From positions 248,001 through 312,000 of the forward strand of contig NZ_MUHU01000008.1 of NCBI RefSeq assembly GCF_002105195.1: a DNA stretch of 64,000 bases, in the 5' to 3' direction. The stretch is from Derxia lacustris. Its GTDB lineage: Bacteria; Pseudomonadota; Gammaproteobacteria; Burkholderiales; Burkholderiaceae_E. Below the pieces are notes generated by a model that did no database searches, was not told the origin of the DNA, and worked only from the letters and a program-made list of their open reading frames with translations. The translations under genes were made by a program, and so were the position numbers. This document shows, piece after piece, positions 1-64,000 of this stretch (positions are counted from its first letter, which is position 1; every line of letters begins with the position of its first letter).

Positions 1-48
1 CACCTTCTTCCTGTTTGCATGGACGACTTTCTGATGCCGGCCAACCTG

Positions 49-432
49 ATGAACAAGCCCGCCCGACTCCGTCTGCTGCTGATCGGCGCCGCGCTGGCGC
101 TGAGTGTCGGCGCCGCCCATGCTGCCGGCGATGTGAAGCGCGGCAGCGATGTGTTTGCCGAGCAATGCGCCGAGTGCCACAGCGTGAAGGAGGGCAAGAA
201 CAAGAAGGGGCCGTCGCTGTTCGCGAGCCTGGGCCGCAAGTCGGCCGCGCTCGACGGCTTTGCCTATTCGGATGCGATGAAGGCGAGCGGCATCGTCTGG
301 AGCGCCGACAGGCTCGCGGCCTATCTCGAAGACCCGAAGAAGGCCGTGCCCGGCGGCAAGATGAAGTACGACGGCCTGCCGGATGCGCATGCGCGGGAAG
401 ATCTGATCGCGTATCTGGCGACCTTGCGCTGA
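49..432 (+). CDS. c-type cytochrome, periplasmic class I
   Basis: A small soluble electron carrier. Haem attachment motif CAECH lies about 30 residues after a classic signal peptide (basic n-region, hydrophobic core, AHA cleavage site), so the mature protein is periplasmic. A methionine in the motif GGKM near the C-terminus is the likely sixth haem ligand, as in class I cytochromes c. The frame is open back to base 1 and has ATG codons at 19 and 34. I chose 49 because only that start gives a normal signal peptide; the longer forms add an acidic N-terminus. No good ribosome binding site is visible for any start. The redox partner cannot be told from the context, since the upstream side is cut by the window edge. 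Confidence 0.85.
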   Translation: MNKPARLRLLLIGAALALSVGAAHAAGDVKRGSDVFAEQCAECHSVKEGKNKKGPSLFASLGRKSAALDGFAYSDAMKASGIVWSADRLAAYLEDPKKAVPGGKMKYDGLPDAHAREDLIAYLATLR

Positions 433-514
433 GTCTTGCAGCGCGACCGGCACTTGTGGCCGGCCGAGGCGTGCCTTGGGCGGGCGCGGCGCGGTGCCTG
501 CAAGCGCTGCCCGG

Positions 515-1678
515 TCAGGCCCGCTCGGTCTTGCGCCCGAGCATCAACCCCAGCATCGCCAGTGTGAGCGCGCCGCCGACCACCATCAGGCTGGTCGTCG
601 GCGCCATCCGCGATTTTTCGAGCAGCAGATAGCCGCCCACCAGCAGCAGCATCCCGCTGTTCTCGAACAGGTTCTGCACCGCCACCGCGGCACCCGCACC
701 CACGCGCTCGCCGCCGCGTTCCTGCAGCAGCGCATTCAGCGGCACCACGTAGAAGCCGCCGAGCGCGCCGATCACGACCATCGCCGCCGCCGCCGTCCAC
801 AGCGAGCCGAGCAGCGCGCAGCCCGCCACCGCCACGCCCATCGCCACGCCGGCCGGCAGCACCTTGTGCGCCGAATGCACCTTGACCAGCTGCCCCGCGA
901 TCACCGCGCCGATCACGATGCCGATGGCGGTCGCGCCGTTGAGATAGCCGACTGTCTCCGTGCCCTCGATGTGCAGCGCAAACGGCAGCCAGGCGATGAG
1001 CAGAAAGCGCAGCACCGCCGCCGCGCCCCAGAACAGCGCCGTGCCCAGCAGCGACAGCCGCGTGTCGGCGGCGCGGAACAGCGTGACCAGCGACGGCACG
1101 AAGCGCGCCAGCATCGGCCCGGGCCGCAGCGGCTGCGGATTGACCGCCGGCAGCCGGGGCACCAGCAGCGTGCCCAGCAGCGACAGCGCATACACGCCAG
1201 CCAGCCCCGCCGTGAGCGCCGTGTTGTGCGCATCGGCGAGCGCGCCGCCGGCCACCGCGCCGAGCAGGATCGCGGCGATGGTCGACGACTCAAGCCAGCC
1301 GTTGGCCTTGACCAGCCGCGACTCGTCGCAGAGCTGGCCGAGGATTCCGTACTTGGCCGGCGAATACACCGCCGCGCCGGCGCCGATGACGCCGTAGCTG
1401 ATGAAGGGATCGAAGCCCGCGAGCATCGCCAGCGCGCCGATCAGCTTGAGCACGGTGCCGATCAGCAGCACCCGGCCCTTGGGCAGCGCATCGGCCACCG
1501 GCCCGACGAAGGGCGCCAGCAGGATGAAGGCCGCCACGAAGAACTCCTGCAGCAGCGGGAACTGCCACGCCGGCGCGGCCTGCGACTTGAGCAGCGCAAT
1601 GGCCGCGAAAAGGATTGCGTTGTCGGCCAGCGCCGAGAAGAACTGGGTGACGAGGACGGCGGCGAGTCCGGCGTTCAT
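515..1678 (-). CDS. lplT: lysophospholipid transporter LplT (MFS)
   Basis: Inner membrane major facilitator protein of 387 residues, close to the usual LplT length. In known systems LplT flips lysophospholipids, mainly lysophosphatidylethanolamine, from the outer to the inner leaflet for re-acylation by Aas. The product starts MNAGLAAVL and has about twelve hydrophobic segments. Its ATG overlaps the stop codon of the upstream aas gene by four bases (ATGA), so the two are translationally coupled. The lplT-aas pairing is conserved in Proteobacteria and strongly supports the call. The frame stays open far upstream of this start, but that stretch is the aas coding region in another frame. Confidence 0.9.
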   Translation of the reverse strand: MNAGLAAVLVTQFFSALADNAILFAAIALLKSQAAPAWQFPLLQEFFVAAFILLAPFVGPVADALPKGRVLLIGTVLKLIGALAMLAGFDPFISYGVIGAGAAVYSPAKYGILGQLCDESRLVKANGWLESSTIAAILLGAVAGGALADAHNTALTAGLAGVYALSLLGTLLVPRLPAVNPQPLRPGPMLARFVPSLVTLFRAADTRLSLLGTALFWGAAAVLRFLLIAWLPFALHIEGTETVGYLNGATAIGIVIGAVIAGQLVKVHSAHKVLPAGVAMGVAVAGCALLGSLWTAAAAMVVIGALGGFYVVPLNALLQERGGERVGAGAAVAVQNLFENSGMLLLVGGYLLLEKSRMAPTTSLMVVGGALTLAMLGLMLGRKTERA

Positions 1679-3861
1679 GCGTTGGCTTCCGGTACGGGTT
1701 GGGCGGCGGCGCGCGGCGCGGGCGCCTCGGCCAGCTTCTTGAGCGTGACGTAATCGGTCTTGCCCGAGCCGAGCAGCGGAATCGCGTCGACGCGGCGGAT
1801 GTCGCGCGGCACGGCCAGCTCGGGCGCGCCGGCGGCGCGGGCGGCGGCCAGCAGCGCGTCGCGGGTCAGCGCCGCGTCGGTGGTGAACAGCACCAGCGCC
1901 TCGCCCTTGCCGGCGTCGCTGCGGGTGCTGGCGGCATGCAGGCTGGCGGGCGCGCCGGCCGCGATGGCGAGCTTCTCGACTGCTTCGAGCGACACCATCT
2001 CGCCGGCGATCTTGGCAAAGCGCTTGACCCGGCCAAGGATGTGGATGAAGCCGTCGGCGTCGATGTCGACGATGTCGCCGGTGGAGTACCAGCCCGGGCC
2101 GGCGTCGGTTGAGGGCGCTTCGAGCACGCCGGGGTTTTCGTAGCGCAGATAGCCGGCCATCACATTGGGCCCGCGCACGCTGAGCACGCCGCCGCGCGCG
2201 ATGCCGGGCACCGGATCGAGCCGGGTCTCGATGCCGGGCAGCGGCTGGCCGACGGTGCCGCGGCGCGCCGCCATCGGCACGTTGACGCTGATGACGGGCG
2301 CGCACTCGGTGACGCCATAGCCTTCGAGGATGCGCAGGCCGAACTTGTCGGCCCAGGTCTCGCGCACCGCGTCGGAGAGCTTTTCGGCGCCGGCCACCAC
2401 ATAGCGCAGCCGGCCAAAGTCATAGGGATGCGCGAAGCGCGCGTAGTTGCCCAGGAAGGTGCTGGTGCCGAACAGCACCGTGCAGTTGCGGTCGTAGACC
2501 ACCTCCGGAATCACGCGGTAGTGCAGCGGGCTCGGGTAGAGGAAGGCGCGGCTGCCCGACACCAGCGGCAGGATCGCGCCGCAGGTAAAGCCGAAGGAAT
2601 GGAACAGCGGCAGCGCCACCATGAACTTGTCGTGCGGCATGAAGTCGGCCACCGCGCGCACCTGGGCCACGTTGGCGAGGATGGAGCCATGCGTGTGCAC
2701 CACGCCCTTCGGCTTGCCCTCGGAGCCGGAGGTGAACAGCACGACGGCGGGGTCGCCGGGCGCGGCGGGCAGCTGGGCACCGCGCGCGAACGGCAGCCTG
2801 AACAGCACGGCGAGCTTGTCGGCGAGGCCGAAGCTCGCCTTCAGATCCTCGACGTAATGCACCGCGATGCCGTCCAGCCCCTCGACGATCTGGGTCAGCT
2901 TGCCCTTCTCCAGAAAGGCGCGCGACGCATAGATCTGGGTGATGCGCGCCGCGACGCAGGCGGCCTGCAGGCCGTCGCGGCCGGCGGTGTAATTGAGCAT
3001 GCCCGGCACCCGCCGCAGCGCCGTGAGCGCGAGGACCATTGCAAGCGTTGGCGCGGCATTGGGCATGAGCACGCCGACCACTTCGCCGGGCTGCGTGCGC
3101 GGCGCCAACATGCGCTGGATCGCGAGCGTGGTCTTGAGCAGCGAGCCGTAGGTTTCCTCGACGAAGCGCACGTCTTCCACCACGCCAAACCCGCTGCCGA
3201 ACACGTCGCGCGCATCGAGGAAGGCGCCGTAGAGCGTGTTGGGCGGCGTGGTCTTGACGATCATGTCGGTGAGGATGCGGCGCATCGCCTCGCCGGCCTG
3301 ACGGCGCCGTTCGCGCGCCGGGCCGCTGCTGGCCGCCGCGATATGCCGCGCCGGCAGCGTTTGCAGGCTGATCCTGGGGAACAGCCGGCGCGGATAGATG
3401 CCCGCGAGCCGGCTGAAGAAGGTCTTGGCCGGGCCGCTCAGCCGTACCGGCACCACCGCCGCGCCGGTCTTGGCGGCGGCAAAGCCGGCGCCGTCGTACA
3501 CCTTCATCAGCGAGCCGGTCACGGTCAGCCGGCCTTCCGGAAAGATCACCACCGGCGTGCCCGATTCGAGCAGCCGCACCACCTGCTTCATCGCCATCGG
3601 ATTGGCCGGATCGACCGCCAGATAGTCGATGAAGGCGAGCATCCGCTTCATCAGCGGCTGAGCCGCGATCTGGGTGTTGATGACGAAGGTGGCGCGCACC
3701 GGCAGGTTGAGCCCGAGCACCAGCCCGTCGAGAAAGCTCTCGTGGTTGGCGACGATGAGGGTGCGCGGATGGCGGAAGGCGCTTTCCGGCGCGTCGATGC
3801 GCACGCGGAACAGCAGGTTGATGACGAGCTTGAGCAGCGGTTTGAGCAGGGTCGCGAGCAT
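1675..3861 (-). CDS. aas: Aas: 2-acyl-GPE acyltransferase / acyl-ACP synthetase
   Basis: Bifunctional membrane enzyme of 728 residues that re-acylates lysophosphatidylethanolamine using fatty acid it activates on acyl carrier protein. The N-terminal PlsC-type acyltransferase domain (about 1-190) shows the HX4D box at H40-D45 and the FPEG motif at 107-110. The C-terminal AMP-binding domain carries the P-loop-like signature FTSGSEGKPKG at 376-386 and later the conserved GYGVTE and YSTGD motifs. The length agrees with E. coli Aas. It is first in a two-gene operon with lplT, overlapping by four bases. The gene is divergent from the cupin at 4057, with about 195 bases between them that should hold both promoters. 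Confidence 0.92.
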   Translation of the reverse strand: MLATLLKPLLKLVINLLFRVRIDAPESAFRHPRTLIVANHESFLDGLVLGLNLPVRATFVINTQIAAQPLMKRMLAFIDYLAVDPANPMAMKQVVRLLESGTPVVIFPEGRLTVTGSLMKVYDGAGFAAAKTGAAVVPVRLSGPAKTFFSRLAGIYPRRLFPRISLQTLPARHIAAASSGPARERRRQAGEAMRRILTDMIVKTTPPNTLYGAFLDARDVFGSGFGVVEDVRFVEETYGSLLKTTLAIQRMLAPRTQPGEVVGVLMPNAAPTLAMVLALTALRRVPGMLNYTAGRDGLQAACVAARITQIYASRAFLEKGKLTQIVEGLDGIAVHYVEDLKASFGLADKLAVLFRLPFARGAQLPAAPGDPAVVLFTSGSEGKPKGVVHTHGSILANVAQVRAVADFMPHDKFMVALPLFHSFGFTCGAILPLVSGSRAFLYPSPLHYRVIPEVVYDRNCTVLFGTSTFLGNYARFAHPYDFGRLRYVVAGAEKLSDAVRETWADKFGLRILEGYGVTECAPVISVNVPMAARRGTVGQPLPGIETRLDPVPGIARGGVLSVRGPNVMAGYLRYENPGVLEAPSTDAGPGWYSTGDIVDIDADGFIHILGRVKRFAKIAGEMVSLEAVEKLAIAAGAPASLHAASTRSDAGKGEALVLFTTDAALTRDALLAAARAAGAPELAVPRDIRRVDAIPLLGSGKTDYVTLKKLAEAPAPRAAAQPVPEANA

Positions 3862-4056
3862 GGGCGGTAGCGAGGGAGCGCCGGGTTGGCGCGGGGCGCA
3901 GTGTGGCGGGTTTGACGCGCCGGCGCGCGCAGCGGGTCAGCCGTGGCCGGGCCGGGCGTCATGTGGTCATTGCCAATCGGTCGATGGCGCGGCGCGCGGC
4001 GGGGCGCGGCTGCCGTTAGCGTCGCGGCGCCCCTTTCCACCGGAGACGCGATCTTG

Positions 4057-4515
4057 ATGTCCAAACCCATCCGCCGCGCGCGCCTTGCCGCGCTGGCCTG
4101 TCTGCTGATCTCGGCATCCGCCGTCCATGCCGAGCTCGATCCGGCGGCGGTCCGCATCGACCTGCCGGCCTCGGTGCCGTGGAAGGCCGGCCCGAACGGC
4201 GGTTCCGAATCGGCCACGCTGGTCGGCGATCCGACCAAGCCCGGCCTGTATGTGGTGCTGGTCAAGTGGAAGCCGGGCAATACCAGCCGGCCGCATTTCC
4301 ATCCCAACGACCGCTACATCCGGGTGCTGTCGGGCACCTGGTGGATCGGCACCGGCCAGCGCTACGACCCGGCCTCGATGGTGCCGGCGCCGGCGGGCAG
4401 CTTCGTCACGCATGTGGGCGGGCAGGTGCATTACGACGGTGCCAAGGATGAGGAGACGGTGTTGCAGATCGTGGGCATCGGCCCGGCGACCGCGACGGGC
4501 GCCGAGCTGCGCTGA
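4057..4515 (+). CDS. secreted cupin-domain protein
   Basis: Protein of 152 residues with a signal peptide (ending around VHAE) and a single cupin barrel. The first cupin motif is seen as RPHFHPNDRYIRVLSG, giving two histidines and following residues typical of the metal site; the second motif is near FVTHVGGQVHYDG. The start at 4057 is chosen because a GGAG ribosome binding site precedes it at 4042 and because it opens a clean signal peptide. The longer frame from 3943 adds a non-coding-looking, Gly/Arg-rich leader. Substrate is unknown; export suggests a periplasmic role. It ends head-to-head with the DUF2339 gene on the other strand. Confidence 0.8.
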   Translation: MSKPIRRARLAALACLLISASAVHAELDPAAVRIDLPASVPWKAGPNGGSESATLVGDPTKPGLYVVLVKWKPGNTSRPHFHPNDRYIRVLSGTWWIGTGQRYDPASMVPAPAGSFVTHVGGQVHYDGAKDEETVLQIVGIGPATATGAELR

Positions 4516-4548
4516 CGCCGGCCGGCCGGAGGGCGCTCAGCCGGCGTC
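4514..4548. terminator. stem-loop between convergent genes
   Basis: Perfect 9-base arms, GACGCCGGC at 4514-4522 and GCCGGCGTC at 4540-4548, enclose a GC-rich loop. The stem overlaps the stop codons of both converging genes (cupin on plus, DUF2339 on minus), so it could end transcription from both sides. No run of T follows on either strand, so it is not a textbook intrinsic terminator. Confidence 0.4.
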
Positions 4549-7500
4549 GTCCTCGGCCGGCGGCATCGGCGCCACATAGCCGACCGCCAGCATCAGCAGG
4601 CCCACGCCCATGAAGGCGGCGATCCGCTCGCCGCTGCCGGCATTGGCCAGATCGACCAGGAACAGCTTGACCACCGTGAGCCCGAGCAGCGCCGCGCCCG
4701 TGCCCCAGAGCCAGCGCGATGCCGCCCGGCGCGCCGCCACCATCAGCACGAAGGCGAGCGAGGTCCAGAGCAGCGCATAGCCCAGCTGCACCAGCGGCGA
4801 ATGGAACAGCGCCTCGGCATCCCAGGCGATGCCGGCGGCGTGATGCGCGATGCGCAGCCAGGCGGTGTTCACGTCCATGAAGGCGACGAGCGCCAGGATC
4901 GGCGGCAGCACGGCCACGCTGCGCGGCGGCGCGAAATCGTCGCTGCGCAGGCACCGCCACCAGAGCGCGAGCGCCACCACGCCGAGCAGCAGCGCGCCAT
5001 CGACCGGATTGAGCAGCGCAATCCACGGCAGCGGCGGCGTGTCGCCGCGCGCCAGCGGCGCCAGCACGGCATTGCCGAACACGACCGCCAGCGCCACCGG
5101 CCCGGCGCCGATCCACAACCAGGCGCGCGGCTGGGCGGCGACCGGCCAGCGCGCGGCGCCAAAGCGATGCAGCGCGACCAGCGCCAGCAGCAGCGCGGCC
5201 GGCGCCAGGGCATTGAGCACCGCCGCCCAGTCGTGCTGCCAGAGCCGGTCGGCATCGATCCATTGCCAGAGCAGCCGGCCGACCGCGAGCGCGATGAACC
5301 AGACGCTGCCTGCATGCAGCAGCACCGACAGCGGATCGCCGAGGCGGCGCGCGAGCCAGTCGCCGTCCGGCGCTGCGGCGCGCTGGCGGTCGGCGGCGCG
5401 CAGCAGCCAGAAATGCGTCGCCAGCACCGCCGGCCAGATGAGCGGCCCGTGGCCTTGGGTGAGCTGCACGCCGTCGCCGATGTTGAAGATCAGCACGCCG
5501 AACATCGCCGCGAGCAGCGCGCGCGCCGGCAGCCGGGCCACGCGCCAGTCGAGCCGCTGCGCCGCCTTCCAGGCCGCCAGCGCACAGCCGGCATAGGCCA
5601 GCAGCATCAGATGCAGCTGGCTGGCGGGCGCAAAGGCCGGGCGCAGCAGGCTGTCCGGCCCGACGACGCTGCGCGTGATGTCGAGCGCAAACGCCACCAG
5701 CACCCAGCCAAAGCCCGCCAGCCACAGCGGTGTCGGCAGCACGCGCTCGATGGCGATCCATGCGCTTTCGAGTGCGCCGGGATCGGGCGTGTCGAGATCG
5801 GGCGGGCGCGCGTCGTCCTCGGCGGCGGCGCGGCGCAGCCACCAGGCGACGAGGAAGGCCGCCACCGCCAGCAGCGCCGCGCCGAGGAACAGCCGGTTGG
5901 CGAACGGGATTTCCTCCCAGTGCTCGACCGTCACCGAATCGAGAAAGCCGAGCCCGGCCAGCGCCTGCAACGCCAGCCCGGCGCAGCGCGGCAGCAGCCG
6001 ACGCTGGCGCAGCCCGGTCCAGACCAGCCCGGCGCCTTCGAGCGCCCACAGCGCCGAGGTGACGCCCGAGCCAAAGGCCAGCGGGATCGCCAGCGTGAGG
6101 AAGCCGATGCCCAGCGCGAGCAGCGCGTCGGCGAGCAGGCGGAGATCCGGCGCGTCGTTGTCGTCGGTGGCGGTGTGGTCGGCGGTGGCGGCGCGGTCGG
6201 GATGGCCCGCGCGCGCCGCCGTGGCCGTCGCGCGCGTGGCGGCCGGACCGGCGTTGGCGCCCACGCGCCGCGCCAGCAGCAGGTAGAGCAGGCCGAGCGC
6301 GAGCGCCGACCAGGCGAGGCCGTATTCGGTGTCGTCCACCAGCTTCGCCTGGAGCGCGAAGGCCACGAGCGGCGTGCCGAACACGAGCATGCCGTCGAGC
6401 GCGGTCGCGGCCGGCGGCAGGCGCCGCAGCGCCGGCAGCACGCCGGCGGCGGTGAACAGCGCGAAGAACAGCAGCAGGAAGGGCTCGGTGGTGGCGAACA
6501 GTTCGGGCCGGTAGCGCAGCACGCCCCAGACCGTGGCGATGGCGAAGGTGGCGATGAAGGCCATGCGCGACAGCGCGCGCCATTGCCGCCGCGCCGCGAT
6601 GAACATCACCGCGAGGTCGAGCAGCGCGTACCAGCCGAACAGCGCCACATGGCTGCCGTGGCCGGTCGAGGCCAGCACCGGGGCCGCGAAGCCGCCGCCG
6701 AAGGCCAGCACCGCGAGGCTCATCGAGTCCTGGCGCAGCGCCAGCACCGTGGCCAGCGCGCAGATGCCGGCCATCACGGTGAACGCCGTGCCGGGCGCGA
6801 TCAGGTCGTACAGCCGCAGCGCCGCGTAGGCGGTGAGATAGACGATGGCCACGCCCGCGCCCTGGAGCGTCATCGCATAGCCGGGCCGGCGCTCGCGCAG
6901 GCGCCAGCCGGTGGCCAGCAGCGCCATGCCCGCGAAGCCCGCCAGCGCGACCCGCGCGCCGACCGGAAACACCGCGCGCTCGGCCGCCCAGCGCACGAGG
7001 AAGGCGAGGCCGAGGAAGATCAGCAGCGCGCCGACGCGCACGACCGCGTTGCCGCCGAACAGCCAGTCGCGCAGGCGGGCGGCGAGATCGACGGGTTCGG
7101 GCAGCGCGGCGGCGTCGGCTGGCGTCCGCCGGGGGCGTGGCGCGGGCGGCCGGGGCGCGGGCGCGTCGGCGACGGAAGGCGGGGCGACCGGCGGCGGGGT
7201 CACGGGCTGACCGGCGATGGCGGGCGGGGCGACGGGCGGGGGCGCGGTCCCGGCCGGGATCGGCGCAGTGGTCGCGGCAGCGTCGGGCGGCGCGGAGGCA
7301 AGCGCTTGCGCGGCGGCCGGCGCGAAATCGGGATCGAGGTCGAAGTCGGGATCGGGTGCGGCGCGCGGGGGCAGGGCGGACGGCACCCGGGTCGCGGCCT
7401 CCGGCGCGGGGATGTCCGGCCTCGGGATCTCGGGCGCGGCGCTGTCCGGCCGGGGGCTGTCCGGCGCCGACCGCCGCTCCTGCGCGGTGGCGACGGCGGC

Positions 7501-7689
7501 GGCCTCCGCCAGCGCGTCGGCGCGGGCGCGATGCAGCAGCTCTGCCGTCTGCGATTCGATCTCGCCGCGCACGACGGCGCGTAGCGTCAGTCCGGCCAGC
7601 GCGCCCAGTACCGCGCCCGCGACTGCCGACATGAAGCCGTCGGCAATCGCGCCGGCCAGCGCGCCCCAGAAAAGCCCCCAAAGCAGCAT
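4537..7689 (-). CDS. DUF2339 multi-spanning membrane protein
   Basis: Very large integral membrane protein of 1050 residues. A hydrophobic N-terminus is followed by a short Glu/Ala-rich helix, then a Pro/Ala-rich linker (about 70-200) and an uninterrupted series of hydrophobic segments, likely more than 20 transmembrane helices, to the C-terminus. This architecture, and stretches such as VRVGALLIFLGLAFLVRWA after the linker, match the DUF2339 family, whose function is unknown. The opposite strand and the -1 frame carry long open frames that are shadows of the high GC bias. It is transcribed alone, convergent with the cupin gene. Confidence 0.85.
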   Translation of the reverse strand: MLLWGLFWGALAGAIADGFMSAVAGAVLGALAGLTLRAVVRGEIESQTAELLHRARADALAEAAAVATAQERRSAPDSPRPDSAAPEIPRPDIPAPEAATRVPSALPPRAAPDPDFDLDPDFAPAAAQALASAPPDAAATTAPIPAGTAPPPVAPPAIAGQPVTPPPVAPPSVADAPAPRPPAPRPRRTPADAAALPEPVDLAARLRDWLFGGNAVVRVGALLIFLGLAFLVRWAAERAVFPVGARVALAGFAGMALLATGWRLRERRPGYAMTLQGAGVAIVYLTAYAALRLYDLIAPGTAFTVMAGICALATVLALRQDSMSLAVLAFGGGFAAPVLASTGHGSHVALFGWYALLDLAVMFIAARRQWRALSRMAFIATFAIATVWGVLRYRPELFATTEPFLLLFFALFTAAGVLPALRRLPPAATALDGMLVFGTPLVAFALQAKLVDDTEYGLAWSALALGLLYLLLARRVGANAGPAATRATATAARAGHPDRAATADHTATDDNDAPDLRLLADALLALGIGFLTLAIPLAFGSGVTSALWALEGAGLVWTGLRQRRLLPRCAGLALQALAGLGFLDSVTVEHWEEIPFANRLFLGAALLAVAAFLVAWWLRRAAAEDDARPPDLDTPDPGALESAWIAIERVLPTPLWLAGFGWVLVAFALDITRSVVGPDSLLRPAFAPASQLHLMLLAYAGCALAAWKAAQRLDWRVARLPARALLAAMFGVLIFNIGDGVQLTQGHGPLIWPAVLATHFWLLRAADRQRAAAPDGDWLARRLGDPLSVLLHAGSVWFIALAVGRLLWQWIDADRLWQHDWAAVLNALAPAALLLALVALHRFGAARWPVAAQPRAWLWIGAGPVALAVVFGNAVLAPLARGDTPPLPWIALLNPVDGALLLGVVALALWWRCLRSDDFAPPRSVAVLPPILALVAFMDVNTAWLRIAHHAAGIAWDAEALFHSPLVQLGYALLWTSLAFVLMVAARRAASRWLWGTGAALLGLTVVKLFLVDLANAGSGERIAAFMGVGLLMLAVGYVAPMPPAEDDAG

Positions 7690-7788
7690 CCGTCCACTCC
7701 ATCGTGTTCTTGTTGGAGCGGCGATGGTGGCACGTGGCCCGGCGGCGGCGCTCGCGGGCGGACCGACGTCGGGCCGCGCCGGCCCGGG

Positions 7789-8115
7789 TCAGCGCTGGCG
7801 GTCGGCCTGACGGTCGCGCAGATAGCTCATCAGTTCGGCGCGCGTGACCGTGCCGCTGCCGTCGCGGTCGATGGCGCCGAAGTTCTGCGCCACGCGCGGC
7901 ATGGCCTTGGCCTCGGCCTGGGTGAGGCTGCCGTCGTGGTCGGTGTCGGCGGTGTTGAAGCGCTTGTCCAGTTCGGTCAGCAGGCGCTCGGCGCGGTCGG
8001 CGTTGGCGCGCGGCGCGGTGCCGTTGCCGGTGGCCGGCGCGTCGTCGGCGGCATGCGCGGGCAGGGCAAGCAGGAGCGCGACGGCGCAGGCGGTTGCAAG
8101 GGCTTGCAGGTTCAC
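7789..8115 (-). CDS. secreted EF-hand calcium-binding protein
   Basis: Small exported protein of 108 residues. Residues 1-22 form a signal peptide ending ALPAHA. Two canonical 12-residue EF-hand loops are present: D57-E68 (DTDHDGSLTQAE) and D83-E94 (DRDGSGTVTRAE), so it should bind two calcium ions in the periplasm. The start is a GTG that overlaps the stop of the upstream fatty acid hydroxylase gene by four bases (GTGA). No ATG gives the signal peptide in frame, so the GTG call is well supported. The coupling to a membrane hydroxylase suggests a shared envelope-related role, but this is inference. Confidence 0.85.
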   Translation of the reverse strand: MNLQALATACAVALLLALPAHAADDAPATGNGTAPRANADRAERLLTELDKRFNTADTDHDGSLTQAEAKAMPRVAQNFGAIDRDGSGTVTRAELMSYLRDRQADRQR

Positions 8116-8939
8116 GGGAGTTCTCCGGGCGGTTGGCGAAGCAGGTTGATGCGGGTGCGCCAGCCGGCGGCGCGGCGCAGGTCGCGGCCGAGCGCGATCC
8201 ATTCGTGCAGGGCGACGCGCAGCGGATTGCGGCTGCGCAGCGGCGGCAGCAGGCCGAAGTCGCAACGCAGGTCGGCGCGCTCGGGCGTGTAGCTGCCGAA
8301 CAGCCGGTCCCACAGCATCAGCACGCCGCCGAAGTTGCGGTCGAGATAGGGACCGTTGCGCGCGTGGTGCACCCGGTGCGCCGACGGCGTGTTGACGATG
8401 CCCTCCAGCCAGCCCAGACGCGGCACCAGCTCGGTGTGCAGCCAGAACTGGTAGAGCAGGTTCAGCCCGAGCATCCCGAACACGGCGGCCGGCGCGAAGC
8501 CCAGCAGCACCAGCGGCAGGAAGAAGAAGCCGGTGCCGGTCAGCCCGCCGGTCCAGCCCAGGCGGTAGGCGCCGGCGAACGTCAGCCGCTCGGGCGAGTG
8601 GTGCACCGCATGCGTGGCCCAGAACCAGCGCACCCGGTGGCTCGCGCGGTGGTAGCCGTAGTAGCAAAGCTCCTCGCCGAGGAAGAGCAGGCCCAGGCCC
8701 CAGGCGGTGCCGAGCGGCACGGTCCAGAGGCGCCATTGCCAGGCCAGCACGAACAGCCAGCCCCAGACGGCGGCGCCGAGCATGCGGCTGACGGGCTGGC
8801 CGGCGGCGATGGCGAGGGAGCAGGCGGCATCGCGCCAGTCCCAGCCGAGGCCGCGCCGGCGCAGCATGATCGCCTCGGTCAGCCCGAGCGCCGCGAGCAG
8901 CGGCAGCAGCAGCGCCGGGCGCGGGAGACCGTCGAACAT
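8112..8939 (-). CDS. sterol desaturase / fatty acid hydroxylase family protein
   Basis: Integral membrane di-iron enzyme of 275 residues. The three histidine clusters of the family are present: HRASH at 97-101, HAVHH at 110-114 and HRVHH at 188-192, spaced among four or more hydrophobic helices. These proteins hydroxylate or desaturate lipids using O2 and an external electron donor; the actual lipid here cannot be read from the sequence. Translationally coupled with the EF-hand gene downstream. Starts nine bases after the end of the Ser/Gly-rich secreted protein gene, so the three form one operon on the minus strand. Confidence 0.88.
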   Translation of the reverse strand: MFDGLPRPALLLPLLAALGLTEAIMLRRRGLGWDWRDAACSLAIAAGQPVSRMLGAAVWGWLFVLAWQWRLWTVPLGTAWGLGLLFLGEELCYYGYHRASHRVRWFWATHAVHHSPERLTFAGAYRLGWTGGLTGTGFFFLPLVLLGFAPAAVFGMLGLNLLYQFWLHTELVPRLGWLEGIVNTPSAHRVHHARNGPYLDRNFGGVLMLWDRLFGSYTPERADLRCDFGLLPPLRSRNPLRVALHEWIALGRDLRRAAGWRTRINLLRQPPGELP

Positions 8940-8947
8940 CGCGCGCC

Positions 8948-9493
8948 TCAGCGGCAGGCGACGGCGTTGCCGGCGGCGTCGGTGCAGCCGCCGCTGTGGG
9001 TGACGCTGCCGTTGCTCACCTGGGTGCTGCCGGAATAGCTCGTGCCGTTGGCACCGGTGGCGGTGGTGGCGCGCGAGCCGTTCACGTTGCCGCTCGCGTC
9101 GCGGTTGATGCTGCCGCTCGACTGCGCCGTGCCGCCGTTGGCGCCGGTGAAGCTGCTGCTGCCCCCCGCGCTCGCGCTGCCGTCGGCATCGCGCCTGAAC
9201 TGGCGCTGGCGCAGGCCGGAGGCGCCGCCGGCGGTGCTGAAGCTGCGGTCGGCGGTCGAGCTGGCGTTGCCGGCGCCGTCGGTGGTGGTGGCGCGTTCGC
9301 GGGTGAAGCCGCCACCCCGGCTGTTCTGGCCCTCGCGCATGCGGCCGGCACTGAAACCGCCGCCCTCGTTGCGCACGATGCTGCGTTCATGGCTGCCGCC
9401 GCGCTCGAAGGCGAGGGCGTCGCCGGCCGCGATGGCAAGACCGGCGCAGGCGAGCAGGGCGGCGAGGACGGGACGGAAGGACGGGGCATTCAT
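8948..9493 (-). CDS. secreted Ser/Gly/Thr-rich low-complexity protein
   Basis: Protein of 181 residues with a signal peptide (to about ALAFE) followed by a low-complexity region rich in Gly, Ser, Thr, Asn and Ala. Degenerate units such as DGSASAG, DASGNVNGS and DAAGNA recur and resemble short calcium-binding or adhesin-like turns. It ends with a small Cys-containing segment (GGCTDAAGNAVACR) that may form a disulfide. No family was recognised. The start at 9493 is chosen because it opens the signal peptide; an upstream in-frame ATG at 9607 adds an Arg-rich leader that does not look coded. First gene of the operon with the hydroxylase and EF-hand protein, and divergent from the OmpR-type regulator gene. 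Confidence 0.65.
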   Translation of the reverse strand: MNAPSFRPVLAALLACAGLAIAAGDALAFERGGSHERSIVRNEGGGFSAGRMREGQNSRGGGFTRERATTTDGAGNASSTADRSFSTAGGASGLRQRQFRRDADGSASAGGSSSFTGANGGTAQSSGSINRDASGNVNGSRATTATGANGTSYSGSTQVSNGSVTHSGGCTDAAGNAVACR

Positions 9494-9688
9494 GGCGGAC
9501 AGGCTCGCTGGGGTGGATGGGACGGCGCCCAGTCTCGTCCCGCGGCGCGCGGCGCGGGTTGCGAGCCATGACCGGCTTGTCGCGCCGCGTTTCGGCGTGG
9601 CGCGCATGAAATCCGCTGAAACCGAGCCGCCCGCCCGCGCCCGCCGCCGGCGCCCGCTGGCGCCGCGCCGCCGCTAGCATCGTCGGCC

Positions 9689-10474
9689 ATGAACGACACT
9701 CCCGCCCGCCTGCTCGTCGTCGATGACGAGCCCGACCTGCGCGCCATGCTCCAGCGCTTTCTCGGCGGCCACGGCCACGAGGTGCGCACGGCGGCCGACG
9801 CCGCGCAGATGGACCGCCTGCTGCTGCGCGAGCGCTTCGACCTGCTGGTGCTCGACCTGATGCTGCCCGACGAGGACGGCCTCGCCATCTGCCGCCGCCT
9901 GCGCGCCGCCGGCGAGACCCTGCCCATCCTCATGCTCACCGCGCGCGGCGAGGCCATCGACCGCATCGTCGGCCTGGAGATGGGCGCCGACGACTACCTG
10001 CCCAAGCCCTTCAACCCGCGCGAGCTGCTGGCGCGCGTCAACGCGATGCTCCGACGTCAGGCCATGACCGGCCGCGCCCCGCTCGGAGCGCGCGCCGGCA
10101 GCATCCGCTTCGGCGGCTACCTGCTCGACCCGGCCGCGCGCCGCCTCCTGCGCGGCGACGAGACCGTGCCGCTCAGCGCCGGCGAGTACGCGCTGCTGCA
10201 TGCGCTTGCAAGCCACGCCGGCCGGCCGCTCGGCCGCGAGCGGCTGATCGAGCTGGCCTACGGTCCCGACCATGACGCCGGCGAACGCAGCATCGACGTG
10301 ACCATGCTGAGGCTGCGCCGGCTGATCGAGGCCGATCCGGCGCGCCCGCGCTGGCTTCAGACCGTGCGCGGCTACGGCTATGTGTTCGCGCCCGACAGCG
10401 GTGCGGCGAGCGGCGAGGCCGGGGATGCGAGCCGTGGCGCCGGGACGAACCCCGGCCACGCGGGCGGCGCCTGA
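9689..10474 (+). CDS. OmpR-family response regulator
   Basis: Two-component transcription regulator of 261 residues. The receiver domain (about 7-120) has the acidic pair DDE near the start, the phospho-acceptor Asp in LVLDLMLPDEDG, the Thr of MLTAR and the Lys of PKPFN. The C-terminal winged-helix domain (about 140-235) ends in the family's VRGYGYVF motif. A Gly/Ala-rich tail follows. Its stop overlaps the kinase start by one base (TGATG), marking a cognate pair. It most resembles OmpR in the receiver and linker. The target genes are unknown; the divergently transcribed secreted-protein operon is the nearest candidate. Confidence 0.92.
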   Translation: MNDTPARLLVVDDEPDLRAMLQRFLGGHGHEVRTAADAAQMDRLLLRERFDLLVLDLMLPDEDGLAICRRLRAAGETLPILMLTARGEAIDRIVGLEMGADDYLPKPFNPRELLARVNAMLRRQAMTGRAPLGARAGSIRFGGYLLDPAARRLLRGDETVPLSAGEYALLHALASHAGRPLGRERLIELAYGPDHDAGERSIDVTMLRLRRLIEADPARPRWLQTVRGYGYVFAPDSGAASGEAGDASRGAGTNPGHAGGA

Positions 10475-11888
10475 TGCGGCTCTATCCGCGCAGCCTGTTC
10501 GGCCGGCATCTGCTGCTGATCGGCGTGCTGGTGGCGGTCGCGCAGATCGGGCTGGCGGTGTTCTATCTCGCGGCGGTGCAGCGCCCGCGCGTCGAGCGCT
10601 ATCTCGACAGCGTGGCGATCGAGGCGCACAGCGTCGGCCTCGCGCTCGCGCGGCTGCCCGAGGTCGAGCGCGCCGGCTTTCTCGACGCGGTGGCGCGCGC
10701 GGCCGGGCATGGCGCCGACGGCGCGGCGCCGGCCGAGGCCGGCGCCGGTCCGCGAGCGGGTGCCGCATCGCTCGGCGCGCGCAGCTTTGCCGTGGCGCCG
10801 CCGGCCGGCGAGCCGATCACCGATCCGCTGCTCCGCCCGCTGCTGCGCCGGCTGGCCCTGCGTCTGGGCGAGCCGCGCGACGTGGTGTGGCAGCGCGGCC
10901 CGCGGCGGGCGCTGTGGATCAGGCTCGTCGACGCGCCCACGCCGATGTGGATGGGCGTTTCCTTCAGCGGCGTGCTGAACGACGTGACCCTGTTCGTGTT
11001 CGGCAGCGCGCTGATCGGCTCCCTGCTCGCGCTCGCGGGCGCCTTCGCGATCCAGCGCCGGCTCAACCGGCCGCTCGCGCGCCTCGCCGAGGCGGCGGCC
11101 GAAGTCGCCGCCGGCCGCCCGGCGCCCGCGCTGCGCGCGGACGGCCCGACCGAGATCGCGCTCGTGGCGGCGAGCTTCAACCGCATGGCCGAGGCGCTGG
11201 AGCGCAACGAGCGCGAGCGCGCGCTGATGCTCGCCGGCATCTCGCACGACCTGCGCACGCCGCTGGCCAAGCTCTGGCTCGGCGTCGAGATGCTGGCCGA
11301 CGGCCGCGAGCCCGAGCTGATCGCCGGCATGACGCGCGGCATCGAGGCGGCCAACGCGATCATCGACCAGTTCATCGACTACGCCCGGGTCGGCAGCGAC
11401 GAGGCGGCAGGCGCGGGCGATGTGGTGGCGGTGGCGGTCGAGGCGGCGCACGCGGCCTTGCCGGTGATGGCGACGACGCTCGCCGTGCATGCCGAACCGG
11501 TTCCCCGCTTCGCCTTCCGGCAGGTGGCGGTCGGCCGCGCGGTGGCCAATCTGGTGGTGAACGCCCAGCGCCACGGCGCCGCGCCCTTCGAGCTGCACAT
11601 CGGTCTGGCCGATGGCATCGCACCCGGCGGCTGCGGCCCGGCCCGGCCCGGCGGCTGGGTGCATGTGAGCCTGATCGACGCCGGCCCCGGCATTCCCGAC
11701 GCGGCGATCGAGCGCGTGCTGCGGCCGTTCGCGCGGCTGGACGCGGCGCGCGGCGGCAAGGGCGGGGCGGGCTGGGGCTGGCCATCGTCGAGCGGGTGGC
11801 GCAGCTGCATGGCGGGCGGCTCGCGCTGGCCAATGCGCCGGGCGGCGGGCTGGTGGCGAGCTTCACGCTGGCGCGGGCGGGGGGGTGA
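10474..11888 (+). pseudogene. EnvZ-like sensor histidine kinase, frameshifted in the G2 box
   Basis: Membrane sensor kinase paired with the OmpR-type regulator. It has an N-terminal membrane segment, a periplasmic domain of about 130 residues, a second membrane segment near VFGSALIGSLLALAGAFA, a HAMP region, the phospho-acceptor motif GISHDLRTPLAKL, the N box NLVVNAQRHG and the G1 box DAGPGIPD. At about 11772 one base is missing: the frame from 10474 reads into TGG GGC TGG, while the +1 frame gives the expected LGLAIVERVAQLHGG and ends at 11888. With one C restored the product would be 471 residues, normal for EnvZ. As written, the frame runs on to 12087 with a nonsense tail and loses the G2 box. 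Sequencing error in a GC run and genuine mutation are both possible. Confidence 0.8.
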
Positions 11889-11963
11889 TGCCGGCGCTCC
11901 GCGCGGGCGCCGAGGGCGGCATACCTGCGTCCGTCGCCGGCAGCCCGCAGCCGGCGCGACCGT

Positions 11964-12404
11964 TCAGACCGTCTCGGCCTTCTTCTCCCACGGCGTCGGC
12001 TCCGGCACCGCGCAGGGCCCTTCCACATCCACGCTCTTGAAGTCGGCCGGACCGACGATTTCCAGGTACTCCATGTCGGGCGAGTAGTCGAACAGGTAGT
12101 GCCGGATGCCCGGGCGCTGATGCACCACGTCGCCGGCCTCGACGAGAGTTTCCTTGTCCTCGTACATGAAGCGGGCCCAGCCACGGGTCATGACCACGAT
12201 CTGGAACTCGGCCTCATGACGGTGCCAGCCCGTCCCCTTTTCGGGTGCATTGGCCGCACGCACCAGATGCGCGATGACCTTGCCGTGGGTCGCGGCCGCG
12301 ATGCCGAGATCGCGGTACTCGAAGAAGTCGCGCAGACCGCCGCTGACGAAGGGCGTGTCGCCGGGTTTGCAATGGCTGAACAGGGTGGGACTGTCGGTGG
12401 GCAT
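11964..12404 (-). CDS. cytoplasmic cupin-domain protein
   Basis: Protein of 146 residues without a signal peptide. A cupin barrel is seen with the first motif around GWHRHEAEFQIVVMTRG, giving two His and a Glu as likely metal ligands, and the second around PGIRHYLFDYSPDMEYLEI. The start at 12404 has a strong ribosome binding site (AAGGAGGA) a few bases upstream on the minus strand, which decides against the longer frame from 12446. The family contains many enzymes and sugar- or aromatic-binding proteins; substrate unknown. It converges on the kinase gene and is not coupled to any neighbour. Confidence 0.85.
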   Translation of the reverse strand: MPTDSPTLFSHCKPGDTPFVSGGLRDFFEYRDLGIAAATHGKVIAHLVRAANAPEKGTGWHRHEAEFQIVVMTRGWARFMYEDKETLVEAGDVVHQRPGIRHYLFDYSPDMEYLEIVGPADFKSVDVEGPCAVPEPTPWEKKAETV

Positions 12405-12467
12405 GAGGCTTCCTCCTTGCGTTGGGAGCCCGAGCAGAAGCATCAAGTATTCCGGTCGGCGCCACCG

Positions 12468-13901
12468 TCATCGGGCGGCATCGCCCCAGCCGCCGCCGAG
12501 CGCGCGATACAGCGCCACGTCGGTCGCGAGCCGGTCGGCGCGCAGTTGCAGCCATTGCTGCTCGACCGCGAACAGGCTGCGCTGGGCCAGCAGTTCGTCG
12601 AGATAGGACGCATAGCCCTCGGCATGGCGCCGGGTCGCGATGCGCAGCGCGTCGGCGGTGGCGGCGCGGCGCGCCTCGACCTCGGCCAGTTGCGCGTCGA
12701 GCCGGGCGCGGGCGCCGAGTTGCAGCTCGACCTCGGCGAAGGCGGTCAGCACCGCGCGCTCGTAGCCGATGAGCGCCTGGTCGCGGCGCGAGCCGCTGGC
12801 GCTGGCAAGCGCGCGCAGCTGGCCGCCGTTGAACAGCGGCGCGAGCACGCTGCCGCCGATCGACCACACGCCGAACGGGTCGCCGCGCAGCACGCTGGAG
12901 CCGACGCTGCCGAAGCTGGCGGTCAGGCGCAGCGCCGGCAGCAGCTGGGCGCGCGCCGCGGCGAAGCGGGCGTCGGCGGCGGTCAGCTGCCATTCGGCGC
13001 TGGCCAGGTCGGGCCGGCGCCGCAGCAGTTGCGACGGCAGACCGGCGCCGGGCAGCGCGGGCGGGCGCAGCGCGTCGATCGCACGGCCGCGCTCGATCGG
13101 GCCGGGCGCACGCGCCAGCAGCAGGTCGAGCGCGCGCTGCTGCGCATCGATGGCCTGTTCCAGCTCGGGCAGGGTCTGGGCGGTGGCGCGCAGTTCGGCG
13201 CGGGCCTGGGCCGATTCGAGCGTGCTGCCATAGCCGTTGCGTTCGCGCGCCACGGTCAGCGCCAGCGAGCGTTCGCGCGAGGCGAGGGTGCGGCGCGCGA
13301 GGTCGAGCTGGGCATCGAGCGCGCGCAGCCGGAAGTAGCCGCTGGCGACCGTCGCCGCCACGCTCAGGGCCACGGCGTCGCGGGCGGCGGCGAGCGCGGC
13401 GCGGTCGGCATCGGCGGCGCGTTCGAGCGCATCGATGCGGCCGCGCAGGTCGAGCTCCCAGGCGGCCTGGAATTGCGCGGCATGGTTGGTGGCGTAGTAG
13501 GGCTGGCCGGTGGCGGCGCCGATGTCGCGCAGCCGCTCGACGCCGGCGCCGCCGTCGAGTTGGGGCAGGGCGGCGCCGTGCTGGGCGGCGGCGAGCGCGG
13601 CGGCCTCGTCGAGCCGGGCGGCGGCCTGGCGCAGGTCGAGGTTGCGCGCGAGGGCTTCGTCGACGAGGGCGCCGAGCACCGGGTCGCCGAAGTTCTCCCA
13701 CCAGCGCGCGTCGACGCTGGCCGTGCCGTCGCTGCCGAGCCAGCGCGCCGGGACGGCGGGCGGCAGCGGCGCGGCGGCCGGCGGCGTGGTGCAGGCGGCC
13801 AGCGCGGCCACCATGACCAGCGTCGCGGCGCGGGCGGCGCGGGCGGGCAGGCCGGCGCGGGCGCCGCGCCGGCGCGGATCGGGCCGGCGGCGCGCCGTCA
13901 T
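12468..13901 (-). CDS. NodT-family outer membrane efflux lipoprotein
   Basis: Outer membrane channel of a tripartite pump, 477 residues. A lipobox (LAAC) follows an Arg-rich n-region, so the protein should be lipid-anchored. Two outer membrane efflux protein repeats are seen with family motifs such as WWENFGDPVL near the start and LLRRRPDLASAEWQL in the middle. It is the last gene of the operon AraC regulator, MFS exporter, HlyD adaptor, outer membrane factor; its ATG overlaps the adaptor stop by four bases. The Arg-rich first 25 residues are unusual for a lipoprotein signal, so an internal start, for instance at a later Met before the lipobox, is possible. Confidence 0.88.
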   Translation of the reverse strand: MTARRRPDPRRRGARAGLPARAARAATLVMVAALAACTTPPAAAPLPPAVPARWLGSDGTASVDARWWENFGDPVLGALVDEALARNLDLRQAAARLDEAAALAAAQHGAALPQLDGGAGVERLRDIGAATGQPYYATNHAAQFQAAWELDLRGRIDALERAADADRAALAAARDAVALSVAATVASGYFRLRALDAQLDLARRTLASRERSLALTVARERNGYGSTLESAQARAELRATAQTLPELEQAIDAQQRALDLLLARAPGPIERGRAIDALRPPALPGAGLPSQLLRRRPDLASAEWQLTAADARFAAARAQLLPALRLTASFGSVGSSVLRGDPFGVWSIGGSVLAPLFNGGQLRALASASGSRRDQALIGYERAVLTAFAEVELQLGARARLDAQLAEVEARRAATADALRIATRRHAEGYASYLDELLAQRSLFAVEQQWLQLRADRLATDVALYRALGGGWGDAAR

Positions 13902-15010
13902 CGCGCGCCCTCGGCGGTATCCACGCGCGCCAGCACCGACATGCCGGGCCGCAGCCGCGCGGCCAGCGGCTGATCCGCTTCCAGCTCGATCAGCACCGGC
14001 AGCCGCTGCGGGATCTTGGTGAAATTGCCGGTCGCGTTGTCGGCGCGGATGACGCTGAACTCCGAGCCGGTCGCGGGCGACAGCCGCTCGACCCGGCCGC
14101 GCAGTTCGGCATCGGCCAGCGCGTCGATGCGCAGCGTGGCGGGCTGGCCCGGCGCCATGCGCGCGGTCTGCGCTTCCTTGAAATTGGCGATCACCCAGAC
14201 CCGCGCCGGCACCAGCGCCAGCAGCTGGGTGCCGGGCGTGACGTACTGGCCGAGCCGCACGCCGATCTCGCCGGCCTGGCCGTCGCGCGGCGCGCGGATG
14301 CGGGTGTTGTCGAGGTCGATCTCGGCCAGCGCCACGGCGGCGCGCGCGGCGGCCACGCCGGCTTCGAGCGCGCGCCGGTTGACGGTGACCGAGCGCAAGT
14401 CCTCGCGCGCCACGCGGCGGCCGGCGTCGGCCTGGCGGATGGCGGCGCCGGCCTGGGCGTCGGCGGCTTCGGCGCCGCGCAGGGCGCCGTCGTTCTGGTC
14501 GCGCTCGCGCTCGGAGATGGCTCCGTCGCCGACCAGCGCCGCGCCGCGCCGGGCGTCGGCGCGGGTGCGGGCGAGCTGGGCGCGGGCGTTGATCTGCTGG
14601 GCCTGGGCGGTGGCCAGCGCCGCCTCGGCGCTGGCGATGCCGGCCTCACGCACGCGGCGCGCCTGTTCGAGGTTGTCGAGCGCGGCCTGCTGGTTGGCGA
14701 GCTGGGCGCGCGCCTGCTCCAGCCGCGCGCGGTAGTTGCGGTCGTCGAGCCGCACCAGCACGTCGCCGGCATGCACGCTGGCGTAATCGCGCACCGCCAC
14801 CTCGGCCACATAGCCGTCGACCTTGGGCGCGATGACGGTGACGCTGCCGCGCACATAGGCGTTCTCGGTGGTCTGCACCGCGCCGGCAAACGGCGGCAGG
14901 CGCCAGGCATAGAGCACCAGCGCGATGCCGGCGAGGAAGACGGCGGCGAGCAGCAGCGCGCTGCGGCGGCGCAGCGTGGGCGGCGAGGGAGGCGACGACG
15001 GGGCGTTCAA
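13898..15010 (-). CDS. EmrA/HlyD-type membrane fusion protein
   Basis: Periplasmic adaptor of 370 residues joining the MFS exporter to the outer membrane factor. One N-terminal membrane helix (about 16-36) precedes the biotin-lipoyl-like half (AYVRGSVTVIAPKVDGYV), a long coiled-coil hairpin rich in Ala, Gln and Arg, the second lipoyl half (TRIRAPRDGQAGEI, read here as TRI-RAPRDG) and the beta-barrel. The start is a TTG at 15010 whose TGA overlaps the exporter stop by four bases. No ATG opens the N-terminal helix in frame; the open frame extending far upstream lies inside the exporter and regulator genes and is a shadow. Confidence 0.88.
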   Translation of the reverse strand: MNAPSSPPSPPTLRRRSALLLAAVFLAGIALVLYAWRLPPFAGAVQTTENAYVRGSVTVIAPKVDGYVAEVAVRDYASVHAGDVLVRLDDRNYRARLEQARAQLANQQAALDNLEQARRVREAGIASAEAALATAQAQQINARAQLARTRADARRGAALVGDGAISERERDQNDGALRGAEAADAQAGAAIRQADAGRRVAREDLRSVTVNRRALEAGVAAARAAVALAEIDLDNTRIRAPRDGQAGEIGVRLGQYVTPGTQLLALVPARVWVIANFKEAQTARMAPGQPATLRIDALADAELRGRVERLSPATGSEFSVIRADNATGNFTKIPQRLPVLIELEADQPLAARLRPGMSVLARVDTAEGAR

Positions 15011-16650
15011 GGCGAGTCCTGAAGGGTGGGAGGAGAAGGCGGCGCGGCGGGTGTGACTGGCGCGGCGGCGCGACCGGCCCGCTCGCGCCGCCAGCCGCGC
15101 CAGCCCAGCCAGCCAAGCCAGGGCAGCAGCGCCGCCGCCAGCAGCGCGATGGCGCGGAACAGGTCGTCGTAGGCCAGCACGAAGGCTTCGCGCGTGACCT
15201 GCTGGGCCAGCAGCGCCGCGCCCTGGAGCCCGCGCGCGGCCGGATCGCCGACCACCGGCGCGACCGAACGGGCGAGCTGGCCGATCCGCGTCGCCACCTG
15301 CGGATCGGCCAGCGACAGGTGCTGGGCCAGCGCCGCGTAATGCCAGCTCTGGCGCTCGGCCACGAAGGTGGCGATCCAGGCCGAGCCGAGCAGGCTGCCC
15401 AGGTATTGCGCCGCGCTGAACGCCGCGATGAAGCTCACCAGATTGCGGCTGCCGTCCTGCACCACCGGGCCGAAGCCGAGCAGGCAGGACGCCGAGAAGA
15501 ACACGCCCAGCGCCAGCGCCAGCAGCGCCTGCGTGGCCAGGAACTGCTCGGGCCGCGACAGCGCGGTGGCATCGGCATCGGCCCAGGCCGCGAGCATCGC
15601 CAGCGCCATCGCCAGCGGCGCCAGCCAGGGGCTCGCGCCGCGCGCCGCCAGCGCGATGGCGAGGACGAAGCCGGCCAGCAGCGCCAGGCTCGCCAGTGCG
15701 AACAGCAGCCGCATCTGCTCGTTGCTCTGGCCCAGCACGGTCATCAGCCCGACCACGCCCACCGTCTGCTCGGACAGCACCACGCGAAACAGCAGCACCG
15801 CCGCGATGAAGCGAAGCATGTAGGGCTGCGCGAGCCAGCGCAGATCGATCATCGGCGCGCGCCGGTGCAGCTCGACCAGCGCATACAGCCCGATGCAGCC
15901 GAGCGCCGCCGCCAGGCAGACGCCGAGCCAGGGCGTGTCGGTCCACCAGCGCAGCCGGCCTTGCGAGAGCGCCACGCTCAGCAGCGCCAGCCCGCCGGCA
16001 TAGAGCGGAAATGCGACCAGATCGCCGCGACTGAAGGCCGGCCGCGTCGGCGCCGGCGCCAGCCGCACGCCGTGGATGGCGGCCAGGCTCATCAGCGCCA
16101 GCGCCACGTCGAGCAGGAACAGGCCGTGCCACTGGCCCACTTCGAGCAGATCGGTCGACACCACGCGCGACAGCGGCGCGCCGAGCTGGAGCGTGGCAAA
16201 GCCGAGCAGCAGCCCCACCGGCGCGAGGCGCGGCGGGAAGGCTTCGATCATGTAGAGCACGGCCAGCGTGCTGAGCGGCGCGGCGGCCAGCCCGAGCGCG
16301 GCGCGCGCCGCGACCGCCGAAACCAGATCGTCGGCCAGCAGATGCAGGCTCGCGACCGCGAGGAAGAAGAGCAGCCCGAGGCTCGCAAACCATTGCAGGC
16401 CGAAGTGCAGCCGGAACTTGACCAGCAGCAGCGACGACGACAGCGCGCTGGCGAAATAGGCGGTGCTGAGCCAGCTGGCCTCGGCCGCCGTCGCGCCGAG
16501 CGAGCCTTGGATTGCGGCCAGATTGGCGCTGACGAGATTGAGGCCGAAGCCCTGGGTCAGGCCGACCAGCGTGGCGGTGAGCGCGCACAGCAGGCGGCGC
16601 AGCGCCAGCGCGGACGGCCGCCCGGGCGCGGAAAGAAGTTGCTCGGCCAT
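15007..16650 (-). CDS. EmrB-type MFS drug exporter (DHA2)
   Basis: Inner membrane proton-driven exporter of 547 residues with about 14 hydrophobic segments, as in the DHA2/EmrB family. The early motif ASWLSTAYFASALSSSLL is the family's loop after helix 1. Start at 16650 is the first Met followed by a credible cytoplasmic N-terminus and helix 1; the longer frame from 17028 is inside the AraC gene on a shadow frame. The gene is the first structural gene of the pump operon and lies about 110 bases after the AraC regulator on the same strand. Substrates are unknown; typical ones are hydrophobic drugs, uncouplers or fatty acids. Confidence 0.88.
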   Translation of the reverse strand: MAEQLLSAPGRPSALALRRLLCALTATLVGLTQGFGLNLVSANLAAIQGSLGATAAEASWLSTAYFASALSSSLLLVKFRLHFGLQWFASLGLLFFLAVASLHLLADDLVSAVAARAALGLAAAPLSTLAVLYMIEAFPPRLAPVGLLLGFATLQLGAPLSRVVSTDLLEVGQWHGLFLLDVALALMSLAAIHGVRLAPAPTRPAFSRGDLVAFPLYAGGLALLSVALSQGRLRWWTDTPWLGVCLAAALGCIGLYALVELHRRAPMIDLRWLAQPYMLRFIAAVLLFRVVLSEQTVGVVGLMTVLGQSNEQMRLLFALASLALLAGFVLAIALAARGASPWLAPLAMALAMLAAWADADATALSRPEQFLATQALLALALGVFFSASCLLGFGPVVQDGSRNLVSFIAAFSAAQYLGSLLGSAWIATFVAERQSWHYAALAQHLSLADPQVATRIGQLARSVAPVVGDPAARGLQGAALLAQQVTREAFVLAYDDLFRAIALLAAALLPWLGWLGWRGWRRERAGRAAAPVTPAAPPSPPTLQDSP

Positions 16651-16760
16651 CGACGGAGTGGAGGTGACGGGCGGAAAAAACCCGTCGCCGAGTGTTCCGG
16701 CAGCCGGCGTGCCGCGACAGGGCCGCGCCGGCCAGATTGCTGATCGCGGCGGCCGCGCGG

Positions 16761-17855
16761 TCAGTCGTCGGAATCGTCGGCGCCGGCCGCCGGCATGCCG
16801 TGCCGCGCGAGCCGGTAGGCGCGCGGCGTGCTGCCCTTCCAGCGCCGGAAGGCATGCACGAAGGAGGCGGTTTCGGAGTAGCCGAGCTGCTCGGCGATGC
16901 GCTCGACCGGCAGGCGCGGAATCGCCAGCAGCGCCTCGGCCAGCGATTCGCGCACGCCGTCGCACAGCGCGGTGAAGGTCGTGCCTTCGTCGCGCAGGTG
17001 GCGCCGCAGCGTGCGCTCGGACAGGCACAGCGCATTGGCCACGCTGCGCATGTCGGCCAGCGCGCGGGTCTCGGCATGGCTGGCGTGGATGAGCGCGCGC
17101 ACCCGGTCGGCCAGGCGCTCATGCTGCCGCGCGGCGGCGAGCAGCAGGCGGCAATGCGCCTCGGCCATGCGCAGCGCCATCGCGTTGCCGAGCGACAGCC
17201 GCGCATTGGCGTCGGCGGCCGAGAAGACGATGCTGCTGGCCGGCTGGCCGAAGCGCGGACGGCAGCCGAAGAAGCGCTCGTAGAGGCCCGGATCGGCCGG
17301 CGCGGCGAAGCTGAAATCGATGCGCTCGGGCAGCAGCGGCCGGCCGAGCAACCCGCCGAATACGGTGAGGCCGACGGCCGTCGTGCGTTCGAGCGCGAAG
17401 CGGCGCAGGTCGGGCGGCAGTTCGTCGTCGAGCAGGCGGATGCCGAGCGCGGCACCGGCGTCGGCATGCAGGCTGCGCAGCAGCGACGGGCCCAGATCGC
17501 TGTAGCGCACCGCCATGTCGTAGGCGCCGCGCAGGTTGTGGCTGCTGACCATCGCGAAGCCGACCGGGCCGAGCGTGGTGAAGCGGTAGCGCACGCCGGC
17601 GTCGATGCCCAGCCCGGGCGGATCGCCGCAATGGCGCAGCAGGTTGCGGATGAGCTGGAACTCCTCGGCCACCGAGTGGGTGCGCGCCGGGTCGTCGAGG
17701 TCGCGCGGGCGCAGCGACGTGCCGGCCAGCAGCGCGGCGGTCGCCATGTCGCGCGCCTGCGCCACGTCGGCCAGCACGATGACGTTGTTGATGCTGCGGC
17801 GCATCGCGCCTAGGCGGGCGGCGCTGGTGCTGGCGGGCGGGGCAAGGTCGTTCAT
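16761..17855 (-). CDS. AraC-family transcriptional regulator
   Basis: Regulator of 364 residues. The N-terminal two thirds match the arabinose-binding-like domain found in OruR/ArgR-type AraC proteins (for example the segment GIDAGVRYRFTTLGPVGFAMVSS). The C-terminal DNA-binding domain has two helix-turn-helix motifs, with LCLSERTLRRHLRDEGTTF and the conserved end LGYSETASFVHAFRRWKGSTPRAYR (read as LGYSETASF then HAFRRWKG then PRAYR). It sits upstream of, and in the same direction as, the efflux operon and probably controls it. The short gap between them (16651-16760) should contain the pump promoter or at least a control site. Confidence 0.9.
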   Translation of the reverse strand: MNDLAPPASTSAARLGAMRRSINNVIVLADVAQARDMATAALLAGTSLRPRDLDDPARTHSVAEEFQLIRNLLRHCGDPPGLGIDAGVRYRFTTLGPVGFAMVSSHNLRGAYDMAVRYSDLGPSLLRSLHADAGAALGIRLLDDELPPDLRRFALERTTAVGLTVFGGLLGRPLLPERIDFSFAAPADPGLYERFFGCRPRFGQPASSIVFSAADANARLSLGNAMALRMAEAHCRLLLAAARQHERLADRVRALIHASHAETRALADMRSVANALCLSERTLRRHLRDEGTTFTALCDGVRESLAEALLAIPRLPVERIAEQLGYSETASFVHAFRRWKGSTPRAYRLARHGMPAAGADDSDD

Positions 17856-17946
17856 GGGCGGGGAAGGGGCGCGGAATCAGCCGCGACTTTGCCCGTTTGC
17901 GCGGCGGTCTGCGGGCCGGCCGCCGCCGGCCGGCGCGGCACGGCGG

Positions 17947-20900
17947 TCAATGGAAGTCCCGGCTCTTCGCCACCAGCCCGCCCAGCAACCCCGACAGATC
18001 CTCGATGCGCCCGGCAATCAGATGCCTGACCGCGCCGTCGCTCTGCCAGTTGCCGATCACGCCCAGCAGCCGCGCCGACAGCAGCGCCTCGCGCTGCCGC
18101 TCGATCAGATCGGGCCGCACGATCACGTTCACCGCGCCGGTCTCGTCCTCGATCGTCACGAACATCGTGCCCTTGGCCGTGCCCGGTCGCTGCCGGCCCA
18201 CCACCAGCCCGCAGGCGCGCGCCAGCTGGCCGTGACGCCAGAACGCCAGCTCTTCTGCGCTGCGATACCTGAGCGCGCCGAGCCGGTCGCGCAGCAGCGC
18301 CAGCGGATGCCGGCCGAGCGTGAGGCCGAGCGTGCGGTAGTCGTCGGCGATGTCGGCGCCCTCGCGCGGCGCGGGCAGTACCAGCGGCGCCTCGTCGATG
18401 CGTGAATCCTTGAGCATGCCGGGCAGCGGCCGCACGCCCGCCACCTGCCAGCGCGCCTGGCGCCGGTTGCCCGCCAGCGCCGCGAGCGCGCCCGCTTCGG
18501 CCAGCGCATCGAGCGCGCGCTTGTCCAGCTCGCAGCGGCGGCCCAGGTCCTCGACATTGACGAAGGCCAGCCCGCGCGCGGCCAGTTCGGCGCGCACCGC
18601 CAGCAGACGGCGCGCGGCGGCCTCCGGCAGGCCGGCGACCAGATGCAGCCCGAGCCGCACCGGCGACAGCGCCGGGGCCGGCGGCGCCGCCGCGTCGCTG
18701 CCGGCCGCCGCGGCGTCGCCCTCCAGCGCACTGTCCCAGTCGCTCGTCAGCACATCCACCGGCCGCACCTCCACGCCATGCCGCTGCGCGTCCTGCACCA
18801 GCTGGGCGGGCGCGTAGAAGCCCATCGGCTGGCTGTTGAGCAGCGCCACCAGAAACGCATCGGGGTGATGGCACTTGAGCCAGGCCGACACCCAGGCCAG
18901 CTGGGCAAACCCGGCCGCATGGCTCTCCGGAAAGCCGTACTCACCAAAGCCCTCGGCCTGCCTGAAGATCGCCTCGGCGAAGTCCGGCGCGTAGCCGCGC
19001 TCGACCATTCCGCCCACCAGCCGGTCGCGGAACCGGTCGACGCCGCCCTTGCGCCGCCAGGCCGCCATCGCGCGCCGCAGCTGGTCGGCCTCGCCGGCCG
19101 AAAACCCGGCCGCGATCATCGCGATCTGCATCACCTGCTCCTGGAACACCGGCACGCCGAGCGTGCGGCGCAGCGCCGGCTCCAGGTCGGGATGCGGAAT
19201 GTCGATGGCCTCCAGCCCCTGCTTGCGCCGCAAGTACGGATGGACCATGCCGCCCACGATCGGCCCCGGCCGCACGATCGCCACCTCCACCACCAGGTCG
19301 TAGAACTTGTCGGGCTTGAGGCGCGGCAGCATCGCCATCTGCGCGCGCGACTCGATCTGGAACACGCCCACCGTGTCGGCGCGCTGGATCATCGCGAAGG
19401 TGCGCGCGCAATCGCGCGGCACGTCGGCCATCGCCAGCGGCCGGCCGGTGCGCGCCGCCAGCTCCAGCGGCGAGGGCGCGCCCGTCGGCGCCGGCCCGGC
19501 GCGCCGCAGCTCGCGCGCCGCCACGCATTCGAGCGTGCGGCGGATGGCGGTGAGCATGCCCAGCGCCAGCACATCCACCTTGAGCAGCCCGAGCGTGTCG
19601 AGATCGTCCTTGTCCCACTGGATGACGCTGCGGCCGTCCATCGCGGCGTTTTCCACCGGCACCAGCTGGGTGAGCTTGCCGGCCGAAATCACGAAGCCGC
19701 CGACGTGCTGGCTCAGATGGCGCGGAAAACCCACCAGCGCATTGGTCAGCTCGATCCACTGCCGCACCCGGCGCGACTGCATCGTGAAGCCGGCCGCCAG
19801 CACGCCCTCGGGCCGCACCTGCTTGCCGTCCCACCATTGCTGCGACTTGATCAGCTGCTCCATCGCCGCCTCGTCGATCTCCAGCGCCTTGCCCACATCG
19901 CGCAGCGCCGAGCGCGGCCGGTAGCGGATGACCGTCGCCGCCAGCGCCGCCCGGTCGCGCCCGTACTTGGCATAGATGTACTGGATCACCTCCTCGCGCC
20001 GCTGATGCTCGAAATCGACGTCGATATCCGGCGGCTCGCCGCGCTCCTTGCTGATGAAACGCTCGAAAAGCAGGCTCTCGGTCTTGGGATCGACCTCGGT
20101 GATGCCCAGGCAGAAACACACCGCCGAATTGGCCGCCGAGCCGCGCCCCTGGCACAGGATTCCGCGCGACCGCGCGAAGCGGACGATGTCGTCGATGGTC
20201 AGGAAGAAGGCCTCGTAGCGCAGCTCGCGGATGAGCGCCAGCTCGCGCGCGACCTGCTTCCTCACGTTCTCCGGCATGCCCGCCGGATAACGCCCGCGCG
20301 CCCCGCGCAGCGTGAGCCGCGCCAGCCAGCTGGCCGGCGACCGGCCCGACGGCACGATCTCGGTCGGGTACTCGTAGCGCAGCTCGCCCAGGCTGAACGT
20401 GCATTGCATGGAGATGCGCACCGACTCGTCGAGCCAGTCGGGCCGGTACAGCCCGCGCAGGCGGCGCAGCGGCCGCATGTGGTTCTCGGCATTGGGCAGC
20501 AGATGCCAGCCGCATTGCGGCAGCGACAGGCCGACGCGGATCGCGGTCAGCGTGTCCTGCATCGGCTTGCGCGAGCGCTTGTGCATCAGCACCCCGCCCG
20601 CCGCCGTGATGCGCAGGCCGCTCGCGCGCGAGGCCCCCAGCACGCCGTGCAGATGCGGCACCTCGTCGCCCAGGTAATGGCGCTCGGCCACCAGCCAGGC
20701 GCGGTCGGCGCCAAAGCAGCCGGCGGCCCAGCGCGCCTCGGCCAGCAGCCGGCGCGCCGCGTCGCGCGTGGTGCCGCGCACCGACGGCAGCATCAGCACC
20801 AGGCAATCAGGCAGGCCGCGCAGATGCTCGAAGCCGGGCGTGCGGCCTTCGAGGTCGGCCACGGTCAGCGCGTAATCGCCCTTGGGCGCCCGCATGCGCG

Positions 20901-21276
20901 CCAGCGAGATCAACTCGCTCAGATGCGCATAGCCGGCGCGCGTGCGCGCCAGCACCACGAGGCGCGGCGCCAGCGGCGGCAGGGGCAGCGGCGGGCCGAA
21001 GCGGGCCTCCTCGGCGATCACCACCGGCGGCGCGGCCGGATCGGCATCGAGCGCGAACTCGCTGCCCGTGATGAGCGGCAGACCGCATTCGCGCGCCGCC
21101 TCCCAGGCGTGCACCACGCCGGCCAGCGAGCATTCATCCGTGATCGCCAGCGCTAGATAGCGCAGCCGCCGCGCCTCGGCCACCAGCTCGCGCGGGTGGG
21201 ATGCCCCGACGAGGAAGCTGAAGTTGCTGCGCGCGTGGAGTTCGGCGTAGCCGGGGAAGGGGGCGGGGTGGGGCAT
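17947..21276 (-). CDS. dnaE2: error-prone DNA polymerase DnaE2
   Basis: Second DNA polymerase III alpha-type subunit, 1109 residues, used in damage-induced translesion synthesis and mutagenesis. The PHP domain starts at once (YAELHARSNFSFLVGASHP near residue 10). The polymerase catalytic aspartates are in PDIDVDF at 416-422, and the DnaE2-type segments GVFQIESRAQMAML and VRPGPIVGGMVHPYLRRK follow. An OB fold lies near the C-terminus and the gene is intact. DnaE2 usually works with ImuA and ImuB encoded upstream in one SOS operon. Here neither is present: seven bases upstream is the end of a truncated integron integrase read in the same direction from a LexA-controlled promoter. ATG at 21276 is used; the frame's earlier ATG at 21345 lies inside the integrase remnant. 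Confidence 0.93.
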   Translation of the reverse strand: MPHPAPFPGYAELHARSNFSFLVGASHPRELVAEARRLRYLALAITDECSLAGVVHAWEAARECGLPLITGSEFALDADPAAPPVVIAEEARFGPPLPLPPLAPRLVVLARTRAGYAHLSELISLARMRAPKGDYALTVADLEGRTPGFEHLRGLPDCLVLMLPSVRGTTRDAARRLLAEARWAAGCFGADRAWLVAERHYLGDEVPHLHGVLGASRASGLRITAAGGVLMHKRSRKPMQDTLTAIRVGLSLPQCGWHLLPNAENHMRPLRRLRGLYRPDWLDESVRISMQCTFSLGELRYEYPTEIVPSGRSPASWLARLTLRGARGRYPAGMPENVRKQVARELALIRELRYEAFFLTIDDIVRFARSRGILCQGRGSAANSAVCFCLGITEVDPKTESLLFERFISKERGEPPDIDVDFEHQRREEVIQYIYAKYGRDRAALAATVIRYRPRSALRDVGKALEIDEAAMEQLIKSQQWWDGKQVRPEGVLAAGFTMQSRRVRQWIELTNALVGFPRHLSQHVGGFVISAGKLTQLVPVENAAMDGRSVIQWDKDDLDTLGLLKVDVLALGMLTAIRRTLECVAARELRRAGPAPTGAPSPLELAARTGRPLAMADVPRDCARTFAMIQRADTVGVFQIESRAQMAMLPRLKPDKFYDLVVEVAIVRPGPIVGGMVHPYLRRKQGLEAIDIPHPDLEPALRRTLGVPVFQEQVMQIAMIAAGFSAGEADQLRRAMAAWRRKGGVDRFRDRLVGGMVERGYAPDFAEAIFRQAEGFGEYGFPESHAAGFAQLAWVSAWLKCHHPDAFLVALLNSQPMGFYAPAQLVQDAQRHGVEVRPVDVLTSDWDSALEGDAAAAGSDAAAPPAPALSPVRLGLHLVAGLPEAAARRLLAVRAELAARGLAFVNVEDLGRRCELDKRALDALAEAGALAALAGNRRQARWQVAGVRPLPGMLKDSRIDEAPLVLPAPREGADIADDYRTLGLTLGRHPLALLRDRLGALRYRSAEELAFWRHGQLARACGLVVGRQRPGTAKGTMFVTIEDETGAVNVIVRPDLIERQREALLSARLLGVIGNWQSDGAVRHLIAGRIEDLSGLLGGLVAKSRDFH

Positions 21277-21283
21277 GGGCGGG

Positions 21284-21844
21284 TCAGGCGGGGAGGGCGC
21301 CCATGCAATCGCGCACGGTGATGCAGCCCCGGTCGAAGTCCACATCCTTCACGCGCAGCCGCAGGCATTCGAGCAGCCGCATGCCCGTGCCGTAGAGCAG
21401 GCGCGCAGCCAGCGTCGCGGGCGCGGCGGGCGGCATCGCCCCGAACAATCGCGCCAGTTCCTGCTGCGACAGCACCACCGGCAGCCGCTCGCGAGCCTTG
21501 GGGCGGCCGATGTCATCGAGCCAGGGCAGGTCAACGCCAAGCACCTGCCGATACAGGAACAGCAGCGCCGACAGCGCCTGCCGGTGCGTTGACGCCGATA
21601 CCCCGCGATCTGCCGCCAGATGGGTGAGAAAAGCCTCGACCTCGCCGAGCCCCATCTCCCGCGGATGCCGCAGACCGTGGAAACGCACAAAGGCTTTTTC
21701 CCACAGGCAATAGGCGCGCTCCGTCTTGAGCGAGTAATGCAGATAGCGGATGCGCTCGCGTACCTGGTCGAGCAGGCGCACGGATTGCAGCGGCGGGAGC
21801 GCCGGCACGGCGCGCGGGCGGTTGGGACGGAAAGGGAGCGGCAT
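21284..21844 (-). pseudogene. intI: integron integrase IntI, C-terminally truncated
   Basis: Tyrosine recombinase remnant of 186 residues. The N-terminal SAM-like domain and the start of the catalytic domain are very typical of Int[43 protein letters not shown] and [11 protein letters not shown], which contains the first catalytic Arg (R156). After VKDVDFDRG the similarity stops at about 21306 and the frame ends in CMGALPA. The IntI-specific extra helix and the remaining catalytic residues (His, Arg, Tyr) are gone, so it cannot recombine. Start at 21844 is chosen because the LexA box and promoter lie just upstream; the frame's first ATG at 21889 would be before the likely transcription start. 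Oriented away from the cassettes, as in intact integrons. Confidence 0.9.
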
Positions 21845-21860
21845 GCGGGTGCTGTTGGTG

Positions 21861-21876
21861 CTGTTTTTAAAAACAG
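21861..21876. promoter_or_regulatory. LexA box (SOS operator) of intI
   Basis: CTGTTTTTAAAAACAG is a perfect 16-base palindrome matching the LexA consensus CTGT-N8-ACAG. It lies 16 bases upstream of the chosen intI start and overlaps the -10 region of the promoter proposed on the minus strand. Integrase genes of many integrons are under LexA control in exactly this position, so the site fits both sequence and context. Confidence 0.88.
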
Positions 21877-21902
21877 TACATGGTGCCAACGCATTGAAGC
21901 AA
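21873..21902 (-). promoter_or_regulatory. candidate promoter for intI and dnaE2
   Basis: On the minus strand a -35-like TTGCTT (21902-21897) is followed after 18 bases by a -10-like TACTGT (21878-21873). The -10 shares four bases with the LexA box, so bound LexA would block it. The match to consensus is moderate. Transcription would begin near 21866 and run through the integrase remnant into dnaE2, since no terminator-like hairpin is seen between them. Confidence 0.5.
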
Positions 21903-22151
21903 CAGGGATTTCTGCGACCCGATGGGCGGTGTTATTGCGCAGGGGAGGTTTTATCGCGCACGGTCTGATATGGGCGCGGGATTGATGCTGGGTTTGAAGG
22001 TAGTTTTAGTACTAGGACTGAAATATCCATAGCGGCGAATGGCCGTGTCGAATCAATGGGTTGTGAAGTATGGTGCGGAGTAGGAATCGTGCTTGGCGGC
22101 GTGTTATCAGGCATGGCGTGCACGATAAAACTAGTTGGGGGTCACAAAGCC
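21877..22151. other. leader between intI and first cassette (attI region)
   Basis: About 275 bases without a convincing gene, between the LexA box and the first cassette gene. This is where attI and the cassette promoter lie in working integrons. The recombination junction is seen at its right end. No clear plus-strand promoter was found; TTGAAG at 21994 lacks a good partner. A short frame beginning at 22056 is in phase with the first cassette gene but has no cassette logic, since it would start outside the cassette. Confidence 0.55.
22134..22143 (+). other. attI x attC junction (cassette 1 boundary)
   Basis: GTTGGGGGTC, preceded by AAAACTA, fits the core GTTRRRY cut between G22134 and T22135, and resembles the AAAACAAAGTT end of the attI1 site. 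Its bases complement the R'' end GACGCCCAAC of the first attC at 22728 with one mismatch, as expected for the two ends of one cassette. Confidence 0.65.
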
Positions 22152-22712
22152 ATGATTCGCTTTGCAGCACAGCTTGCGGCGATAGCCTTAGCCGGAATTG
22201 CCAATACTGCCGAAGCACAGGCTGGAAAGCAAATTTTGGGAATTCCTTTTGGTGAACCGCTACGTATGCAGAAGTGTCCGTCCAACACGGAAGCGGCAAA
22301 GGCGCCTTGCTGGATCGACAAGCCATTTATATACAAACCCACGGGCGGAAAACTGGGTTCTGTCCACATTCCAAAACCGGAAAGCAGGCCGGAATGGGCC
22401 GCTCACGCTTGGTTTGAACTATCTCTGGATAGACAAGACAAGGTGCAACAGATCAAAGTGGAAATTTTTGGGCCTGCCGATCGACAGCAAATCGCCAGTT
22501 CCATCAGTCAGCGCTTCGGAAGGCCTACCGAGAATCAACTCGACCGCAGCGATGTATCGTGGGTGAGCTGGTCTACAGCAGAAGGGCGCGTAGAGATGCG
22601 ATGTCAAGAAAAGTGTTGGATCGAGTTCCGAACACCGTCTGAGCAACTCGCAAGAGAGGCTGAAAAGCGAGAACGCGAGAGAGTAAATGAAAATCGCCCC
22701 AAAGCTCCGTAA
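22152..22712 (+). CDS. cassette 1: secreted protein of unknown function
   Basis: Protein of 186 residues beginning 17 bases inside the first cassette. Residues 1-24 form a signal peptide (cleavage near AEAQA). The mature part has four cysteines, two in the segments QKCPS and KAPCWID and two in MRCQEKCWIEF, possibly forming two disulfides, and ends in a charged helix rich in Glu and Arg. No family was recognised. The ATG at 22152 is preferred over the frame's earlier ATG at 22056 because only the former lies within the cassette and starts a signal peptide. Base composition is poorer in GC than the chromosome, as in the other cassettes. Confidence 0.7.
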   Translation: MIRFAAQLAAIALAGIANTAEAQAGKQILGIPFGEPLRMQKCPSNTEAAKAPCWIDKPFIYKPTGGKLGSVHIPKPESRPEWAAHAWFELSLDRQDKVQQIKVEIFGPADRQQIASSISQRFGRPTENQLDRSDVSWVSWSTAEGRVEMRCQEKCWIEFRTPSEQLAREAEKRERERVNENRPKAP

Positions 22713-22727
22713 GCGAAAGCACCCTAT

Positions 22728-22791
22728 GACGCCCAACCCGGCGTTCCAGCGGACCGCCTTCGGCGGCCGCTGAACTAGCACGTTGGGCGTC
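22728..22791 (+). other. attC site 1
   Basis: Begins GACGCCCAAC and ends GTTGGGCGTC, so R'' is GCCCAAC (22731-22737) and R' is GTTGGGC (22782-22788), both matching the RYYYAAC/GTTRRRY consensus and fully complementary. Between them is the imperfect palindrome CAGCGGACCGCC-TTC-GGCGGCCGCTG expected for a folded recombination site. Cut predicted between 22782 and 22783. Confidence 0.92.
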
Positions 22792-22819
22792 AAAAAACCA
22801 TCTACCAACAGGGAGTCAT

Positions 22820-23374
22820 ATGAGTAATCCGCTTAACTTCACTTACGTAGACAACTCCAACGTCTTCATCGAAGGCAGCCGCGCCTCGGCTGTGGCCAAG
22901 AAAATGGCAGGTGCGGAGACGTATGTAGCGGCGATGAATAATCACGTCACCGACAAGTCTTGGCAGCCTGATTATGGTCGATTGCACGAGTTCGTTTGCG
23001 GAGATCGCTCCGAGATTGGGTGTGCGAAACTTTGGGGTTCGCCGCCACCATCGGATACGTTCTGGGACATGGTACGGCGCAAAGGATTCGAAGTAAAAAC
23101 CTACGAGAAAAATTTCGCTGGAAAAGAAAAGAAGGTCGATGTAGCCATTGCCCATCAGATTACGAAAGACGTGTATTCTGGAAAAATCCGCAAAGGCATG
23201 GACGAGGTTACTTTGGTCGCAGGAGATAAGGACTTCGTACCTGTGGTGGAGGATTTGGTAGAAAATGGATACATCGTCCATGTTGTATTCTGGGACAACG
23301 CCGCCCCAGAACTCAAGGCAGCGTGTAGTAAGTTCACAAGCCTGAATCCTTTCCTACCTCACCTCACAAAATGA
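22820..23374 (+). CDS. cassette 2: NYN-domain (PIN-like) nuclease-type protein
   Basis: Protein of 184 residues, the whole of which fits one NYN fold, a branch of the PIN-like metal-dependent RNases (LabA/DUF88 type). Acidic motifs sit where the family has its metal ligands: DNSN at 11-14, KKVDVAIAHQITKD at 104-117 and AGDKDF at 134-139. The final strand pattern GYIVHVVFW is also typical. It would be expected to cleave RNA, though neither activity nor target is shown by sequence. The ribosome binding site GGGAG precedes the ATG by five bases. The stop codon lies inside the next attC. Plausible role as a defence or toxin-like cassette. Confidence 0.82.
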   Translation: MSNPLNFTYVDNSNVFIEGSRASAVAKKMAGAETYVAAMNNHVTDKSWQPDYGRLHEFVCGDRSEIGCAKLWGSPPPSDTFWDMVRRKGFEVKTYEKNFAGKEKKVDVAIAHQITKDVYSGKIRKGMDEVTLVAGDKDFVPVVEDLVENGYIVHVVFWDNAAPELKAACSKFTSLNPFLPHLTK

Positions 23375-23438
23375 CGCCCAACCCGGCGTTCCAGCGGACC
23401 GCCTCCGGCGGCCGCTGAACTTCAACGTTAGAGCGCAC
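23373..23438 (+). other. attC site 2
   Basis: R'' GCCCAAC at 23376-23382 and R' GTTAGAG at 23427-23433. The central part differs from attC site 1 at only a few positions, all close to the apex or the R' side. GACGCCCAAC here complements the start of cassette 2 (GTTGGGCGTC at 22782), and GTTAGAGCGCAC here is the start of cassette 3. Cut predicted between 23427 and 23428. Confidence 0.92.
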
Positions 23439-23476
23439 AGGAAACCACTCGGCATTCTTTAAATAAGGAAAACAAT

Positions 23477-24178
23477 ATGGCTCAATGCACGGCCCCCAGA
23501 TACGGACATCGCACAGCGAGCGGACGCGCGAATTGTCCCGCTTGCGGTGGCGGCGGTTATCGCAGCTTTGGCGGGTACGCTTCCTACTCAACACCGTCTC
23601 GCTCTTATCCTGTAACTAGCAGTGGAGGCGGCGGAATCAGCTCAGGCTCATCTCGTGGCAGTGCGCGGCCGCGCTGGTCGAGGGCCGGATCGTCAGTGGT
23701 GTATACGCCCGCTGAGGTGCGATCTCTTACACCGATTCGAGAAAGCGTTGAAAGACGCTCTTCATTACCTGACCTCCGAGACGTTTTTCTGTGCCACGCC
23801 TGGGACGACCGAAAAGACGCGGCCAAAGAGCTGCATGACCTCCTCGAGTCCAATAACGTCACTGTTTGGTTTAGTGAAAAGGATGTCTTACTCGGCACAA
23901 GCCTTCTGCGCGAAATCGACAAAGGACTTGCAAAGTCTCGCGTAGGCATTGTTCTGGTCACGCCTTCGCTTCTGAAGCGCATCTCTGCAGAGGGCATTGC
24001 CGAAAAAGAACTATCGGCACTGCTGGCACGCGACCTATTGGTTCCAGTAGTCCATAACACTACCTACGAGGCGCTGCGCGACGTCAGTCCCTTGCTTGGG
24101 TCGCGTAGCGGTCTTAGCACTGCCGAAGAGTCAATGGCTGACATCGCGGCCAAGCTCGCCGAGCTGGTTGCTCTGTAG
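23477..24178 (+). CDS. cassette 3: TIR-domain protein with Cys/His N-terminus
   Basis: Protein of 233 residues. The N-terminus has C4, H11, C20 and C23 (GHRTASGRANCPAC), a likely small metal-binding knot, followed by a flexible Ser/Gly/Tyr-rich linker to about residue 75. A TIR domain of the bacterial TIR_2 kind covers about 101-233: first strand DVFLCHAW, BB-loop region FSEKDVLLG, strand VGIVLVTPSLL and helix AEKELSALL, where E178 is the best candidate for the catalytic Glu of NAD-consuming TIRs. Bacterial TIR proteins commonly act in phage defence by making NAD-derived signals or by destroying NAD. AAGGAA precedes the ATG. No partner gene is beside it, so it would act alone or with a distant protein. 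Confidence 0.85.
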   Translation: MAQCTAPRYGHRTASGRANCPACGGGGYRSFGGYASYSTPSRSYPVTSSGGGGISSGSSRGSARPRWSRAGSSVVYTPAEVRSLTPIRESVERRSSLPDLRDVFLCHAWDDRKDAAKELHDLLESNNVTVWFSEKDVLLGTSLLREIDKGLAKSRVGIVLVTPSLLKRISAEGIAEKELSALLARDLLVPVVHNTTYEALRDVSPLLGSRSGLSTAEESMADIAAKLAELVAL

Positions 24179-24188
24179 GACAAATAGG

Positions 24189-24251
24189 GTGCGTTCTAAC
24201 TCGTCATTGCAGCGGACTGCCTTCGGCAGCCGCTGAACTCCAACTACAAGG
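24189..24251 (+). other. attC site 3, right end degenerate
   Basis: The left end GTGCGTTCTAAC complements the start of cassette 3 (GTTAGAGCGCAC) with one mismatch, and the core CAGCGGACTGCC-TTC-GGCAGCCGCTG is a palindrome close to the other two sites. After GAACTCCAAC, where the others have G^TT, the sequence continues TACAAGG, so the R' box and cut site are lost. This marks the eroded end of the array. Confidence 0.8.
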
Positions 24252-24271
24252 ACTTCCCTACAAGGGCTTCC
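24244..24271 (+). repeat. tandem 14-base repeat
   Basis: Two head-to-tail copies, CTACAAGGACTTCC and CTACAAGGGCTTCC, differ at one base. They start at the broken R' end of attC site 3, so the duplication may be tied to the loss of that end. Confidence 0.75.
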
Positions 24272-24511
24272 CCGCCTGTCAAGAAAAAGCCGGCCCCGAC
24301 CTGAATGATTTCAGGCGCACAAAAAACCAGCCATTGAATCACGGCATTCAGCCAATCGCTCAATAAAGACTGACAGCGTCGAATCGGCAAGGATAAGACT
24401 GCGAAACTACAACCGGTCTTTGCGAGGTAATCGAATCGCCTCTAGCCCTGATGAAAGACGCACGCAGGGGCTTCGATCGTTGGTCGGGCTTGGCAATTGC
24501 CCATCGACTGA

Positions 24512-24670
24512 CTTAGAGCCGGTTTGAGAACTCAAAAGCAGCGGCCGGCAGTGTGACTTTAGCGGCATTTCTCAGCAAAATTGCCTAATTCTTGCGCAAA
24601 AACAGGGCAATCGAAGCTACGTCCAAGCCGCTTTTTTGACAACTAATTGGGTTTTCAAACGGGCTCTAAG
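24512..24670. repeat. MITE-like element with 20-base inverted repeats
   Basis: CTTAGAGCCGGTTTGAGAAC at 24512-24531 and GTTTTCAAACGGGCTCTAAG at 24651-24670 are inverted copies with two mismatches, enclosing 119 bases without a gene. This is the form of a non-autonomous transposable element or the two ends of a deleted insertion sequence. No target duplication is seen at the borders, so the insertion may be old. Confidence 0.6.
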
Positions 24671-24826
24671 GCCTGTGTGAAATCTCAATTGCGTGTTAAA
24701 AGACGTTCGAGGCGCAACTCTCACTCGCGCTCTGTGCAGCCGTTTCTGGATTTTCAAGCAAACTTCCAAGCGGAGCCTTGCCAGCCCGAGTTGTATTGCT
24801 CCAGCGTCAATCGCAGCCATGCTGAA

Positions 24827-24844
24827 AATTGGTCTTTCAAACGG
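24827..24844 (+). repeat. direct repeat of the MITE right end
   Basis: AATTGGTCTTTCAAACGG repeats AATTGGGTTTTCAAACGG of 24645-24662 with two mismatches, 182 bases downstream. It may be a leftover end of the same element family. It ends 11 bases before the next gene. Confidence 0.45.
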
Positions 24845-24855
24845 TGGGTAATTTC

Positions 24856-25659
24856 ATGCGTTTTCTATTCTTGCTGATGGCGATGCTGATGTTGGCAATG
24901 CAGGCCGCATTCGCCAATGAGTGGATCAATCATTACTACGAACGTCCGACACCCGAGCGCCTCGTGACCGAAGTGCGTGCATGGAGCAAATCGGGGCGAA
25001 TGTCTGATCCGAAAACAAGCGGGGTTGTCATCGCATTTTTGGCTCAGGTCATGGCCTCCAATCCTGAGAGGATTGAGGGCTGGCTTGATGAACTCGTTGA
25101 TTTGAATGGGCCTGATCGGCAAGTCTTGCTCACCGCGGCCGGTCAATCAGGCACCAAGGAAGCCCGTGCTTATCTGATGAGGCAGCCAGAAGGCAGGCGG
25201 TATCAAGGCAATGGCAGGGATTGGCGGGCGCTTGAGCCCGATAATCCGGTGGTGCTTGACATGTTATGGGCCGATTTTCTCGCGACCGGTGAGGCAGTTC
25301 CCGTGCGCCGTGTCGTCAAGGCGCTCAATTATGAAAAATATTCGGGTGCCATCGATCGGTATGCCAGTTCAAAAAAGACGGCGCAGGATCGCAATGACGC
25401 AGTTCTGGAAGCCGTGTTCAAGGCGGCTTTGTGGTCACTCAATAGCAATGCCCGACAGCATCGGCGGGTTCGCGACATACTTGAGCAAATGATTGCGACA
25501 GAAGAATTGACCTCGTCGGAACAGGCCTGCCTTGCAAGTCTGCTTTTGGCATTGATGCCCGAAAAATATGAAATCGTCCCGCAGGAAAATGGCATGCGGT
25601 CTTTCAGACGCAAGCCGGTGGATCAATCGGCGCCAGCTGGTCTGAGCGCCCCGCAATGA
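24856..25659 (+). CDS. secreted protein of unknown function
   Basis: Protein of 267 residues. From the ATG at 24856 a signal peptide is seen (MRFLFLLMAMLMLAMQAAFA), which favours this start over the frame's earlier ATG at 24829. The mature part looks all-helical, with short Ala/Leu/Arg-rich helices and no cysteine cluster, and ends in a polar tail. No family was recognised. The gene is less GC-rich than the chromosome but has no attC behind it, so it is either an old cassette that lost its site or a separate acquisition next to the integron. Confidence 0.7.
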   Translation: MRFLFLLMAMLMLAMQAAFANEWINHYYERPTPERLVTEVRAWSKSGRMSDPKTSGVVIAFLAQVMASNPERIEGWLDELVDLNGPDRQVLLTAAGQSGTKEARAYLMRQPEGRRYQGNGRDWRALEPDNPVVLDMLWADFLATGEAVPVRRVVKALNYEKYSGAIDRYASSKKTAQDRNDAVLEAVFKAALWSLNSNARQHRRVRDILEQMIATEELTSSEQACLASLLLALMPEKYEIVPQENGMRSFRRKPVDQSAPAGLSAPQ

Positions 25660-25768
25660 CCGCGTGGCGCTTCACTGGCGTGCAAGCCGTGCGGCCCATG
25701 TCCGGATCGCCGTCCCGATTCCGTTCCCCCTGTCATGGCCCGCCTCGCGGGCGGCTCGGGGGACGGCG

Positions 25769-26674
25769 ATGGATGGGTGGAGCAAGGCGGCGCTGACGGC
25801 GGCGGCGGTCGGGCTGGTGATGGCGGTGGCGCGGCGGCGGCCGGCGCTGGCCGGGCTGGTGGCGGCGCTGCCGCTCGTGACGGCGCCGACGCTGGCCTGG
25901 ATCGCGCTCGATCACGGCGCGGCCTTCGCGGTGCATGCGGCGGTCGGCAGCGTGGCCGCCTGCGCGCTGCTCGCGGCCTTCGCGCTCGGCTACGGCCTCA
26001 TGGCGCGGCGCGGCGGCGTGACGGGCGCGCTGCTCGGCGGGCTGGCGCCGACGGCGGCGCTGCTGCCAGTCGCGCTGGGCGCCGGCGCCCGGCTCGACGA
26101 TGCCTTGCTGCTCGCGCTCGGCTGCACGCTGGTCGCGGAGCTGATGCTGGCGCGCCTCGGGGCGCGGGCCGGGCGCCCGGCAGGATCCGATGCGCGGGCG
26201 CAAGGGCCGGAGCCGCCGATCAGGGCGAGCGAGGCGTTCGAGGCCATCGAGGCCGATCCGCTGCCGCCCGCGCCGCTCGCGCCCGCCACCGCGCTGTCGA
26301 TCGGCGCCTTTGCCGCGCTGGCCGACGCGGCAGGCCCGGCGCTCGGCGGTTTCGCCACCGGGCTGCTCGCCTCGCTGCCGATCGTGGGCGCGACGATGGT
26401 GGTGCGCGAGCACAGCCGGCGCGGGCAGGGCGCGGCGCGCCTCTTCCTGCGCGGCTATGTGCGCGGGCTGGTGGGCAAGGCCGGTTTTGGCGCGGTGTTC
26501 GCGCTCGGCTTGCCGGTGCTGGGGCTGGCGGCGACGCTCGGCCTGGCCTGCGCCGCGTGCTGGGCGGCGGCCTGGCCGACGCTGCGGCGCGGGCGTCGGC
26601 CGGCGTGCGAGTCGCGTCCGCCGGACGGTTCGCAACAAGAGCCGCCTGTTGCCGTCAAGCCGTCGATACGATGA
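25769..26674 (+). CDS. integral membrane protein
   Basis: Protein of 301 residues with two hydrophobic halves. About four membrane segments (to residue 140) are followed by a charged cytoplasmic stretch rich in Ala, Pro and Glu (about 145-185) and then another four segments; a Gly-rich turn (GGFATGLLASLPIVGATMVV) lies in the second half. The repeat-like layout is that of a small transporter or permease, but no family was recognised with confidence. Start at 25769 is preceded by GGGGGA; the upstream frame from 25664 adds an unlikely leader. Base composition is again that of the chromosome, which marks the right limit of the acquired region. Confidence 0.65.
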   Translation: MDGWSKAALTAAAVGLVMAVARRRPALAGLVAALPLVTAPTLAWIALDHGAAFAVHAAVGSVAACALLAAFALGYGLMARRGGVTGALLGGLAPTAALLPVALGAGARLDDALLLALGCTLVAELMLARLGARAGRPAGSDARAQGPEPPIRASEAFEAIEADPLPPAPLAPATALSIGAFAALADAAGPALGGFATGLLASLPIVGATMVVREHSRRGQGAARLFLRGYVRGLVGKAGFGAVFALGLPVLGLAATLGLACAACWAAAWPTLRRGRRPACESRPPDGSQQEPPVAVKPSIR

Positions 26675-26740
26675 AAAACCGGCTCGGACGGAAATTCGTC
26701 ACGCCTATCATCGGCCGCGATCTGGTGGCAGGTGAGGGCA

Positions 26741-27298
26741 ATGAGCGAGGTGACGGAACTGATTGGGCGGCTGCGCGGCGGCGACCGGGCGGCTTTCGAT
26801 GGCTTGTATGCGCTGCTCTATCCGGAGCTGAGGCGGGTGGCGCACCGGCGGCTGGCCCGCAACGGTCACGACGGCGGCATGCAGACCACGGCGCTGGTGC
26901 ACGAGTGCTATCTGCGCTTCCAGGGCGCGGGGCAGGTGGCGCCGGCCGATCGGTCGCACTTTCTGGCCTACGCGGCCAGCGTGATGCGCTCGGTCGTGGT
27001 GGATGCGGCGCGCACCGCCGCGAGCCAGCGCCAGGGTGGCGAGGTCGAGCATCTGCCGATCGACACCGAGCTGGCCGGCCGTCTCACCGATCCGGGCGCG
27101 GCCGAGGTGCTGGAGCTGCATGCAGCGCTGGCCGATCTGGCGCGGCTCGACGCCCGCCTCGCGCAGGTGGTGGAGCTGCGCTACTTCGGCGGGCTGACCG
27201 ATGCCGAGATCGGCGAGGTGCTGGGCCTGTCGGTGCGTACCGTCGCGCGCGACTGGGACAAGGCGCGGCTGCTGCTCGCGCACGCCTTGCGGGCCTGA
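26741..27298 (+). CDS. ECF-subfamily RNA polymerase sigma factor
   Basis: Sigma factor of 185 residues of the ECF type that is usually encoded next to a Ser/Thr kinase. Region 2 is seen around LYALLYPELRRVAHRRL and FLAYAASVMRSVVVDAAR; region 4 ends in YFGGLTDAEIGEVLGLSVRTVARDW (read as YFGGLTDAEIGEVLGL and RTVARDW). ATG 26741 is preceded by GGTGAGG; a GTG three codons earlier is possible. No anti-sigma factor is seen; the kinase downstream, beginning 31 bases after the stop, is the likely regulator, as known for kinase-linked ECF groups. Confidence 0.9.
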   Translation: MSEVTELIGRLRGGDRAAFDGLYALLYPELRRVAHRRLARNGHDGGMQTTALVHECYLRFQGAGQVAPADRSHFLAYAASVMRSVVVDAARTAASQRQGGEVEHLPIDTELAGRLTDPGAAEVLELHAALADLARLDARLAQVVELRYFGGLTDAEIGEVLGLSVRTVARDWDKARLLLAHALRA

Positions 27299-27329
27299 GC
27301 ATGGCGCGCGACCTTGCCGCCGCCGCGCC

Positions 27330-29990
<2,661 letters not shown>

Positions 29991-30024
29991 CAATCCCCCG
30001 CTCAAACCGGACAGGGAGCGGGAG

Positions 30025-30441
30025 ATGAAGAGGCTTTGGCGTGGCGCGGTCGTGGCCGGCTGCTACGTGCTGTCGCTGTACGGCATCGTCGGCGGCGTGG
30101 CGGCGGCGATCCTGCCGGCGCGCGGCGCGACGGCCGTCGCGCTGGCTGGCGCGGTGATGCTGTTTGCCTGGGTGGCCCACATCGTCATGAGCGTGAACTG
30201 GGTGCTCGACCGCCGGCTCGGCCGCTTCCTGCCCATCGGCGGCACGGCGGCGGGACTGTTCGGGCTGCTGTACTGGCCGCTGTCGGGCCTGCTGCGCGAG
30301 CAGTCGCCGGCCTGGGACGCGCTGCGCTTTCTCGGCGTCGAAGCCCTGCTCGTGCTGCCCTGCCTGCTGCTCGCGATCCATCTCGTGCGTTTCCATCTCG
30401 ACCGTCCGGCGCGGCGCGTGAATGGACCGCTCGCTGCTTGA
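30025..30441 (+). CDS. small four-helix membrane protein
   Basis: Protein of 138 residues with about four hydrophobic segments (CYVLSLYGIVGGVAAAIL, ATAVALAGAVMLFAWVAHIV and two more). A strong ribosome binding site, GGGAG twice (30014 and 30020), precedes the ATG. Its end overlaps the next gene by 20 bases. No family was recognised. It starts 34 bases after the kinase gene and is probably co-transcribed with it, which hints at a role in the same signalling unit. Confidence 0.75.
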   Translation: MKRLWRGAVVAGCYVLSLYGIVGGVAAAILPARGATAVALAGAVMLFAWVAHIVMSVNWVLDRRLGRFLPIGGTAAGLFGLLYWPLSGLLREQSPAWDALRFLGVEALLVLPCLLLAIHLVRFHLDRPARRVNGPLAA

Positions 30442-31579
30442 ACCGGTGGTCGTGCCGGCGCTGGCCTTCGTCGGCATCGCGGTCTGGCGCGCGCGCCATC
30501 CGAGGCCGGGCGAGCGCATGCCGGGATGGGGCGCGGCCGCGTGGTGGGCGATCGGGATGGCGATCGCGGTCGCGGTCGGCGTGGCGGCGGTGGGCGCGAT
30601 CCGGTCGAGCGACGGCTGGGCTGCCTTCCTGCCGTTGCTGCTGGCGCTGGGCGCGTATGGCGCCGCGCTCGTCTGTCTGGCGGGCCTGACCTGGGTGGTG
30701 ATCGCGCAGCTGTTCGGCCGCGAGCCGCCGCCGGTCCCGGCCTGGTTCGACGAGGATGACGATGCGCCCGCCGCGCCGCCGCCCGAGCCGATGGCGGCGC
30801 GGCTCGCGCGGCTGCGGCAGCGCTCGAAGGCGCCGTCCCCGTTGGATCGGGGGACGGGCGGCGCGGCGACGGCCGTGGCGGCACCGGGATGGTCCGGGCT
30901 GGCGGGATTGGGATCGGAGCCGAAGGAATCAGCGCTGGCGGTGGCCGGGCCGGACGAGACCTCGGCCATGCCTCGCGCCACCGTCGGTGCGCTTGCGGAC
31001 GGCCCGGCGCCCTCCGCGGGTGCGACGGCCACCGTCGGCGCGCCAGCTGGCCGGACCGTCCGGCCGATGCCCGTCGTCGCCGGCCCGCTCGACCATCTGA
31101 GCTGGTTCGCCGTGCTGGCCACCCTGCTGCTCATGACGATCGGGCTCGGCAAGGGCGTGCTCGATGCGCTGCGCTCGGGCTATCTGCGGCTCGGGCGGCG
31201 ATCGGCGGGGATGCTGTTCAGCCAGAGCCCGGTGCGCTTCGGGCTGACGCTGACGGTGATGGTTGCGTTCGCGGTCGGGCTGCTGCTGCTGTCGATGCTC
31301 ATCTGGCGCGACGGGCCGGCGCTGCTCGCGCAACGCGCGCGCGAGCAGCGCCTGGCGCGCATGAAGGCCGAGTACCGGCGCCGGCCGACCATCACGCTGC
31401 CCGCCGCCCTGCTGCGGCTGGTGCTGGGCGGGCTGGCGATGCTGGCCTTCGCGCCCTTTGCCCGGCTGCTGTCGGCACTCGTCGGGCCGTCGTTCGGCGG
31501 CGGGTTGGCGGGGCTGTGGAACCTCGTCTTCCTGTGCTGGATCGGCCACGGCTTCTGGCGGCTGCGCGGGCGTCGATGA
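30422..31579 (+). CDS. multi-pass membrane protein with central disordered region
   Basis: Protein of 385 residues. Three N-terminal hydrophobic segments are followed by a low-complexity Ala/Pro/Gly/Thr-rich cytoplasmic region (about 105-220) and further hydrophobic segments (VLATLLLMTIGL, LTVMVAFAVGLLLLSMLIW and two near the end). A basic stretch (RAREQRLARMKAEYRRR) sits between the last pairs. No family was recognised. The ATG overlaps the preceding gene by 20 bases, and the stop overlaps the next start (ATGA), so the genes are translationally coupled. Confidence 0.72.
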   Translation: MDRSLLEPVVVPALAFVGIAVWRARHPRPGERMPGWGAAAWWAIGMAIAVAVGVAAVGAIRSSDGWAAFLPLLLALGAYGAALVCLAGLTWVVIAQLFGREPPPVPAWFDEDDDAPAAPPPEPMAARLARLRQRSKAPSPLDRGTGGAATAVAAPGWSGLAGLGSEPKESALAVAGPDETSAMPRATVGALADGPAPSAGATATVGAPAGRTVRPMPVVAGPLDHLSWFAVLATLLLMTIGLGKGVLDALRSGYLRLGRRSAGMLFSQSPVRFGLTLTVMVAFAVGLLLLSMLIWRDGPALLAQRAREQRLARMKAEYRRRPTITLPAALLRLVLGGLAMLAFAPFARLLSALVGPSFGGGLAGLWNLVFLCWIGHGFWRLRGRR

Positions 31580-32559
31580 TCGTCCCCGACCACTGGGCCG
31601 AGGCGCGTCTGCAGCACCGCGCCGGACGCCGCCGCATCACCGTGCGGCGCTTCGGCTGGTCGCAGGTCGATGTCGCCGACGCGCAGGCGATGGCTGACCG
31701 CCGCGCCGCCGAGGCGCTTGCCCGCCTCCTCGCCGGTGACGTTGGTGTCGAGCGCCGCGAGCGCCGTCTCGCCTACAACGGCGCCGACGGCCTGCCGATC
31801 CGCGAGGAGGTGCTGGCGCGCCACGGCGAGGCCGTCATCACGCGCAATGCCTATGGCGCGCGCTGCCTCAACACGCCGCATGCGCTGTTCGCCGACGTGG
31901 ACTTCGCGCCGCGCTTGTCGCGGCGGGCGGTGCTGGCCTGCTGGCTGCTGCTCGCGCTGTCCGGGCTCGCGGCCGGGCTGTGGCTGCGCAGCGCCGGCAC
32001 CGCGATCGCGGCGGTGATCGCCGCGCTGCCGCTCGGGCCGATGCTCGCCAGCCTGCTCACGCGCGCCGGCACCGCGCTCGCCGGTGGGCCGGAGCGGCTT
32101 GCGCGCCATCGCGCGGCGCGCTTCGTGGCCCGGCATCCGGACTGGAACCTGCGGCTCTACCGCACGCCGGCCGGGCTGAGGCTGCTGGCGACGCATCGCG
32201 GCTTCGACGCGCGCGAGGCCGAGGTCGCCGCCTTCTTCGACGCGGTGGGCGCCGATCCGGTCTATCGCCGCATGTGCATGCACCAGCGCTGCTTCCGTGC
32301 GCGGCTCACGGCCAAGCCCTGGCGCGCGGGCATCGCCACGCATCTGCGGCCGCGTCCGGGCGTTTGGCCGGTGGCGGCGGGATTCATGGTCGGCCGCGCC
32401 GAGTGGGTGGCCCGCTACGAGTGGGCGGCGGCGGGCTTCGCGGCCTGCCGATTCGTGAGCGAGATCGGCTCGGGCCGGGTGGACGAGGGCCTGCGCGCGG
32501 TGATCGAACTGCATGACCGCGAAACGCGCGCGCTCGAAACAGACCTGGCACTGGCCTGA
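31576..32559 (+). CDS. conserved-looking protein with one membrane hairpin, unknown function
   Basis: Protein of 327 residues. A soluble N-terminal part (about 1-115, with the segment ITRNAYGARCLNTPHALFADVDF) is followed by a hydrophobic hairpin (about 118-160) and a C-terminal soluble domain with HPDWNLRLYRTPAGLRLLATH and a Cys-containing motif RRMCMHQRCFRARLTAKPWR. The ordered pattern of aromatic and acidic residues suggests an enzyme or nucleotide-binding fold, but I do not recognise the family. It is coupled by ATGA to the gene before it and is part of the kinase-linked operon. Confidence 0.72.
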   Translation: MIVPDHWAEARLQHRAGRRRITVRRFGWSQVDVADAQAMADRRAAEALARLLAGDVGVERRERRLAYNGADGLPIREEVLARHGEAVITRNAYGARCLNTPHALFADVDFAPRLSRRAVLACWLLLALSGLAAGLWLRSAGTAIAAVIAALPLGPMLASLLTRAGTALAGGPERLARHRAARFVARHPDWNLRLYRTPAGLRLLATHRGFDAREAEVAAFFDAVGADPVYRRMCMHQRCFRARLTAKPWRAGIATHLRPRPGVWPVAAGFMVGRAEWVARYEWAAAGFAACRFVSEIGSGRVDEGLRAVIELHDRETRALETDLALA

Positions 32560-32704
32560 CGCGGCCGCGCGCGGCGGGCCGACCGGACCGGAGGCGGCGG
32601 CGTTGCGCGTGCGCATCGATGACTGGCGCCAGCATTGCGCCGGCCTGTGCGTATCGCGCCGCGACATGATCGAGATCGAGCGCGAGCTGGCGCGCGAGCC
32701 CTGA
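32513..32704 (+). CDS. possible small protein (63 residues)
   Basis: Short frame that overlaps the previous gene by 47 bases and fills the gap up to 32704. The second half (VRIDDWRQHCAGLCVSRRDMIEIERELAREP, read in parts as VRIDDWRQH and DMIEIERELAREP) looks like real protein with an amphipathic helix. No ribosome binding site is obvious and no family is recognised, so this is a weak call. Confidence 0.42.
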   Translation: MTAKRARSKQTWHWPDAAARGGPTGPEAAALRVRIDDWRQHCAGLCVSRRDMIEIERELAREP

Positions 32705-32746
32705 AAGCCTCGTCCGGCTTGTTGCCCGTCGGGTGCGTTCTCGCCT

Positions 32747-32938
32747 TCAGGTCTTGCGCGCGCAGCTGTTGATGCCGAACGGCAGATACACCGGGCAGAA
32801 GCGGAACAGCCCGGTGGCGAGCGGCACGACGCCGATCCAGCCCCACACGCCGATCACGCCCGCGAGCGTGAGGCCGATGAGGACGAGGCCCGCGACGATG
32901 CGCAGGATGCGGTCGATGCCGCCGACGTTGCTGGTCAT
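32747..32938 (-). CDS. DUF2892 (YgaP-like) inner membrane protein
   Basis: Protein of 63 residues with two membrane helices joined by a short turn, and a C-terminal part reading CPVYLPFGINSC, which fits the DUF2892 family found as the membrane domain of YgaP rhodaneses and as a stand-alone gene in sulfur loci. The ribosome binding site AAGGAG precedes the start on the minus strand and excludes the longer frame from 33067. It lies 52 bases after the MBL hydrolase gene and belongs to the same persulfide-handling operon. Confidence 0.85.
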   Translation of the reverse strand: MTSNVGGIDRILRIVAGLVLIGLTLAGVIGVWGWIGVVPLATGLFRFCPVYLPFGINSCARKT

Positions 32939-32990
32939 GAGGTTCTCCTTGATGAAGTGGGTGAGGCGGTGGCCTCGGGCGCGCGCCGCG

Positions 32991-33884
32991 TCAGAACGCG
33001 TCGAGCGGCAGCTTGAGATAGCGCCGGCCGTCGTCCTCGGGCGGCGGCAGTTCGCCGGCGCGCACATTCACCTGCACCGACGGCAGCAGCAGGGTCGGCA
33101 GGTCGAGCGTGGCGTCGCGCGCGCGGCGCAGCTGCACGAAGGCGGCTTCATCGATGCCGGCATGCAGATGCAGGTTGCGCGCGCGCTGTTCGGCCACGCT
33201 GTGCCAGGCCTGGGGCGCGCGGTCGTCGGGCGGATAGTCGTGGCACAGATAGAGCCGGGTGGCGGCCGGCAGCGCCAGCAGCCGCTGCGCCGAGCGGTAG
33301 AGCATGCGCGCATCGCCGCCCGGAAAGTCGCAGCGCGCGCTGCCCACGTCGGGCGCGAACAGCGTGTCGCCGATGAACACCGCGTCGAACGGCGCGGCGG
33401 CATCGGCGGCGATGCAGTCGCGCACCCGGTAGCCGGCGTCGGCCGGCGTGTGGCCGTGCAGCGCCAGCGCCTCGATGCGGCTGGCGCCGAGCTCGATGGC
33501 ATCGCCTTCGTCGAGCACGCGGTCGAACTGGCTGCCGTCGGTGGCAAAGCCCGGCTCCAGGTTGAACAGCCGCTTGAACGTGGCCTGCACCGCGCCGATG
33601 CCGGCGCCGATGGCGGTGCGCCCGCCGCGCTGCGCCTTGAGCCAGCCGGCGGCCGACAGGTGATCGGCATGGGCATGGGTTTCGAGCAGCCAGTCGAGCG
33701 TGAGCGCCTCGCGGTCGAGCAGGTCGAGCACGGCCTGGGCCGAGCGATGCGCGATGCGGCCCGATTTGGCGTCGAAGTCGAGCACCGGATCGATGACGGC
33801 GGCGCGGCGCGTGGCCAGGTCGGCCAGTACATGGGTCCAGGTGCCGGTGGCGGCGTCGAACAGGCTGTGGATGTGGGCGGTCAT
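32991..33884 (-). CDS. MBL-fold hydrolase, persulfide dioxygenase-like (Blh type)
   Basis: Metallo-beta-lactamase-fold protein of 297 residues. The metal-binding motif is HAHADH (preceded by LLETH); further ligands are in ALHGHTP, IGDTLF and LCHDYPP, as in ETHE1/Blh proteins that oxidise glutathione persulfide to sulfite. The long C-terminal part (QVNVRAGELPPPEDDGRRYLKLPLDAF, read in parts as NVRAGELPP and YLKLPLDAF) is typical of the Blh branch. ATG 33884 is used; the earlier ATG at 33947 lies in the promoter region. Divergent from the bigR-like gene, whose product probably represses it. Confidence 0.88.
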   Translation of the reverse strand: MTAHIHSLFDAATGTWTHVLADLATRRAAVIDPVLDFDAKSGRIAHRSAQAVLDLLDREALTLDWLLETHAHADHLSAAGWLKAQRGGRTAIGAGIGAVQATFKRLFNLEPGFATDGSQFDRVLDEGDAIELGASRIEALALHGHTPADAGYRVRDCIAADAAAPFDAVFIGDTLFAPDVGSARCDFPGGDARMLYRSAQRLLALPAATRLYLCHDYPPDDRAPQAWHSVAEQRARNLHLHAGIDEAAFVQLRRARDATLDLPTLLLPSVQVNVRAGELPPPEDDGRRYLKLPLDAF

Positions 33885-33976
33885 CGGCAATTCACTCGGC
33901 GGCGGATTGGCTTTAGTATTTAACCAAGTACGCAAATAAGCAAACATTCATGCCGCCGCGGCGGCCGGGTTCATCC
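33885..33976. promoter_or_regulatory. bidirectional promoter/operator of the persulfide locus
   Basis: The 92 bases between the divergent MBL hydrolase and ArsR-type genes contain an AT-rich core (about 33911-33948) that stands out in this GC-rich DNA. It includes TATTT (33917-33921) and AAATA (33934-33938) as a small inverted pair, and possible promoter parts such as TTGGCT at 33907 followed after 16 bases by TACGCA. This is the expected place for the repressor's operator; the exact site cannot be fixed by eye. Confidence 0.5.
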
Positions 33977-34351
33977 ATGGACATTCTTCCGCCCGAGGCG
34001 CTGGAGCAGGTCGCCGCCTATTTTCAGGCGCTGGCCGAGCCGACGCGGCTGCTCATCCTCAATCTGCTGCGCAACGGCGAATGCAGCGTGGGCGAGCTGG
34101 CCGAGCGCTGCGCCTGCAGCTCGGCCAACGTGTCGCGCCATCTGGCGCTGCTGATGCGGCACGGCTTCGTGCTGCGCGAGGCGCGTGGCACCAGCGTGTA
34201 CTACCGCATCGCCGATGCGTCGGTGTATGCGCTCTGCGATCTGGTCTGCGGAAGCATTGCGCGCCAGCTCGACCAGCGCGCGCGCAGCCATGCGGCCTTT
34301 GTCGAGGCCAATGCGGCAGCGCTGCCGCCGGGCGCCGCCGACCGTGGCTGA
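33977..34351 (+). CDS. bigR: BigR/SqrR-like persulfide-sensing ArsR repressor
   Basis: Winged-helix repressor of 124 residues. The DNA-binding segment is ELAERCACSSANVSRHLALLMRHG (read as CSSANVSRHLALL). C36 in GECSVGEL and C87/C91 in ALCDLVCG lie where BigR and SqrR have the two cysteines that form a polysulfide bridge when reactive sulfur is present, releasing DNA. Additional C45 and C47 are unusual. ATG 33977 is chosen; an in-frame ATG at 33950 adds a Pro/Arg leader. Context (Blh, DUF2892, TauE) matches the BigR operon of other proteobacteria, which strengthens the functional call. Confidence 0.85.
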   Translation: MDILPPEALEQVAAYFQALAEPTRLLILNLLRNGECSVGELAERCACSSANVSRHLALLMRHGFVLREARGTSVYYRIADASVYALCDLVCGSIARQLDQRARSHAAFVEANAAALPPGAADRG

Positions 34352-35153
34352 CGCGGCGCTGCTGACGCCGCTCTTCGGCGCGCTGATCGGCGCGGTGATG
34401 GGCCTGACCGGCGCGGGCGGCGGCATCCTGGCCGTGCCGGCGCTGGTGGTGGGGCTGGGTTTTCCGATGCAGCAGGCGGCGCCGATCGCGCTGCTGTCGG
34501 TGGCGGTGGCGGCCTGGATCGGCACCGCGCAGGCGCTGCGCGCCGGCCATGCGCGCTATCGCGCCGCGCAGGTGATGGCGCTGGTCGGGCTGCCGCTGGC
34601 GTCGCTCGGCGCGCTGCTGGCGCACCGGCTGCCGCAGCGCGCGCTGATGCTGGTGTTCGCCGCGATCATGTTCATCACGGCCGGCCGGGCGATCGCGCGC
34701 CGCTTGGCCGGGCGCAAGGCCGAGGTCGGCGGGCCGGCGCGGCTCGATCCGGCGACCGGGCGCTTCGTGTGGACCCGGCTCACCTTCGCGACGATTGCCG
34801 GCATCGGCGCGGTGACGGGCTTCATGACCGGGCTGCTCGGCGTGGGCGGCGGCTTCGTGATGGTGCCGACGCTGCGGCGCTTCACCCCGCTGACGATGCA
34901 CGGCGTGGTGGCGACCTCGCTGATGGTGCAGGCGCTGGTGGCGAGCGGCACGGTGGCGCTGGCGCTCGCGCACGGGCAGGCGCTGCCGTGGGCGCAGGGG
35001 TTGCGGTTTACTGCGGGGACGGTGGTGGGACTGGTTGCCGGGCGGCTGCTGAACCGGCGCTGGTCGGCCGAGCGGCTGGAGCTGGCGTTTACGGCGCTCG
35101 TCGTGGTGGTGGCCTTCGTGATGGTGGGGAAGGCGGTGGTGACGGCGGGCTGA
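34344..35153 (+). CDS. TauE/SafE-family sulfite exporter
   Basis: Inner membrane protein of 269 residues with two homologous halves, each beginning with a Gly-rich motif: GALIGAVMGLTGAGGGILAVPAL (read as GLTGAGGG) and FMTGLLGVGGGFVMVPTL (read as LLGVGGGF). This is the TauE/SafE/DUF81 signature. It probably exports sulfite formed by persulfide oxidation. The start is a GTG at 34344, overlapping the repressor gene by eight bases; no ATG gives the first helix. Its stop is two bases from the convergent LysR gene. Confidence 0.88.
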   Translation: MADAALLTPLFGALIGAVMGLTGAGGGILAVPALVVGLGFPMQQAAPIALLSVAVAAWIGTAQALRAGHARYRAAQVMALVGLPLASLGALLAHRLPQRALMLVFAAIMFITAGRAIARRLAGRKAEVGGPARLDPATGRFVWTRLTFATIAGIGAVTGFMTGLLGVGGGFVMVPTLRRFTPLTMHGVVATSLMVQALVASGTVALALAHGQALPWAQGLRFTAGTVVGLVAGRLLNRRWSAERLELAFTALVVVVAFVMVGKAVVTAG

Positions 35154-35155
35154 CC

Positions 35156-36061
35156 TCAGTCCTGCGCGCCGACGAGTGCGAGCAGGGTTTCGCGCAGCCA
35201 GCGCTGGCCGGGGTGGCCGTGATTGCGCTCGTGCCACACCATGCCGACCTCGAATCCGTCGAGCGGAAACGGGCATTCGACCGACTGGAGCCGGTCGGCG
35301 CGGCCCTGCATCAGCCGCGCCGGAATCAGCGCGACGAAATCCGACTCGGCCACGATCTCCGGCACCAGCAGGAAGGACGCCGCCGACAGCACGACATTGC
35401 GCTTGAGCCCGACCAGCGCCAGCGCCTCGTCCACCGGCGTCGCGAAGCCGCCGCCGAGCGGCGACACGATCACATGCTCAAGCCCCGCGAGCCGTTCGGC
35501 CGTGATGCCGGCGCGCAGTTGCGGATGCCCGCGCCGACCGATGAGCACATAGCGCTCGTCGAACAGATGCCGGCTGCGCAGGCCGGGCGGCGCGGCCTGC
35601 GGCGTCATGAGCGCCAGATCGACGTCGCCGCGCGTCATCTGCGCTTCGAGCCCGGGGATGTCGAGATTGCGCAGCGCCACCCGCATGCCCGGCGCCGCGG
35701 TCCTCAGCTTGAGTATGAGGCGCTTGGCAAGGGTCGCCTGAAGGTAGTCGGTGCAGGCGATCGCCAGCGTGAGCCGGGCCGTGAGCGGGTCGAAGCTGCC
35801 GTGGCTGGCCAGCGTGGCGCGGACCTGATCGAGCGCCTGCTGCAAGGGGCCGGCCAGTTCGAGCGCCTTGGCGGTGGGCGTCATGCCGCGTTGCGCAGGC
35901 AGCAGCAGCGGATCGTCGAACAGGTCGCGCAGCCGGCTCAGTTGCGCGCTGACTGCCGGCTGGCTCAGGTGCAGGCGGGCGGCTGCCTTGGTCACGTTCT
36001 GCTCGGCGAGCAGGGCTTCGAGCGTGACCAGCAGATTGAGATCGAGACGCTTGCTATTCAT
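35156..36061 (-). CDS. LysR-family transcriptional regulator
   Basis: Regulator of 301 residues. The N-terminal winged helix has the family pattern MNSKRLDLNLLVTLEALL, then VTKAAARLHLSQPAVSAQLSRLRD (read as AAARLHLSQPAVSAQLSRLR). The C-terminal two thirds form the periplasmic-binding-like effector domain. Start at 36061 is the usual LysR start; the longer frame from 36097 adds a basic leader. It is divergent from the flavodoxin-fold quinone reductase gene, with about 100 bases between them, so that gene is the likely target. The domain resembles regulators of NodD/SyrM-like quinone or aromatic response, but the inducer is unknown. Confidence 0.9.
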   Translation of the reverse strand: MNSKRLDLNLLVTLEALLAEQNVTKAAARLHLSQPAVSAQLSRLRDLFDDPLLLPAQRGMTPTAKALELAGPLQQALDQVRATLASHGSFDPLTARLTLAIACTDYLQATLAKRLILKLRTAAPGMRVALRNLDIPGLEAQMTRGDVDLALMTPQAAPPGLRSRHLFDERYVLIGRRGHPQLRAGITAERLAGLEHVIVSPLGGGFATPVDEALALVGLKRNVVLSAASFLLVPEIVAESDFVALIPARLMQGRADRLQSVECPFPLDGFEVGMVWHERNHGHPGQRWLRETLLALVGAQD

Positions 36062-36162
36062 GGCATGGATGGTAGCCAAGCGATTCCGCGATTTCACCGA
36101 TGCGTGAGCGCCGACCCAGACTCGGACGCAACCATCACCCGAATCACGCGGAGCCCCGAGTC

Positions 36163-36954
36163 ATGACCAGAAAAGTGCTGATCGTCCATGCCCATCCCGA
36201 ACCGGAGTCGCTGACTCGCCAGCTGGTCGACGTGGCGGTGCAGGCCCTGACCGAACAAGGCCATGAAGTCCTCCAGTCGGACCTGTACGCCATGCGCTGG
36301 AAGGCGGTGTTCGACGCCGACGACTTTCCGGACCGGGCCGATCCAGAGCGCCTGTCCTTCATCGCCGAATCCGGCCACGCCTTCAGCACCGGCCGCCAGA
36401 CTGCCGACGTGACGGCCGAGCAGCGAAAGCTGCTCGCCGCCGATGCGGTCATCCTGCAATTCCCGCTCTGGTGGTTCGGCATGCCGGCCATCCTCAAGGG
36501 CTGGATCGACCGCGTGTGGGCCTACGGGCTTGCCTATGGCTACCAGGGCGCGGGCAACCGCTACCGCTACGGCGAGGGCGGCCTGCGGGGCCGGCGCGCG
36601 CTGCTGTCGGTGACGGTGGGCGGGCCGGCGGTCGAGTATTCGGCGCGCGGCATCAACGGGCAGCTCGACCAGCTGCTGTTTCCGATCACGCACGGCACGC
36701 TGTTCTTCCCGGGCATGGAGGTGCTGCCGACGCATGCGGTCTACGGCGCGGGCCGGCTCACCGCGGACGACGTGGCGACCGTCAAGCAGGCCTGGCGCCG
36801 GCGCGTCGAAGGGCTGTTCGACGACGCGCCCATTCCGTTCCGACATCAGAACGGCGGCGACTATCTCGACGGTCAGGTGCTGGCCGGACATCTCGCGGCC
36901 GGGCAGGGCGGCCTGGCGGTGCATCTGGCGCCGGACACGGCGGACAACGCCTGA
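36163..36954 (+). CDS. NAD(P)H quinone oxidoreductase, flavodoxin fold
   Basis: FMN/FAD-binding reductase of 263 residues of the NQO1/MdaB type. The flavin-binding start is KVLIVHAHPEPESL; the active-site segment ILQFPLWWFGMPAILKGWIDRVW (read as FPLWWFGMPAILKGW) is diagnostic, and GGPAVEYSARG follows. Reduces quinones by two electrons, probably as a detoxification step. Start at 36163 is chosen over 36100, which adds a basic leader. Divergent partner of the LysR regulator at 35156, so induced by it in the usual pattern. Confidence 0.9.
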   Translation: MTRKVLIVHAHPEPESLTRQLVDVAVQALTEQGHEVLQSDLYAMRWKAVFDADDFPDRADPERLSFIAESGHAFSTGRQTADVTAEQRKLLAADAVILQFPLWWFGMPAILKGWIDRVWAYGLAYGYQGAGNRYRYGEGGLRGRRALLSVTVGGPAVEYSARGINGQLDQLLFPITHGTLFFPGMEVLPTHAVYGAGRLTADDVATVKQAWRRRVEGLFDDAPIPFRHQNGGDYLDGQVLAGHLAAGQGGLAVHLAPDTADNA

Positions 36955-37008
36955 CCCGGGCCGGCGGCGGCGGGCGCGCCCCGCCTTCGGCTACACTCGC
37001 GCTCCAAC

Positions 37009-37019
37009 TTGTCAGACAA
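37009..37019. promoter_or_regulatory. FadR/GntR-type operator
   Basis: TTGTCAGACAA is a perfect odd palindrome (TTGTC-A-GACAA) fitting the FadR-subfamily consensus TNGTNNNACNA. It lies 19 bases upstream of the regulator's GTG start, so autoregulation and control of the glc genes are expected. Its position also argues against the TTG at 37009 as a start codon. Confidence 0.72.
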
Positions 37020-37038
37020 CCAAGTCACCGAGCCAAGC

Positions 37039-37857
37039 GTGAGCAACCTCTCCGACCTAGCCCCGCTCGCCCGCCCGCATGCGCTCAGCGAGGACATCGC
37101 AGCCGAGCTGGCGCGCCGCATCGACACCGGCGAATTCGGCCCCGGCGCGCGCCTGCCGACCGAGAAGACACTCGCCGAAACCTTCGGCGTGAGCCGGCCG
37201 GTCGTGCGCGAAGCCATCGCGCGGCTGCGCAACGACGGGCTGGTGGAGACGCGCCAGGGCGCCGGCGCCTTCGTGGCCGCCAATCCGCGCAGCCTGCGGC
37301 TGAAGTTCGACGCGCTGCCCGCCGTCGCCATGCCAGTGCCGGCCGCCAAAACCGGCCGCAGCAAGCCAAGGCCCAACGCCACCACCGCCGACAACACCGC
37401 CGCCCTGCGCGAAATCTTCGAACTGCGCGCCCTGCTCGAACCCGTCGTCGCCGAACTCGCCGCGCGCCGCGCCCAGCCCGCCGACCTCGCCGCAATGCAA
37501 GCCAGCCTCGACGCGATGGACGCCGCGCTCGCCGCCGGCACCAACGCCGCGCGCGCCGACGACGCCTTCCACAACGCGCTCGCCGCCGCCACCGGCAACC
37601 GCCGCGTGACCCAGCTGATGGACTTCCTCGGCGCGCATTTTTCCGGCACGCGCGAGGTGGCCTGGCAGGCCGACGCCGACGGCAGCGCGCCTTACTCCGC
37701 CGCCGCCCAGGCCGAGCATCACGCGCTGTTTGCCGCCGTTGCCAGCGGCGCCGCACCCCAGGCCCGCCGCCGCTCGCTCGCGCATGTGCGCGGCGTGGCA
37801 CGGCGCGCCGGCATCGAACTTCCCGCCGACCTCGGCGGCACCCGGGAGAAAGCATGA
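37039..37857 (+). CDS. FadR-subfamily GntR regulator of the glc genes
   Basis: Transcription regulator of 272 residues. The winged helix reads ARLPTEKTLAETFGVSRPVVREAIARLRNDGLV (seen as PTEKTLAETFGVSR and PVVREAIARL). The C-terminal all-helical FCD domain (about 120-250) has FELRALLEPVVAELAA and a His-rich ligand-binding site (DDAFHNAL, LGAHFSGTREV, AEHHALFAAV). Such proteins (GlcC, LldR, PdhR) sense 2-hydroxy acids. GTG 37039 is chosen because an operator covers the TTG at 37009. Its stop overlaps the glcD start by four bases (ATGA), tying it to the operon. The linker (about 90-125) is Lys/Pro-rich and longer than usual. Confidence 0.88.
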   Translation: MSNLSDLAPLARPHALSEDIAAELARRIDTGEFGPGARLPTEKTLAETFGVSRPVVREAIARLRNDGLVETRQGAGAFVAANPRSLRLKFDALPAVAMPVPAAKTGRSKPRPNATTADNTAALREIFELRALLEPVVAELAARRAQPADLAAMQASLDAMDAALAAGTNAARADDAFHNALAAATGNRRVTQLMDFLGAHFSGTREVAWQADADGSAPYSAAAQAEHHALFAAVASGAAPQARRRSLAHVRGVARRAGIELPADLGGTREKA

Positions 37858-39344
37858 GCAGCGACCTCGGCGGCTATGTCCGCCAGCAACCCGTCGCCCA
37901 CGGCGGCGGCGTCATCCCCAGCTTCGATAGCGACCGCGTGGCCGAGCGCCTGCGCGCGGTGCTGCCCGCCAGTGCCGTCTACAGCGACGCCGAATCGCTG
38001 CGGCCCTGGGAATGCGACGGCATGACCGCCATCCGCCAGCTGCCGCAGATCGTGGCGCTGCCGGCCACCGAGGCCGAGGTGCGCGCCGTGCTGGCGGTGT
38101 GCCGCGAGCTCGGCGTGCCGGTGGTGCCGCGCGGCGCCGCCACGGGTCTTTCGGGCGGCGCCACGCCGCATGCGGTGGGCGTGGTGCTGGGCCTCGCGCG
38201 GCTCAACCGCATCGTCAGGATCGATCCGGTCGCGCGGCTGGCGGTGGTGCAGCCCGGCGTGCGCAATCTCGCGGTCAGCGAGGCCGCCGCGCCGCACGGC
38301 CTGTACTACGCGCCCGATCCGTCGTCGCAGATCGCCTGCACCATCGGCGGCAACGTGAGCGAAAACTCGGGCGGCGTGCACTGCCTGAAATACGGCCTCA
38401 CGGTCAACAACGTGCTCGGCCTGCGCGGCATCACGATGGAAGGCGAGGACGTGGTCGTGGGCGGCGCCGCGCTCGATGCGCCCGGGCTCGATCTGCTCGC
38501 GGTGCTCAACGGCTCGGAGGGCAATTTCCTCGTCATCACCGAGGTGACGGTGCGCCTCGTGCCCAAGCCCCAGCTCGCGCGCGTGGTGCTGGCCAGCTTC
38601 GACGACGTGACCAAGGCCGGCGACGCGGTGGCCGCGATCATTGCCGCCGGCATCATTCCGGCCGGGCTGGAGATGATGGACAAGCCCGCGATCTGCGCGG
38701 TCGAGCCCTTCGTGAAGGCCGGCTACGACATGGATGCCGAGGCCATATTGCTGTGCGAATCGGACGGCACGCCCGACGAGGTGGCCGACGAGATCGAGCA
38801 CATGGAGCGCGTGCTGCAAGCCGCCGGCGCCACGCGCTGCCAGGTGAGCCGCGACGAGGCCGAGCGGCTGCGTTTCTGGGCCGGGCGCAAGGCGGCGTTT
38901 CCGGCGGTGGGCCGCATCTCGCCCGACTATCTGTGCATGGACGGCACCATCCCGCGCAAGCAGCTGGCGGCCATGCTGCTGGCCATCGCCGAGATGGAAA
39001 AGCGCCACGGCCTGCGCTGCGCCAACGTGTTCCACGCGGGCGACGGCAACCTGCATCCGCTCATCATGTACGACGCCAACCAGCCTGGCGAACTCGACCG
39101 GGCGCTGGCCTTCGGCGGCGAAATTTTGCGACTGAGCGTGGCGCTCGGCGGCAGCATCACCGGCGAGCACGGCGTGGGCGTGGAGAAGATCGACGAGATG
39201 TGCGCCCAGTTCACGCCCGACGAGATCGCGGCCTTTCACGGCATCAAGCGCGCCTTCGATCCGCGCGCGCTGCTCAACCCAGGCAAGACGGTGCCGACCA
39301 TCGCGCGCTGCCGCGAATACCGGCTCACCGGCGGAAAGCACTGA
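37854..39344 (+). CDS. glcD: glycolate oxidase subunit GlcD (FAD-linked)
   Basis: Catalytic flavoprotein of 496 residues, very near the E. coli length. The FAD-binding (VAO type) domain shows VVPRGAATGLSGGA and DPSSQIACTIGGNVSENSGG (read as SQIACTIGGNVSENSGG). The C-terminal part has NVFHAGDGNLHP, with the conserved His residues, and GGSITGEHGVGVEK. With GlcE and GlcF it oxidises glycolate (and often D-lactate) to the keto acid and passes electrons to the quinone pool. It is translationally coupled to the regulator upstream and followed by glcE after one base. Confidence 0.93.
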   Translation: MSSDLGGYVRQQPVAHGGGVIPSFDSDRVAERLRAVLPASAVYSDAESLRPWECDGMTAIRQLPQIVALPATEAEVRAVLAVCRELGVPVVPRGAATGLSGGATPHAVGVVLGLARLNRIVRIDPVARLAVVQPGVRNLAVSEAAAPHGLYYAPDPSSQIACTIGGNVSENSGGVHCLKYGLTVNNVLGLRGITMEGEDVVVGGAALDAPGLDLLAVLNGSEGNFLVITEVTVRLVPKPQLARVVLASFDDVTKAGDAVAAIIAAGIIPAGLEMMDKPAICAVEPFVKAGYDMDAEAILLCESDGTPDEVADEIEHMERVLQAAGATRCQVSRDEAERLRFWAGRKAAFPAVGRISPDYLCMDGTIPRKQLAAMLLAIAEMEKRHGLRCANVFHAGDGNLHPLIMYDANQPGELDRALAFGGEILRLSVALGGSITGEHGVGVEKIDEMCAQFTPDEIAAFHGIKRAFDPRALLNPGKTVPTIARCREYRLTGGKH

Positions 39345-39345
39345 C

Positions 39346-40485
39346 ATGAATGCGAACGATCCGATCATCGACGGCTGGCGCGCGCAGGTACTCGACGCGG
39401 CGGCCCAGGGCAGGGCGCTGACGATCCGCGGCGGCGGCAGCAAGGATTTCTACGGCGGCGTGGCGACGGGCGGCGCGGTGCTCGACACGCGCGCCTACGC
39501 GGGCGTCATCGACTACGAGCCGACCGAGCTGTTCATCACCGCGCGCTCCGGCACGCCGCTCGCCGAGATCGAGGCGCTGCTCGCCGGGCGCGGCCAGATC
39601 TTCCCGTTCGAGCCGCCGCATTTCGGCGCGGGCGCGACCGTCGGCGGCGTGTTCGCGGCGGGGCTGAGCGGGCCGCGTCGCCCGTCGGCCGGCGCGCTGC
39701 GCGACTACGTGCTGGGCGCGCGTCTGCTCGACGGCCAGGGTCGCGTGCTGCGCTTTGGCGGCCAGGTGATGAAGAACGTGGCCGGCTATGACGTGTCGCG
39801 CATGCTGGCCGGCAGCCTCGGCACGCTCGGGCTGCTGCTCGACGTCACGCTCAAGCTGCTGCCGCGTCCGGTCGAGGAAGCCACGCTGCGCTTCGAGCTG
39901 ACCGAGGATCAGGCGCTGGCGCTGCTCAACAGCTGGGGCGGCCAGCCGCTGCCGATCAGCGCCAGCGCCTGGGAGCACGGCGTGCTCACGCTGCGGCTGT
40001 CGGGCCAGCGCGCGGCGGTGCAGGCGGCGCGGCATCGGCTCGGCGGCGAAAAGCTGGATGACGCGGGCATCTTCTGGCAGGCGCTGCGCGAACAGACCGC
40101 CACGTTCTTTCGCCCGCTGGCCGAGGGCGAGGCGCTCTGGCGCATCGGTCTGCCGACCACGGCGCCGGCGTTCCGGCTGCATGCGACCGCCGCCAATGCG
40201 CGCGACGGCGCGGCGCATGGCGCACAGGCGCTCGGACCCCAGCTCATCGAATGGGGCGGCGGCCAGCGCTGGCTGCATGCGCCCGCCAGCGCCGGCCCGG
40301 CCTTGCGCGCAGCGGCCACGGCGCTCGGCGGCCACGCCACGCTGTTCCGTGGCCCCGATGCCGCGCGCGCCGCCGGCGCCTTCACCCATCCCGGCGCCGC
40401 GCTCATGCGCATCCACGCCGGGCTCAAGGACGAATTCGATCCCAAGCGCGTGTTCAACCGCGCCCGCCTTTTCCCGGAGCTTTGA
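39346..40485 (+). CDS. glcE: glycolate oxidase subunit GlcE
   Basis: FAD-binding subunit of 379 residues. The N-terminal FAD domain reads ALTIRGGGSKDFYGG, FEPPHFGAGATVGG and VMKNVAGYDVSRMLAGSLGTLG, all typical of GlcE, which has the flavin-binding half but a shortened substrate half. The C-terminus ends in FDPKRVFNRARLFPEL, as in the family. It is directly followed by glcF, with one base between stop and start. Confidence 0.93.
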   Translation: MNANDPIIDGWRAQVLDAAAQGRALTIRGGGSKDFYGGVATGGAVLDTRAYAGVIDYEPTELFITARSGTPLAEIEALLAGRGQIFPFEPPHFGAGATVGGVFAAGLSGPRRPSAGALRDYVLGARLLDGQGRVLRFGGQVMKNVAGYDVSRMLAGSLGTLGLLLDVTLKLLPRPVEEATLRFELTEDQALALLNSWGGQPLPISASAWEHGVLTLRLSGQRAAVQAARHRLGGEKLDDAGIFWQALREQTATFFRPLAEGEALWRIGLPTTAPAFRLHATAANARDGAAHGAQALGPQLIEWGGGQRWLHAPASAGPALRAAATALGGHATLFRGPDAARAAGAFTHPGAALMRIHAGLKDEFDPKRVFNRARLFPEL

Positions 40486-40486
40486 G

Positions 40487-41734
40487 ATGCAGACCGACCT
40501 CGCCCCGCACTGGCGCGACACCGACGACGGCCGCGAAGCCGAACGCGTGCTGCGCGCCTGCGTGCACTGCGGCTTCTGCACCGCCACCTGCCCCACCTAC
40601 CAGACGCTCGGCGACGAACTCGACGGGCCGCGCGGCCGCATCTACCTCATCAAGGCCGTGCTCGAAGGCCAGCCCGCGACCGAGGCCACGCGCGACCACC
40701 TCGACCGCTGCCTGACCTGCCGCGCCTGCGAGACCACCTGCCCGTCGGGCGTCGAGTACCACAAGCTCGTCGACATCGGCCGCGCGGCCGTGGAGGCGGA
40801 AGTGCCGCGTCCGCTCGGCCAGCGGCTGCTGCGCAAGGCGCTCGGCTGGGGCTTGAGCGATCCGGGCCGCTTCGGCGCGGGGCTGGCGCTTGGCCGTCTG
40901 GCAAAGCCGCTGCTGCCCGCGCATCTCGCCGACAAGATTCCGCCCAGGCCCGCCCAGGCCGGCGACTGGCCGGCACCGCGCCACGCGCGCCGCATGCTGG
41001 CGCTCGCCGGCTGCGTGCAGCCCGTGCTCGCGCCCGACGTGAATGCCGCGACCGCGCGCGTGCTCGACCGGCTCGGCATCAGCCTTGTGGAAATCGACAA
41101 GGCCGGCTGCTGCGGCGCGCTCAAGTTCCACCTCAACGAGCAGGACGCGGCGCTCGACCAGATGCGCGCCAACATCGACGCGTGGTGGCCGGCGGTGCAG
41201 GCGGGCGCCGAAGCCATCGTCATCACCGCGTCGGGCTGCGGCGCACAGGTGAAGGATTACGGCCATCTGCTGCGCGGCGACGCGGCCTACGCTGACAAGG
41301 CGGCGCGCATCAGCGAGCTGTGCCGCGATCCGGCCGAGGTGGTGATGGCCGAGCGCGCGCGGCTGCTCGCTGCGCTGGCGGAAACCGTTGTCGCCGAAAG
41401 GCCGGTGGTGCGGCGCGTGGCCTTCCAGTCGCCGTGCACGCTGCAACACGCGCTCAAGGTGCGTGGCGTGGTCGAAACCCTTCTCGCAGATGCCGGTTTC
41501 GAGCTGCTGCCGGTCGGCGAGGGCCATCTGTGCTGCGGCTCGGCTGGCACCTACTCGATGCTTCAGCCGGAGATTTCCGGCGCGCTGCGCGAACGCAAGC
41601 TGGCCAATCTGCAAGCCGGCGGGCCGGATGCGATCGCAAGCGCGAACGTCGGTTGCATGAGCCATCTCGGCGCCAAGGCCGAGGTGCCGGTGCTGCACTG
41701 GATTGCGCTGATGGCGCTGGCGCTGGGGCTGTGA
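40487..41734 (+). CDS. glcF: glycolate oxidase iron-sulfur subunit GlcF
   Basis: Iron-sulfur protein of 415 residues. Two [4Fe-4S] motifs are near the N-terminus: C25-C28-C31-C35-P and C75-C78-C81-C85-P. Two Cys-rich CCG domains follow, seen as AGCCGALKFHL and LCCGSAGTYSM. It carries electrons from GlcD to quinones. It is the last gene of the glc operon; no malate synthase (glcB) or glcG follows, unlike the E. coli operon. Confidence 0.93.
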   Translation: MQTDLAPHWRDTDDGREAERVLRACVHCGFCTATCPTYQTLGDELDGPRGRIYLIKAVLEGQPATEATRDHLDRCLTCRACETTCPSGVEYHKLVDIGRAAVEAEVPRPLGQRLLRKALGWGLSDPGRFGAGLALGRLAKPLLPAHLADKIPPRPAQAGDWPAPRHARRMLALAGCVQPVLAPDVNAATARVLDRLGISLVEIDKAGCCGALKFHLNEQDAALDQMRANIDAWWPAVQAGAEAIVITASGCGAQVKDYGHLLRGDAAYADKAARISELCRDPAEVVMAERARLLAALAETVVAERPVVRRVAFQSPCTLQHALKVRGVVETLLADAGFELLPVGEGHLCCGSAGTYSMLQPEISGALRERKLANLQAGGPDAIASANVGCMSHLGAKAEVPVLHWIALMALALGL

Positions 41735-41862
41735 GCCGGCGCCGCTGCCGTCCAATCGCCCACGCCGACCGCCGGACCTGATGGCGAAAGGCGACGAACG
41801 GCAAGCAGGGGTGAGCGTCGGCTAACGTCGGACAATATCGACACGACCGACAGGATTTGCCC

Positions 41863-42699
41863 ATGAAACTGCTCCGCTACGGCCCGCCCGGCGACGAACG
41901 CCCCGGCCTGCTCGACAGCGAGGGCGTGATGCGCGATCTGTCGGCCGTGGTCGGCGACATAGCCGGCTCGGCGCTGTCGCCGGCCAGTCTCGCGCGGCTG
42001 GCGGCGCTCGACACCCGCCATCTGCCGGTACTGCCGGCCGGCGTGCGACTCGGCCCGCCGGTGGCCGGCGTGGGCAAGTTCATCGGCATCGGCCTCAACT
42101 ATTCCGAGCATGCGCGCGAAGCCGGCATGCCGCTGCCCACCGAGCCGATCGTGTTCATGAAGGCCACGACCTGCATCGGCGGTCCCGACGACGATGTGAT
42201 CCTGCCGCGCGGCGCCAGCAAGCTCGACTGGGAAGTGGAGCTGGGATTGGTCATCGGCACCAAGGCGCAGTACGTCAAGCGCGAGCACGCCATCGCCCAT
42301 GTGGCCGGCTATTGCGTGGTCAACGATCTGTCCGAGCGCGCCTTTCAGCTGGAGCGCGGCGGCCAGTGGGACAAGGGCAAGGGCTGCGACAGCTTCGGGC
42401 CGCTCGGGCCCTGGCTGGTCACGCGCGACGAGCTGCCCGATCCGCAGAACCTCGACCTCTGGCTCGACGTGAACGGCCAGCGCATGCAGACCGGCAACAG
42501 CCGCACCATGATTTTTTCCTGCGCCGAAATCGTGAGCTATCTGAGCCAGTTCATGACGCTGATGCCGGGCGACGTGATCGCCACCGGCACGCCGGCCGGC
42601 GTGGGCATGGGGCGCAAGCCGCAGCGTTTTCTGGCCGCCGGCGACCAGCTCGCGCTCGGCATCTCGGGGCTCGGCAGCCAGCATCAGAAGGTGGTCTGA
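41863..42699 (+). CDS. fumarylacetoacetate hydrolase family protein
   Basis: Metal-dependent hydrolase or decarboxylase of 278 residues. The FAH domain (about 65-278) has GIGLNYSEHARE, FMKATTCIGGPDDDV, the metal-ligand segment DWEVELGLVIG and the end GDVIATGTPAGVGMG. Family members cut C-C bonds of beta-diketo or oxo-acids; this subgroup is often annotated ureidoglycolate lyase or 2-hydroxyhepta-diene-dioate isomerase. The true substrate is unknown. ATG 41863 is used with AGGA at 41852; a TTG two codons upstream is possible. It is about 130 bases after glcF and may have its own promoter. Confidence 0.88.
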   Translation: MKLLRYGPPGDERPGLLDSEGVMRDLSAVVGDIAGSALSPASLARLAALDTRHLPVLPAGVRLGPPVAGVGKFIGIGLNYSEHAREAGMPLPTEPIVFMKATTCIGGPDDDVILPRGASKLDWEVELGLVIGTKAQYVKREHAIAHVAGYCVVNDLSERAFQLERGGQWDKGKGCDSFGPLGPWLVTRDELPDPQNLDLWLDVNGQRMQTGNSRTMIFSCAEIVSYLSQFMTLMPGDVIATGTPAGVGMGRKPQRFLAAGDQLALGISGLGSQHQKVV

Positions 42700-42722
42700 G
42701 CGGCTTCGCTAGAGTTGCCGGC

Positions 42723-43193
42723 ATGACGCCGACACCTCCGCACATTGCCCTCGAACGCCCCGACCGGCCCGACATCGTCGCGCTGCTCGACCGGCTCGAT
42801 GCCTATCTCGACGCGCTCTATCCGCCCGAGGCCAACTACATCCTCGACATCGCCCGGCTGTGCCAGCCCGATGTGCTGTTTGCCGTGGCGCGCGATGGCG
42901 CCGGCATCGCGTTCGGCTGCGCCGCGATCCGCTTGCATGCCGATTACGCCGAGCTCAAGCGCATGTTCGTGCTGCCCGAGCGGCGCGGCGGCGGCGTGGC
43001 GCGGCGGCTCATCGGCTTTCTTGAGGCGGCGGCGCGCGAGCGCGGGCTGAAGCTGCTGCGGCTCGAAACCGGCATCCACCAGCCCGAGGCGCTGGCGCTG
43101 TACCGCGCGGCGGGCTTTGTGCCGCGCGGCCCGTTCGGCGACTACCCCGAGCTGGACCTGAGCGTGTTCATGGAAAAGCCGCTGGCCGATTGA
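42723..43193 (+). CDS. GNAT-family N-acetyltransferase
   Basis: Acetyltransferase of 156 residues. The acetyl-CoA loop is LKRMFVLPERRGGGVARRLIGFLE (read as RRGGGVARRLI), with the later GNAT strand LLRLETGIHQPEALALYRAAGF. The substrate is not given by the sequence; similar enzymes acetylate amino acids, small amines or antibiotics. Starts 23 bases after the FAH gene and is probably co-transcribed. It ends nine bases before the convergent FGE gene. Confidence 0.85.
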   Translation: MTPTPPHIALERPDRPDIVALLDRLDAYLDALYPPEANYILDIARLCQPDVLFAVARDGAGIAFGCAAIRLHADYAELKRMFVLPERRGGGVARRLIGFLEAAARERGLKLLRLETGIHQPEALALYRAAGFVPRGPFGDYPELDLSVFMEKPLAD

Positions 43194-43201
43194 ACCGGCG
43201 C

Positions 43202-44284
43202 TCAGTCCGCGACCACGGTGCGAAAGCCCGCATGCGAGGTCGCCAGTCCGGCCTCCAGCGGCTGGCGCGACGACGGCCGGTAGCGCACGCAGAAGTCGGG
43301 CGAGCACAGGAAGGAGCCGCCCTTCATCACGCTGGCGCGGGCGGCCGGTGCGCGGCCGTCGGGCCGCACGGCGTCGGGATCGTCGGCTGCATGGCTGCCG
43401 GTCCAGCCGTCGCGGGTCAGCTCCCACACATTGCCGATCATGTCGTGCAGGCCGTAGCCGTTGGCGGCAAAGCAGCCGACGGGCGCGGTGCCGCGCCAGC
43501 CGTCGGCACCGCTGTCGCGCTCGGGAAAGCCGCCCTGCCAGGTGTTGGCGGTGCGCCGCAGCAGGCGCTGGAACTCGGCGGTATTGCCTTCGGCCGCATC
43601 GGCGGCGCGCGCCTCGGCTTCGGACTGGCCGCCGCGCGCCGCGTATTCCCATTGCGCCTCGCTCGGCAGGCGCCGGCCGAGCCAGCGCGCATAGGCCTCG
43701 GCATCGGCGCGGCTCACCTGCACCACCGGATGATTGGCCTTGCCGGCAAGCGAGCTGCGCGGCCCCTGCGGATGGCGCCAGTCGGCACCGCGAACCAGCT
43801 GCCACCAGCTGTAGGGCGGCGCCGGCTGGCCCGGCCGGGGCGCGATGAACACCGCCGAGGCGCCGGTGCGCTCGGCCTCGGTGATGTAGCCGGTCGCGCG
43901 CACAAAGGCCGCGAACTGCGCATTCGTCACCTCGTGCGCATCGATGCGGAAGGCCGCCAGCGCGATCTCGCCGCCGCCGCGCTCCTCGGCATAGCCGGCA
44001 TCGCTGCCGAGCCGCAGCCGGCCGGCCGGCACCGCGCGCAGGCCGGCAAGGTTGGGCGCCTCGGCGCTGCCGGGGCCGAAGCCGGGCGGCAGGCCCGAGG
44101 CCAGCGCGCAGGCCCGGGCGGCGGGTGCGGCCAGCGTGCCCGGTGCGGCCGACGCAGCCGCAGCAGCAGCCGTGGCCGGCGCAACCGGGTCGGCGTGCCC
44201 GGCAGCGGCGGCCGGCGGGCTGGCCGTCGTCGCAGCAGCCGCAGCGGCCAGCAGCAGCGCCAGCCGCAAGCCCGTGCACCTCAT
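43202..44284 (-). CDS. formylglycine-generating sulfatase-modifying enzyme (FGE)
   Basis: Protein of 360 residues with a signal peptide and an Ala-rich linker (to about 70), then the FGE-sulfatase domain. It converts the active-site cysteine of sulfatases to formylglycine. The catalytic cysteines are C327 and C332 in GGSFLCSPDFCVRYR, and other family motifs include IDAHEVTNAQFAAFV, HPVVQVSRADAEAYARWLGRRLP (read as PVVQVSRADAEAYARWL) and DMIGNVWELT. All key residues are present. It follows the sulfatase gene with a four-base overlap, so substrate and modifying enzyme are co-made. The export signal suggests modification outside the cytoplasm. Confidence 0.9.
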   Translation of the reverse strand: MRCTGLRLALLLAAAAAATTASPPAAAAGHADPVAPATAAAAAASAAPGTLAAPAARACALASGLPPGFGPGSAEAPNLAGLRAVPAGRLRLGSDAGYAEERGGGEIALAAFRIDAHEVTNAQFAAFVRATGYITEAERTGASAVFIAPRPGQPAPPYSWWQLVRGADWRHPQGPRSSLAGKANHPVVQVSRADAEAYARWLGRRLPSEAQWEYAARGGQSEAEARAADAAEGNTAEFQRLLRRTANTWQGGFPERDSGADGWRGTAPVGCFAANGYGLHDMIGNVWELTRDGWTGSHAADDPDAVRPDGRAPAARASVMKGGSFLCSPDFCVRYRPSSRQPLEAGLATSHAGFRTVVAD

Positions 44285-45957
44285 TCCAGGCTCTGGAAAT
44301 AGCCGTTGATGCCGTAGCGCTCGCCGACGCGGCGCGCCAGATCGGGCACCTCGATCACGCCGTTGCTTTCGGAATAGCGGCGGTAGCCGTCCTTGAGCCG
44401 CACCAGCACCTCGGGATTGGCGGCGGCCACGTCGTGCTGCTCGGCGCGGTCGGTCTTCAGATCGAACAGCTGCCAGTCGGCCGGGCCGAACGGCGGCGCG
44501 CTGAACACGATCTTCCAGTCGCCCTCGCGCCAGGCCTTCTGGCCGAACAGCTCCCAGCCCTGCTGGAAGGTGGGATGAATCGCCGGCGCCTTGCCCGCCA
44601 GAAAGGGCAGCAGCGATGCGCCTTGCAGCGGCGGCACCGCATGGCCCGCGTACTGCGCCGGATAGCGCGCGCCGGCCAGTTCCAGCAGCGTCGGCGCGAT
44701 GTCGGTCACATGGCCCGGCGCGGCCGAAATCGCGCCGCCGCCCGGCCGCGCCGGGTAGCGCACGATGGCCGGCACCGTCGTGCCGCCCTCGCGGCTATAG
44801 CCCTTGAACAGGCTGAACGGCAGCGCGCTCACCTGCGCCCAGTTCGGTCCGTAGGCCACATAGCTGTCGGCGCGGCCCACGTTGGCCACCGCGTTGTTGC
44901 GCTGGCCGCCGCGCAGCGCCGGGCTCTGGCCCTCGGCGCCGTTGTCCGACATGAAGACGATGACCGTGTTGTCGTACTCGCCGCTGTCCTTCAGCTCGCG
45001 GATCACGCGGCCGATGTTCCGGTCGAGCAGATCGACCATCGCCGCATAGGTGGCCATGCGCCGGCTTTCCTGGCGCTGCTGGCCGGGCGTGAGCGCATTC
45101 CACGCCGGCCACAGCGACAGCGCCTTCGCCGGCTCGAAGCCGGCCGGAAGAATGCCGAGCTGGCGCTGCTTCGCGATGCGCGCCTGGCGGATCGGCTCAT
45201 AGCCGGCGGCATAGCGCGCCTCGTACTTGGCGATCGCGTCTTCCGGCGCCTGCAGCGGCCAGTGCGGCGCGGTGAAGGTGAGGTAGGCAAAGAACGGCGC
45301 CGGATTGCCGCGCTGCTCGCGCAGGTAACCGAGCATCTTGCTGGCGTAGAACTCGGTCGAATAGAAGTCGGCCGGCACCGCGACCAGCTTGCCATCCTCG
45401 CGGTAGTAGGGCTCCTTGGGGTCGACCACGCTGTTCCACGGCTTGGCGTAATGGTCGTCGGCGCCGCGCAGCAGCGCGAACGAGCGCTGGAAGCCGGCCA
45501 CGGTCGGGCTGCGGTCCTCGGTCAGGCCCAGGTGCCATTTGCCGGCCATGTAGGTGCGGTAGCCGGCATCGCGCAGCAGCGCCGGCAGCGGCGCCACGCG
45601 GTCGTTGAGATAGCCCTCGTAGCCGGGCCGGCCCTTCTGCTCGTCCATCAGCAGCTCGGCCATGCTGCCGAGGCCGGCCACATGGTTGTCGAGGCCGGAC
45701 AGCAGCATCGAGCGGGTCGGCGAGCAGGTCGCGCCGGTGTGGAAGTCGGTCAGGCGCAGGCCCTCGCGGGCGAGGGCGTCGAGATTGGGCGTGTCGATCT
45801 CGCCGCCAAATGCGCCGAGGTCGGAGAAGCCGAGGTCGTCGGCGAGGATGAGCAGGATGTTGGGCCGGCGCGCGGGCGCGTCGGCGGCCTGGGCCGGTGC
45901 CGCGAGCGCGGCGACGGTGCCGAGCGCGAGCAGGGCGCGGGCAAGGGTGCGATTCAT
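44281..45957 (-). CDS. arylsulfatase-type sulfatase, Cys type
   Basis: Secreted sulfatase of 558 residues, close to Pseudomonas AtsA. A signal peptide (MNRTLARALL to PAQAA) leads into RPNILLILADDLGFSDLGAF, where D40 and D41 bind calcium. The active-site motif CSPTR has C78, which the neighbouring FGE should convert to formylglycine. Further metal and sulfate residues are in MAGKWHLG and MSDNGAEG. Start at 45957 is chosen over 46113, which adds a long leader. It hydrolyses sulfate esters in the periplasm, probably for sulfur supply. Confidence 0.92.
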   Translation of the reverse strand: MNRTLARALLALGTVAALAAPAQAADAPARRPNILLILADDLGFSDLGAFGGEIDTPNLDALAREGLRLTDFHTGATCSPTRSMLLSGLDNHVAGLGSMAELLMDEQKGRPGYEGYLNDRVAPLPALLRDAGYRTYMAGKWHLGLTEDRSPTVAGFQRSFALLRGADDHYAKPWNSVVDPKEPYYREDGKLVAVPADFYSTEFYASKMLGYLREQRGNPAPFFAYLTFTAPHWPLQAPEDAIAKYEARYAAGYEPIRQARIAKQRQLGILPAGFEPAKALSLWPAWNALTPGQQRQESRRMATYAAMVDLLDRNIGRVIRELKDSGEYDNTVIVFMSDNGAEGQSPALRGGQRNNAVANVGRADSYVAYGPNWAQVSALPFSLFKGYSREGGTTVPAIVRYPARPGGGAISAAPGHVTDIAPTLLELAGARYPAQYAGHAVPPLQGASLLPFLAGKAPAIHPTFQQGWELFGQKAWREGDWKIVFSAPPFGPADWQLFDLKTDRAEQHDVAAANPEVLVRLKDGYRRYSESNGVIEVPDLARRVGERYGINGYFQSLE

Positions 45958-46126
45958 CGGGAGGGTTCCGCTGGCGTTCTGGAGGGCGCCAGCGAGCGCA
46001 AGCCGTGTTCCCGGTCGCCACGGTCGGTTGTTGCTGGCTATGGAGCAGTGGGCCGGCGGCCGGGCGCCGGCACTGCTCCGATCTGCGCAGCCGGCGCGTT
46101 GCGGCTGCTGCAAAGCCAGCCGACGC

Positions 46127-46630
46127 TCAGCGCGGCGGTGCGCCAGCCGGCGCGGGCGGCAGCAGCGAGGAATGGTGATCGACGATCAGCCAGCGCTCGC
46201 CAAAGCGCTGGAACACCAGGCTGAAGCGCGCCGGCACCACCCGCATCTGGCCGTCGCGCGGCAGGGCGAAGGCATAGCTGCCGGTATCGATGGCGGTGTC
46301 GCCATACACGCGCAGCGATTCCTCGGCGATGGCGACCTTGGGCTTGACCTCGCCGGCGCAGGCGCGCTCGTAATAGGCGCGGATGCCGGCCGGCGATTCG
46401 ATGAGCTGCGGCGCGACCGTGCCCCAGAGCGCGGCGTCCTGCTCGTACAGCGCGGCGAGCGCTGCCGGATCGCAGGCGTTGAAGGCATCGACCCAGGCCT
46501 GCATCGCGGCGGCCGGGCCGGTGGGCGCGCTGCCGCTCATCGCCGGCAGCGTCTTGCAGCCGGCCAGGGCCAGTGCGGCGGCGAGGGCGAGCGCGCCGCC
46601 GCACCGGAATGAAGGGGTTGAAATCCGCAT
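46127..46630 (-). CDS. NTF2-like lipoprotein (SnoaL/SgcJ-EcaC type)
   Basis: Protein of 167 residues with a lipobox (LALAGC) after a short signal, so it should be anchored to a membrane on the periplasmic side. The rest fits a DUF4440/SnoaL-like NTF2 fold: [21 protein letters not shown] at the start and [20 protein letters not shown] at the end. Such folds act as binding pockets or small enzymes; function unknown. It lies upstream of the sulfatase gene on the same strand with about 170 bases between, and divergent from macA. Confidence 0.85.
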
Positions 46631-46790
46631 GCCGTTCTCCTTGGGGCCGATGGCCGGTCACTGCCGCTGTCTAAGGCCGGCGGCGGGCGCCGGCCGTGCC
46701 GGTTACACGCCCTTACGGCCGGGGCATTTTGTGGCAGCACTCGGCGTGCCCAATCCAGGCTGCCGCGTTCTGGCCCCAAGGCCCCTCCCC

Positions 46791-48011
46791 ATGTCCGCCC
46801 CGTCCAAGAAGAACATTCCCCGCCGCATCGTCGGCGCAGTCCTTGTCGTGCTGGTGCTGGCCGCCGTCGCCTGGTGGCGGCTGCGGCCACCGGCGCCGCC
46901 GCGCCTGCTCACCGCGCCGGTCACCGTGGCCGATGTGGAAGACGCGGTGCTCGCCACCGGCGCGCTGCAAGCGCTGCAGCAGGTGAGCGTCGGCGCCCAG
47001 GTGTCGGGCCAGCTCAAGTCGCTCAAGGTGGCGCTCGGCGACACGGTGAAGAAGGGCGATCTGGTCGCCGAGATCGACTCGCTGACCCAGCAGAACGCGC
47101 TCAAGACCGCCGAGGCCGCGCTGGCCAATGTGCGCGCCCAGCGCCAGTCGAAGCAGGCCACGCTGGCCCAGGCGCGGCTGGCCTTCGCGCGGGCGCAAAC
47201 GCTTGCCGCCGCCGACGCCGGCTCGCGCGAGACGCTGGAGGCGGCCCAGGCCACGCTCGACAGCACGCTGGCCGACATCGCCGCGCTCGATGCGCAGACC
47301 GCGTCGGCGGCGGTGTCGGTCGATACCGCGCGGGTGAATCTGGGCTACACGCGCATCGTCGCGCCGATCGACGGCACGGTCGTGGCCGTGGTGACCAAGG
47401 AAGGCCAGACCGTCAACGCCAACCAGTCGGCGCCGACCATCCTGATCCTGGCCCAGCTCGACACCGTGACCGTGAAGGCGCAGATCTCCGAGGCCGACGT
47501 GGTGCGCGTGAAGCCGGGCCAGCCGGTCTACTTCACCATCCTCGGCGAGCCGGGCCAGCGCCGCTACGCCAGGCTGCGCGCCGTGGAGCCGGCGCCCGAT
47601 TCCATCTCGACCAGCAGCAGCACGTCGTCGTCGAGCAGCTCGACCACCAGCTCCACCAGCAGCGCGACCGCCGTCTACTACAACGGCCTGTTCGACATCC
47701 CCAATCCCGACGGCCGGCTGCGCATCTCGATGACCGCCGAGGTGCATGTGGTGCTGGCCGAGGCCAAGGGCGCGTTGACGATTCCGGCCACCGCGCTCGG
47801 CGCGCGCCATGCCGACGGCCGGGTGGAAGTGCGGGTGCTCGGCGCCGACGGCCGGCCCGAGCCGCGGCTGGTGCGCACCGGCCTCGACAACAACGTCACG
47901 GTGCAGCTGCTCGACGGGCTGAAGGCCGGCGACGAAGTGGTGATCGGCGAGGGCGGCGCGGTGGCCGCGACCGCCAGCACCGGCACGCGGCGGCCGCCGC
48001 CGATGTTCTGA
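46791..48011 (+). CDS. macA: MacA-type periplasmic adaptor
   Basis: Membrane fusion protein of 406 residues. One N-terminal helix (about 13-31) precedes lipoyl half 1 ([26 protein letters not shown], read as [12 protein letters not shown]), a coiled-coil hairpin, lipoyl half 2 ([13 protein letters not shown]) and barrel domains. The link to the ABC exporter directly downstream supports MacA. A Ser/Thr-only run (about 273-291, encoded near 47608-47662) lies in the barrel before [15 protein letters not shown]; similar but shorter Ser-rich loops occur in this subfamily. No ribosome binding site stands out before 46791. Confidence 0.9.
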
Positions 48012-48019
48012 GGCGGCTC

Positions 48020-50053
<2,034 letters not shown>

Positions 50054-50057
50054 TGGC

Positions 50058-51572
50058 ATGACGACCGCCCGCATCCCCCGGCTTGCCGTTGCCGCGCGGC
50101 TGATCGCGCTGGCGCTGGCCGCCGCCACGCTCGCCGCTTGCGGCAGCCTCACGCGCAGCGACTACACGGCGCCTGCGCTTGCGGTGCCGGCGCAATGGGG
50201 CGCCGCCGCCGCGCCCGCCGGCAGCGCAGCCGCCGCAAGCCCGTCTGCCGACGCAGCCGTGCCCTCGGCCACGGTGCCGGGCCTGGCTGCCGACAGCTCG
50301 GACAACGCCCGGCTCGCGCGCGCCAGCACGGTCCGCGCGCTGCAACTCGACGGCTGGTGGCGCAGCTTCGGCGATGCCGATCTCGACGCGCTGATCGACC
50401 GGCTGCTGGTGCGCAACAACGATCTCGCCGCCGCCACGCTGCGCGTGCGTCAGGCCCAGCTGAGCGCCGGCCTCGCCGCCGATGCGCTGCTGCCGGCCGC
50501 GAGCGCCAGCGCCTCGACCACCCAGGGCCGCTATCTCAACGGCAACGGCCGCACGCGCAGCAGCAGCGTGTCGGCCGGCCTGTCGTGGGAAGCGGACCTG
50601 TGGGGGCGGCTGGCGGCCCAGCGCGACGCCAGCCGCTGGGAAGCCGTCGCCACCGACGAGGACCGCGCCGCGACTGCGCTGTCGCTGGTCGGCACCGCTG
50701 CCACGCTCCACTTCGACCTCGGCTATCTCAACCAGCGCATCGCGCTCGGCGAGGCCAGCATCGCCGACGCGCGCCGCACGCTGGAGCTGATCCAGCTGCA
50801 ATACCGCGCCGGCGCCGTGTCGTCGCTGGAGATCGACGAGGCGCGCCAGACGCTCGCCGCGCTCGAAGCCGGCCAGACCACGCTGCTGCTGCAACGCGAC
50901 CAGGACCGGCATGCGCTCGCGCTGCTGTTCGATGCCGCGCCCGGCAGCGTCGAGCCCGCCGAGCCGGTCACGCTGAGCGCCGCCGCGCTGCCCGACATCC
51001 CGGCCGGCCTGCCCGCCGGTCTGCTCGCGCGCCGGCCCGATCTGCGCGCCGCCGAGGCCCGGCTGCGCTCCAGCCTCGCCAGCGTCGATGCCACGCGGCT
51101 GTACTACTACCCGGCGTTCTCGCTGACCGGCGCGCTCGGCAGCAGCAGCGTGGCGCTGGCCAATGTGCTGAGCAATCCGGTCGCCACGCTCGGCGCCGGG
51201 CTGTCGCTGCCCTTCCTGCAACAGACCGAGCGCCAGCTGTCGATTGCCAGCCAGCAGGCGGCGTATGCCGAGGCGGTCGTCAACTTCCGCCAGACCTTCT
51301 ACGCCGCGCTCGGCGAGGTGGAAGACGCGCTGTCGGCACGCACCCAGTACGCGGCCCAGGCGCGCGGGCTGGAGGAAAGCCTGGCCGCCGCGCGCCGCGC
51401 CGAAGCCGCCTACGAGCTGCGCTACCGCGCCGGCAGCGTCGCGCTGCGCGTGTGGCTCGATGCCCAGCGCACCCGGCGCGATGCCGAGGCGGCGCTGGCG
51501 GCCAACCGGCTCAACCGGCTGCTCAATCTCGTCACGCTGCATCAGGCGCTGGGCGGGCGCGCCGAGGGCTGA
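50058..51572 (+). CDS. NodT-family outer membrane efflux lipoprotein (with MacAB)
   Basis: Outer membrane channel of 504 residues. The lipobox is LAAC after a normal signal. Two efflux repeats are seen, with GWWRSFGDADLDALI and LLARRPDLRAAEARL as landmarks. A low-complexity Ala/Pro/Ser stretch (about 46-80) follows the lipidated Cys. It is four bases after macB, so the operon codes for a complete tripartite pump. It differs from the NodT protein of the other pump operon (12468-13901) and is not a recent duplicate. Confidence 0.9.
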   Translation: MTTARIPRLAVAARLIALALAAATLAACGSLTRSDYTAPALAVPAQWGAAAAPAGSAAAASPSADAAVPSATVPGLAADSSDNARLARASTVRALQLDGWWRSFGDADLDALIDRLLVRNNDLAAATLRVRQAQLSAGLAADALLPAASASASTTQGRYLNGNGRTRSSSVSAGLSWEADLWGRLAAQRDASRWEAVATDEDRAATALSLVGTAATLHFDLGYLNQRIALGEASIADARRTLELIQLQYRAGAVSSLEIDEARQTLAALEAGQTTLLLQRDQDRHALALLFDAAPGSVEPAEPVTLSAAALPDIPAGLPAGLLARRPDLRAAEARLRSSLASVDATRLYYYPAFSLTGALGSSSVALANVLSNPVATLGAGLSLPFLQQTERQLSIASQQAAYAEAVVNFRQTFYAALGEVEDALSARTQYAAQARGLEESLAAARRAEAAYELRYRAGSVALRVWLDAQRTRRDAEAALAANRLNRLLNLVTLHQALGGRAEG

Positions 51573-51577
51573 GGCGC

Positions 51578-52375
51578 TCAGTCGAAGGGCAGGCCGATCA
51601 GCGCCTTGAACACGATCTTGTCGTCGCCACCGCGCCAGCCCCGGCCGATGCCGGTGTGGAAGGTGAAGCCCGAGGCGGTCGCCCATTCGGCCACCGCATA
51701 GGTGACCTGGGCCGAGCCCTCGGCAAAGCCGGGCCGGCGGACCGGCCCGAGCTGGGCGAAGTGCTCCACGCCCAGCGCCAGCTCGCTGCCCCAGGTGCGC
51801 ATCAGCTTGCCGAACAGGTCGAGGCTCATCGGCTCGTCGAGCGTGCCGCCGCGGCTGGCCGGCCGGTTGAGGATGGGATTGACCGCCAGCAGCCAGTCGC
51901 GGTTGCGCAGGCCGACGATGCCGCGCAGCTCGGCCACCAGCCGGCTTTCCGACAACCGGTGCGCGAGCCAGCTCAGCTCGTAGTTGGCGCCGTAGAAGCC
52001 GCTCAGCTCGTCGTCGAGCTGGCGCACCTGCAGATTGGTCAGGCGCAGCTTCAGGCCGTCCACATGGGCCCGATGCGTGTTGCGGTCGAACGAGAACGGC
52101 ACATGGATGCCGAGATTCCAGTCGGGCGCGATGCCGATGGCGGTCTCGGGCATGGCGCGCAGCACGCGGTTGGGCGCCTGCTCGCCGGGGTACTCGGGCA
52201 CGCGGCGGCTGCGGTTGACGTAGTTGAGATGCAGCTGATGCGAGACCTCGCCCGGCGCCTCGAACTCGTCGGTGAAGACGGTGATCTCTTCCGGCGCGGC
52301 GCGGGCGCCGTGCAGCGGACCGAGCAGGGCGGCGGCCAGGGCGGCCAGGGCGGCCCGGCGCAGCGCCGGCCTCAT
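51578..52375 (-). CDS. outer-membrane-type protein of unknown function
   Basis: Protein of 265 residues with a signal peptide (to [11 protein letters not shown]) and a body of alternating hydrophobic and polar residues with many aromatics, as in small beta-barrels ([40 protein letters not shown]). It ends in IGLPFD, not in the usual terminal Phe. No family was recognised with certainty. Its ATG overlaps the stop of the chemotaxis receptor gene upstream by four bases, so the two are made together, which is odd for a receptor. Confidence 0.72.
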
Positions 52376-53931
52376 GACTGCACCGCCACGGCAGCGCCGA
52401 CGCGGAACACGCTGAAGGTGTCGACCAGCCGCCGGGCCTGGTTCGCCAGCTCGGCGGTGGCGTCGGCGGTCAGCTCGACCAGCTGCGAATTGGCCGAGGT
52501 GCTGCGGTCCACCTCGCAGACCTTGTCGTGGACCATGCCGATGCCCACGCTCTGCTCGGCGGCGGCCACGGTGATCTCGTGGATGGTCTCGGTCACCTCG
52601 CGCACGCTGGCGACGATCTCGTTCATGGTCTGGCCGGCGTCGCTCACATAGCGCCCGCCGGTCACGATCCTGTCCACGCTCGACGCGATCAGCTGCTTGA
52701 TCTCGCTGGCCGCCAGCGAGCTGCGCTGGGCCAGGCTGCGCACCTCGCTGGCCACCACGGCAAAGCCGCGGCCTTCGGGGCCGGCGCGGGCCGCCTCGAC
52801 CGCCGCATTGAGCGCCAGGATGTTGGTCTGGAAGGCGATGCCGTCGATGACGCCGATGATGTCGTTGATCTTGCGCGAGGCGCCGTCGATCTCGGCCATG
52901 GTGGTGACGACCTGGGCCACGGTCGTGCCGCCGCGTACCGCCACCGCGCTGGCGGCGCGCACCAGCTGGTCGGCGCGGCGGGCCGATTCGGCGCTGTGGC
53001 CGGCGGTCGCGTTGATCTGGTCGACGCAGGCGGCGGCCGAGCGCAGGTCGCCGGCGGTCTGCTCGGTGCGCTGGCTCAGGTCGGTATTGCCGGCGGCGAT
53101 CTGGGCGCTGGCGGCGGCGATCTCCTGCGCCACCTGCTGCGCCTCGCCGATCAGCTGCGCCAACCGGTCGAGAAAGCGGTTGACCAGCCGCGACACCTCG
53201 CCGAACTCGGCCGGCAGCGCCGGCATGCGCAGCGCCAGATTGCCGTCGTCGGCATTGAGGTGCCGGAGCGCGGCCGACATGCTGGCCAGCGGCCGGGCGA
53301 CGGTCAGGATCGCCCAGGTGCAGACCGCCGCCAGCAGGCTCAGCCCGGCGATCAGCGCGACGGTCATCAGCTGGCCGGCCGAGCGGTTGAACTCGCGCGC
53401 CTGGGCCTGCGTGGCATCGGCGTCCTGCTCGATGGCTTCGGAGGTGGCGCCGAGCGTCACGGCCAGCTCGTCGAACACGGTCTGGAAGCGGGCCAGCGGC
53501 GCCTGGGCACCGGCCGGATCGGCGCCGATGGCGGCCACCGTGGCGCGCGCCGATTCGGCATAGCGCGCCACGCTCTGGCGGGTGGTGTCGATCTTGGCGT
53601 GCAGCGCCGGGCCGGCGGCGGCGCGCGCGGCGACCAGCGCCGCGTCGAGGTCGGCGAGGTCGCGCTTGAGGTCGGCGTCGGCGCTGGCCGCCGCCGCGCG
53701 GTCGCCGGCCTGATAGGCCATGGCGGCGCGCAGCACCTCGGCGCGGACCGCGTCATGGGCCATGTCGGCATTGGTGGCCAGCCGGACCGAGCTGACGCTG
53801 TGCTCGAAGGCCTCGCTGTTGGCACGCGCCTGCTGCAAGCCGTGAAGGCCGGCGCCGCCCAGCAGCGCCGCGATCGACGCACCGGTGACGGCCAGCAGAA
53901 AAAGGCGCGTGCGGATGCTCATCTGGCGCAT
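52372..53931 (-). CDS. methyl-accepting chemotaxis protein
   Basis: Receptor of 519 residues. Membrane helix 1 (about 10-30) and helix 2 (about 187-210, [22 protein letters not shown]) flank a helical periplasmic domain of about 155 residues, probably a four-helix bundle. A HAMP region follows, then the signalling domain with the hairpin tip [20 protein letters not shown] and the conserved [20 protein letters not shown]. There is no C-terminal NWETF-like pentapeptide, so CheR/CheB would not dock there. No chemotaxis genes are nearby. It is coupled to the outer-membrane-type protein downstream. Confidence 0.92.
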
Positions 53932-54138
53932 GCCGTACCTGAAGGTTGGAGTGGAAGGAAGGGCGCGCAGGACGCCCCGATTGGCGAGCGAGTGTGTCCG
54001 CTCGCCTCGGGCGGGAAGGGGGGATAAGCCGATGCCGACGCGGGCTGTTGCCGGATTTCAGGGTTGTGCCGGTAGGGGGCGGGCGCGAGCGGTGCGACGG
54101 GCGCGGCCGGTGCGCGGGCCGAGCGCCGAAACGCCCGC

Positions 54139-57100
54139 TCAGAGGCTGTCGTCGCCGGCGCCCGACTCGGCGACCAGCGTCGCCTCGAGCGAGCGGAAGC
54201 CGCGCACGCAGGAGAAGTACTCGGCCGCGTTGGCGATCTCGAAGCCGACCCGGATCAGGTCGCGCGCCTGCTGATGCTCGTCGCGCCGCTTGTAGATCTG
54301 CGCCAGCGTGAGCAGCGCCTTGGCCTTGTAGAGCTTGAGGTCGTAGAGCGCGGCGATCTCGGCGCTGGTCACCGCCTCGCGCGCCGAGAGCTTGGTTTCG
54401 CCCTGGCTCAGCAGCACGCAGGCGCGCACCAGATGGGCGGCGGCCTGGATGCGCGGCATGCCCATGTCGAGCCCGTACTGCTCGACCACCTCGATCTGGC
54501 GATAGGACTCGGTATGCGACCGCGACGGATCGGCCGCCGTCCGCAGCCGCACCAGCGTGAGCAGGGCCAGCATGTGCACATCCTCATGGCCGCCGCGCTG
54601 GGCCACGGCGATCGCTTCCAGCGCCAGCGCGATCGCCTCCTGGCCCCGGTCGGGCGCCAGCGCCATGTGCAGATCGGCCTGGCACTTGAGCACGAAGGCG
54701 GTGGCGCGCGACCGGTTGTGCTTGCGGAAGCCCGCCAGCGCGGTCTCGTAGCGCCGCGCGGCCGAGTGGTATTCGCCGCCCAGATGCTCGATCAGGCCGA
54801 GGTGGAACTCGGCGATCAGGCGCGGCACCGGATGCTCGTCATGCCGGCGCGCGATGTCCTTGAGCAGCTGGACCGCCGAATGCGCGCGGCCGCGCTCGAT
54901 GCGCACCAGCGCCAGTTGCAGCAGCAGCCGGACATGCAGCGGACCGGTGTCGTCGCATTCGATGCCGCGCACCGCGCGCAAGGCCAGGTTGAGCAGCGCT
55001 TCGGCGTCTTCCAGCTTGCCCTGGGTCAGGCTCATCACGCCGCATTCGGCATACAGCCAGACCAGTTCGCCGCGATGGAAGAAGCCGCTGCCGCCGGCTT
55101 GCGGCTGGGCGTCCTGCAGGGTCTGGGCGCGATGGGTGATCCAGCGGATCAGCCGGCGGTATTCCTCCATGTGGCCGATCGGCTGCTGGCGATCCGAGGA
55201 ATGCGTCTGCGCCGCGATGTGCGACAGCACGCCGACCGAATAGGTCGAGCGCGCCACGAAGTAGGCGGCGCGCAGGGCCTGGAATTCGCGCAGCCGGTCG
55301 CGTCCGGGGGGCGCGACCGCGATGCCGTCGTCGGCCGGCGCGTCGTCGTCGTCCTTCGGCGGATCGACCCAGGCATTGGCATAGCCGGGCGCGAGCGCGT
55401 AGCGGCTGAGCGACTTGATGAGCCGGCGGATCTTGCGGTGCGCATCGGTCGACAGCGTCGGGATTTCGTCGGGCTGGGAGGCGTAGAGCGAGGTCGTGAA
55501 CTGATCCCACTCGATGCCCTCGATGTCGCGCCCGCCCATCATGCGGATGAAGTGGCGCTGGATCATGCGATGCACCGTGTAGCGCGGCGGCTGGTCGTCG
55601 TCCGGCGCGATGGGGTCTCCCACATGACGGCGCCGGGTGCCGGCGCCGCCGAGCTGGCGCGGCGCCAGCCGGAGCGCAAGACAGCGGTGGACCGCGATCT
55701 CGGTCATCGCGCCGATCAGGGCGGTCAGCTTTTGCTCGATCTTTTCATCGCCGCGACCGTAGCCGGCCGGCGCGGCTCGGAGCTGGCGCAGCCACTCGAG
55801 CGCAAGCGTGCGGATCGCCGGGCACTGGTCGAGCACCGCGACTTCGACCGGATGCGAGAACACCGACAGATGCCAGAGGATTTCCTCGGTCAGTCGCCAG
55901 CTGATGCGGATCGGCCGGCCGGAAGCGGGCGCGAGCCGCTGGCGCTCTTCCGCCGTGAGCCGCGGGTCGAGCCAGTGGGTCAGGATGGCGCCGCATTCGC
56001 CGCCCAGCAGCCAGGCTTCATTGCGCTGATGCAGCAGGGCCCAGCGGTCGTGCACATGGTGGATGGCGACGGCTGGCGTGCGTTCATGGGTGCGCGCGGC
56101 GAGCGTGACGGCGGTGGTGTCGAGCCAGCCGACCAGCCGGGCGTCGGCGCGGTCGGCGGTGTCGGAACTGCCCGCGCATTCCTCGGCGGCCAGCGCCAGC
56201 AGCAGCGTGAGCGCGATGCGGTTGCCGGCGACCGCGTGATGCAGCTGCACCAGCTTCCGATCGATCTCGCCGTCCGGCGCGACCGGCCCGATGAAGGCAG
56301 CGGCCACCTCGCGCGCCAGACTGCGCTGCGGCACATGCACATGCACCGCCGGATCGTTGCGGTCGAGCGGCGCAATGCCGCGCCGGACCAGCCTCGGCTC
56401 GCGTTCATAGCGCTCGGCCGTCTCGATGGCGCCGAGGCGACGCAGCGCCTGCGGACCGGCGCCCTCGGCCGGCTGGCCGGACAGCAGCAGGGACTGCGGC
56501 ACATGGCGGTCGTCGCAGAACACCATGAAGTCGATGGGCAGCAGGCGGTAGCGCGGATCGGTCAGGAGCGCCAGCAGGCGGGCCAGCTGGCCGTTCTTGG
56601 GCTGGCCGTCGGCATCGAACAGCACGCCCACGTTGGACAGCACCAGCAGCACGCGCTCGGCGCATTTCTCGCCGGCCCGCCGGCGCTGCCCGTCCTTGAC
56701 CGCCAGCCGGTCGAGCGCCTGTTCGAATCGTCCGAGCAGATTGCCGATGGCCGGACGCGGCTCGGCGGCGAGCTCAGGATCGATGACGCCGGTCAGCACC
56801 TCGACCACGTTCGACACATCGCAGAGGTAGTTGAGGCTGATGAGACCGGTACGCCAGTGGCACTTGCGGCCGCGCGTCGGCGCGAGCAGGTCTTGCAGCG
56901 GCATCAGCAGCGCCTCGGGCCGATGCAGCACCAGCTGGTCGAACATGCTGCCCCGGCCGCTGCCGCGCGGAAACGGCAGCAGCAGCAGGCGCCGGCCGTC
57001 GTTGCGCTGAAAGCCGGCATGGCTGCGCAGGCTGTCGGCGAGCCGGTGCCAGCGCGGATCGTCCACGGCAATGGCGGCGGTCGGGGCCGACTCCACGGCG

Positions 57101-58956
57101 CGGAAGTGCATCCGCTCCGGGAGCCCGGCCTGCGACTGCCCTGCCGCGCATGCGGCGAGTGCCGGCGCCATGTGGCAGTACACCGCGGGCTCGCGGTCGC
57201 CGGCCGCGATCGGCGCGCGCGTGGCGACCGGATCGGCCGGCCTGAGGGTGCGCCGGGCCCAGGTGGACATGAACCGGGCTTCGGTGACGAGACGGGCGCA
57301 GAGAAAGCCGCTCACCACCGAGGAGCTGATCTCGTTGAGCAGCAGCATGAGTTCGCTCGTGCAGTCGCGCGCCTCCTGCGGCCGGTCGATGCACAGATCG
57401 ACGATGGCATTGAACAGCCGGCATTCGGCGTCGATGGCATGGGCTTCCGAGCCCGGCCGGTCGGTGGGCTGACCGTCCATGTGGCGGGGCGCCCGCAGCG
57501 TGAACTTGTCGCGCGTCAGCAGGGGCAGCGGCCCGCTGTCCGCCTTCCACCGCATGAGCGCCTCGAGATGCTTGCGCACCCGCTTGAGCTGGTCGGTGAA
57601 CTGGCAGAGCCAGCTTTCCTTGCCGGCGTTGGCCGGATCGTCGACCTGCGGGCTGTCATGGCCGTAGTGGATGGTGTGGATGCCGTAGCGCACCAGCGCA
57701 TCGATCTTGTCGCTGACCAGCTCGCTCGGCTGCAGGGCCGCGGGCATCAGCGCCACGCCCAGCCGGTCGGTGCGGCGTGGCGCAAAGCTCATGAACTCGC
57801 GCAGCGGCCGCAGCACGTCGTCCTCCGAGATGCCGGAGCCGATGTAGAGCAGGGGATTGGCGCCGAACAGCGTGCGGATGGCGTTGTCGAGCAGATCGCG
57901 GCGCTGAGAAGGCCGCAGATAGCGCTCCTGGTAGTCGCGCTCGGACGCGATGATGGTTCGCGGCTCGTCGATGGCGCCGTGCAGGTGCATCACCATCGCA
58001 TGCCGGCGCCGGCCTTCGAGCGCGAAGGCGACGGCGCGCCCGGTGTGCTCGGGCGCAAGGCTGAAGCTGTCGTAATGCCGGTCGATCGCATCCTCGGTGG
58101 CGTCGGCGGGCGTGCCGGCAGCTGGCCGATTCCAGGCGGCGATGCTGAGCGCGCGTTCGATTTCGAGGTCGTAGTTGGTGGTGGCGAAGCGCCGGATCTG
58201 CATGTCGTGCAGCAGTTGCGCGATGGCGGAATCGGCGCGGTTGGAATGCAGCTCGTCGACGGTCCGGGGCTCGGTGTCGGCCTGGCCGGCGATCACGCGC
58301 AGCAGGTGCCGGCGCGCCGGCAGCGGCCCTGGCGGCAGCGCGCCGACGCTGGCCTGCAACGGCGCTTGCAAGCCCTTGCTGCCCAGCCGCTTCCAGGCGG
58401 CTGCCAGTGCGTTGTCGCGATGCGTGCTGTCCTTCAGCAGCCGGTCGTAGATCTCGGCCAGCGACCGGACCTCCCTTGGGTTGCGCTTGTGCAGCGTTTT
58501 TTCGCCCTGGACCGCCAGATCGAGAATGTCGGCGCAGAGCTGGAGCAGCAGCAGCGGCCGCTTGCGCGCATGTTCGGGCAGCGGGTCGGGCGGCTGGCGC
58601 TTGCCGTCGCGCGGGCCGATCACGCCGAGGTCGTGCTCCAGCGTGCGCAGCCGCGAGCCGATGCGCGCATGCGTCTGCTCCAGCCCGAGATAGCGCTCCG
58701 GGTCGATCCTGGCCACTTCCACCAGCGTCTGGCGCACGAGATCGATCCACGAGATGCGGCCATAGGCCATCGACACGCCGGCCCCCAGAAACGCCACCAG
58801 CCGTCCGTTGATCGCGGCGCGCGCGACGATTTCGCGGCCGTGGCGCTCGATGACGACCGGATTGAGCGCGTCGTAGACCTCGTGATCGAGATAGGGCCAG
58901 GTCACCTGCGCTTCGCGGTCAAGCGGCGCGCGGGCGGTCTCGACGGGCTTCGTCAT
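54139..58956 (-). CDS. SIR2-STAND-TPR protein, likely anti-phage NADase
   Basis: Very large protein of 1605 residues. The N-terminal SIR2-like domain (about 40-440) keeps the NAD-site motifs: FLGAGVS at 56-62, TTNYD at 259-263, LHG with H326 at 325-327 and YIGSGISEDD at 371-380. A central STAND-like NTPase (about 640-830) has a degenerate P-loop, PFPRGSGRGS at 661-670, where Arg replaces the usual Lys, a Walker B-like strand RVLLVLSNVGVLFD and a sensor-like FMVFCDDRHVP. The C-terminal third (about 1230-1590) is helical with TPR-like repeats, typical of the sensing part. This order matches defence proteins that bind a phage product and then destroy NAD. A ribosome binding site GAGGA precedes the ATG at 58956. 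No partner genes are present. Confidence 0.8.
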   Translation of the reverse strand: MTKPVETARAPLDREAQVTWPYLDHEVYDALNPVVIERHGREIVARAAINGRLVAFLGAGVSMAYGRISWIDLVRQTLVEVARIDPERYLGLEQTHARIGSRLRTLEHDLGVIGPRDGKRQPPDPLPEHARKRPLLLLQLCADILDLAVQGEKTLHKRNPREVRSLAEIYDRLLKDSTHRDNALAAAWKRLGSKGLQAPLQASVGALPPGPLPARRHLLRVIAGQADTEPRTVDELHSNRADSAIAQLLHDMQIRRFATTNYDLEIERALSIAAWNRPAAGTPADATEDAIDRHYDSFSLAPEHTGRAVAFALEGRRRHAMVMHLHGAIDEPRTIIASERDYQERYLRPSQRRDLLDNAIRTLFGANPLLYIGSGISEDDVLRPLREFMSFAPRRTDRLGVALMPAALQPSELVSDKIDALVRYGIHTIHYGHDSPQVDDPANAGKESWLCQFTDQLKRVRKHLEALMRWKADSGPLPLLTRDKFTLRAPRHMDGQPTDRPGSEAHAIDAECRLFNAIVDLCIDRPQEARDCTSELMLLLNEISSSVVSGFLCARLVTEARFMSTWARRTLRPADPVATRAPIAAGDREPAVYCHMAPALAACAAGQSQAGLPERMHFRAVESAPTAAIAVDDPRWHRLADSLRSHAGFQRNDGRRLLLLPFPRGSGRGSMFDQLVLHRPEALLMPLQDLLAPTRGRKCHWRTGLISLNYLCDVSNVVEVLTGVIDPELAAEPRPAIGNLLGRFEQALDRLAVKDGQRRRAGEKCAERVLLVLSNVGVLFDADGQPKNGQLARLLALLTDPRYRLLPIDFMVFCDDRHVPQSLLLSGQPAEGAGPQALRRLGAIETAERYEREPRLVRRGIAPLDRNDPAVHVHVPQRSLAREVAAAFIGPVAPDGEIDRKLVQLHHAVAGNRIALTLLLALAAEECAGSSDTADRADARLVGWLDTTAVTLAARTHERTPAVAIHHVHDRWALLHQRNEAWLLGGECGAILTHWLDPRLTAEERQRLAPASGRPIRISWRLTEEILWHLSVFSHPVEVAVLDQCPAIRTLALEWLRQLRAAPAGYGRGDEKIEQKLTALIGAMTEIAVHRCLALRLAPRQLGGAGTRRRHVGDPIAPDDDQPPRYTVHRMIQRHFIRMMGGRDIEGIEWDQFTTSLYASQPDEIPTLSTDAHRKIRRLIKSLSRYALAPGYANAWVDPPKDDDDAPADDGIAVAPPGRDRLREFQALRAAYFVARSTYSVGVLSHIAAQTHSSDRQQPIGHMEEYRRLIRWITHRAQTLQDAQPQAGGSGFFHRGELVWLYAECGVMSLTQGKLEDAEALLNLALRAVRGIECDDTGPLHVRLLLQLALVRIERGRAHSAVQLLKDIARRHDEHPVPRLIAEFHLGLIEHLGGEYHSAARRYETALAGFRKHNRSRATAFVLKCQADLHMALAPDRGQEAIALALEAIAVAQRGGHEDVHMLALLTLVRLRTAADPSRSHTESYRQIEVVEQYGLDMGMPRIQAAAHLVRACVLLSQGETKLSAREAVTSAEIAALYDLKLYKAKALLTLAQIYKRRDEHQQARDLIRVGFEIANAAEYFSCVRGFRSLEATLVAESGAGDDSL

Positions 58957-59091
58957 GGCGAATCCTCGGGCGCGGCAGGGAGGGGAGCGTCGACGGCGGA
59001 CGCCGAACAGGCCGGGATCGCGCCTGCAAACGACTATGCCGGCGCTGCTGCACTGCGGCAGCCCGGATGTTTCTGGCCGCCCGGGTTCGCA

Positions 59092-59113
59092 CGCTGCGGG
59101 AAGTCCCGCAGCG
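59092..59113. promoter_or_regulatory. 22-base perfect palindrome, possible operator
   Basis: Arms CGCTGCGGGA (59092-59101) and TCCCGCAGCG (59104-59113) are exact inverted copies with two bases between. It lies in the 240-base gap between the divergent SIR2-STAND gene and the H4MPT operon. The tight spacing favours a protein-binding site for a dimer rather than an RNA hairpin. No T-run follows, so it is not an intrinsic terminator. Confidence 0.5.
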
Positions 59114-59196
59114 CGGGACGTCATCCGAGGGCAGGCTCCTTGCTAAATCCCGCACCCGGCAGCCGCATCCGCGCGCGCCGCCATCCGGGGAGCGAC

Positions 59197-59568
59197 ATGG
59201 AATTGACCGTTTACGACGAGGCCGCCGTCCGCGCCAGGCTGGCGGCCGAGCTGCCGCACTGGACCTACGAAGACGGCTGGATCCGCCGTAAGTACCGTAC
59301 CGAAGGCTGGAAGGGCACGCTGATGGTGGTGAACACCGTCGGCCATCTGGCCGAGGCGGCCTGGCATCACCCCGATCTGGCGGTGAGCTATGCCTTCGTG
59401 ATCGTCAAGCTGGTCACGCACTCGCACAAGGGCGTCACCGAGCGCGACTTCGCGCTGGCCCGCAAGATCGAGGAGGTCGTGCTGTGGCAGCCCGGCCTCG
59501 ACGGCGGCGCGCTCGAAGGCACGCCGGCCGACCAACGTTTCCGATATCTCAAGTACGACGCCGCATGA
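59197..59568 (+). CDS. pterin-4a-carbinolamine dehydratase-like protein
   Basis: Protein of 123 residues of the PCD/DcoH fold: AELPHWTYEDGWIRRKY, the dehydratase motif region NTVGHLAEAAWHHPDLAVSYAFVIVKL (read as AEAAWHHPDLAVSY) with its His pair, and LVTHSHKGVTERDFALA. In methylotrophs a gene of this family (pcd) belongs to the H4MPT gene set and is thought to act in pterin biosynthesis rather than in phenylalanine hydroxylation. GGGGAG precedes the ATG. Its stop overlaps the start of the next gene (ATGA), which places it in the same operon. Confidence 0.88.
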   Translation: MELTVYDEAAVRARLAAELPHWTYEDGWIRRKYRTEGWKGTLMVVNTVGHLAEAAWHHPDLAVSYAFVIVKLVTHSHKGVTERDFALARKIEEVVLWQPGLDGGALEGTPADQRFRYLKYDAA

Positions 59569-60668
59569 ACGCACTGCTCGACCTCACCACGCGCATGGCG
59601 CAGGCCTATGCGCAACCCGAACGACGCCCGCTCGCCAGCGCTCCGGCCGCTGCCGACTGGCCGCTGCCGGCCGCGCGGCCGGCCCAGGTGCGCGCCAGTG
59701 CGCCGGGCCGGCTGCATCTGGGCTTCCTCGATCCGACGGCGACGCTCGGCCGGCGCTTCGGCAGCATCGGTCTGGTCATCGACGGCTTCGCGACCGAACT
59801 CACGCTTGCGCGCGGGGTCAGCGACAGCTTCAGCGCCGATGACGAAGCGGCACGGCGCGAACTGTCGCGGGCTGAACAGGTTGTAACGCGCCTTCGTACT
59901 GTCACGGGCGCGACCGCGCCGCTCGCGCTGCGGCTCCATCAGGTCTTGCCCGCACATGCGGGCTTCGGCTCGGGCACGCAGCTGGCGCTTGCCATCGGTC
60001 ATGCGTTTGCGCGCTTGCAGGGACTTTCCCTGAGCACGACGCAGATCGCCGGACTGCTCGGCCGCGCGCAACGCTCGGGCGTGGGCGTGGCCGGCTTCGA
60101 TCAGGGCGGCTTTCTGGTCGATGGCGGCCATGCCGCGTCGGCCGCCGCGGGCGCGCGCGCCGATGCCGCGCCGCCGATCCTGGCGCGCGCCGCCTTCCCC
60201 GAGGACTGGGCGGTGATCCTGGTGCTCGACGACTGCGGCCCCGGCTTGCACGGCGAGGCTGAGAAACAGGCCATCGCCACGCTGCCGCCCTTCGGCCGGG
60301 CCCAGGCGGCGGATGTCTGCCATCAGGTGCTGATGCGGGTGCTGCCGGGCCTGCTCACGCGCGACTTCGGCGCCTTTGCCGACGGCATCACCGCCGTGCA
60401 AAGAGCCATCGGCGAGCACTTCGCGCCGGCCCAGGGCGGCAGCATGTTCACCAGTGCGCGGGTGGCGCGCGCGGTCGAATGGATCGCCACGCGCACCCGC
60501 GCCGGCATCGGCCAGAGCAGCTGGGGCCCGACCGGTTTCGCCTTCGTGGAAACCCGCGCCGAGGCCGAAGCCGTGACCGCCGAAGCGCGTGCGGCGGGCC
60601 TGATACCGGCCGGTGTTCAGGTCCGGATCGTGCAAGGGCGCAATACCGGCGCCCGTATCGCGGCCTGA
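59565..60668 (+). CDS. mptG: beta-ribofuranosylaminobenzene 5'-phosphate synthase (MptG)
   Basis: Enzyme of 367 residues of the GHMP-kinase-like family. It makes the C-riboside of 4-aminobenzoate, the first committed step of methanopterin synthesis. The start APGRLHLGFLDPTATLGRRFGSIGLVID (read as APGRLHLGFLDPTATLGR) and the Gly-rich GFGSGTQLALAIGHA are typical. Substrates by family knowledge are p-aminobenzoate and phosphoribosyl pyrophosphate. The ATG at 59565 overlaps the preceding stop; an earlier ATG in frame at 59484 lies inside the dehydratase gene. Confidence 0.9.
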   Translation: MNALLDLTTRMAQAYAQPERRPLASAPAAADWPLPAARPAQVRASAPGRLHLGFLDPTATLGRRFGSIGLVIDGFATELTLARGVSDSFSADDEAARRELSRAEQVVTRLRTVTGATAPLALRLHQVLPAHAGFGSGTQLALAIGHAFARLQGLSLSTTQIAGLLGRAQRSGVGVAGFDQGGFLVDGGHAASAAAGARADAAPPILARAAFPEDWAVILVLDDCGPGLHGEAEKQAIATLPPFGRAQAADVCHQVLMRVLPGLLTRDFGAFADGITAVQRAIGEHFAPAQGGSMFTSARVARAVEWIATRTRAGIGQSSWGPTGFAFVETRAEAEAVTAEARAAGLIPAGVQVRIVQGRNTGARIAA

Positions 60669-60748
60669 CTCCGCGAGCCAGCGGCGCCGTTTCATCAGAC
60701 CGATGCGGGCCGCATGCACGGCACCGCGCCAGCCAAGAGGGACGCCAC

Positions 60749-61657
60749 GTGGAACGCCGCTTCATTCTTCACATGCTCACGCCGGGACGGCAGATGAGCC
60801 CCTTCGACGTCAACATGGCCGTCGATGCCGGCTACGAGGTCGTCGTGCCGTATTGCGAGGTGGAAACCGCGCAGGTTCGCGGCCTGGTGCAGGACGCGAT
60901 CTTTTCGCGCGGGCCCAAGGGCGTGGCCCGGACCGGCGTGTTCATCGGCGGGCGCGACGTGGTCGAGGCGGTCGACATGCTCGACGCTGCACGCGCTGCC
61001 ATGGTTCCGCCGTTCGAGGTGTCGGTCTTCGCCGATCCGAGCGGCTCGTTCACCACCGCCGCCGCCATGGTCGCGGCCACCGAGCGCCAGCTGCGCAAGG
61101 CGCACGGCACCGACTTTGCGGGCAAGCGGGTGCTGGTCGCGGGCGGCACCGGGCCGGTCGGCCGCATCGTCGCGCTGCTGTGCGAGCAGCTCGGTGCAAA
61201 GGTTTTCATCGCCAGCCATCGCGGCGCCGCCCATGCGGCCGAAAGCGCCGATGCGACCAATGCGCGCTTTGGCGGCACGGTGCAGGGCGCCGACGCTTCC
61301 ACCGTCGAGGCGCGGCGCGAGCAGCTGGCCCAGAGCGAGGTGGTGCTGGCCTGCGCCGCCGCCGGCGTGCAGGTGGTCACGGCCGACGATCTGGCCGCTG
61401 CCGGCAGCAAGCTGCTGGTGGCCGCCGACGTGAATGCCGTGCCGCCCGAAGGCGTGGCCGGCGTGGGCGTGATGGACGACGGCAAGCCGGTGCCCGGCAC
61501 GCGCGCGGTCGGCATCGGCGCGCTGGCCATCGGCAACGTCAAGTACGGCACCCAGAACGGCCTGTTCGTGCGCATGCGCGAGGCCGGCAAGCCGCAGTAC
61601 CTGAGCTTTCCCGAGGCGCTGGCGCTGGCGCGCGAACTCGTCGCCGCCAAGGCCTGA
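60749..61657 (+). CDS. mtdB: methylene-H4MPT dehydrogenase MtdB
   Basis: NAD(P)-dependent enzyme of 302 residues that oxidises methylene-tetrahydromethanopterin to the methenyl form, the second step of formaldehyde oxidation by this route. The N-terminal substrate part reads ILHMLTPGRQMSPFDVNMAVDAGYE (seen as LTPGRQMSPFDVNMA), and the Rossmann motif is VLVAGGTGPVGRI. The start is a GTG at 60749 with AGAGG eight bases upstream; no ATG opens the conserved N-terminus. Confidence 0.92.
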   Translation: MERRFILHMLTPGRQMSPFDVNMAVDAGYEVVVPYCEVETAQVRGLVQDAIFSRGPKGVARTGVFIGGRDVVEAVDMLDAARAAMVPPFEVSVFADPSGSFTTAAAMVAATERQLRKAHGTDFAGKRVLVAGGTGPVGRIVALLCEQLGAKVFIASHRGAAHAAESADATNARFGGTVQGADASTVEARREQLAQSEVVLACAAAGVQVVTADDLAAAGSKLLVAADVNAVPPEGVAGVGVMDDGKPVPGTRAVGIGALAIGNVKYGTQNGLFVRMREAGKPQYLSFPEALALARELVAAKA

Positions 61658-61689
61658 CCGGCGGCGTGACCCAGTCGGGGAGGGGAAAG

Positions 61690-62838
61690 ATGATTGCGGT
61701 AGCGGGATTGTCGGCGCGTCTGCTGGCCGAGTCGGGCCGGGGCGCGGGCATTCCGGTGCTGGCGCTCGACTTGTTCGGCGACCGCGACACGCTGCGCGCA
61801 TCGCGGCGCTGGCAGGGCATTGGCGATGCCGCCGGCATGCGCATCTCGCCGCAGGCGCTGGTCGCGGCGCTCAAGGCCGGCCGGCGCGATGGCGGGCTGG
61901 CCGGCTGGGTGCCGGGCGGTGGTTTCGAGGCCGAGCCGGCGCTCATCGAGCGCGGTGCGGCGGCGGCCACGCTGATCGGCAATCCGGGCTGGGTCTGGCG
62001 CCGCGTCAAGACGCCGTCGATCTTCTTCGTGCGGCTGAGCGCGCTGGGCATTCCGCATCCGGAAACCCGCGCCGACCGGCCGCCCGAGACGGCGGGCTGG
62101 CTGCGCAAATGCGCGAGCGGCACCGGCGGCTGGCATGTACAGCCGCTCGACGCGGTGGTCGATGCCGGCGCCTGCGACTGCTTTCATCAGCGCGTCGTGC
62201 CCGGCGTGCCGATGTCGGCGCTGTTCCTGGCCAACGGCAGCGAGGTGCGCATCGTCGGCTTCAACCGCCAGCTGGTCGGTCCCTGCGGCGACCGGCCCTT
62301 CGTGTATCGCGGCGTGATCGGCCCGGTGGCGCTGCCGGCGCGGCTGGCGGCGCGCATCGGCGATGCGCTGCGCGCGCTGGTCGGCGAGTTCGGGCTGGTC
62401 GGCCTCAACAGCCTCGACTTCATGGCCAACGGCGACGACTTCTCGGTACTCGAGATCAACCCGCGGCCCTCGGCCAGCATGGCGCTGCATGACGACGCCG
62501 TGCCCGGCGGGCTGCTGCAGGCGCATGTCGAGGCCTGCCGCGCGCGCCGGCTGCCGCCGCTGGCGCTCGCGCCGCGCGACCGCACCGCCATCCGTGGCTG
62601 CGAGACCGTGTTCGCGCAGCGCGCGCTGACGCTCGACGAGCCGGCCATCGTCTGGCTGGAGCGGCGCGGCTGGTGCCATGACATCCCGGCCGGCGCGGCC
62701 ACGCTGCTGCCCGACCAGCCGATCTGCACCGTCAGCGCCGATGCGCCCGATGCCGACACGGTGGCGGGCCTGCTCGCCATCCGCCGCGACGCGGTGCTGA
62801 AAACGCTCAACAATTTTTCGGAGCATTCCCATGTCTGA
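61690..62838 (+). CDS. ATP-grasp protein of the H4MPT cluster
   Basis: Protein of 382 residues related to the ATP-grasp carboligases that recur in bacterial H4MPT clusters. An N-terminal Rossmann-like part (AVAGLSARLLAESGRGAGIPVLALDLFGD, read as GLSARLLAESGR) is followed by the ATP-grasp core with KCASGTGG (a likely ATP loop Lys), HQRVVPG and the metal-site segment FSVLEINPRPSASMALHD. The substrate is unknown; a role in making or modifying the methanopterin side chain is inferred from context. AGGGGA precedes the ATG. Overlaps mch by eight bases. Confidence 0.85.
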   Translation: MIAVAGLSARLLAESGRGAGIPVLALDLFGDRDTLRASRRWQGIGDAAGMRISPQALVAALKAGRRDGGLAGWVPGGGFEAEPALIERGAAAATLIGNPGWVWRRVKTPSIFFVRLSALGIPHPETRADRPPETAGWLRKCASGTGGWHVQPLDAVVDAGACDCFHQRVVPGVPMSALFLANGSEVRIVGFNRQLVGPCGDRPFVYRGVIGPVALPARLAARIGDALRALVGEFGLVGLNSLDFMANGDDFSVLEINPRPSASMALHDDAVPGGLLQAHVEACRARRLPPLALAPRDRTAIRGCETVFAQRALTLDEPAIVWLERRGWCHDIPAGAATLLPDQPICTVSADAPDADTVAGLLAIRRDAVLKTLNNFSEHSHV

Positions 62839-63835
62839 TTCCCTCGCCGCCTTTGCCGGCGCGACCAGCAGCGTCAACGCCAATGCGGTGGCCCATGTGC
62901 AAGACCTGATCGACCGCGCCGACGATCTCGGCATCGAGGTCGACACGCTCGACAACGGCGTCACCGTGGTCGACGCCGGCATCGATGTGCGCGGCAGTGT
63001 CGAGGCCGGGCTCATCGTCGGCCGCATCTGCATGGGCGGGCTCGGCAGCGTCGAGCTGACCGCGCGCGCCGAGCACGGCTGGCCGAGCTGGCTGGAAGTG
63101 GCGAGCAGCCAGCCGGTGCTGGCCTGCCTGGCCAGCCAGTACGCGGGCTGGAGCCTGTCGGCCAGCAAGGAGGAGGGCGGCGGGCGCAAGTTCTTTGCGC
63201 TCGGCTCGGGCCCGGCGCGCGCGCTGGCGGCCAAGGAGCCGCTGTTCGGCGAGCTGGGCTACCGCGACGAAGTGGGGCCGAGCGCCATCGTGCTGGAGGT
63301 GGATCGCCGGCCGCCGCCGATCATCGTCGACAAGCTGCTGCGCGACTGCGGTCTGGCGCCCGAGCAGCTCACCGTGATTCTCACGCCCACGACCAGTCTC
63401 GCCGGCACCACCCAGGTGGTGGCGCGGGTGCTGGAGGTGGCGCTGCACAAGGCGCATGTGCTGGGCTTTCCGCTCGACCTGATCGTCGAGGGCAATGCGA
63501 GCGCGCCGCTGCCGCCGCCGAGCCGCGACGGCGTCGAGGCGATGGGTCGCACCAACGACGCCATCCTCTACGGCGGCCGGGTGCATCTCACCGTGGGCGC
63601 TGACGACACCGCCGCGCGCGATCTGGCGCGCCAGTTGCCGTCGCTCAATTCGCGCGATTACGGCCGCTCCTTCGCCGAGGTGTTCAAGGCGGTGGAGTTC
63701 GATTTCTACAAGATCGATGGCGCGCTGTTCGCGCCGGCCGAGGTCTGGGTCAGCAGCCTGGAAAGCGGTCGCACCTGGCATGCCGGCCGGCTCGACATGA
63801 ACCTGCTTGGCGCGCTCTGGCTGGCGGAGGGCTGA
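62831..63835 (+). CDS. mch: methenyl-H4MPT cyclohydrolase
   Basis: Enzyme of 334 residues that hydrolyses methenyl-H4MPT to N5-formyl-H4MPT. Family motifs: SVNANAVAHVQDLI at the start, GRICMGGLGSVEL, GSGPARALAAKEPLF and the end segment KIDGALFAPAEVWV. Length agrees with bacterial and archaeal Mch. The gene overlaps the ATP-grasp gene before it by eight bases, and its stop overlaps the next start by one base (TGATG). Confidence 0.94.
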   Translation: MSDSLAAFAGATSSVNANAVAHVQDLIDRADDLGIEVDTLDNGVTVVDAGIDVRGSVEAGLIVGRICMGGLGSVELTARAEHGWPSWLEVASSQPVLACLASQYAGWSLSASKEEGGGRKFFALGSGPARALAAKEPLFGELGYRDEVGPSAIVLEVDRRPPPIIVDKLLRDCGLAPEQLTVILTPTTSLAGTTQVVARVLEVALHKAHVLGFPLDLIVEGNASAPLPPPSRDGVEAMGRTNDAILYGGRVHLTVGADDTAARDLARQLPSLNSRDYGRSFAEVFKAVEFDFYKIDGALFAPAEVWVSSLESGRTWHAGRLDMNLLGALWLAEG

Positions 63836-64000
63836 TGACTTTAGCGGGCAATCAGGGCGCCGGCCTGCGCGTCGCGATCATGACCGACGAGACCGGCTGG
63901 CACACGGCCAAGCTGCAGAAGGCGCTGCGCGCGCGTGGCCATGAAGGCCGCTGCGTCGATCTGGCCGATTGCCGCATCGACACCACGCGCAGCGCGCACG
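63835..64000 (+). CDS. second ATP-grasp protein of the H4MPT cluster (partial)
   Basis: The first 55 residues of a gene that runs past the window end. The start LRVAIMTDETGWHTAKLQKALRARGHEG (seen as VAIMTDETGWHTAKLQKALRARG) is the N-terminal lobe of RimK-like ATP-grasp ligases, which in this gene neighbourhood are thought to add glutamate to the pterin cofactor. The catalytic part is outside the window, so the call rests on the N-terminus and on the coupling to mch (TGATG). Confidence 0.7.
   Translation, partial: MTLAGNQGAGLRVAIMTDETGWHTAKLQKALRARGHEGRCVDLADCRIDTTRSAH

What the first reader, a model, noticed from the sequence alone, without database searches (positions are those of the whole stretch)
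54139..58956. SIR2-STAND-TPR giant protein with an altered P-loop
Seen: intact SIR2 NAD-site motifs, a STAND-like centre with PRGSGRGS in place of a normal GKS/T loop, and a TPR-like C-terminus in one 1605-residue chain. Known: SIR2-STAND (Avs5-type) and related proteins sense phage proteins and then deplete NAD. The Lys-to-Arg change may alter nucleotide use or make activation independent of ATP hydrolysis, which would be a variant of the known scheme. It stands alone next to a metabolic operon.
Basis: partly seen in the sequence, partly recalled or inferred. Interest (0 to 1): 0.75.

Follow-up and report, generated by a model that had tools for sequence, protein, structure and literature searches.

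The report
NAD-cleaving immune sensor, altered ATP pocket
This gene encodes a single-protein bacterial immune sensor that probably destroys the cell's NAD when a phage is detected, and it belongs to a rare, undescribed family whose ATP-binding switch has lost the residues normally needed to split ATP.

Summary
A 1605-residue ORF (58956-54139, minus strand) carries SIR2 motifs GAGVS 58-62, TTNYD 259-263 and HG 326-327, a central PRGSGRGS at 663-670, and a weak C-terminal TPR array. A model of residues 648-825 (pLDDT 75, pTM 0.72) is a P-loop NTPase of AAA+/ORC/STAND type; its closest solved folds are ORC/Cdc6, then plant NLRs, MalT and Avs3. So "SIR2-STAND-TPR" is right. "Altered P-loop" needs reframing. 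In all ten proteins the P-loop is GxG[K/R]G, adenylate-kinase-like, with Gly in place of the Mg-binding Ser/Thr, and all lack the Walker B acid (Asn, Ser or His instead). Lys-to-Arg occurs in three of ten, probably not by a single origin. The window protein is thus one of the more degenerate members of a family-wide modified NTPase. No member matches nSTAND3, so it is not filed as Avs5, but it most likely works like Avs5: TPR sensing, STAND-driven assembly, SIR2 NAD depletion, with nucleotide as structural ligand rather than fuel. New variant of a known kind; no activity was tested.

The parts
54139..58956 (-). SIR2-STAND-TPR protein, 1605 aa, whole gene
   Evidence: open frame, homologues with the same start region
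57577..58806 (-). SIR2 effector domain, about aa 51-460, with a long family-specific insert between the GAGVS and TTNYD motifs
   Evidence: Pfam SIR2_2 aa 256-408 E=2e-15; PADLOC ThsA aa 49-80 and 231-271; motifs located
58771..58785 (-). GAGVS motif, aa 58-62
58168..58182 (-). TTNYD motif, aa 259-263 (N261, D263)
   Evidence: present as T[TSL]N[YF]D in all ten members
57976..57981 (-). HG motif, H326-G327
   Evidence: present in all ten
56482..57015 (-). P-loop NTPase core, aa 648-825
   Evidence: AlphaFold2 model pLDDT 75, pTM 0.72; ORC/STAND fold matches
56947..56970 (-). PRGSGRGS, aa 663-670, Walker A position with R668 (codon CGG)
56632..56655 (-). Walker B strand RVLLVLSN, aa 768-775, acid replaced by Ser/Asn
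   Evidence: strand 120-127 of the model; alignment
55543..55584 (-). RYTVHRMIQRHFIR, aa 1125-1138, His-Arg motif resembling the winged-helix end of STAND modules
   Evidence: H1129 invariant; the domain name is inference
54142..55026 (-). TPR-like C-terminal array, about aa 1311-1605
   Evidence: family profile matches kinesin light chain TPRs
52372..53931 (-). neighbour: methyl-accepting chemotaxis protein, absent together with the SIR2 gene from this site of the same-genus genome
   Evidence: Pfam MCPsignal, synteny
59203..59568 (+). neighbour: pterin-4a-carbinolamine dehydratase-like gene, first of a tetrahydromethanopterin-linked C1 gene block
   Evidence: Pfam Pterin_4a; GHMP kinase, Mpt_N and MCH to its right

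Best explanation
A single-gene immune receptor. The C-terminal TPR array senses a trigger, most likely a phage protein; the central STAND-type NTPase-fold module then assembles the protein and switches on the N-terminal SIR2 domain, which cleaves NAD and stops the infection by metabolic collapse. In this family the NTPase pocket has the form GxG[K/R]G without the Mg-binding Ser/Thr and without the Walker B acid. I propose that it holds a nucleotide as a structural ligand or occupancy switch and hydrolyses it poorly or not at all; Arg 668 keeps a positive charge for the phosphates. Shown by computation: architecture, intact SIR2 motifs, NTPase fold, family-wide pocket changes. Inferred: trigger, assembly, NADase activity, nucleotide binding without hydrolysis, defence role.
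For: SIR2_2 match and intact GAGxS, TTNxD and HG motifs; in PaAvs5-1 mutating N110, D112 or E202 abolishes immunity (PMC12931631). NTPase core modelled with fair confidence and matched to ORC2 (Z 10.2, 149 aligned, 3.5 A), Sr35 8.4, MalT 8.3, Avs3 8.1. TPR in most members. Pocket changes in all ten proteins. Lys is replaced only by Arg; one clade of the three Arg proteins is rejected, AU p=0.009. Precedents: PaAvs5 Walker B E410Q still protects (PMC12931631); SAMD9 has Gly in place of the P-loop Lys (PMC5445408); ATPase-defective Rad51-K191R still loads on ssDNA, more slowly, and its filaments are more stable once formed (PMC4538809). Patchy spread, plasmid copies next to transposases, absence from near relatives.
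Against: No activity, nucleotide or phage data exist. In PaAvs5 the Walker A Lys is required (K363A abrogates immunity; PMC12931631), so R668 might instead mean loss of function. The window gene has no recognised defence neighbour next to it, and other members also sit among housekeeping genes. The tree has long branches and weak inner support. The NTPase model rests on four sequences.
Confidence: 0.6

Rival explanations
1. An ordinary ATP-hydrolysing STAND receptor: a different acidic residue takes over the Walker B role and Arg or Lys serves equally, as in other GKG-type P-loops, so the chemistry is normal.
For: Adenylate kinases transfer phosphate with a GKGT loop (own knowledge). Five of nine aligned members have Asp or Glu three residues after the Walker B position.
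Against: The window protein has Gly at that place and carries Arg as well; PaAvs5 mutants suggest that Walker B there serves binding rather than hydrolysis (PMC12931631).
Confidence: 0.2
2. A decaying receptor: the pocket is losing function in this lineage and the protein no longer signals.
For: Three replaced pocket residues; R668 at a site where PaAvs5 needs Lys. Relatives with a split gene (Azospirillum sp. B4) and a frameshift (G1517) show that members do break.
Against: 1605-aa open frame with third-position GC 0.896; SIR2 motifs intact; two of the three changes are shared by the whole family; the Methylobacterium copy also has Arg and lies in a 20-kb stretch that is 99.99% identical in two strains.
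Confidence: 0.1
3. Not defence: a signalling protein in which SIR2 acts on a host protein or NAD metabolite in response to a cellular cue, with the TPR array binding a host partner.
For: Sits beside a chemotaxis receptor and a C1 metabolism block; no defence genes next to it.
Against: The neighbours are not conserved across relatives or in the same genus; patchy, partly plasmid-borne spread fits defence genes; the SIR2 half is nearest to ThsA, LmuA, Dsr1 and KomC.
Confidence: 0.1

Closest known systems
Avs5 (AVAST type 5), e.g. PaAvs5-1
   Same: N-terminal SIR2_2 effector with GAGxS and TTNxD, central STAND NTPase, C-terminal helical repeats including TPR, single gene (PMC12931631)
   Different: Avs5 has nSTAND3 (PF20720), Walker A GPAGSGKT and an acidic Walker B residue; here no nSTAND3 match, GxG[K/R]G, no Walker B acid, and a longer insert inside SIR2
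SAMD9 family
   Same: SIR2-like domain, STAND-like P-loop domain with the Walker A Lys replaced (GGT/S), TPR array (PMC5445408)
   Different: SAMD9 has AlbA_2 and OB-fold domains, not detected here, and a variant Sir2; the replacement there is Gly, here Arg, and the SIR2 motifs here are intact
DSR1, DSR2, ThsA, KomC and other SIR2 defence proteins
   Same: related SIR2 domain
   Different: profile matches stop at the SIR2 part; no shared NTPase or TPR region detected
RefSeq 'SIR2 family protein' WP_165090106.1 and WP_162488318.1
   Same: full-length homologues, 28-32% identity
   Different: annotated only by the SIR2 domain; I found no description of the pocket change in the papers searched

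Membership tests
Avs5 (SIR2-nSTAND3) | SIR2_2 effector (PF13289) with NAD motifs | tested here: met
Avs5 (SIR2-nSTAND3) | nSTAND3 domain (PF20720) | tested here: not met
   no match at E up to 0.1 in any of ten family rows; profile comparison with three nSTAND3 proteins aligns only 24 P-loop columns, probability 37%
Avs5 (SIR2-nSTAND3) | Walker A Gx4GK[S/T] | tested here: not met
   PRGSGRGS here; GxG[K/R]G in all members
Avs5 (SIR2-nSTAND3) | acidic Walker B residue | tested here: not met
   Ser/Asn here; Asn, Ser or His in relatives
Avs5 (SIR2-nSTAND3) | C-terminal repeat sensor | tested here: met
   TPR matches
Avs5 (SIR2-nSTAND3) | trigger-dependent NAD hydrolysis and phage immunity | not testable with these tools
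   needs experiment
STAND NTPases (broad) | P-loop NTPase fold of AAA+/ORC-like type | tested here: met
STAND NTPases (broad) | canonical Walker A and B residues | tested here: not met
STAND NTPases (broad) | winged-helix and GxP-type motif after the core | tested here: inconclusive
   a His-Arg motif at 1129-1130 and a GN-R motif near 911 resemble them, but that part of the model had low confidence
SAMD9 family | AlbA_2 and OB-fold domains | tested here: not met
   no such Pfam match
SAMD9 family | P-loop without the Lys | tested here: met
   R668; the residue differs (Arg, not Gly)
DSR1/DSR2 | similarity beyond the SIR2 domain | tested here: not met
   Dsr1 profile matches only aa 291-382

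The most novel reading that the evidence does not exclude
A family of bacterial NAD-depleting immune receptors whose STAND module does not hydrolyse ATP and is set by nucleotide occupancy or by trigger binding alone, with repeated Lys-to-Arg change as the sign of a relaxed or redirected need for catalysis.
Probability: 0.4. Interest if true: 0.7.

Novelty: new variant of a known kind. Interest (0 to 1): 0.5.

Why it matters
Whether STAND immune receptors need ATP hydrolysis or only nucleotide binding is unsettled. A natural family in which the Mg-binding Ser/Thr and the Walker B acid are missing in every member, and Lys has become Arg in what look like separate lineages, gives a ready comparison set, and parallels the Lys-less P-loop of human SAMD9.

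Tried and rejected
Single-change reading of R668: rejected, since the whole family lacks two other pocket residues. Avs5 membership: not filed, nSTAND3 not matched. First structure job on aa 640-1185 gave low confidence (pLDDT 48.6); its matches were nearly all AAA+/ORC/NLR, but I rely on the smaller job. An early reading that relative G1277 had lost its SIR2 TTNYD motif was an alignment error; it has TLNYD, but its GAGxS motif is altered. Phage records, viral contigs and a single-protein scan of genome contigs gave no relatives. Conserved operon partner: none found; neighbours differ between relatives and give no clear defence match. Repeats or a tRNA marking an insertion border: nothing convincing. 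A genome search with PF20720 was too permissive to be useful (weak hits to many AAA proteins in every genome, controls included); only its three strong hits were used, as nSTAND3 examples.

Full report
The ORF is real. The minus-strand frame 58956-54139 gives 1605 residues without a stop. An upstream ATG at 59124 keeps the frame open, but relatives begin near the 58956 start. A long ORF on the other strand is an effect of high GC: third-position GC is 0.896 in the SIR2 frame and 0.751 in the other.

Domains. Pfam SIR2_2 matches residues 256-408 (E=2e-15); TPR_12 is weak here (6e-5, below its cut-off) but found in 8 of 10 family rows. PADLOC profiles of ThsA, LmuA and Dsr1 match only the SIR2 part. 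A family profile against solved structures finds SIR2 proteins (KomC, ThsA, FAM118B) at the N terminus and TPR proteins at the C terminus. GAGVS 58-62, TTNYD 259-263 and HG 326-327 are intact; the last two are present in recognisable form in all ten members.

The centre. No library names the middle region. An AlphaFold2 model of residues 648-825, with three relatives as alignment, has pLDDT 75 and pTM 0.72: strand, P-loop, helix, strand, helices, strand, helix, strand. The solved structures that match best are ORC/Cdc6 proteins (1w5s, Z 10.2, 149 residues, 3.5 A), then Sr35 (8.4), MalT (8.3), Avs3 (8.1) and a plant NLR resistosome (8.0) (Foldseek best E 2e-4). These Z values are moderate, but the list is uniform. 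A separate profile comparison with three nSTAND3 proteins aligns RGSGRGS to PGIGKTT, which places R668 on the Walker Lys and G669 on the Ser/Thr.

Relatives. Full-length homologues: Methylobacterium sp. FF17 plasmid pA, Azospirillum lipoferum 4B plasmid p2, Azospirillum sp. B4 (split in two ORFs), Bradyrhizobium sp. S69, and Methylobacterium sp. DB0501 (same protein as FF17). Besides the window's own genome, none was found in samples of 101 near relatives, 349 genomes of the order and 369 of the class. The named ones are Alphaproteobacteria; the window's host looks betaproteobacterial from its MCH protein (nearest Azoarcus at 68%; inference). This points to horizontal spread.

The pocket across the family. 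P-loops: PRGSGRGS (window), KRGAGRGD, GVGAGKGS, ARGIGKGH, RRGVGKGH, PRGGGKGG, DRGEGKGT, QRGLGKGT, HIGQGRGA, RRGVGKGH. The Ser/Thr after the Lys is Gly in all. The Walker B acid is Ser/Asn in the window protein, and Asn, Ser or His in the others. Lys is Arg in the window protein (CGG), Methylobacterium (AGG) and G1277 (CGC); the three Lys codons checked are AAG. On the tree the three Arg proteins need three changes; holding them as one clade is rejected (AU p=0.009), and so is window plus Methylobacterium (p=0.019), with the caution that branches are long and inner support is weak.

Site. In the same-genus genome G001 the genes on either side are collinear, but the stretch that holds the SIR2 gene and the chemotaxis receptor is replaced by two genes whose products end in PEP-CTERM-like sequences (motif by reading). 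So this is a variable site. To the right lie pterin dehydratase, GHMP kinase, methylene-H4MPT dehydrogenase and MCH genes, which bears out "next to a metabolic operon".

How it probably works. By analogy with Avs5, the repeats sense a phage protein, the centre switches, and SIR2 hydrolyses NAD (PMC12931631). In PaAvs5, Walker A alanine mutants fail, while Walker B E410Q still protects, and the authors infer a role in binding more than in hydrolysis. SAMD9, which that paper finds structurally similar to PaAvs5, has a Lys-less P-loop (PMC5445408). Rad51-K191R, an ATPase-defective Lys-to-Arg mutant, still loads on DNA and is more stable once the filament is made (PMC4538809). These precedents make a binding-only, hydrolysis-poor module the best reading. 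The trigger, assembly, enzyme activity and defence role are inferred.

Verdict. The novelty lies in a family with a modified pocket, not in one Lys-to-Arg change. Interest 0.5.

Noticed in passing
window 21284-24178: Low-GC stretch (53-58% in the 2-kb bins against about 72% around) that looks like an integron remnant: a truncated integrase-like ORF (Phage_int_SAM_4, Phage_integrase), two identical attC-like 20-mers at 22738 and 23383 on either side of a NYN-domain ORF, and a TIR_2-domain ORF at 23477-24178.
   Followed up: partly
window 27690-33888: This 6.2-kb stretch is 97.5% identical to the same-genus genome G001, while the collinear matches to its right are only 78-89% identical: recent exchange or strong conservation.
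   Followed up: no
L003:11754-14228 (+): Directly downstream of the Azospirillum lipoferum 4B homologue is an 824-aa ORF with hydrophobic N-terminal stretches and GVSGGSLG and DGG motifs that read like a patatin-like lipase, though Pfam gives no match.
   Followed up: partly
L004:9926-15523 (+): The Azospirillum sp. B4 homologue is split into two adjacent ORFs, SIR2-NTPase and the C-terminal part, between the NTPase core and the downstream helical region.
   Followed up: no
L031:7624-12399 (+): The relative in G1277 has an altered GAGxS motif (TGALSTKSKG) together with the Arg P-loop, so its SIR2 domain may be inactive.
   Followed up: no
L030:12814-14892 (-): A 692-aa AAA-domain ORF lies just upstream of the G1082 homologue on the same strand; a possible partner in that genome only.
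   Followed up: no

Follow-up and report, generated by a model that had tools for sequence, protein, structure and literature searches.

What do the two ATP-grasp genes in a row of one-carbon genes of Derxia lacustris do, and is the pathway around them complete? The row stands at the 3' end of the window, by which we mean the whole stretch of 64,000 nucleotides analysed here. It is very likely (probability about 0.9) that the row forms the 5' portion of a complete and conventional formaldehyde-oxidation island of the tetrahydromethanopterin (H4MPT)/methylofuran (MYFR) type, with three ATP-grasp enzymes: MyfA, MyfB and an MfnD-like protein.

All six genes that an earlier note had read at positions 59197 to 64000 on one strand were found, on the plus strand. 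The first gene of the island is pcd (59197..59568), of the pterin-4a-carbinolamine dehydratase family (PF01329, E 2.5e-25; NF002017, 82.6 bits, cut-off 80). It is followed by mptG (59565..60668), for the beta-ribofuranosylaminobenzene 5'-phosphate synthase of H4MPT biosynthesis (TIGR00144, 153 bits, cut-off 113.5; in the profile search, 167 bits with NF040726, under the cut-off of 328). The methylene-H4MPT dehydrogenase gene mtdB (60749..61657; PF09176 Mpt_N, E 1.3e-37) is assumed to start at a GTG codon, and this start is uncertain. The first ATP-grasp gene (61690..62838; PF02655, 65 bits, cut-off 23.2) lies between mtdB and mch, the methenyl-H4MPT cyclohydrolase gene (62831..63835; TIGR03120, 381 bits, cut-off 229). 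Only the start of the second ATP-grasp gene is in the window (63835..64000; RimK family TIGR00768, 171 bits, cut-off 143); its end is at C57:312803, or 64803 in the extended window numbering. The note had also described overlaps between the genes. They are present for pcd/mptG (4 nt), the first ATP-grasp gene/mch (8 nt), and mch/the second ATP-grasp gene (1 nt), but mtdB is flanked by gaps of 80 nt on the 5' side and 32 nt on the 3' side.

The assignment of these genes to an H4MPT-linked C1 pathway came with a suggested search for fae and fhc elsewhere in the genome. Both are on this contig shortly past the end of the window, fae twice and fhc as fhcBADC, so this is not a genome that lacks both, the case in which another role for the genes had been foreseen. 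Past the window edge, the contig carries orf7 (CitG-like), fae, mfnB, mfnE, mfnF, and a third ATP-grasp gene, and further orf17, fhcBADC, the second fae, and pabB. Both fae genes, mch, fhcA, fhcC, and fhcD score above their profile cut-offs, and fhcB is matched over most of its length (143 bits, cut-off 328). The mfnF gene is above the cut-off of TIGR03123, mfnB was recognized by PF04476, mfnE reached only 43 bits of 300, and orf17 reached 81 bits (cut-off 180). An afpA-like gene and a DUF6513 gene are also among the linked H4MPT and methylofuran biosynthesis genes. With fae, mtdB, mch, and fhcABCD all in the genome and the biosynthesis genes for both cofactors linked to them, the island is an ordinary copy of the known bacterial gene cluster for H4MPT-linked formaldehyde oxidation. 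This well-studied pathway is thereby extended to Derxia.

The gene order is conserved. Eighty named loci were recovered with the family of the first ATP-grasp protein, and a match was present for mch in 74, for myfB in 71, for mptG in 69, and for mtdB in 62; several loci are too short to contain all genes. The order mptG-mtdB-myfA-mch-myfB-orf7 is kept, including in Methylobacillus sp. MM3 (L097), and it is also seen, as mptG-mtdB-orfY-mch-orf5-orf7, in Paraburkholderia, Variovorax, and other loci. Because of this conservation among the 80 loci, a chance grouping of the genes is ruled out. In a congener of Derxia lacustris, the order pcd-mptG-mtdB-myfA-mch-myfB-orf7-fae is identical and MyfA is 84-85% identical. 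The gene list printed for Methylophilaceae, "mptG, mtdB, orfY, mch, orf5,7,17,1,9" (PMC4109929), describes the same gene set as in Derxia, with equal order from mptG to orf7, and the Burkholderia islands (PMC5020050) have the gene set in common with Derxia. Unlike in the islands of these two papers, fhc in Derxia is ~13 kb downstream of fae, with a few unrelated-looking genes in between, and a sigma-54 regulator gene follows fae.

Judged from gene order and homology, the first ATP-grasp gene is orfY, that is, myfA. The earlier note had regarded its reaction as not settled. This is largely out of date, and the label of the gene is corrected here: OrfY is Mfla_1659 of Methylobacillus flagellatus, later renamed MyfA, and a mutant has been published (PMC8141765). 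According to Hemmann et al. 2021 (PMC8141765), deletion of myfA in M. flagellatus led to the loss of methylofuran and the accumulation of MYFR-Glu0 and MYFR-Glu1, and deletion with LC-MS assigned both ATP-grasp genes to glutamate addition on methylofuran, not on H4MPT. Thus, the knockout and mass spectrometry that the note had proposed have already been done for both genes, each in a relative. The Derxia gene is in the same slot between mtdB and mch, with the same neighbours, and is homologous to the Methylobacillus gene there. The two proteins belong to different species, and Derxia, known here from its sequence, was compared via Methylobacillus sp. MM3, a stand-in congener for M. flagellatus, whose homologue shows 35-36% identity. 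The "orfY" that appears in PMC8153426 is an unrelated Klebsiella protein.

Two alignments of MyfA were made. A1 includes 20 of 22 extracted proteins, and A2 includes 51 of the 76 proteins extracted from the 80 loci, plus the window protein; among the 25 left out of A2, L053 and L062 have an internal stop, L093 has an odd length, and the rest were removed for thinning. K140, D243, E255, and N257, which we take to be the catalytic residues from general knowledge of the ATP-grasp fold, are invariant in 52/52 aligned MyfA sequences. The predicted model of MyfA (pLDDT 94.9) shows the fold of the PurD/PurK/PylC class over the whole chain, including the C-terminal domain. All 50 solved neighbours listed are ATP-grasp proteins of the PurD/PurT/PurK/biotin carboxylase/PylC class (Z 26.7-31.9, 315-360 aligned residues, rmsd 3.1-4.5). 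RimK-class folds are absent among these 50 matches listed, which is not evidence of a difference. The class of the model fits glutamate addition to an amine. Fold likeness of this kind is not informative on the substrate. A sequence search for a solved structure of a MyfA relative found none, the best match being pyruvate carboxylase (E 0.032).

The second ATP-grasp gene, RimK/MptN-like and directly downstream of mch, is by its family and position orf5/myfB, the predicted polyglutamate ligase of methylofuran. Its product reached 198 bits with the MptN profile NF040720, under the cut-off of 350. In PMC8141765, MyfB/Orf5 is MexAM1_META1p1764 of M. extorquens, to which the Derxia protein is likened by family and gene position: both are RimK/MptN-like, and both genes directly follow mch and precede orf7 and fae. 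The same paper reports that the orf5 mutant contains MYFR-Glu2 and that MyfB of a relative is active in vitro. Both ATP-grasp genes belong to the methylofuran branch, not to that of H4MPT itself.

The third ATP-grasp protein of Derxia, Orf1, is an MfnD-like protein of 350 aa encoded elsewhere in the island. MfnD is the tyramine:L-glutamate ligase of archaeal methanofuran biosynthesis. Compared with archaeal MfnD, both MyfA and Orf1 match PF02655, and both missed the MfnD equivalog NF040722 (cut-off 400 bits; MyfA 17.6 bits, Orf1 39.6 bits). The profiles of MyfA and the MfnD-like proteins align with an hhalign probability of 98.5 over 202 columns; the MfnD-like alignment (A3) includes 8 of 12 rows plus the Derxia protein, and L104 has an internal stop. 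If Orf1 forms the first glutamate-tyramine bond, as is most likely, the methylofuran of Derxia should be of the tyramine type. No clear mfnA was detected in the genome, where the profile search gave weak, non-specific matches only, and the evidence for the tyramine prediction is thus the MfnD-like gene, together with the four betaproteobacteria for which published tests exist. The best candidate for mfnA, on C18, was rejected: it reached 77.5 bits (cut-off 299), and its score as a diaminobutyrate decarboxylase was higher (183.8 bits), but this too falls far short of that cut-off. By ORF reading, its surroundings contain malonate decarboxylase- and TRAP transporter-like genes, not a methylotrophy cluster.

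In the proposed mechanism, Fae would join formaldehyde and H4MPT, MtdB and Mch would carry out the oxidation to formyl-H4MPT, and FhcABCD would pass the formyl group to bound methylofuran and release formate. MyfA would most likely activate the carboxylate of glutamate as an acyl phosphate and, by an amine-directed chemistry that we infer, most likely place the glutamate on the free amino group of MYFR-Glu1, leading to MYFR-Glu2. MyfB would then lengthen the chain from the C-terminal side. By analogy, the Derxia proteins presumably act like their counterparts in relatives. The present analysis itself shows which genes are there, their order, families and co-occurrence, as well as the fold class of the MyfA model, which is a prediction, and the conservation of the catalytic residues. 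The build-up of MYFR-Glu0 in the MyfA mutant (PMC8141765) is unexplained by a simple one-step role.

The occurrence of MyfA follows that of mch. In the order sample, MyfA is present in exactly the 22 of 150 genomes with mch, at most 200 bp from mch by the listed coordinates; this count leaves out three partial MyfA matches (G078, G137, and G148; E 3e-4 to 5e-4). All 22 genomes also carry an MfnD-like paralogue. In the phylum sample, where only matches over 300 bits (MyfA) or 250 bits (MfnD-like) were counted, MyfA is present in 15/18 mch genomes and 0/380 others. Raw tallies there were 256/398 genomes for the MyfA profile and 341/398 for the MfnD-like profile, the rest being other ATP-grasp proteins under 60 bits. 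Seven MfnD-like matches were counted, one of which, in G386, contains a TGA, and 9 of the 15 MyfA genomes have none.

The position of the first ATP-grasp gene among H4MPT genes, its presence in all 22 genomes with mch in the order sample, and its listing among genes commonly linked to H4MPT biosynthesis (PMC3615186) could suggest that it acts in H4MPT biosynthesis, for example by attaching a group to the side chain of the pterin. Such a role is very improbable and is rejected here, as intermediates of methylofuran build up in the M. flagellatus mutant (PMC8141765), which indicates a block in the MYFR chain. In the same source, the dephospho-H4MPT of M. extorquens is described as without the terminal hydroxyglutarate that an MptN-type glutamate ligase would extend. 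It is somewhat unlikely that MyfA adds the first glutamate too or instead, chiefly where the MfnD-like paralogue is absent, and that the two-enzyme split is restricted to MfnD-bearing lineages. The MyfA genomes of the phylum sample with no MfnD-like match, the MYFR-Glu0 in the mutant, the relatedness of the two profiles, and the statement in PMC8141765 that no enzyme is known for the tyrosine-glutamate bond are consistent with it. However, the MfnD-like paralogue is present in Derxia, where the two-enzyme split is thus expected, as it is in the order sample in the 22 genomes with mch. MYFR-Glu1 also accumulates in the mutant (PMC8141765); in M. flagellatus at least, the first glutamate can thus be added by another enzyme.

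A conversion of MYFR-Glu1 to MYFR-Glu2 by MyfA in a working pathway is preferred for Derxia. A literature search found no report of Derxia growing on methanol, which would agree with a decayed or silent remnant, but the named island genes are without stops, the catalytic residues of MyfA are intact, the congener keeps the order from pcd to fae with a closely similar MyfA, and seven PQQ alcohol dehydrogenase genes of the genome score above the family cut-off. It is therefore hardly probable that the genes are a remnant.

The lasting value of the locus is in the in vitro reaction and linkage of MyfA, and in the start of the glutamate chain in mch lineages without MyfA, which are the only new lead. 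Three mch genomes of the phylum sample lack MyfA, with no MfnD-like gene detected either; MyfA is thus not always present with the pathway. They belong to two bacterial genera and keep mch, myfB, and orf7. In one genus, mch directly follows mtdB, a clean gap, and fhc, sought in one MyfA-less genus, was found beside these genes. The other genus has the island mch-orf5-orf7-fae-fae-orf17, as in Methylosinus trichosporium, which was the sole strain without detectable methylofuran among the nine of the 2021 survey and which, according to a 2013 report, has a genome without orfY. It is possible, if tentative, that in these lineages the side chain of methylofuran is started differently, by another ligase or by MyfB on a different core; if true, the presence or absence of MyfA predicts the structure of the coenzyme. 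A replacement ligase was not found in eight genomes searched, including these three. Each of the three has MyfB and one weaker RimK-type gene, as has the MyfA-bearing G176. PF02655 matches in them score 22-31 bits, versus 46-68 bits for MyfA and 89-101 bits for MfnD-like proteins elsewhere.

Six genes of the tetrahydromethanopterin (H4MPT)-linked C1 pathway lie on the plus strand at the end of the window: pcd (59197-59568), mptG (59565-60668), mtdB (60749-61657), the first ATP-grasp gene (ATP-grasp 1, 61690-62838), mch (62831-63835), and the second ATP-grasp gene (ATP-grasp 2), which starts at 63835 and continues past the window end to C57:312803 (C57, the same contig in its own numbering, on which the window spans 248001-312000). 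The ORF calls agree with the place and strand reported in the earlier note, and family searches back every gene name. Overlaps, claimed for the whole series, were observed between some neighbors (1 to 8 nt), but mtdB is flanked by gaps of 80 nt and 32 nt.

The contig was examined further at C57:305000-343000. Directly past the window end is orf7, a CitG-family gene (C57:312800-313708; PF01874, 210 bits, full-length), followed downstream by the first fae (C57:313763-314272) and a sigma-54 regulator gene with a GAF domain (C57:315039-317174). Family searches placed an AfpA/DmrB-like flavoprotein gene at C57:317291-317908 and a DUF6513 dihydropteroate-synthase-like gene at C57:317887-319287. DUF447 (C57:319288-319869) and mfnB (C57:319869-320633) come next. 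Between mfnB and the next three genes lie a small ORF and two genes that look unrelated, all identified by inspection alone. The three genes are on the minus strand: mfnE (C57:323451-324158), mfnF (C57:324155-325384), and a third ATP-grasp gene (C57:325377-326429). The plus strand then carries orf17 (C57:326430-327137), fhcB (C57:327276-328640), fhcA (C57:328637-330331), fhcD (C57:330349-331263), fhcC (C57:331260-332075), the second fae (C57:332239-332769), and pabB (C57:332793-334727). Because fhcBADC and two copies of fae are present on the same contig past the window end, the assignment of these genes to the H4MPT C1 pathway stands. The Derxia island is ordinary, complete, and already explained.

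Among the best 80 of 365 named loci found with the ATP-grasp 1 family, one order recurs: mptG-mtdB-ATP-grasp-mch-myfB-orf7-fae. The neighbors are mch (74/80), myfB (71/80), orf7 (70/80), mptG (69/80), fae (67/80), and mtdB (62/80). Some of the 80 cover only a short stretch, and mtdB is not seen in several from Methylococcaceae. As exceptions, a myfA-like gene precedes orf7 and mptG in five Thauera- or Proteobacteria-titled loci (L057, L059, L063, L065, and L080). The locus from Methylobacillus sp. MM3 (L097) reads fhcDAB, mptG, mtdB, the ATP-grasp 1 homologue, mch, myfB, orf7. A Methylophilaceae list in the accessible text of PMC4109929 reads "fhcABCD, mptG, mtdB, orfY, mch, orf5,7,17,1,9". 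Judged from these gene orders, ATP-grasp 1 is OrfY and ATP-grasp 2 is Orf5. The same list makes Orf1 the most likely identity of the third, MfnD-like ATP-grasp, Orf7 that of the CitG-like gene, and Orf9 that of mfnF; the Orf9 name is used for mfnF in the PMC8141765 text as well.

In the available text of Hemmann et al. 2021 (PMC8141765), OrfY and Orf5 were renamed MyfA and MyfB. An orfY mutant (Mfla_1659) of M. flagellatus lost methylofuran (MYFR) and accumulated the forms with zero and one glutamate, an orf5 mutant of M. extorquens contained the two-glutamate form, and MyfB produced polyglutamate in vitro. The authors inferred that MyfA adds a glutamate on the N-terminal side and MyfB extends the C-terminus. 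Every betaproteobacterium tested there made the tyramine form. The earlier note had called the reaction of the first ATP-grasp protein unsettled. This applies to no more than MyfA's in vitro chemistry; the observation was correct, and its interpretation is partly outdated.

The predicted MyfA model is confident (pLDDT 94.9, pTM 0.93). The solved structures that match it best, with Z 26.7-31.9 and 10-17% identity, are GAR synthetase (PurD), PurT, PurK, biotin carboxylase, and PylC. Sequence matches assign MyfB to the RimK class. K140, D243, E255, and N257 of MyfA are invariant in 52/52 aligned rows; they are presumably the nucleotide and metal ligands of this fold. PurD and PylC work by activating the carboxylate of an amino acid and coupling it to an amine. 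By analogy, the predicted fold fits an amine-directed role in which MyfA would attach glutamate at the amino group of the one-glutamate form, MYFR-Glu1, the step that the 2021 authors inferred from the intermediates.

In the order sample (150 genomes), mch is present in 22. MyfA was matched in 25 at E <= 0.001; after three partial matches (E 3e-4 to 5e-4) were dropped, the MyfA genomes are exactly the 22 mch genomes. By the listed coordinates, MyfA is <200 bp from mch in each. The one same-genus genome listed (G058) has a MyfA 85% identical. An MfnD-like gene is found at a separate place in all 22, and without mch in G056 (strong) and G069 (weak). The G056 gene (L189, G056:C1:2239317-2240411) scores 291 bits in a genome with neither mch nor a full MyfA match. 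It may be a relic, or a ligase of the methanofuran type that acts outside the pathway.

In the phylum sample (398 genomes), mch is present in 18. With scoring limited to the four or five top candidates of each genome, so that a few could be missed, MyfA (>300 bits) was found in 15 of these 18 and in no other genome. On the same scoring, an MfnD-like match >250 bits occurs in six of the 15 MyfA genomes and in none of the other nine; G056 again has one without mch.

The three MyfA-less mch genomes are G153 and G207, from one genus, and G330, from another. Scoring of all candidates there revealed only partial MyfA matches of 19-29 bits. Two profile searches of these genomes found no MfnD-like gene, and no obvious extra RimK-type gene was seen. 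Two of the three group pcd, fhcB, fhcA, fhcD, mptG, mtdB, mch, myfB, orf7, and fae in one place, where mtdB and mch are immediate neighbors. The G330 island, mch-myfB-orf7-fae-fae-orf17, is the same as that of Methylosinus trichosporium OB3b, whose genome is reported to lack orfY in the accessible part of PMC3615186. Methylofuran escaped detection in M. trichosporium in the 2021 survey, and the available PMC8141765 text does not name MyfA absence as the reason; we infer this link here. These genomes provide a modest lead.

CitG transfers a phosphorylated ribosyl group, so ribosyl transfer in H4MPT biosynthesis would be a natural guess for Orf7. A literature search for tetrahydromethanopterin together with triphosphoribosyl found no paper. 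A gene matching the sigma-54 activator is present in 37 of the best 80 of 365 loci, mostly likewise after fae. The activator is a putative pathway regulator.

Directly upstream of the island, a 1661-aa minus-strand ORF (window 54139-59124) carries a SIR2-like domain (PF13289), along with a TPR match that does not reach its cut-off. Its PADLOC matches are weak (best, ThsA, 35.7 bits) and point to a possible defence protein. A plus-strand ORF across the same interval, running into pcd, appears spurious. In the source genome, seven PQQ alcohol dehydrogenase genes exceed the family cut-off (contigs C1, C2, C8, C19, and C57); they could be a formaldehyde source for the H4MPT pathway. A lanmodulin homologue in Derxia lacustris is mentioned in the accessible text of a 2025 paper (PMC12482762). 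The assembly has a contamination estimate of 6.82%. Matches on C4 and C10 are identical at identical coordinates, and those on C12 and C17 have identical scores, which suggests duplicated stretches in the assembly.
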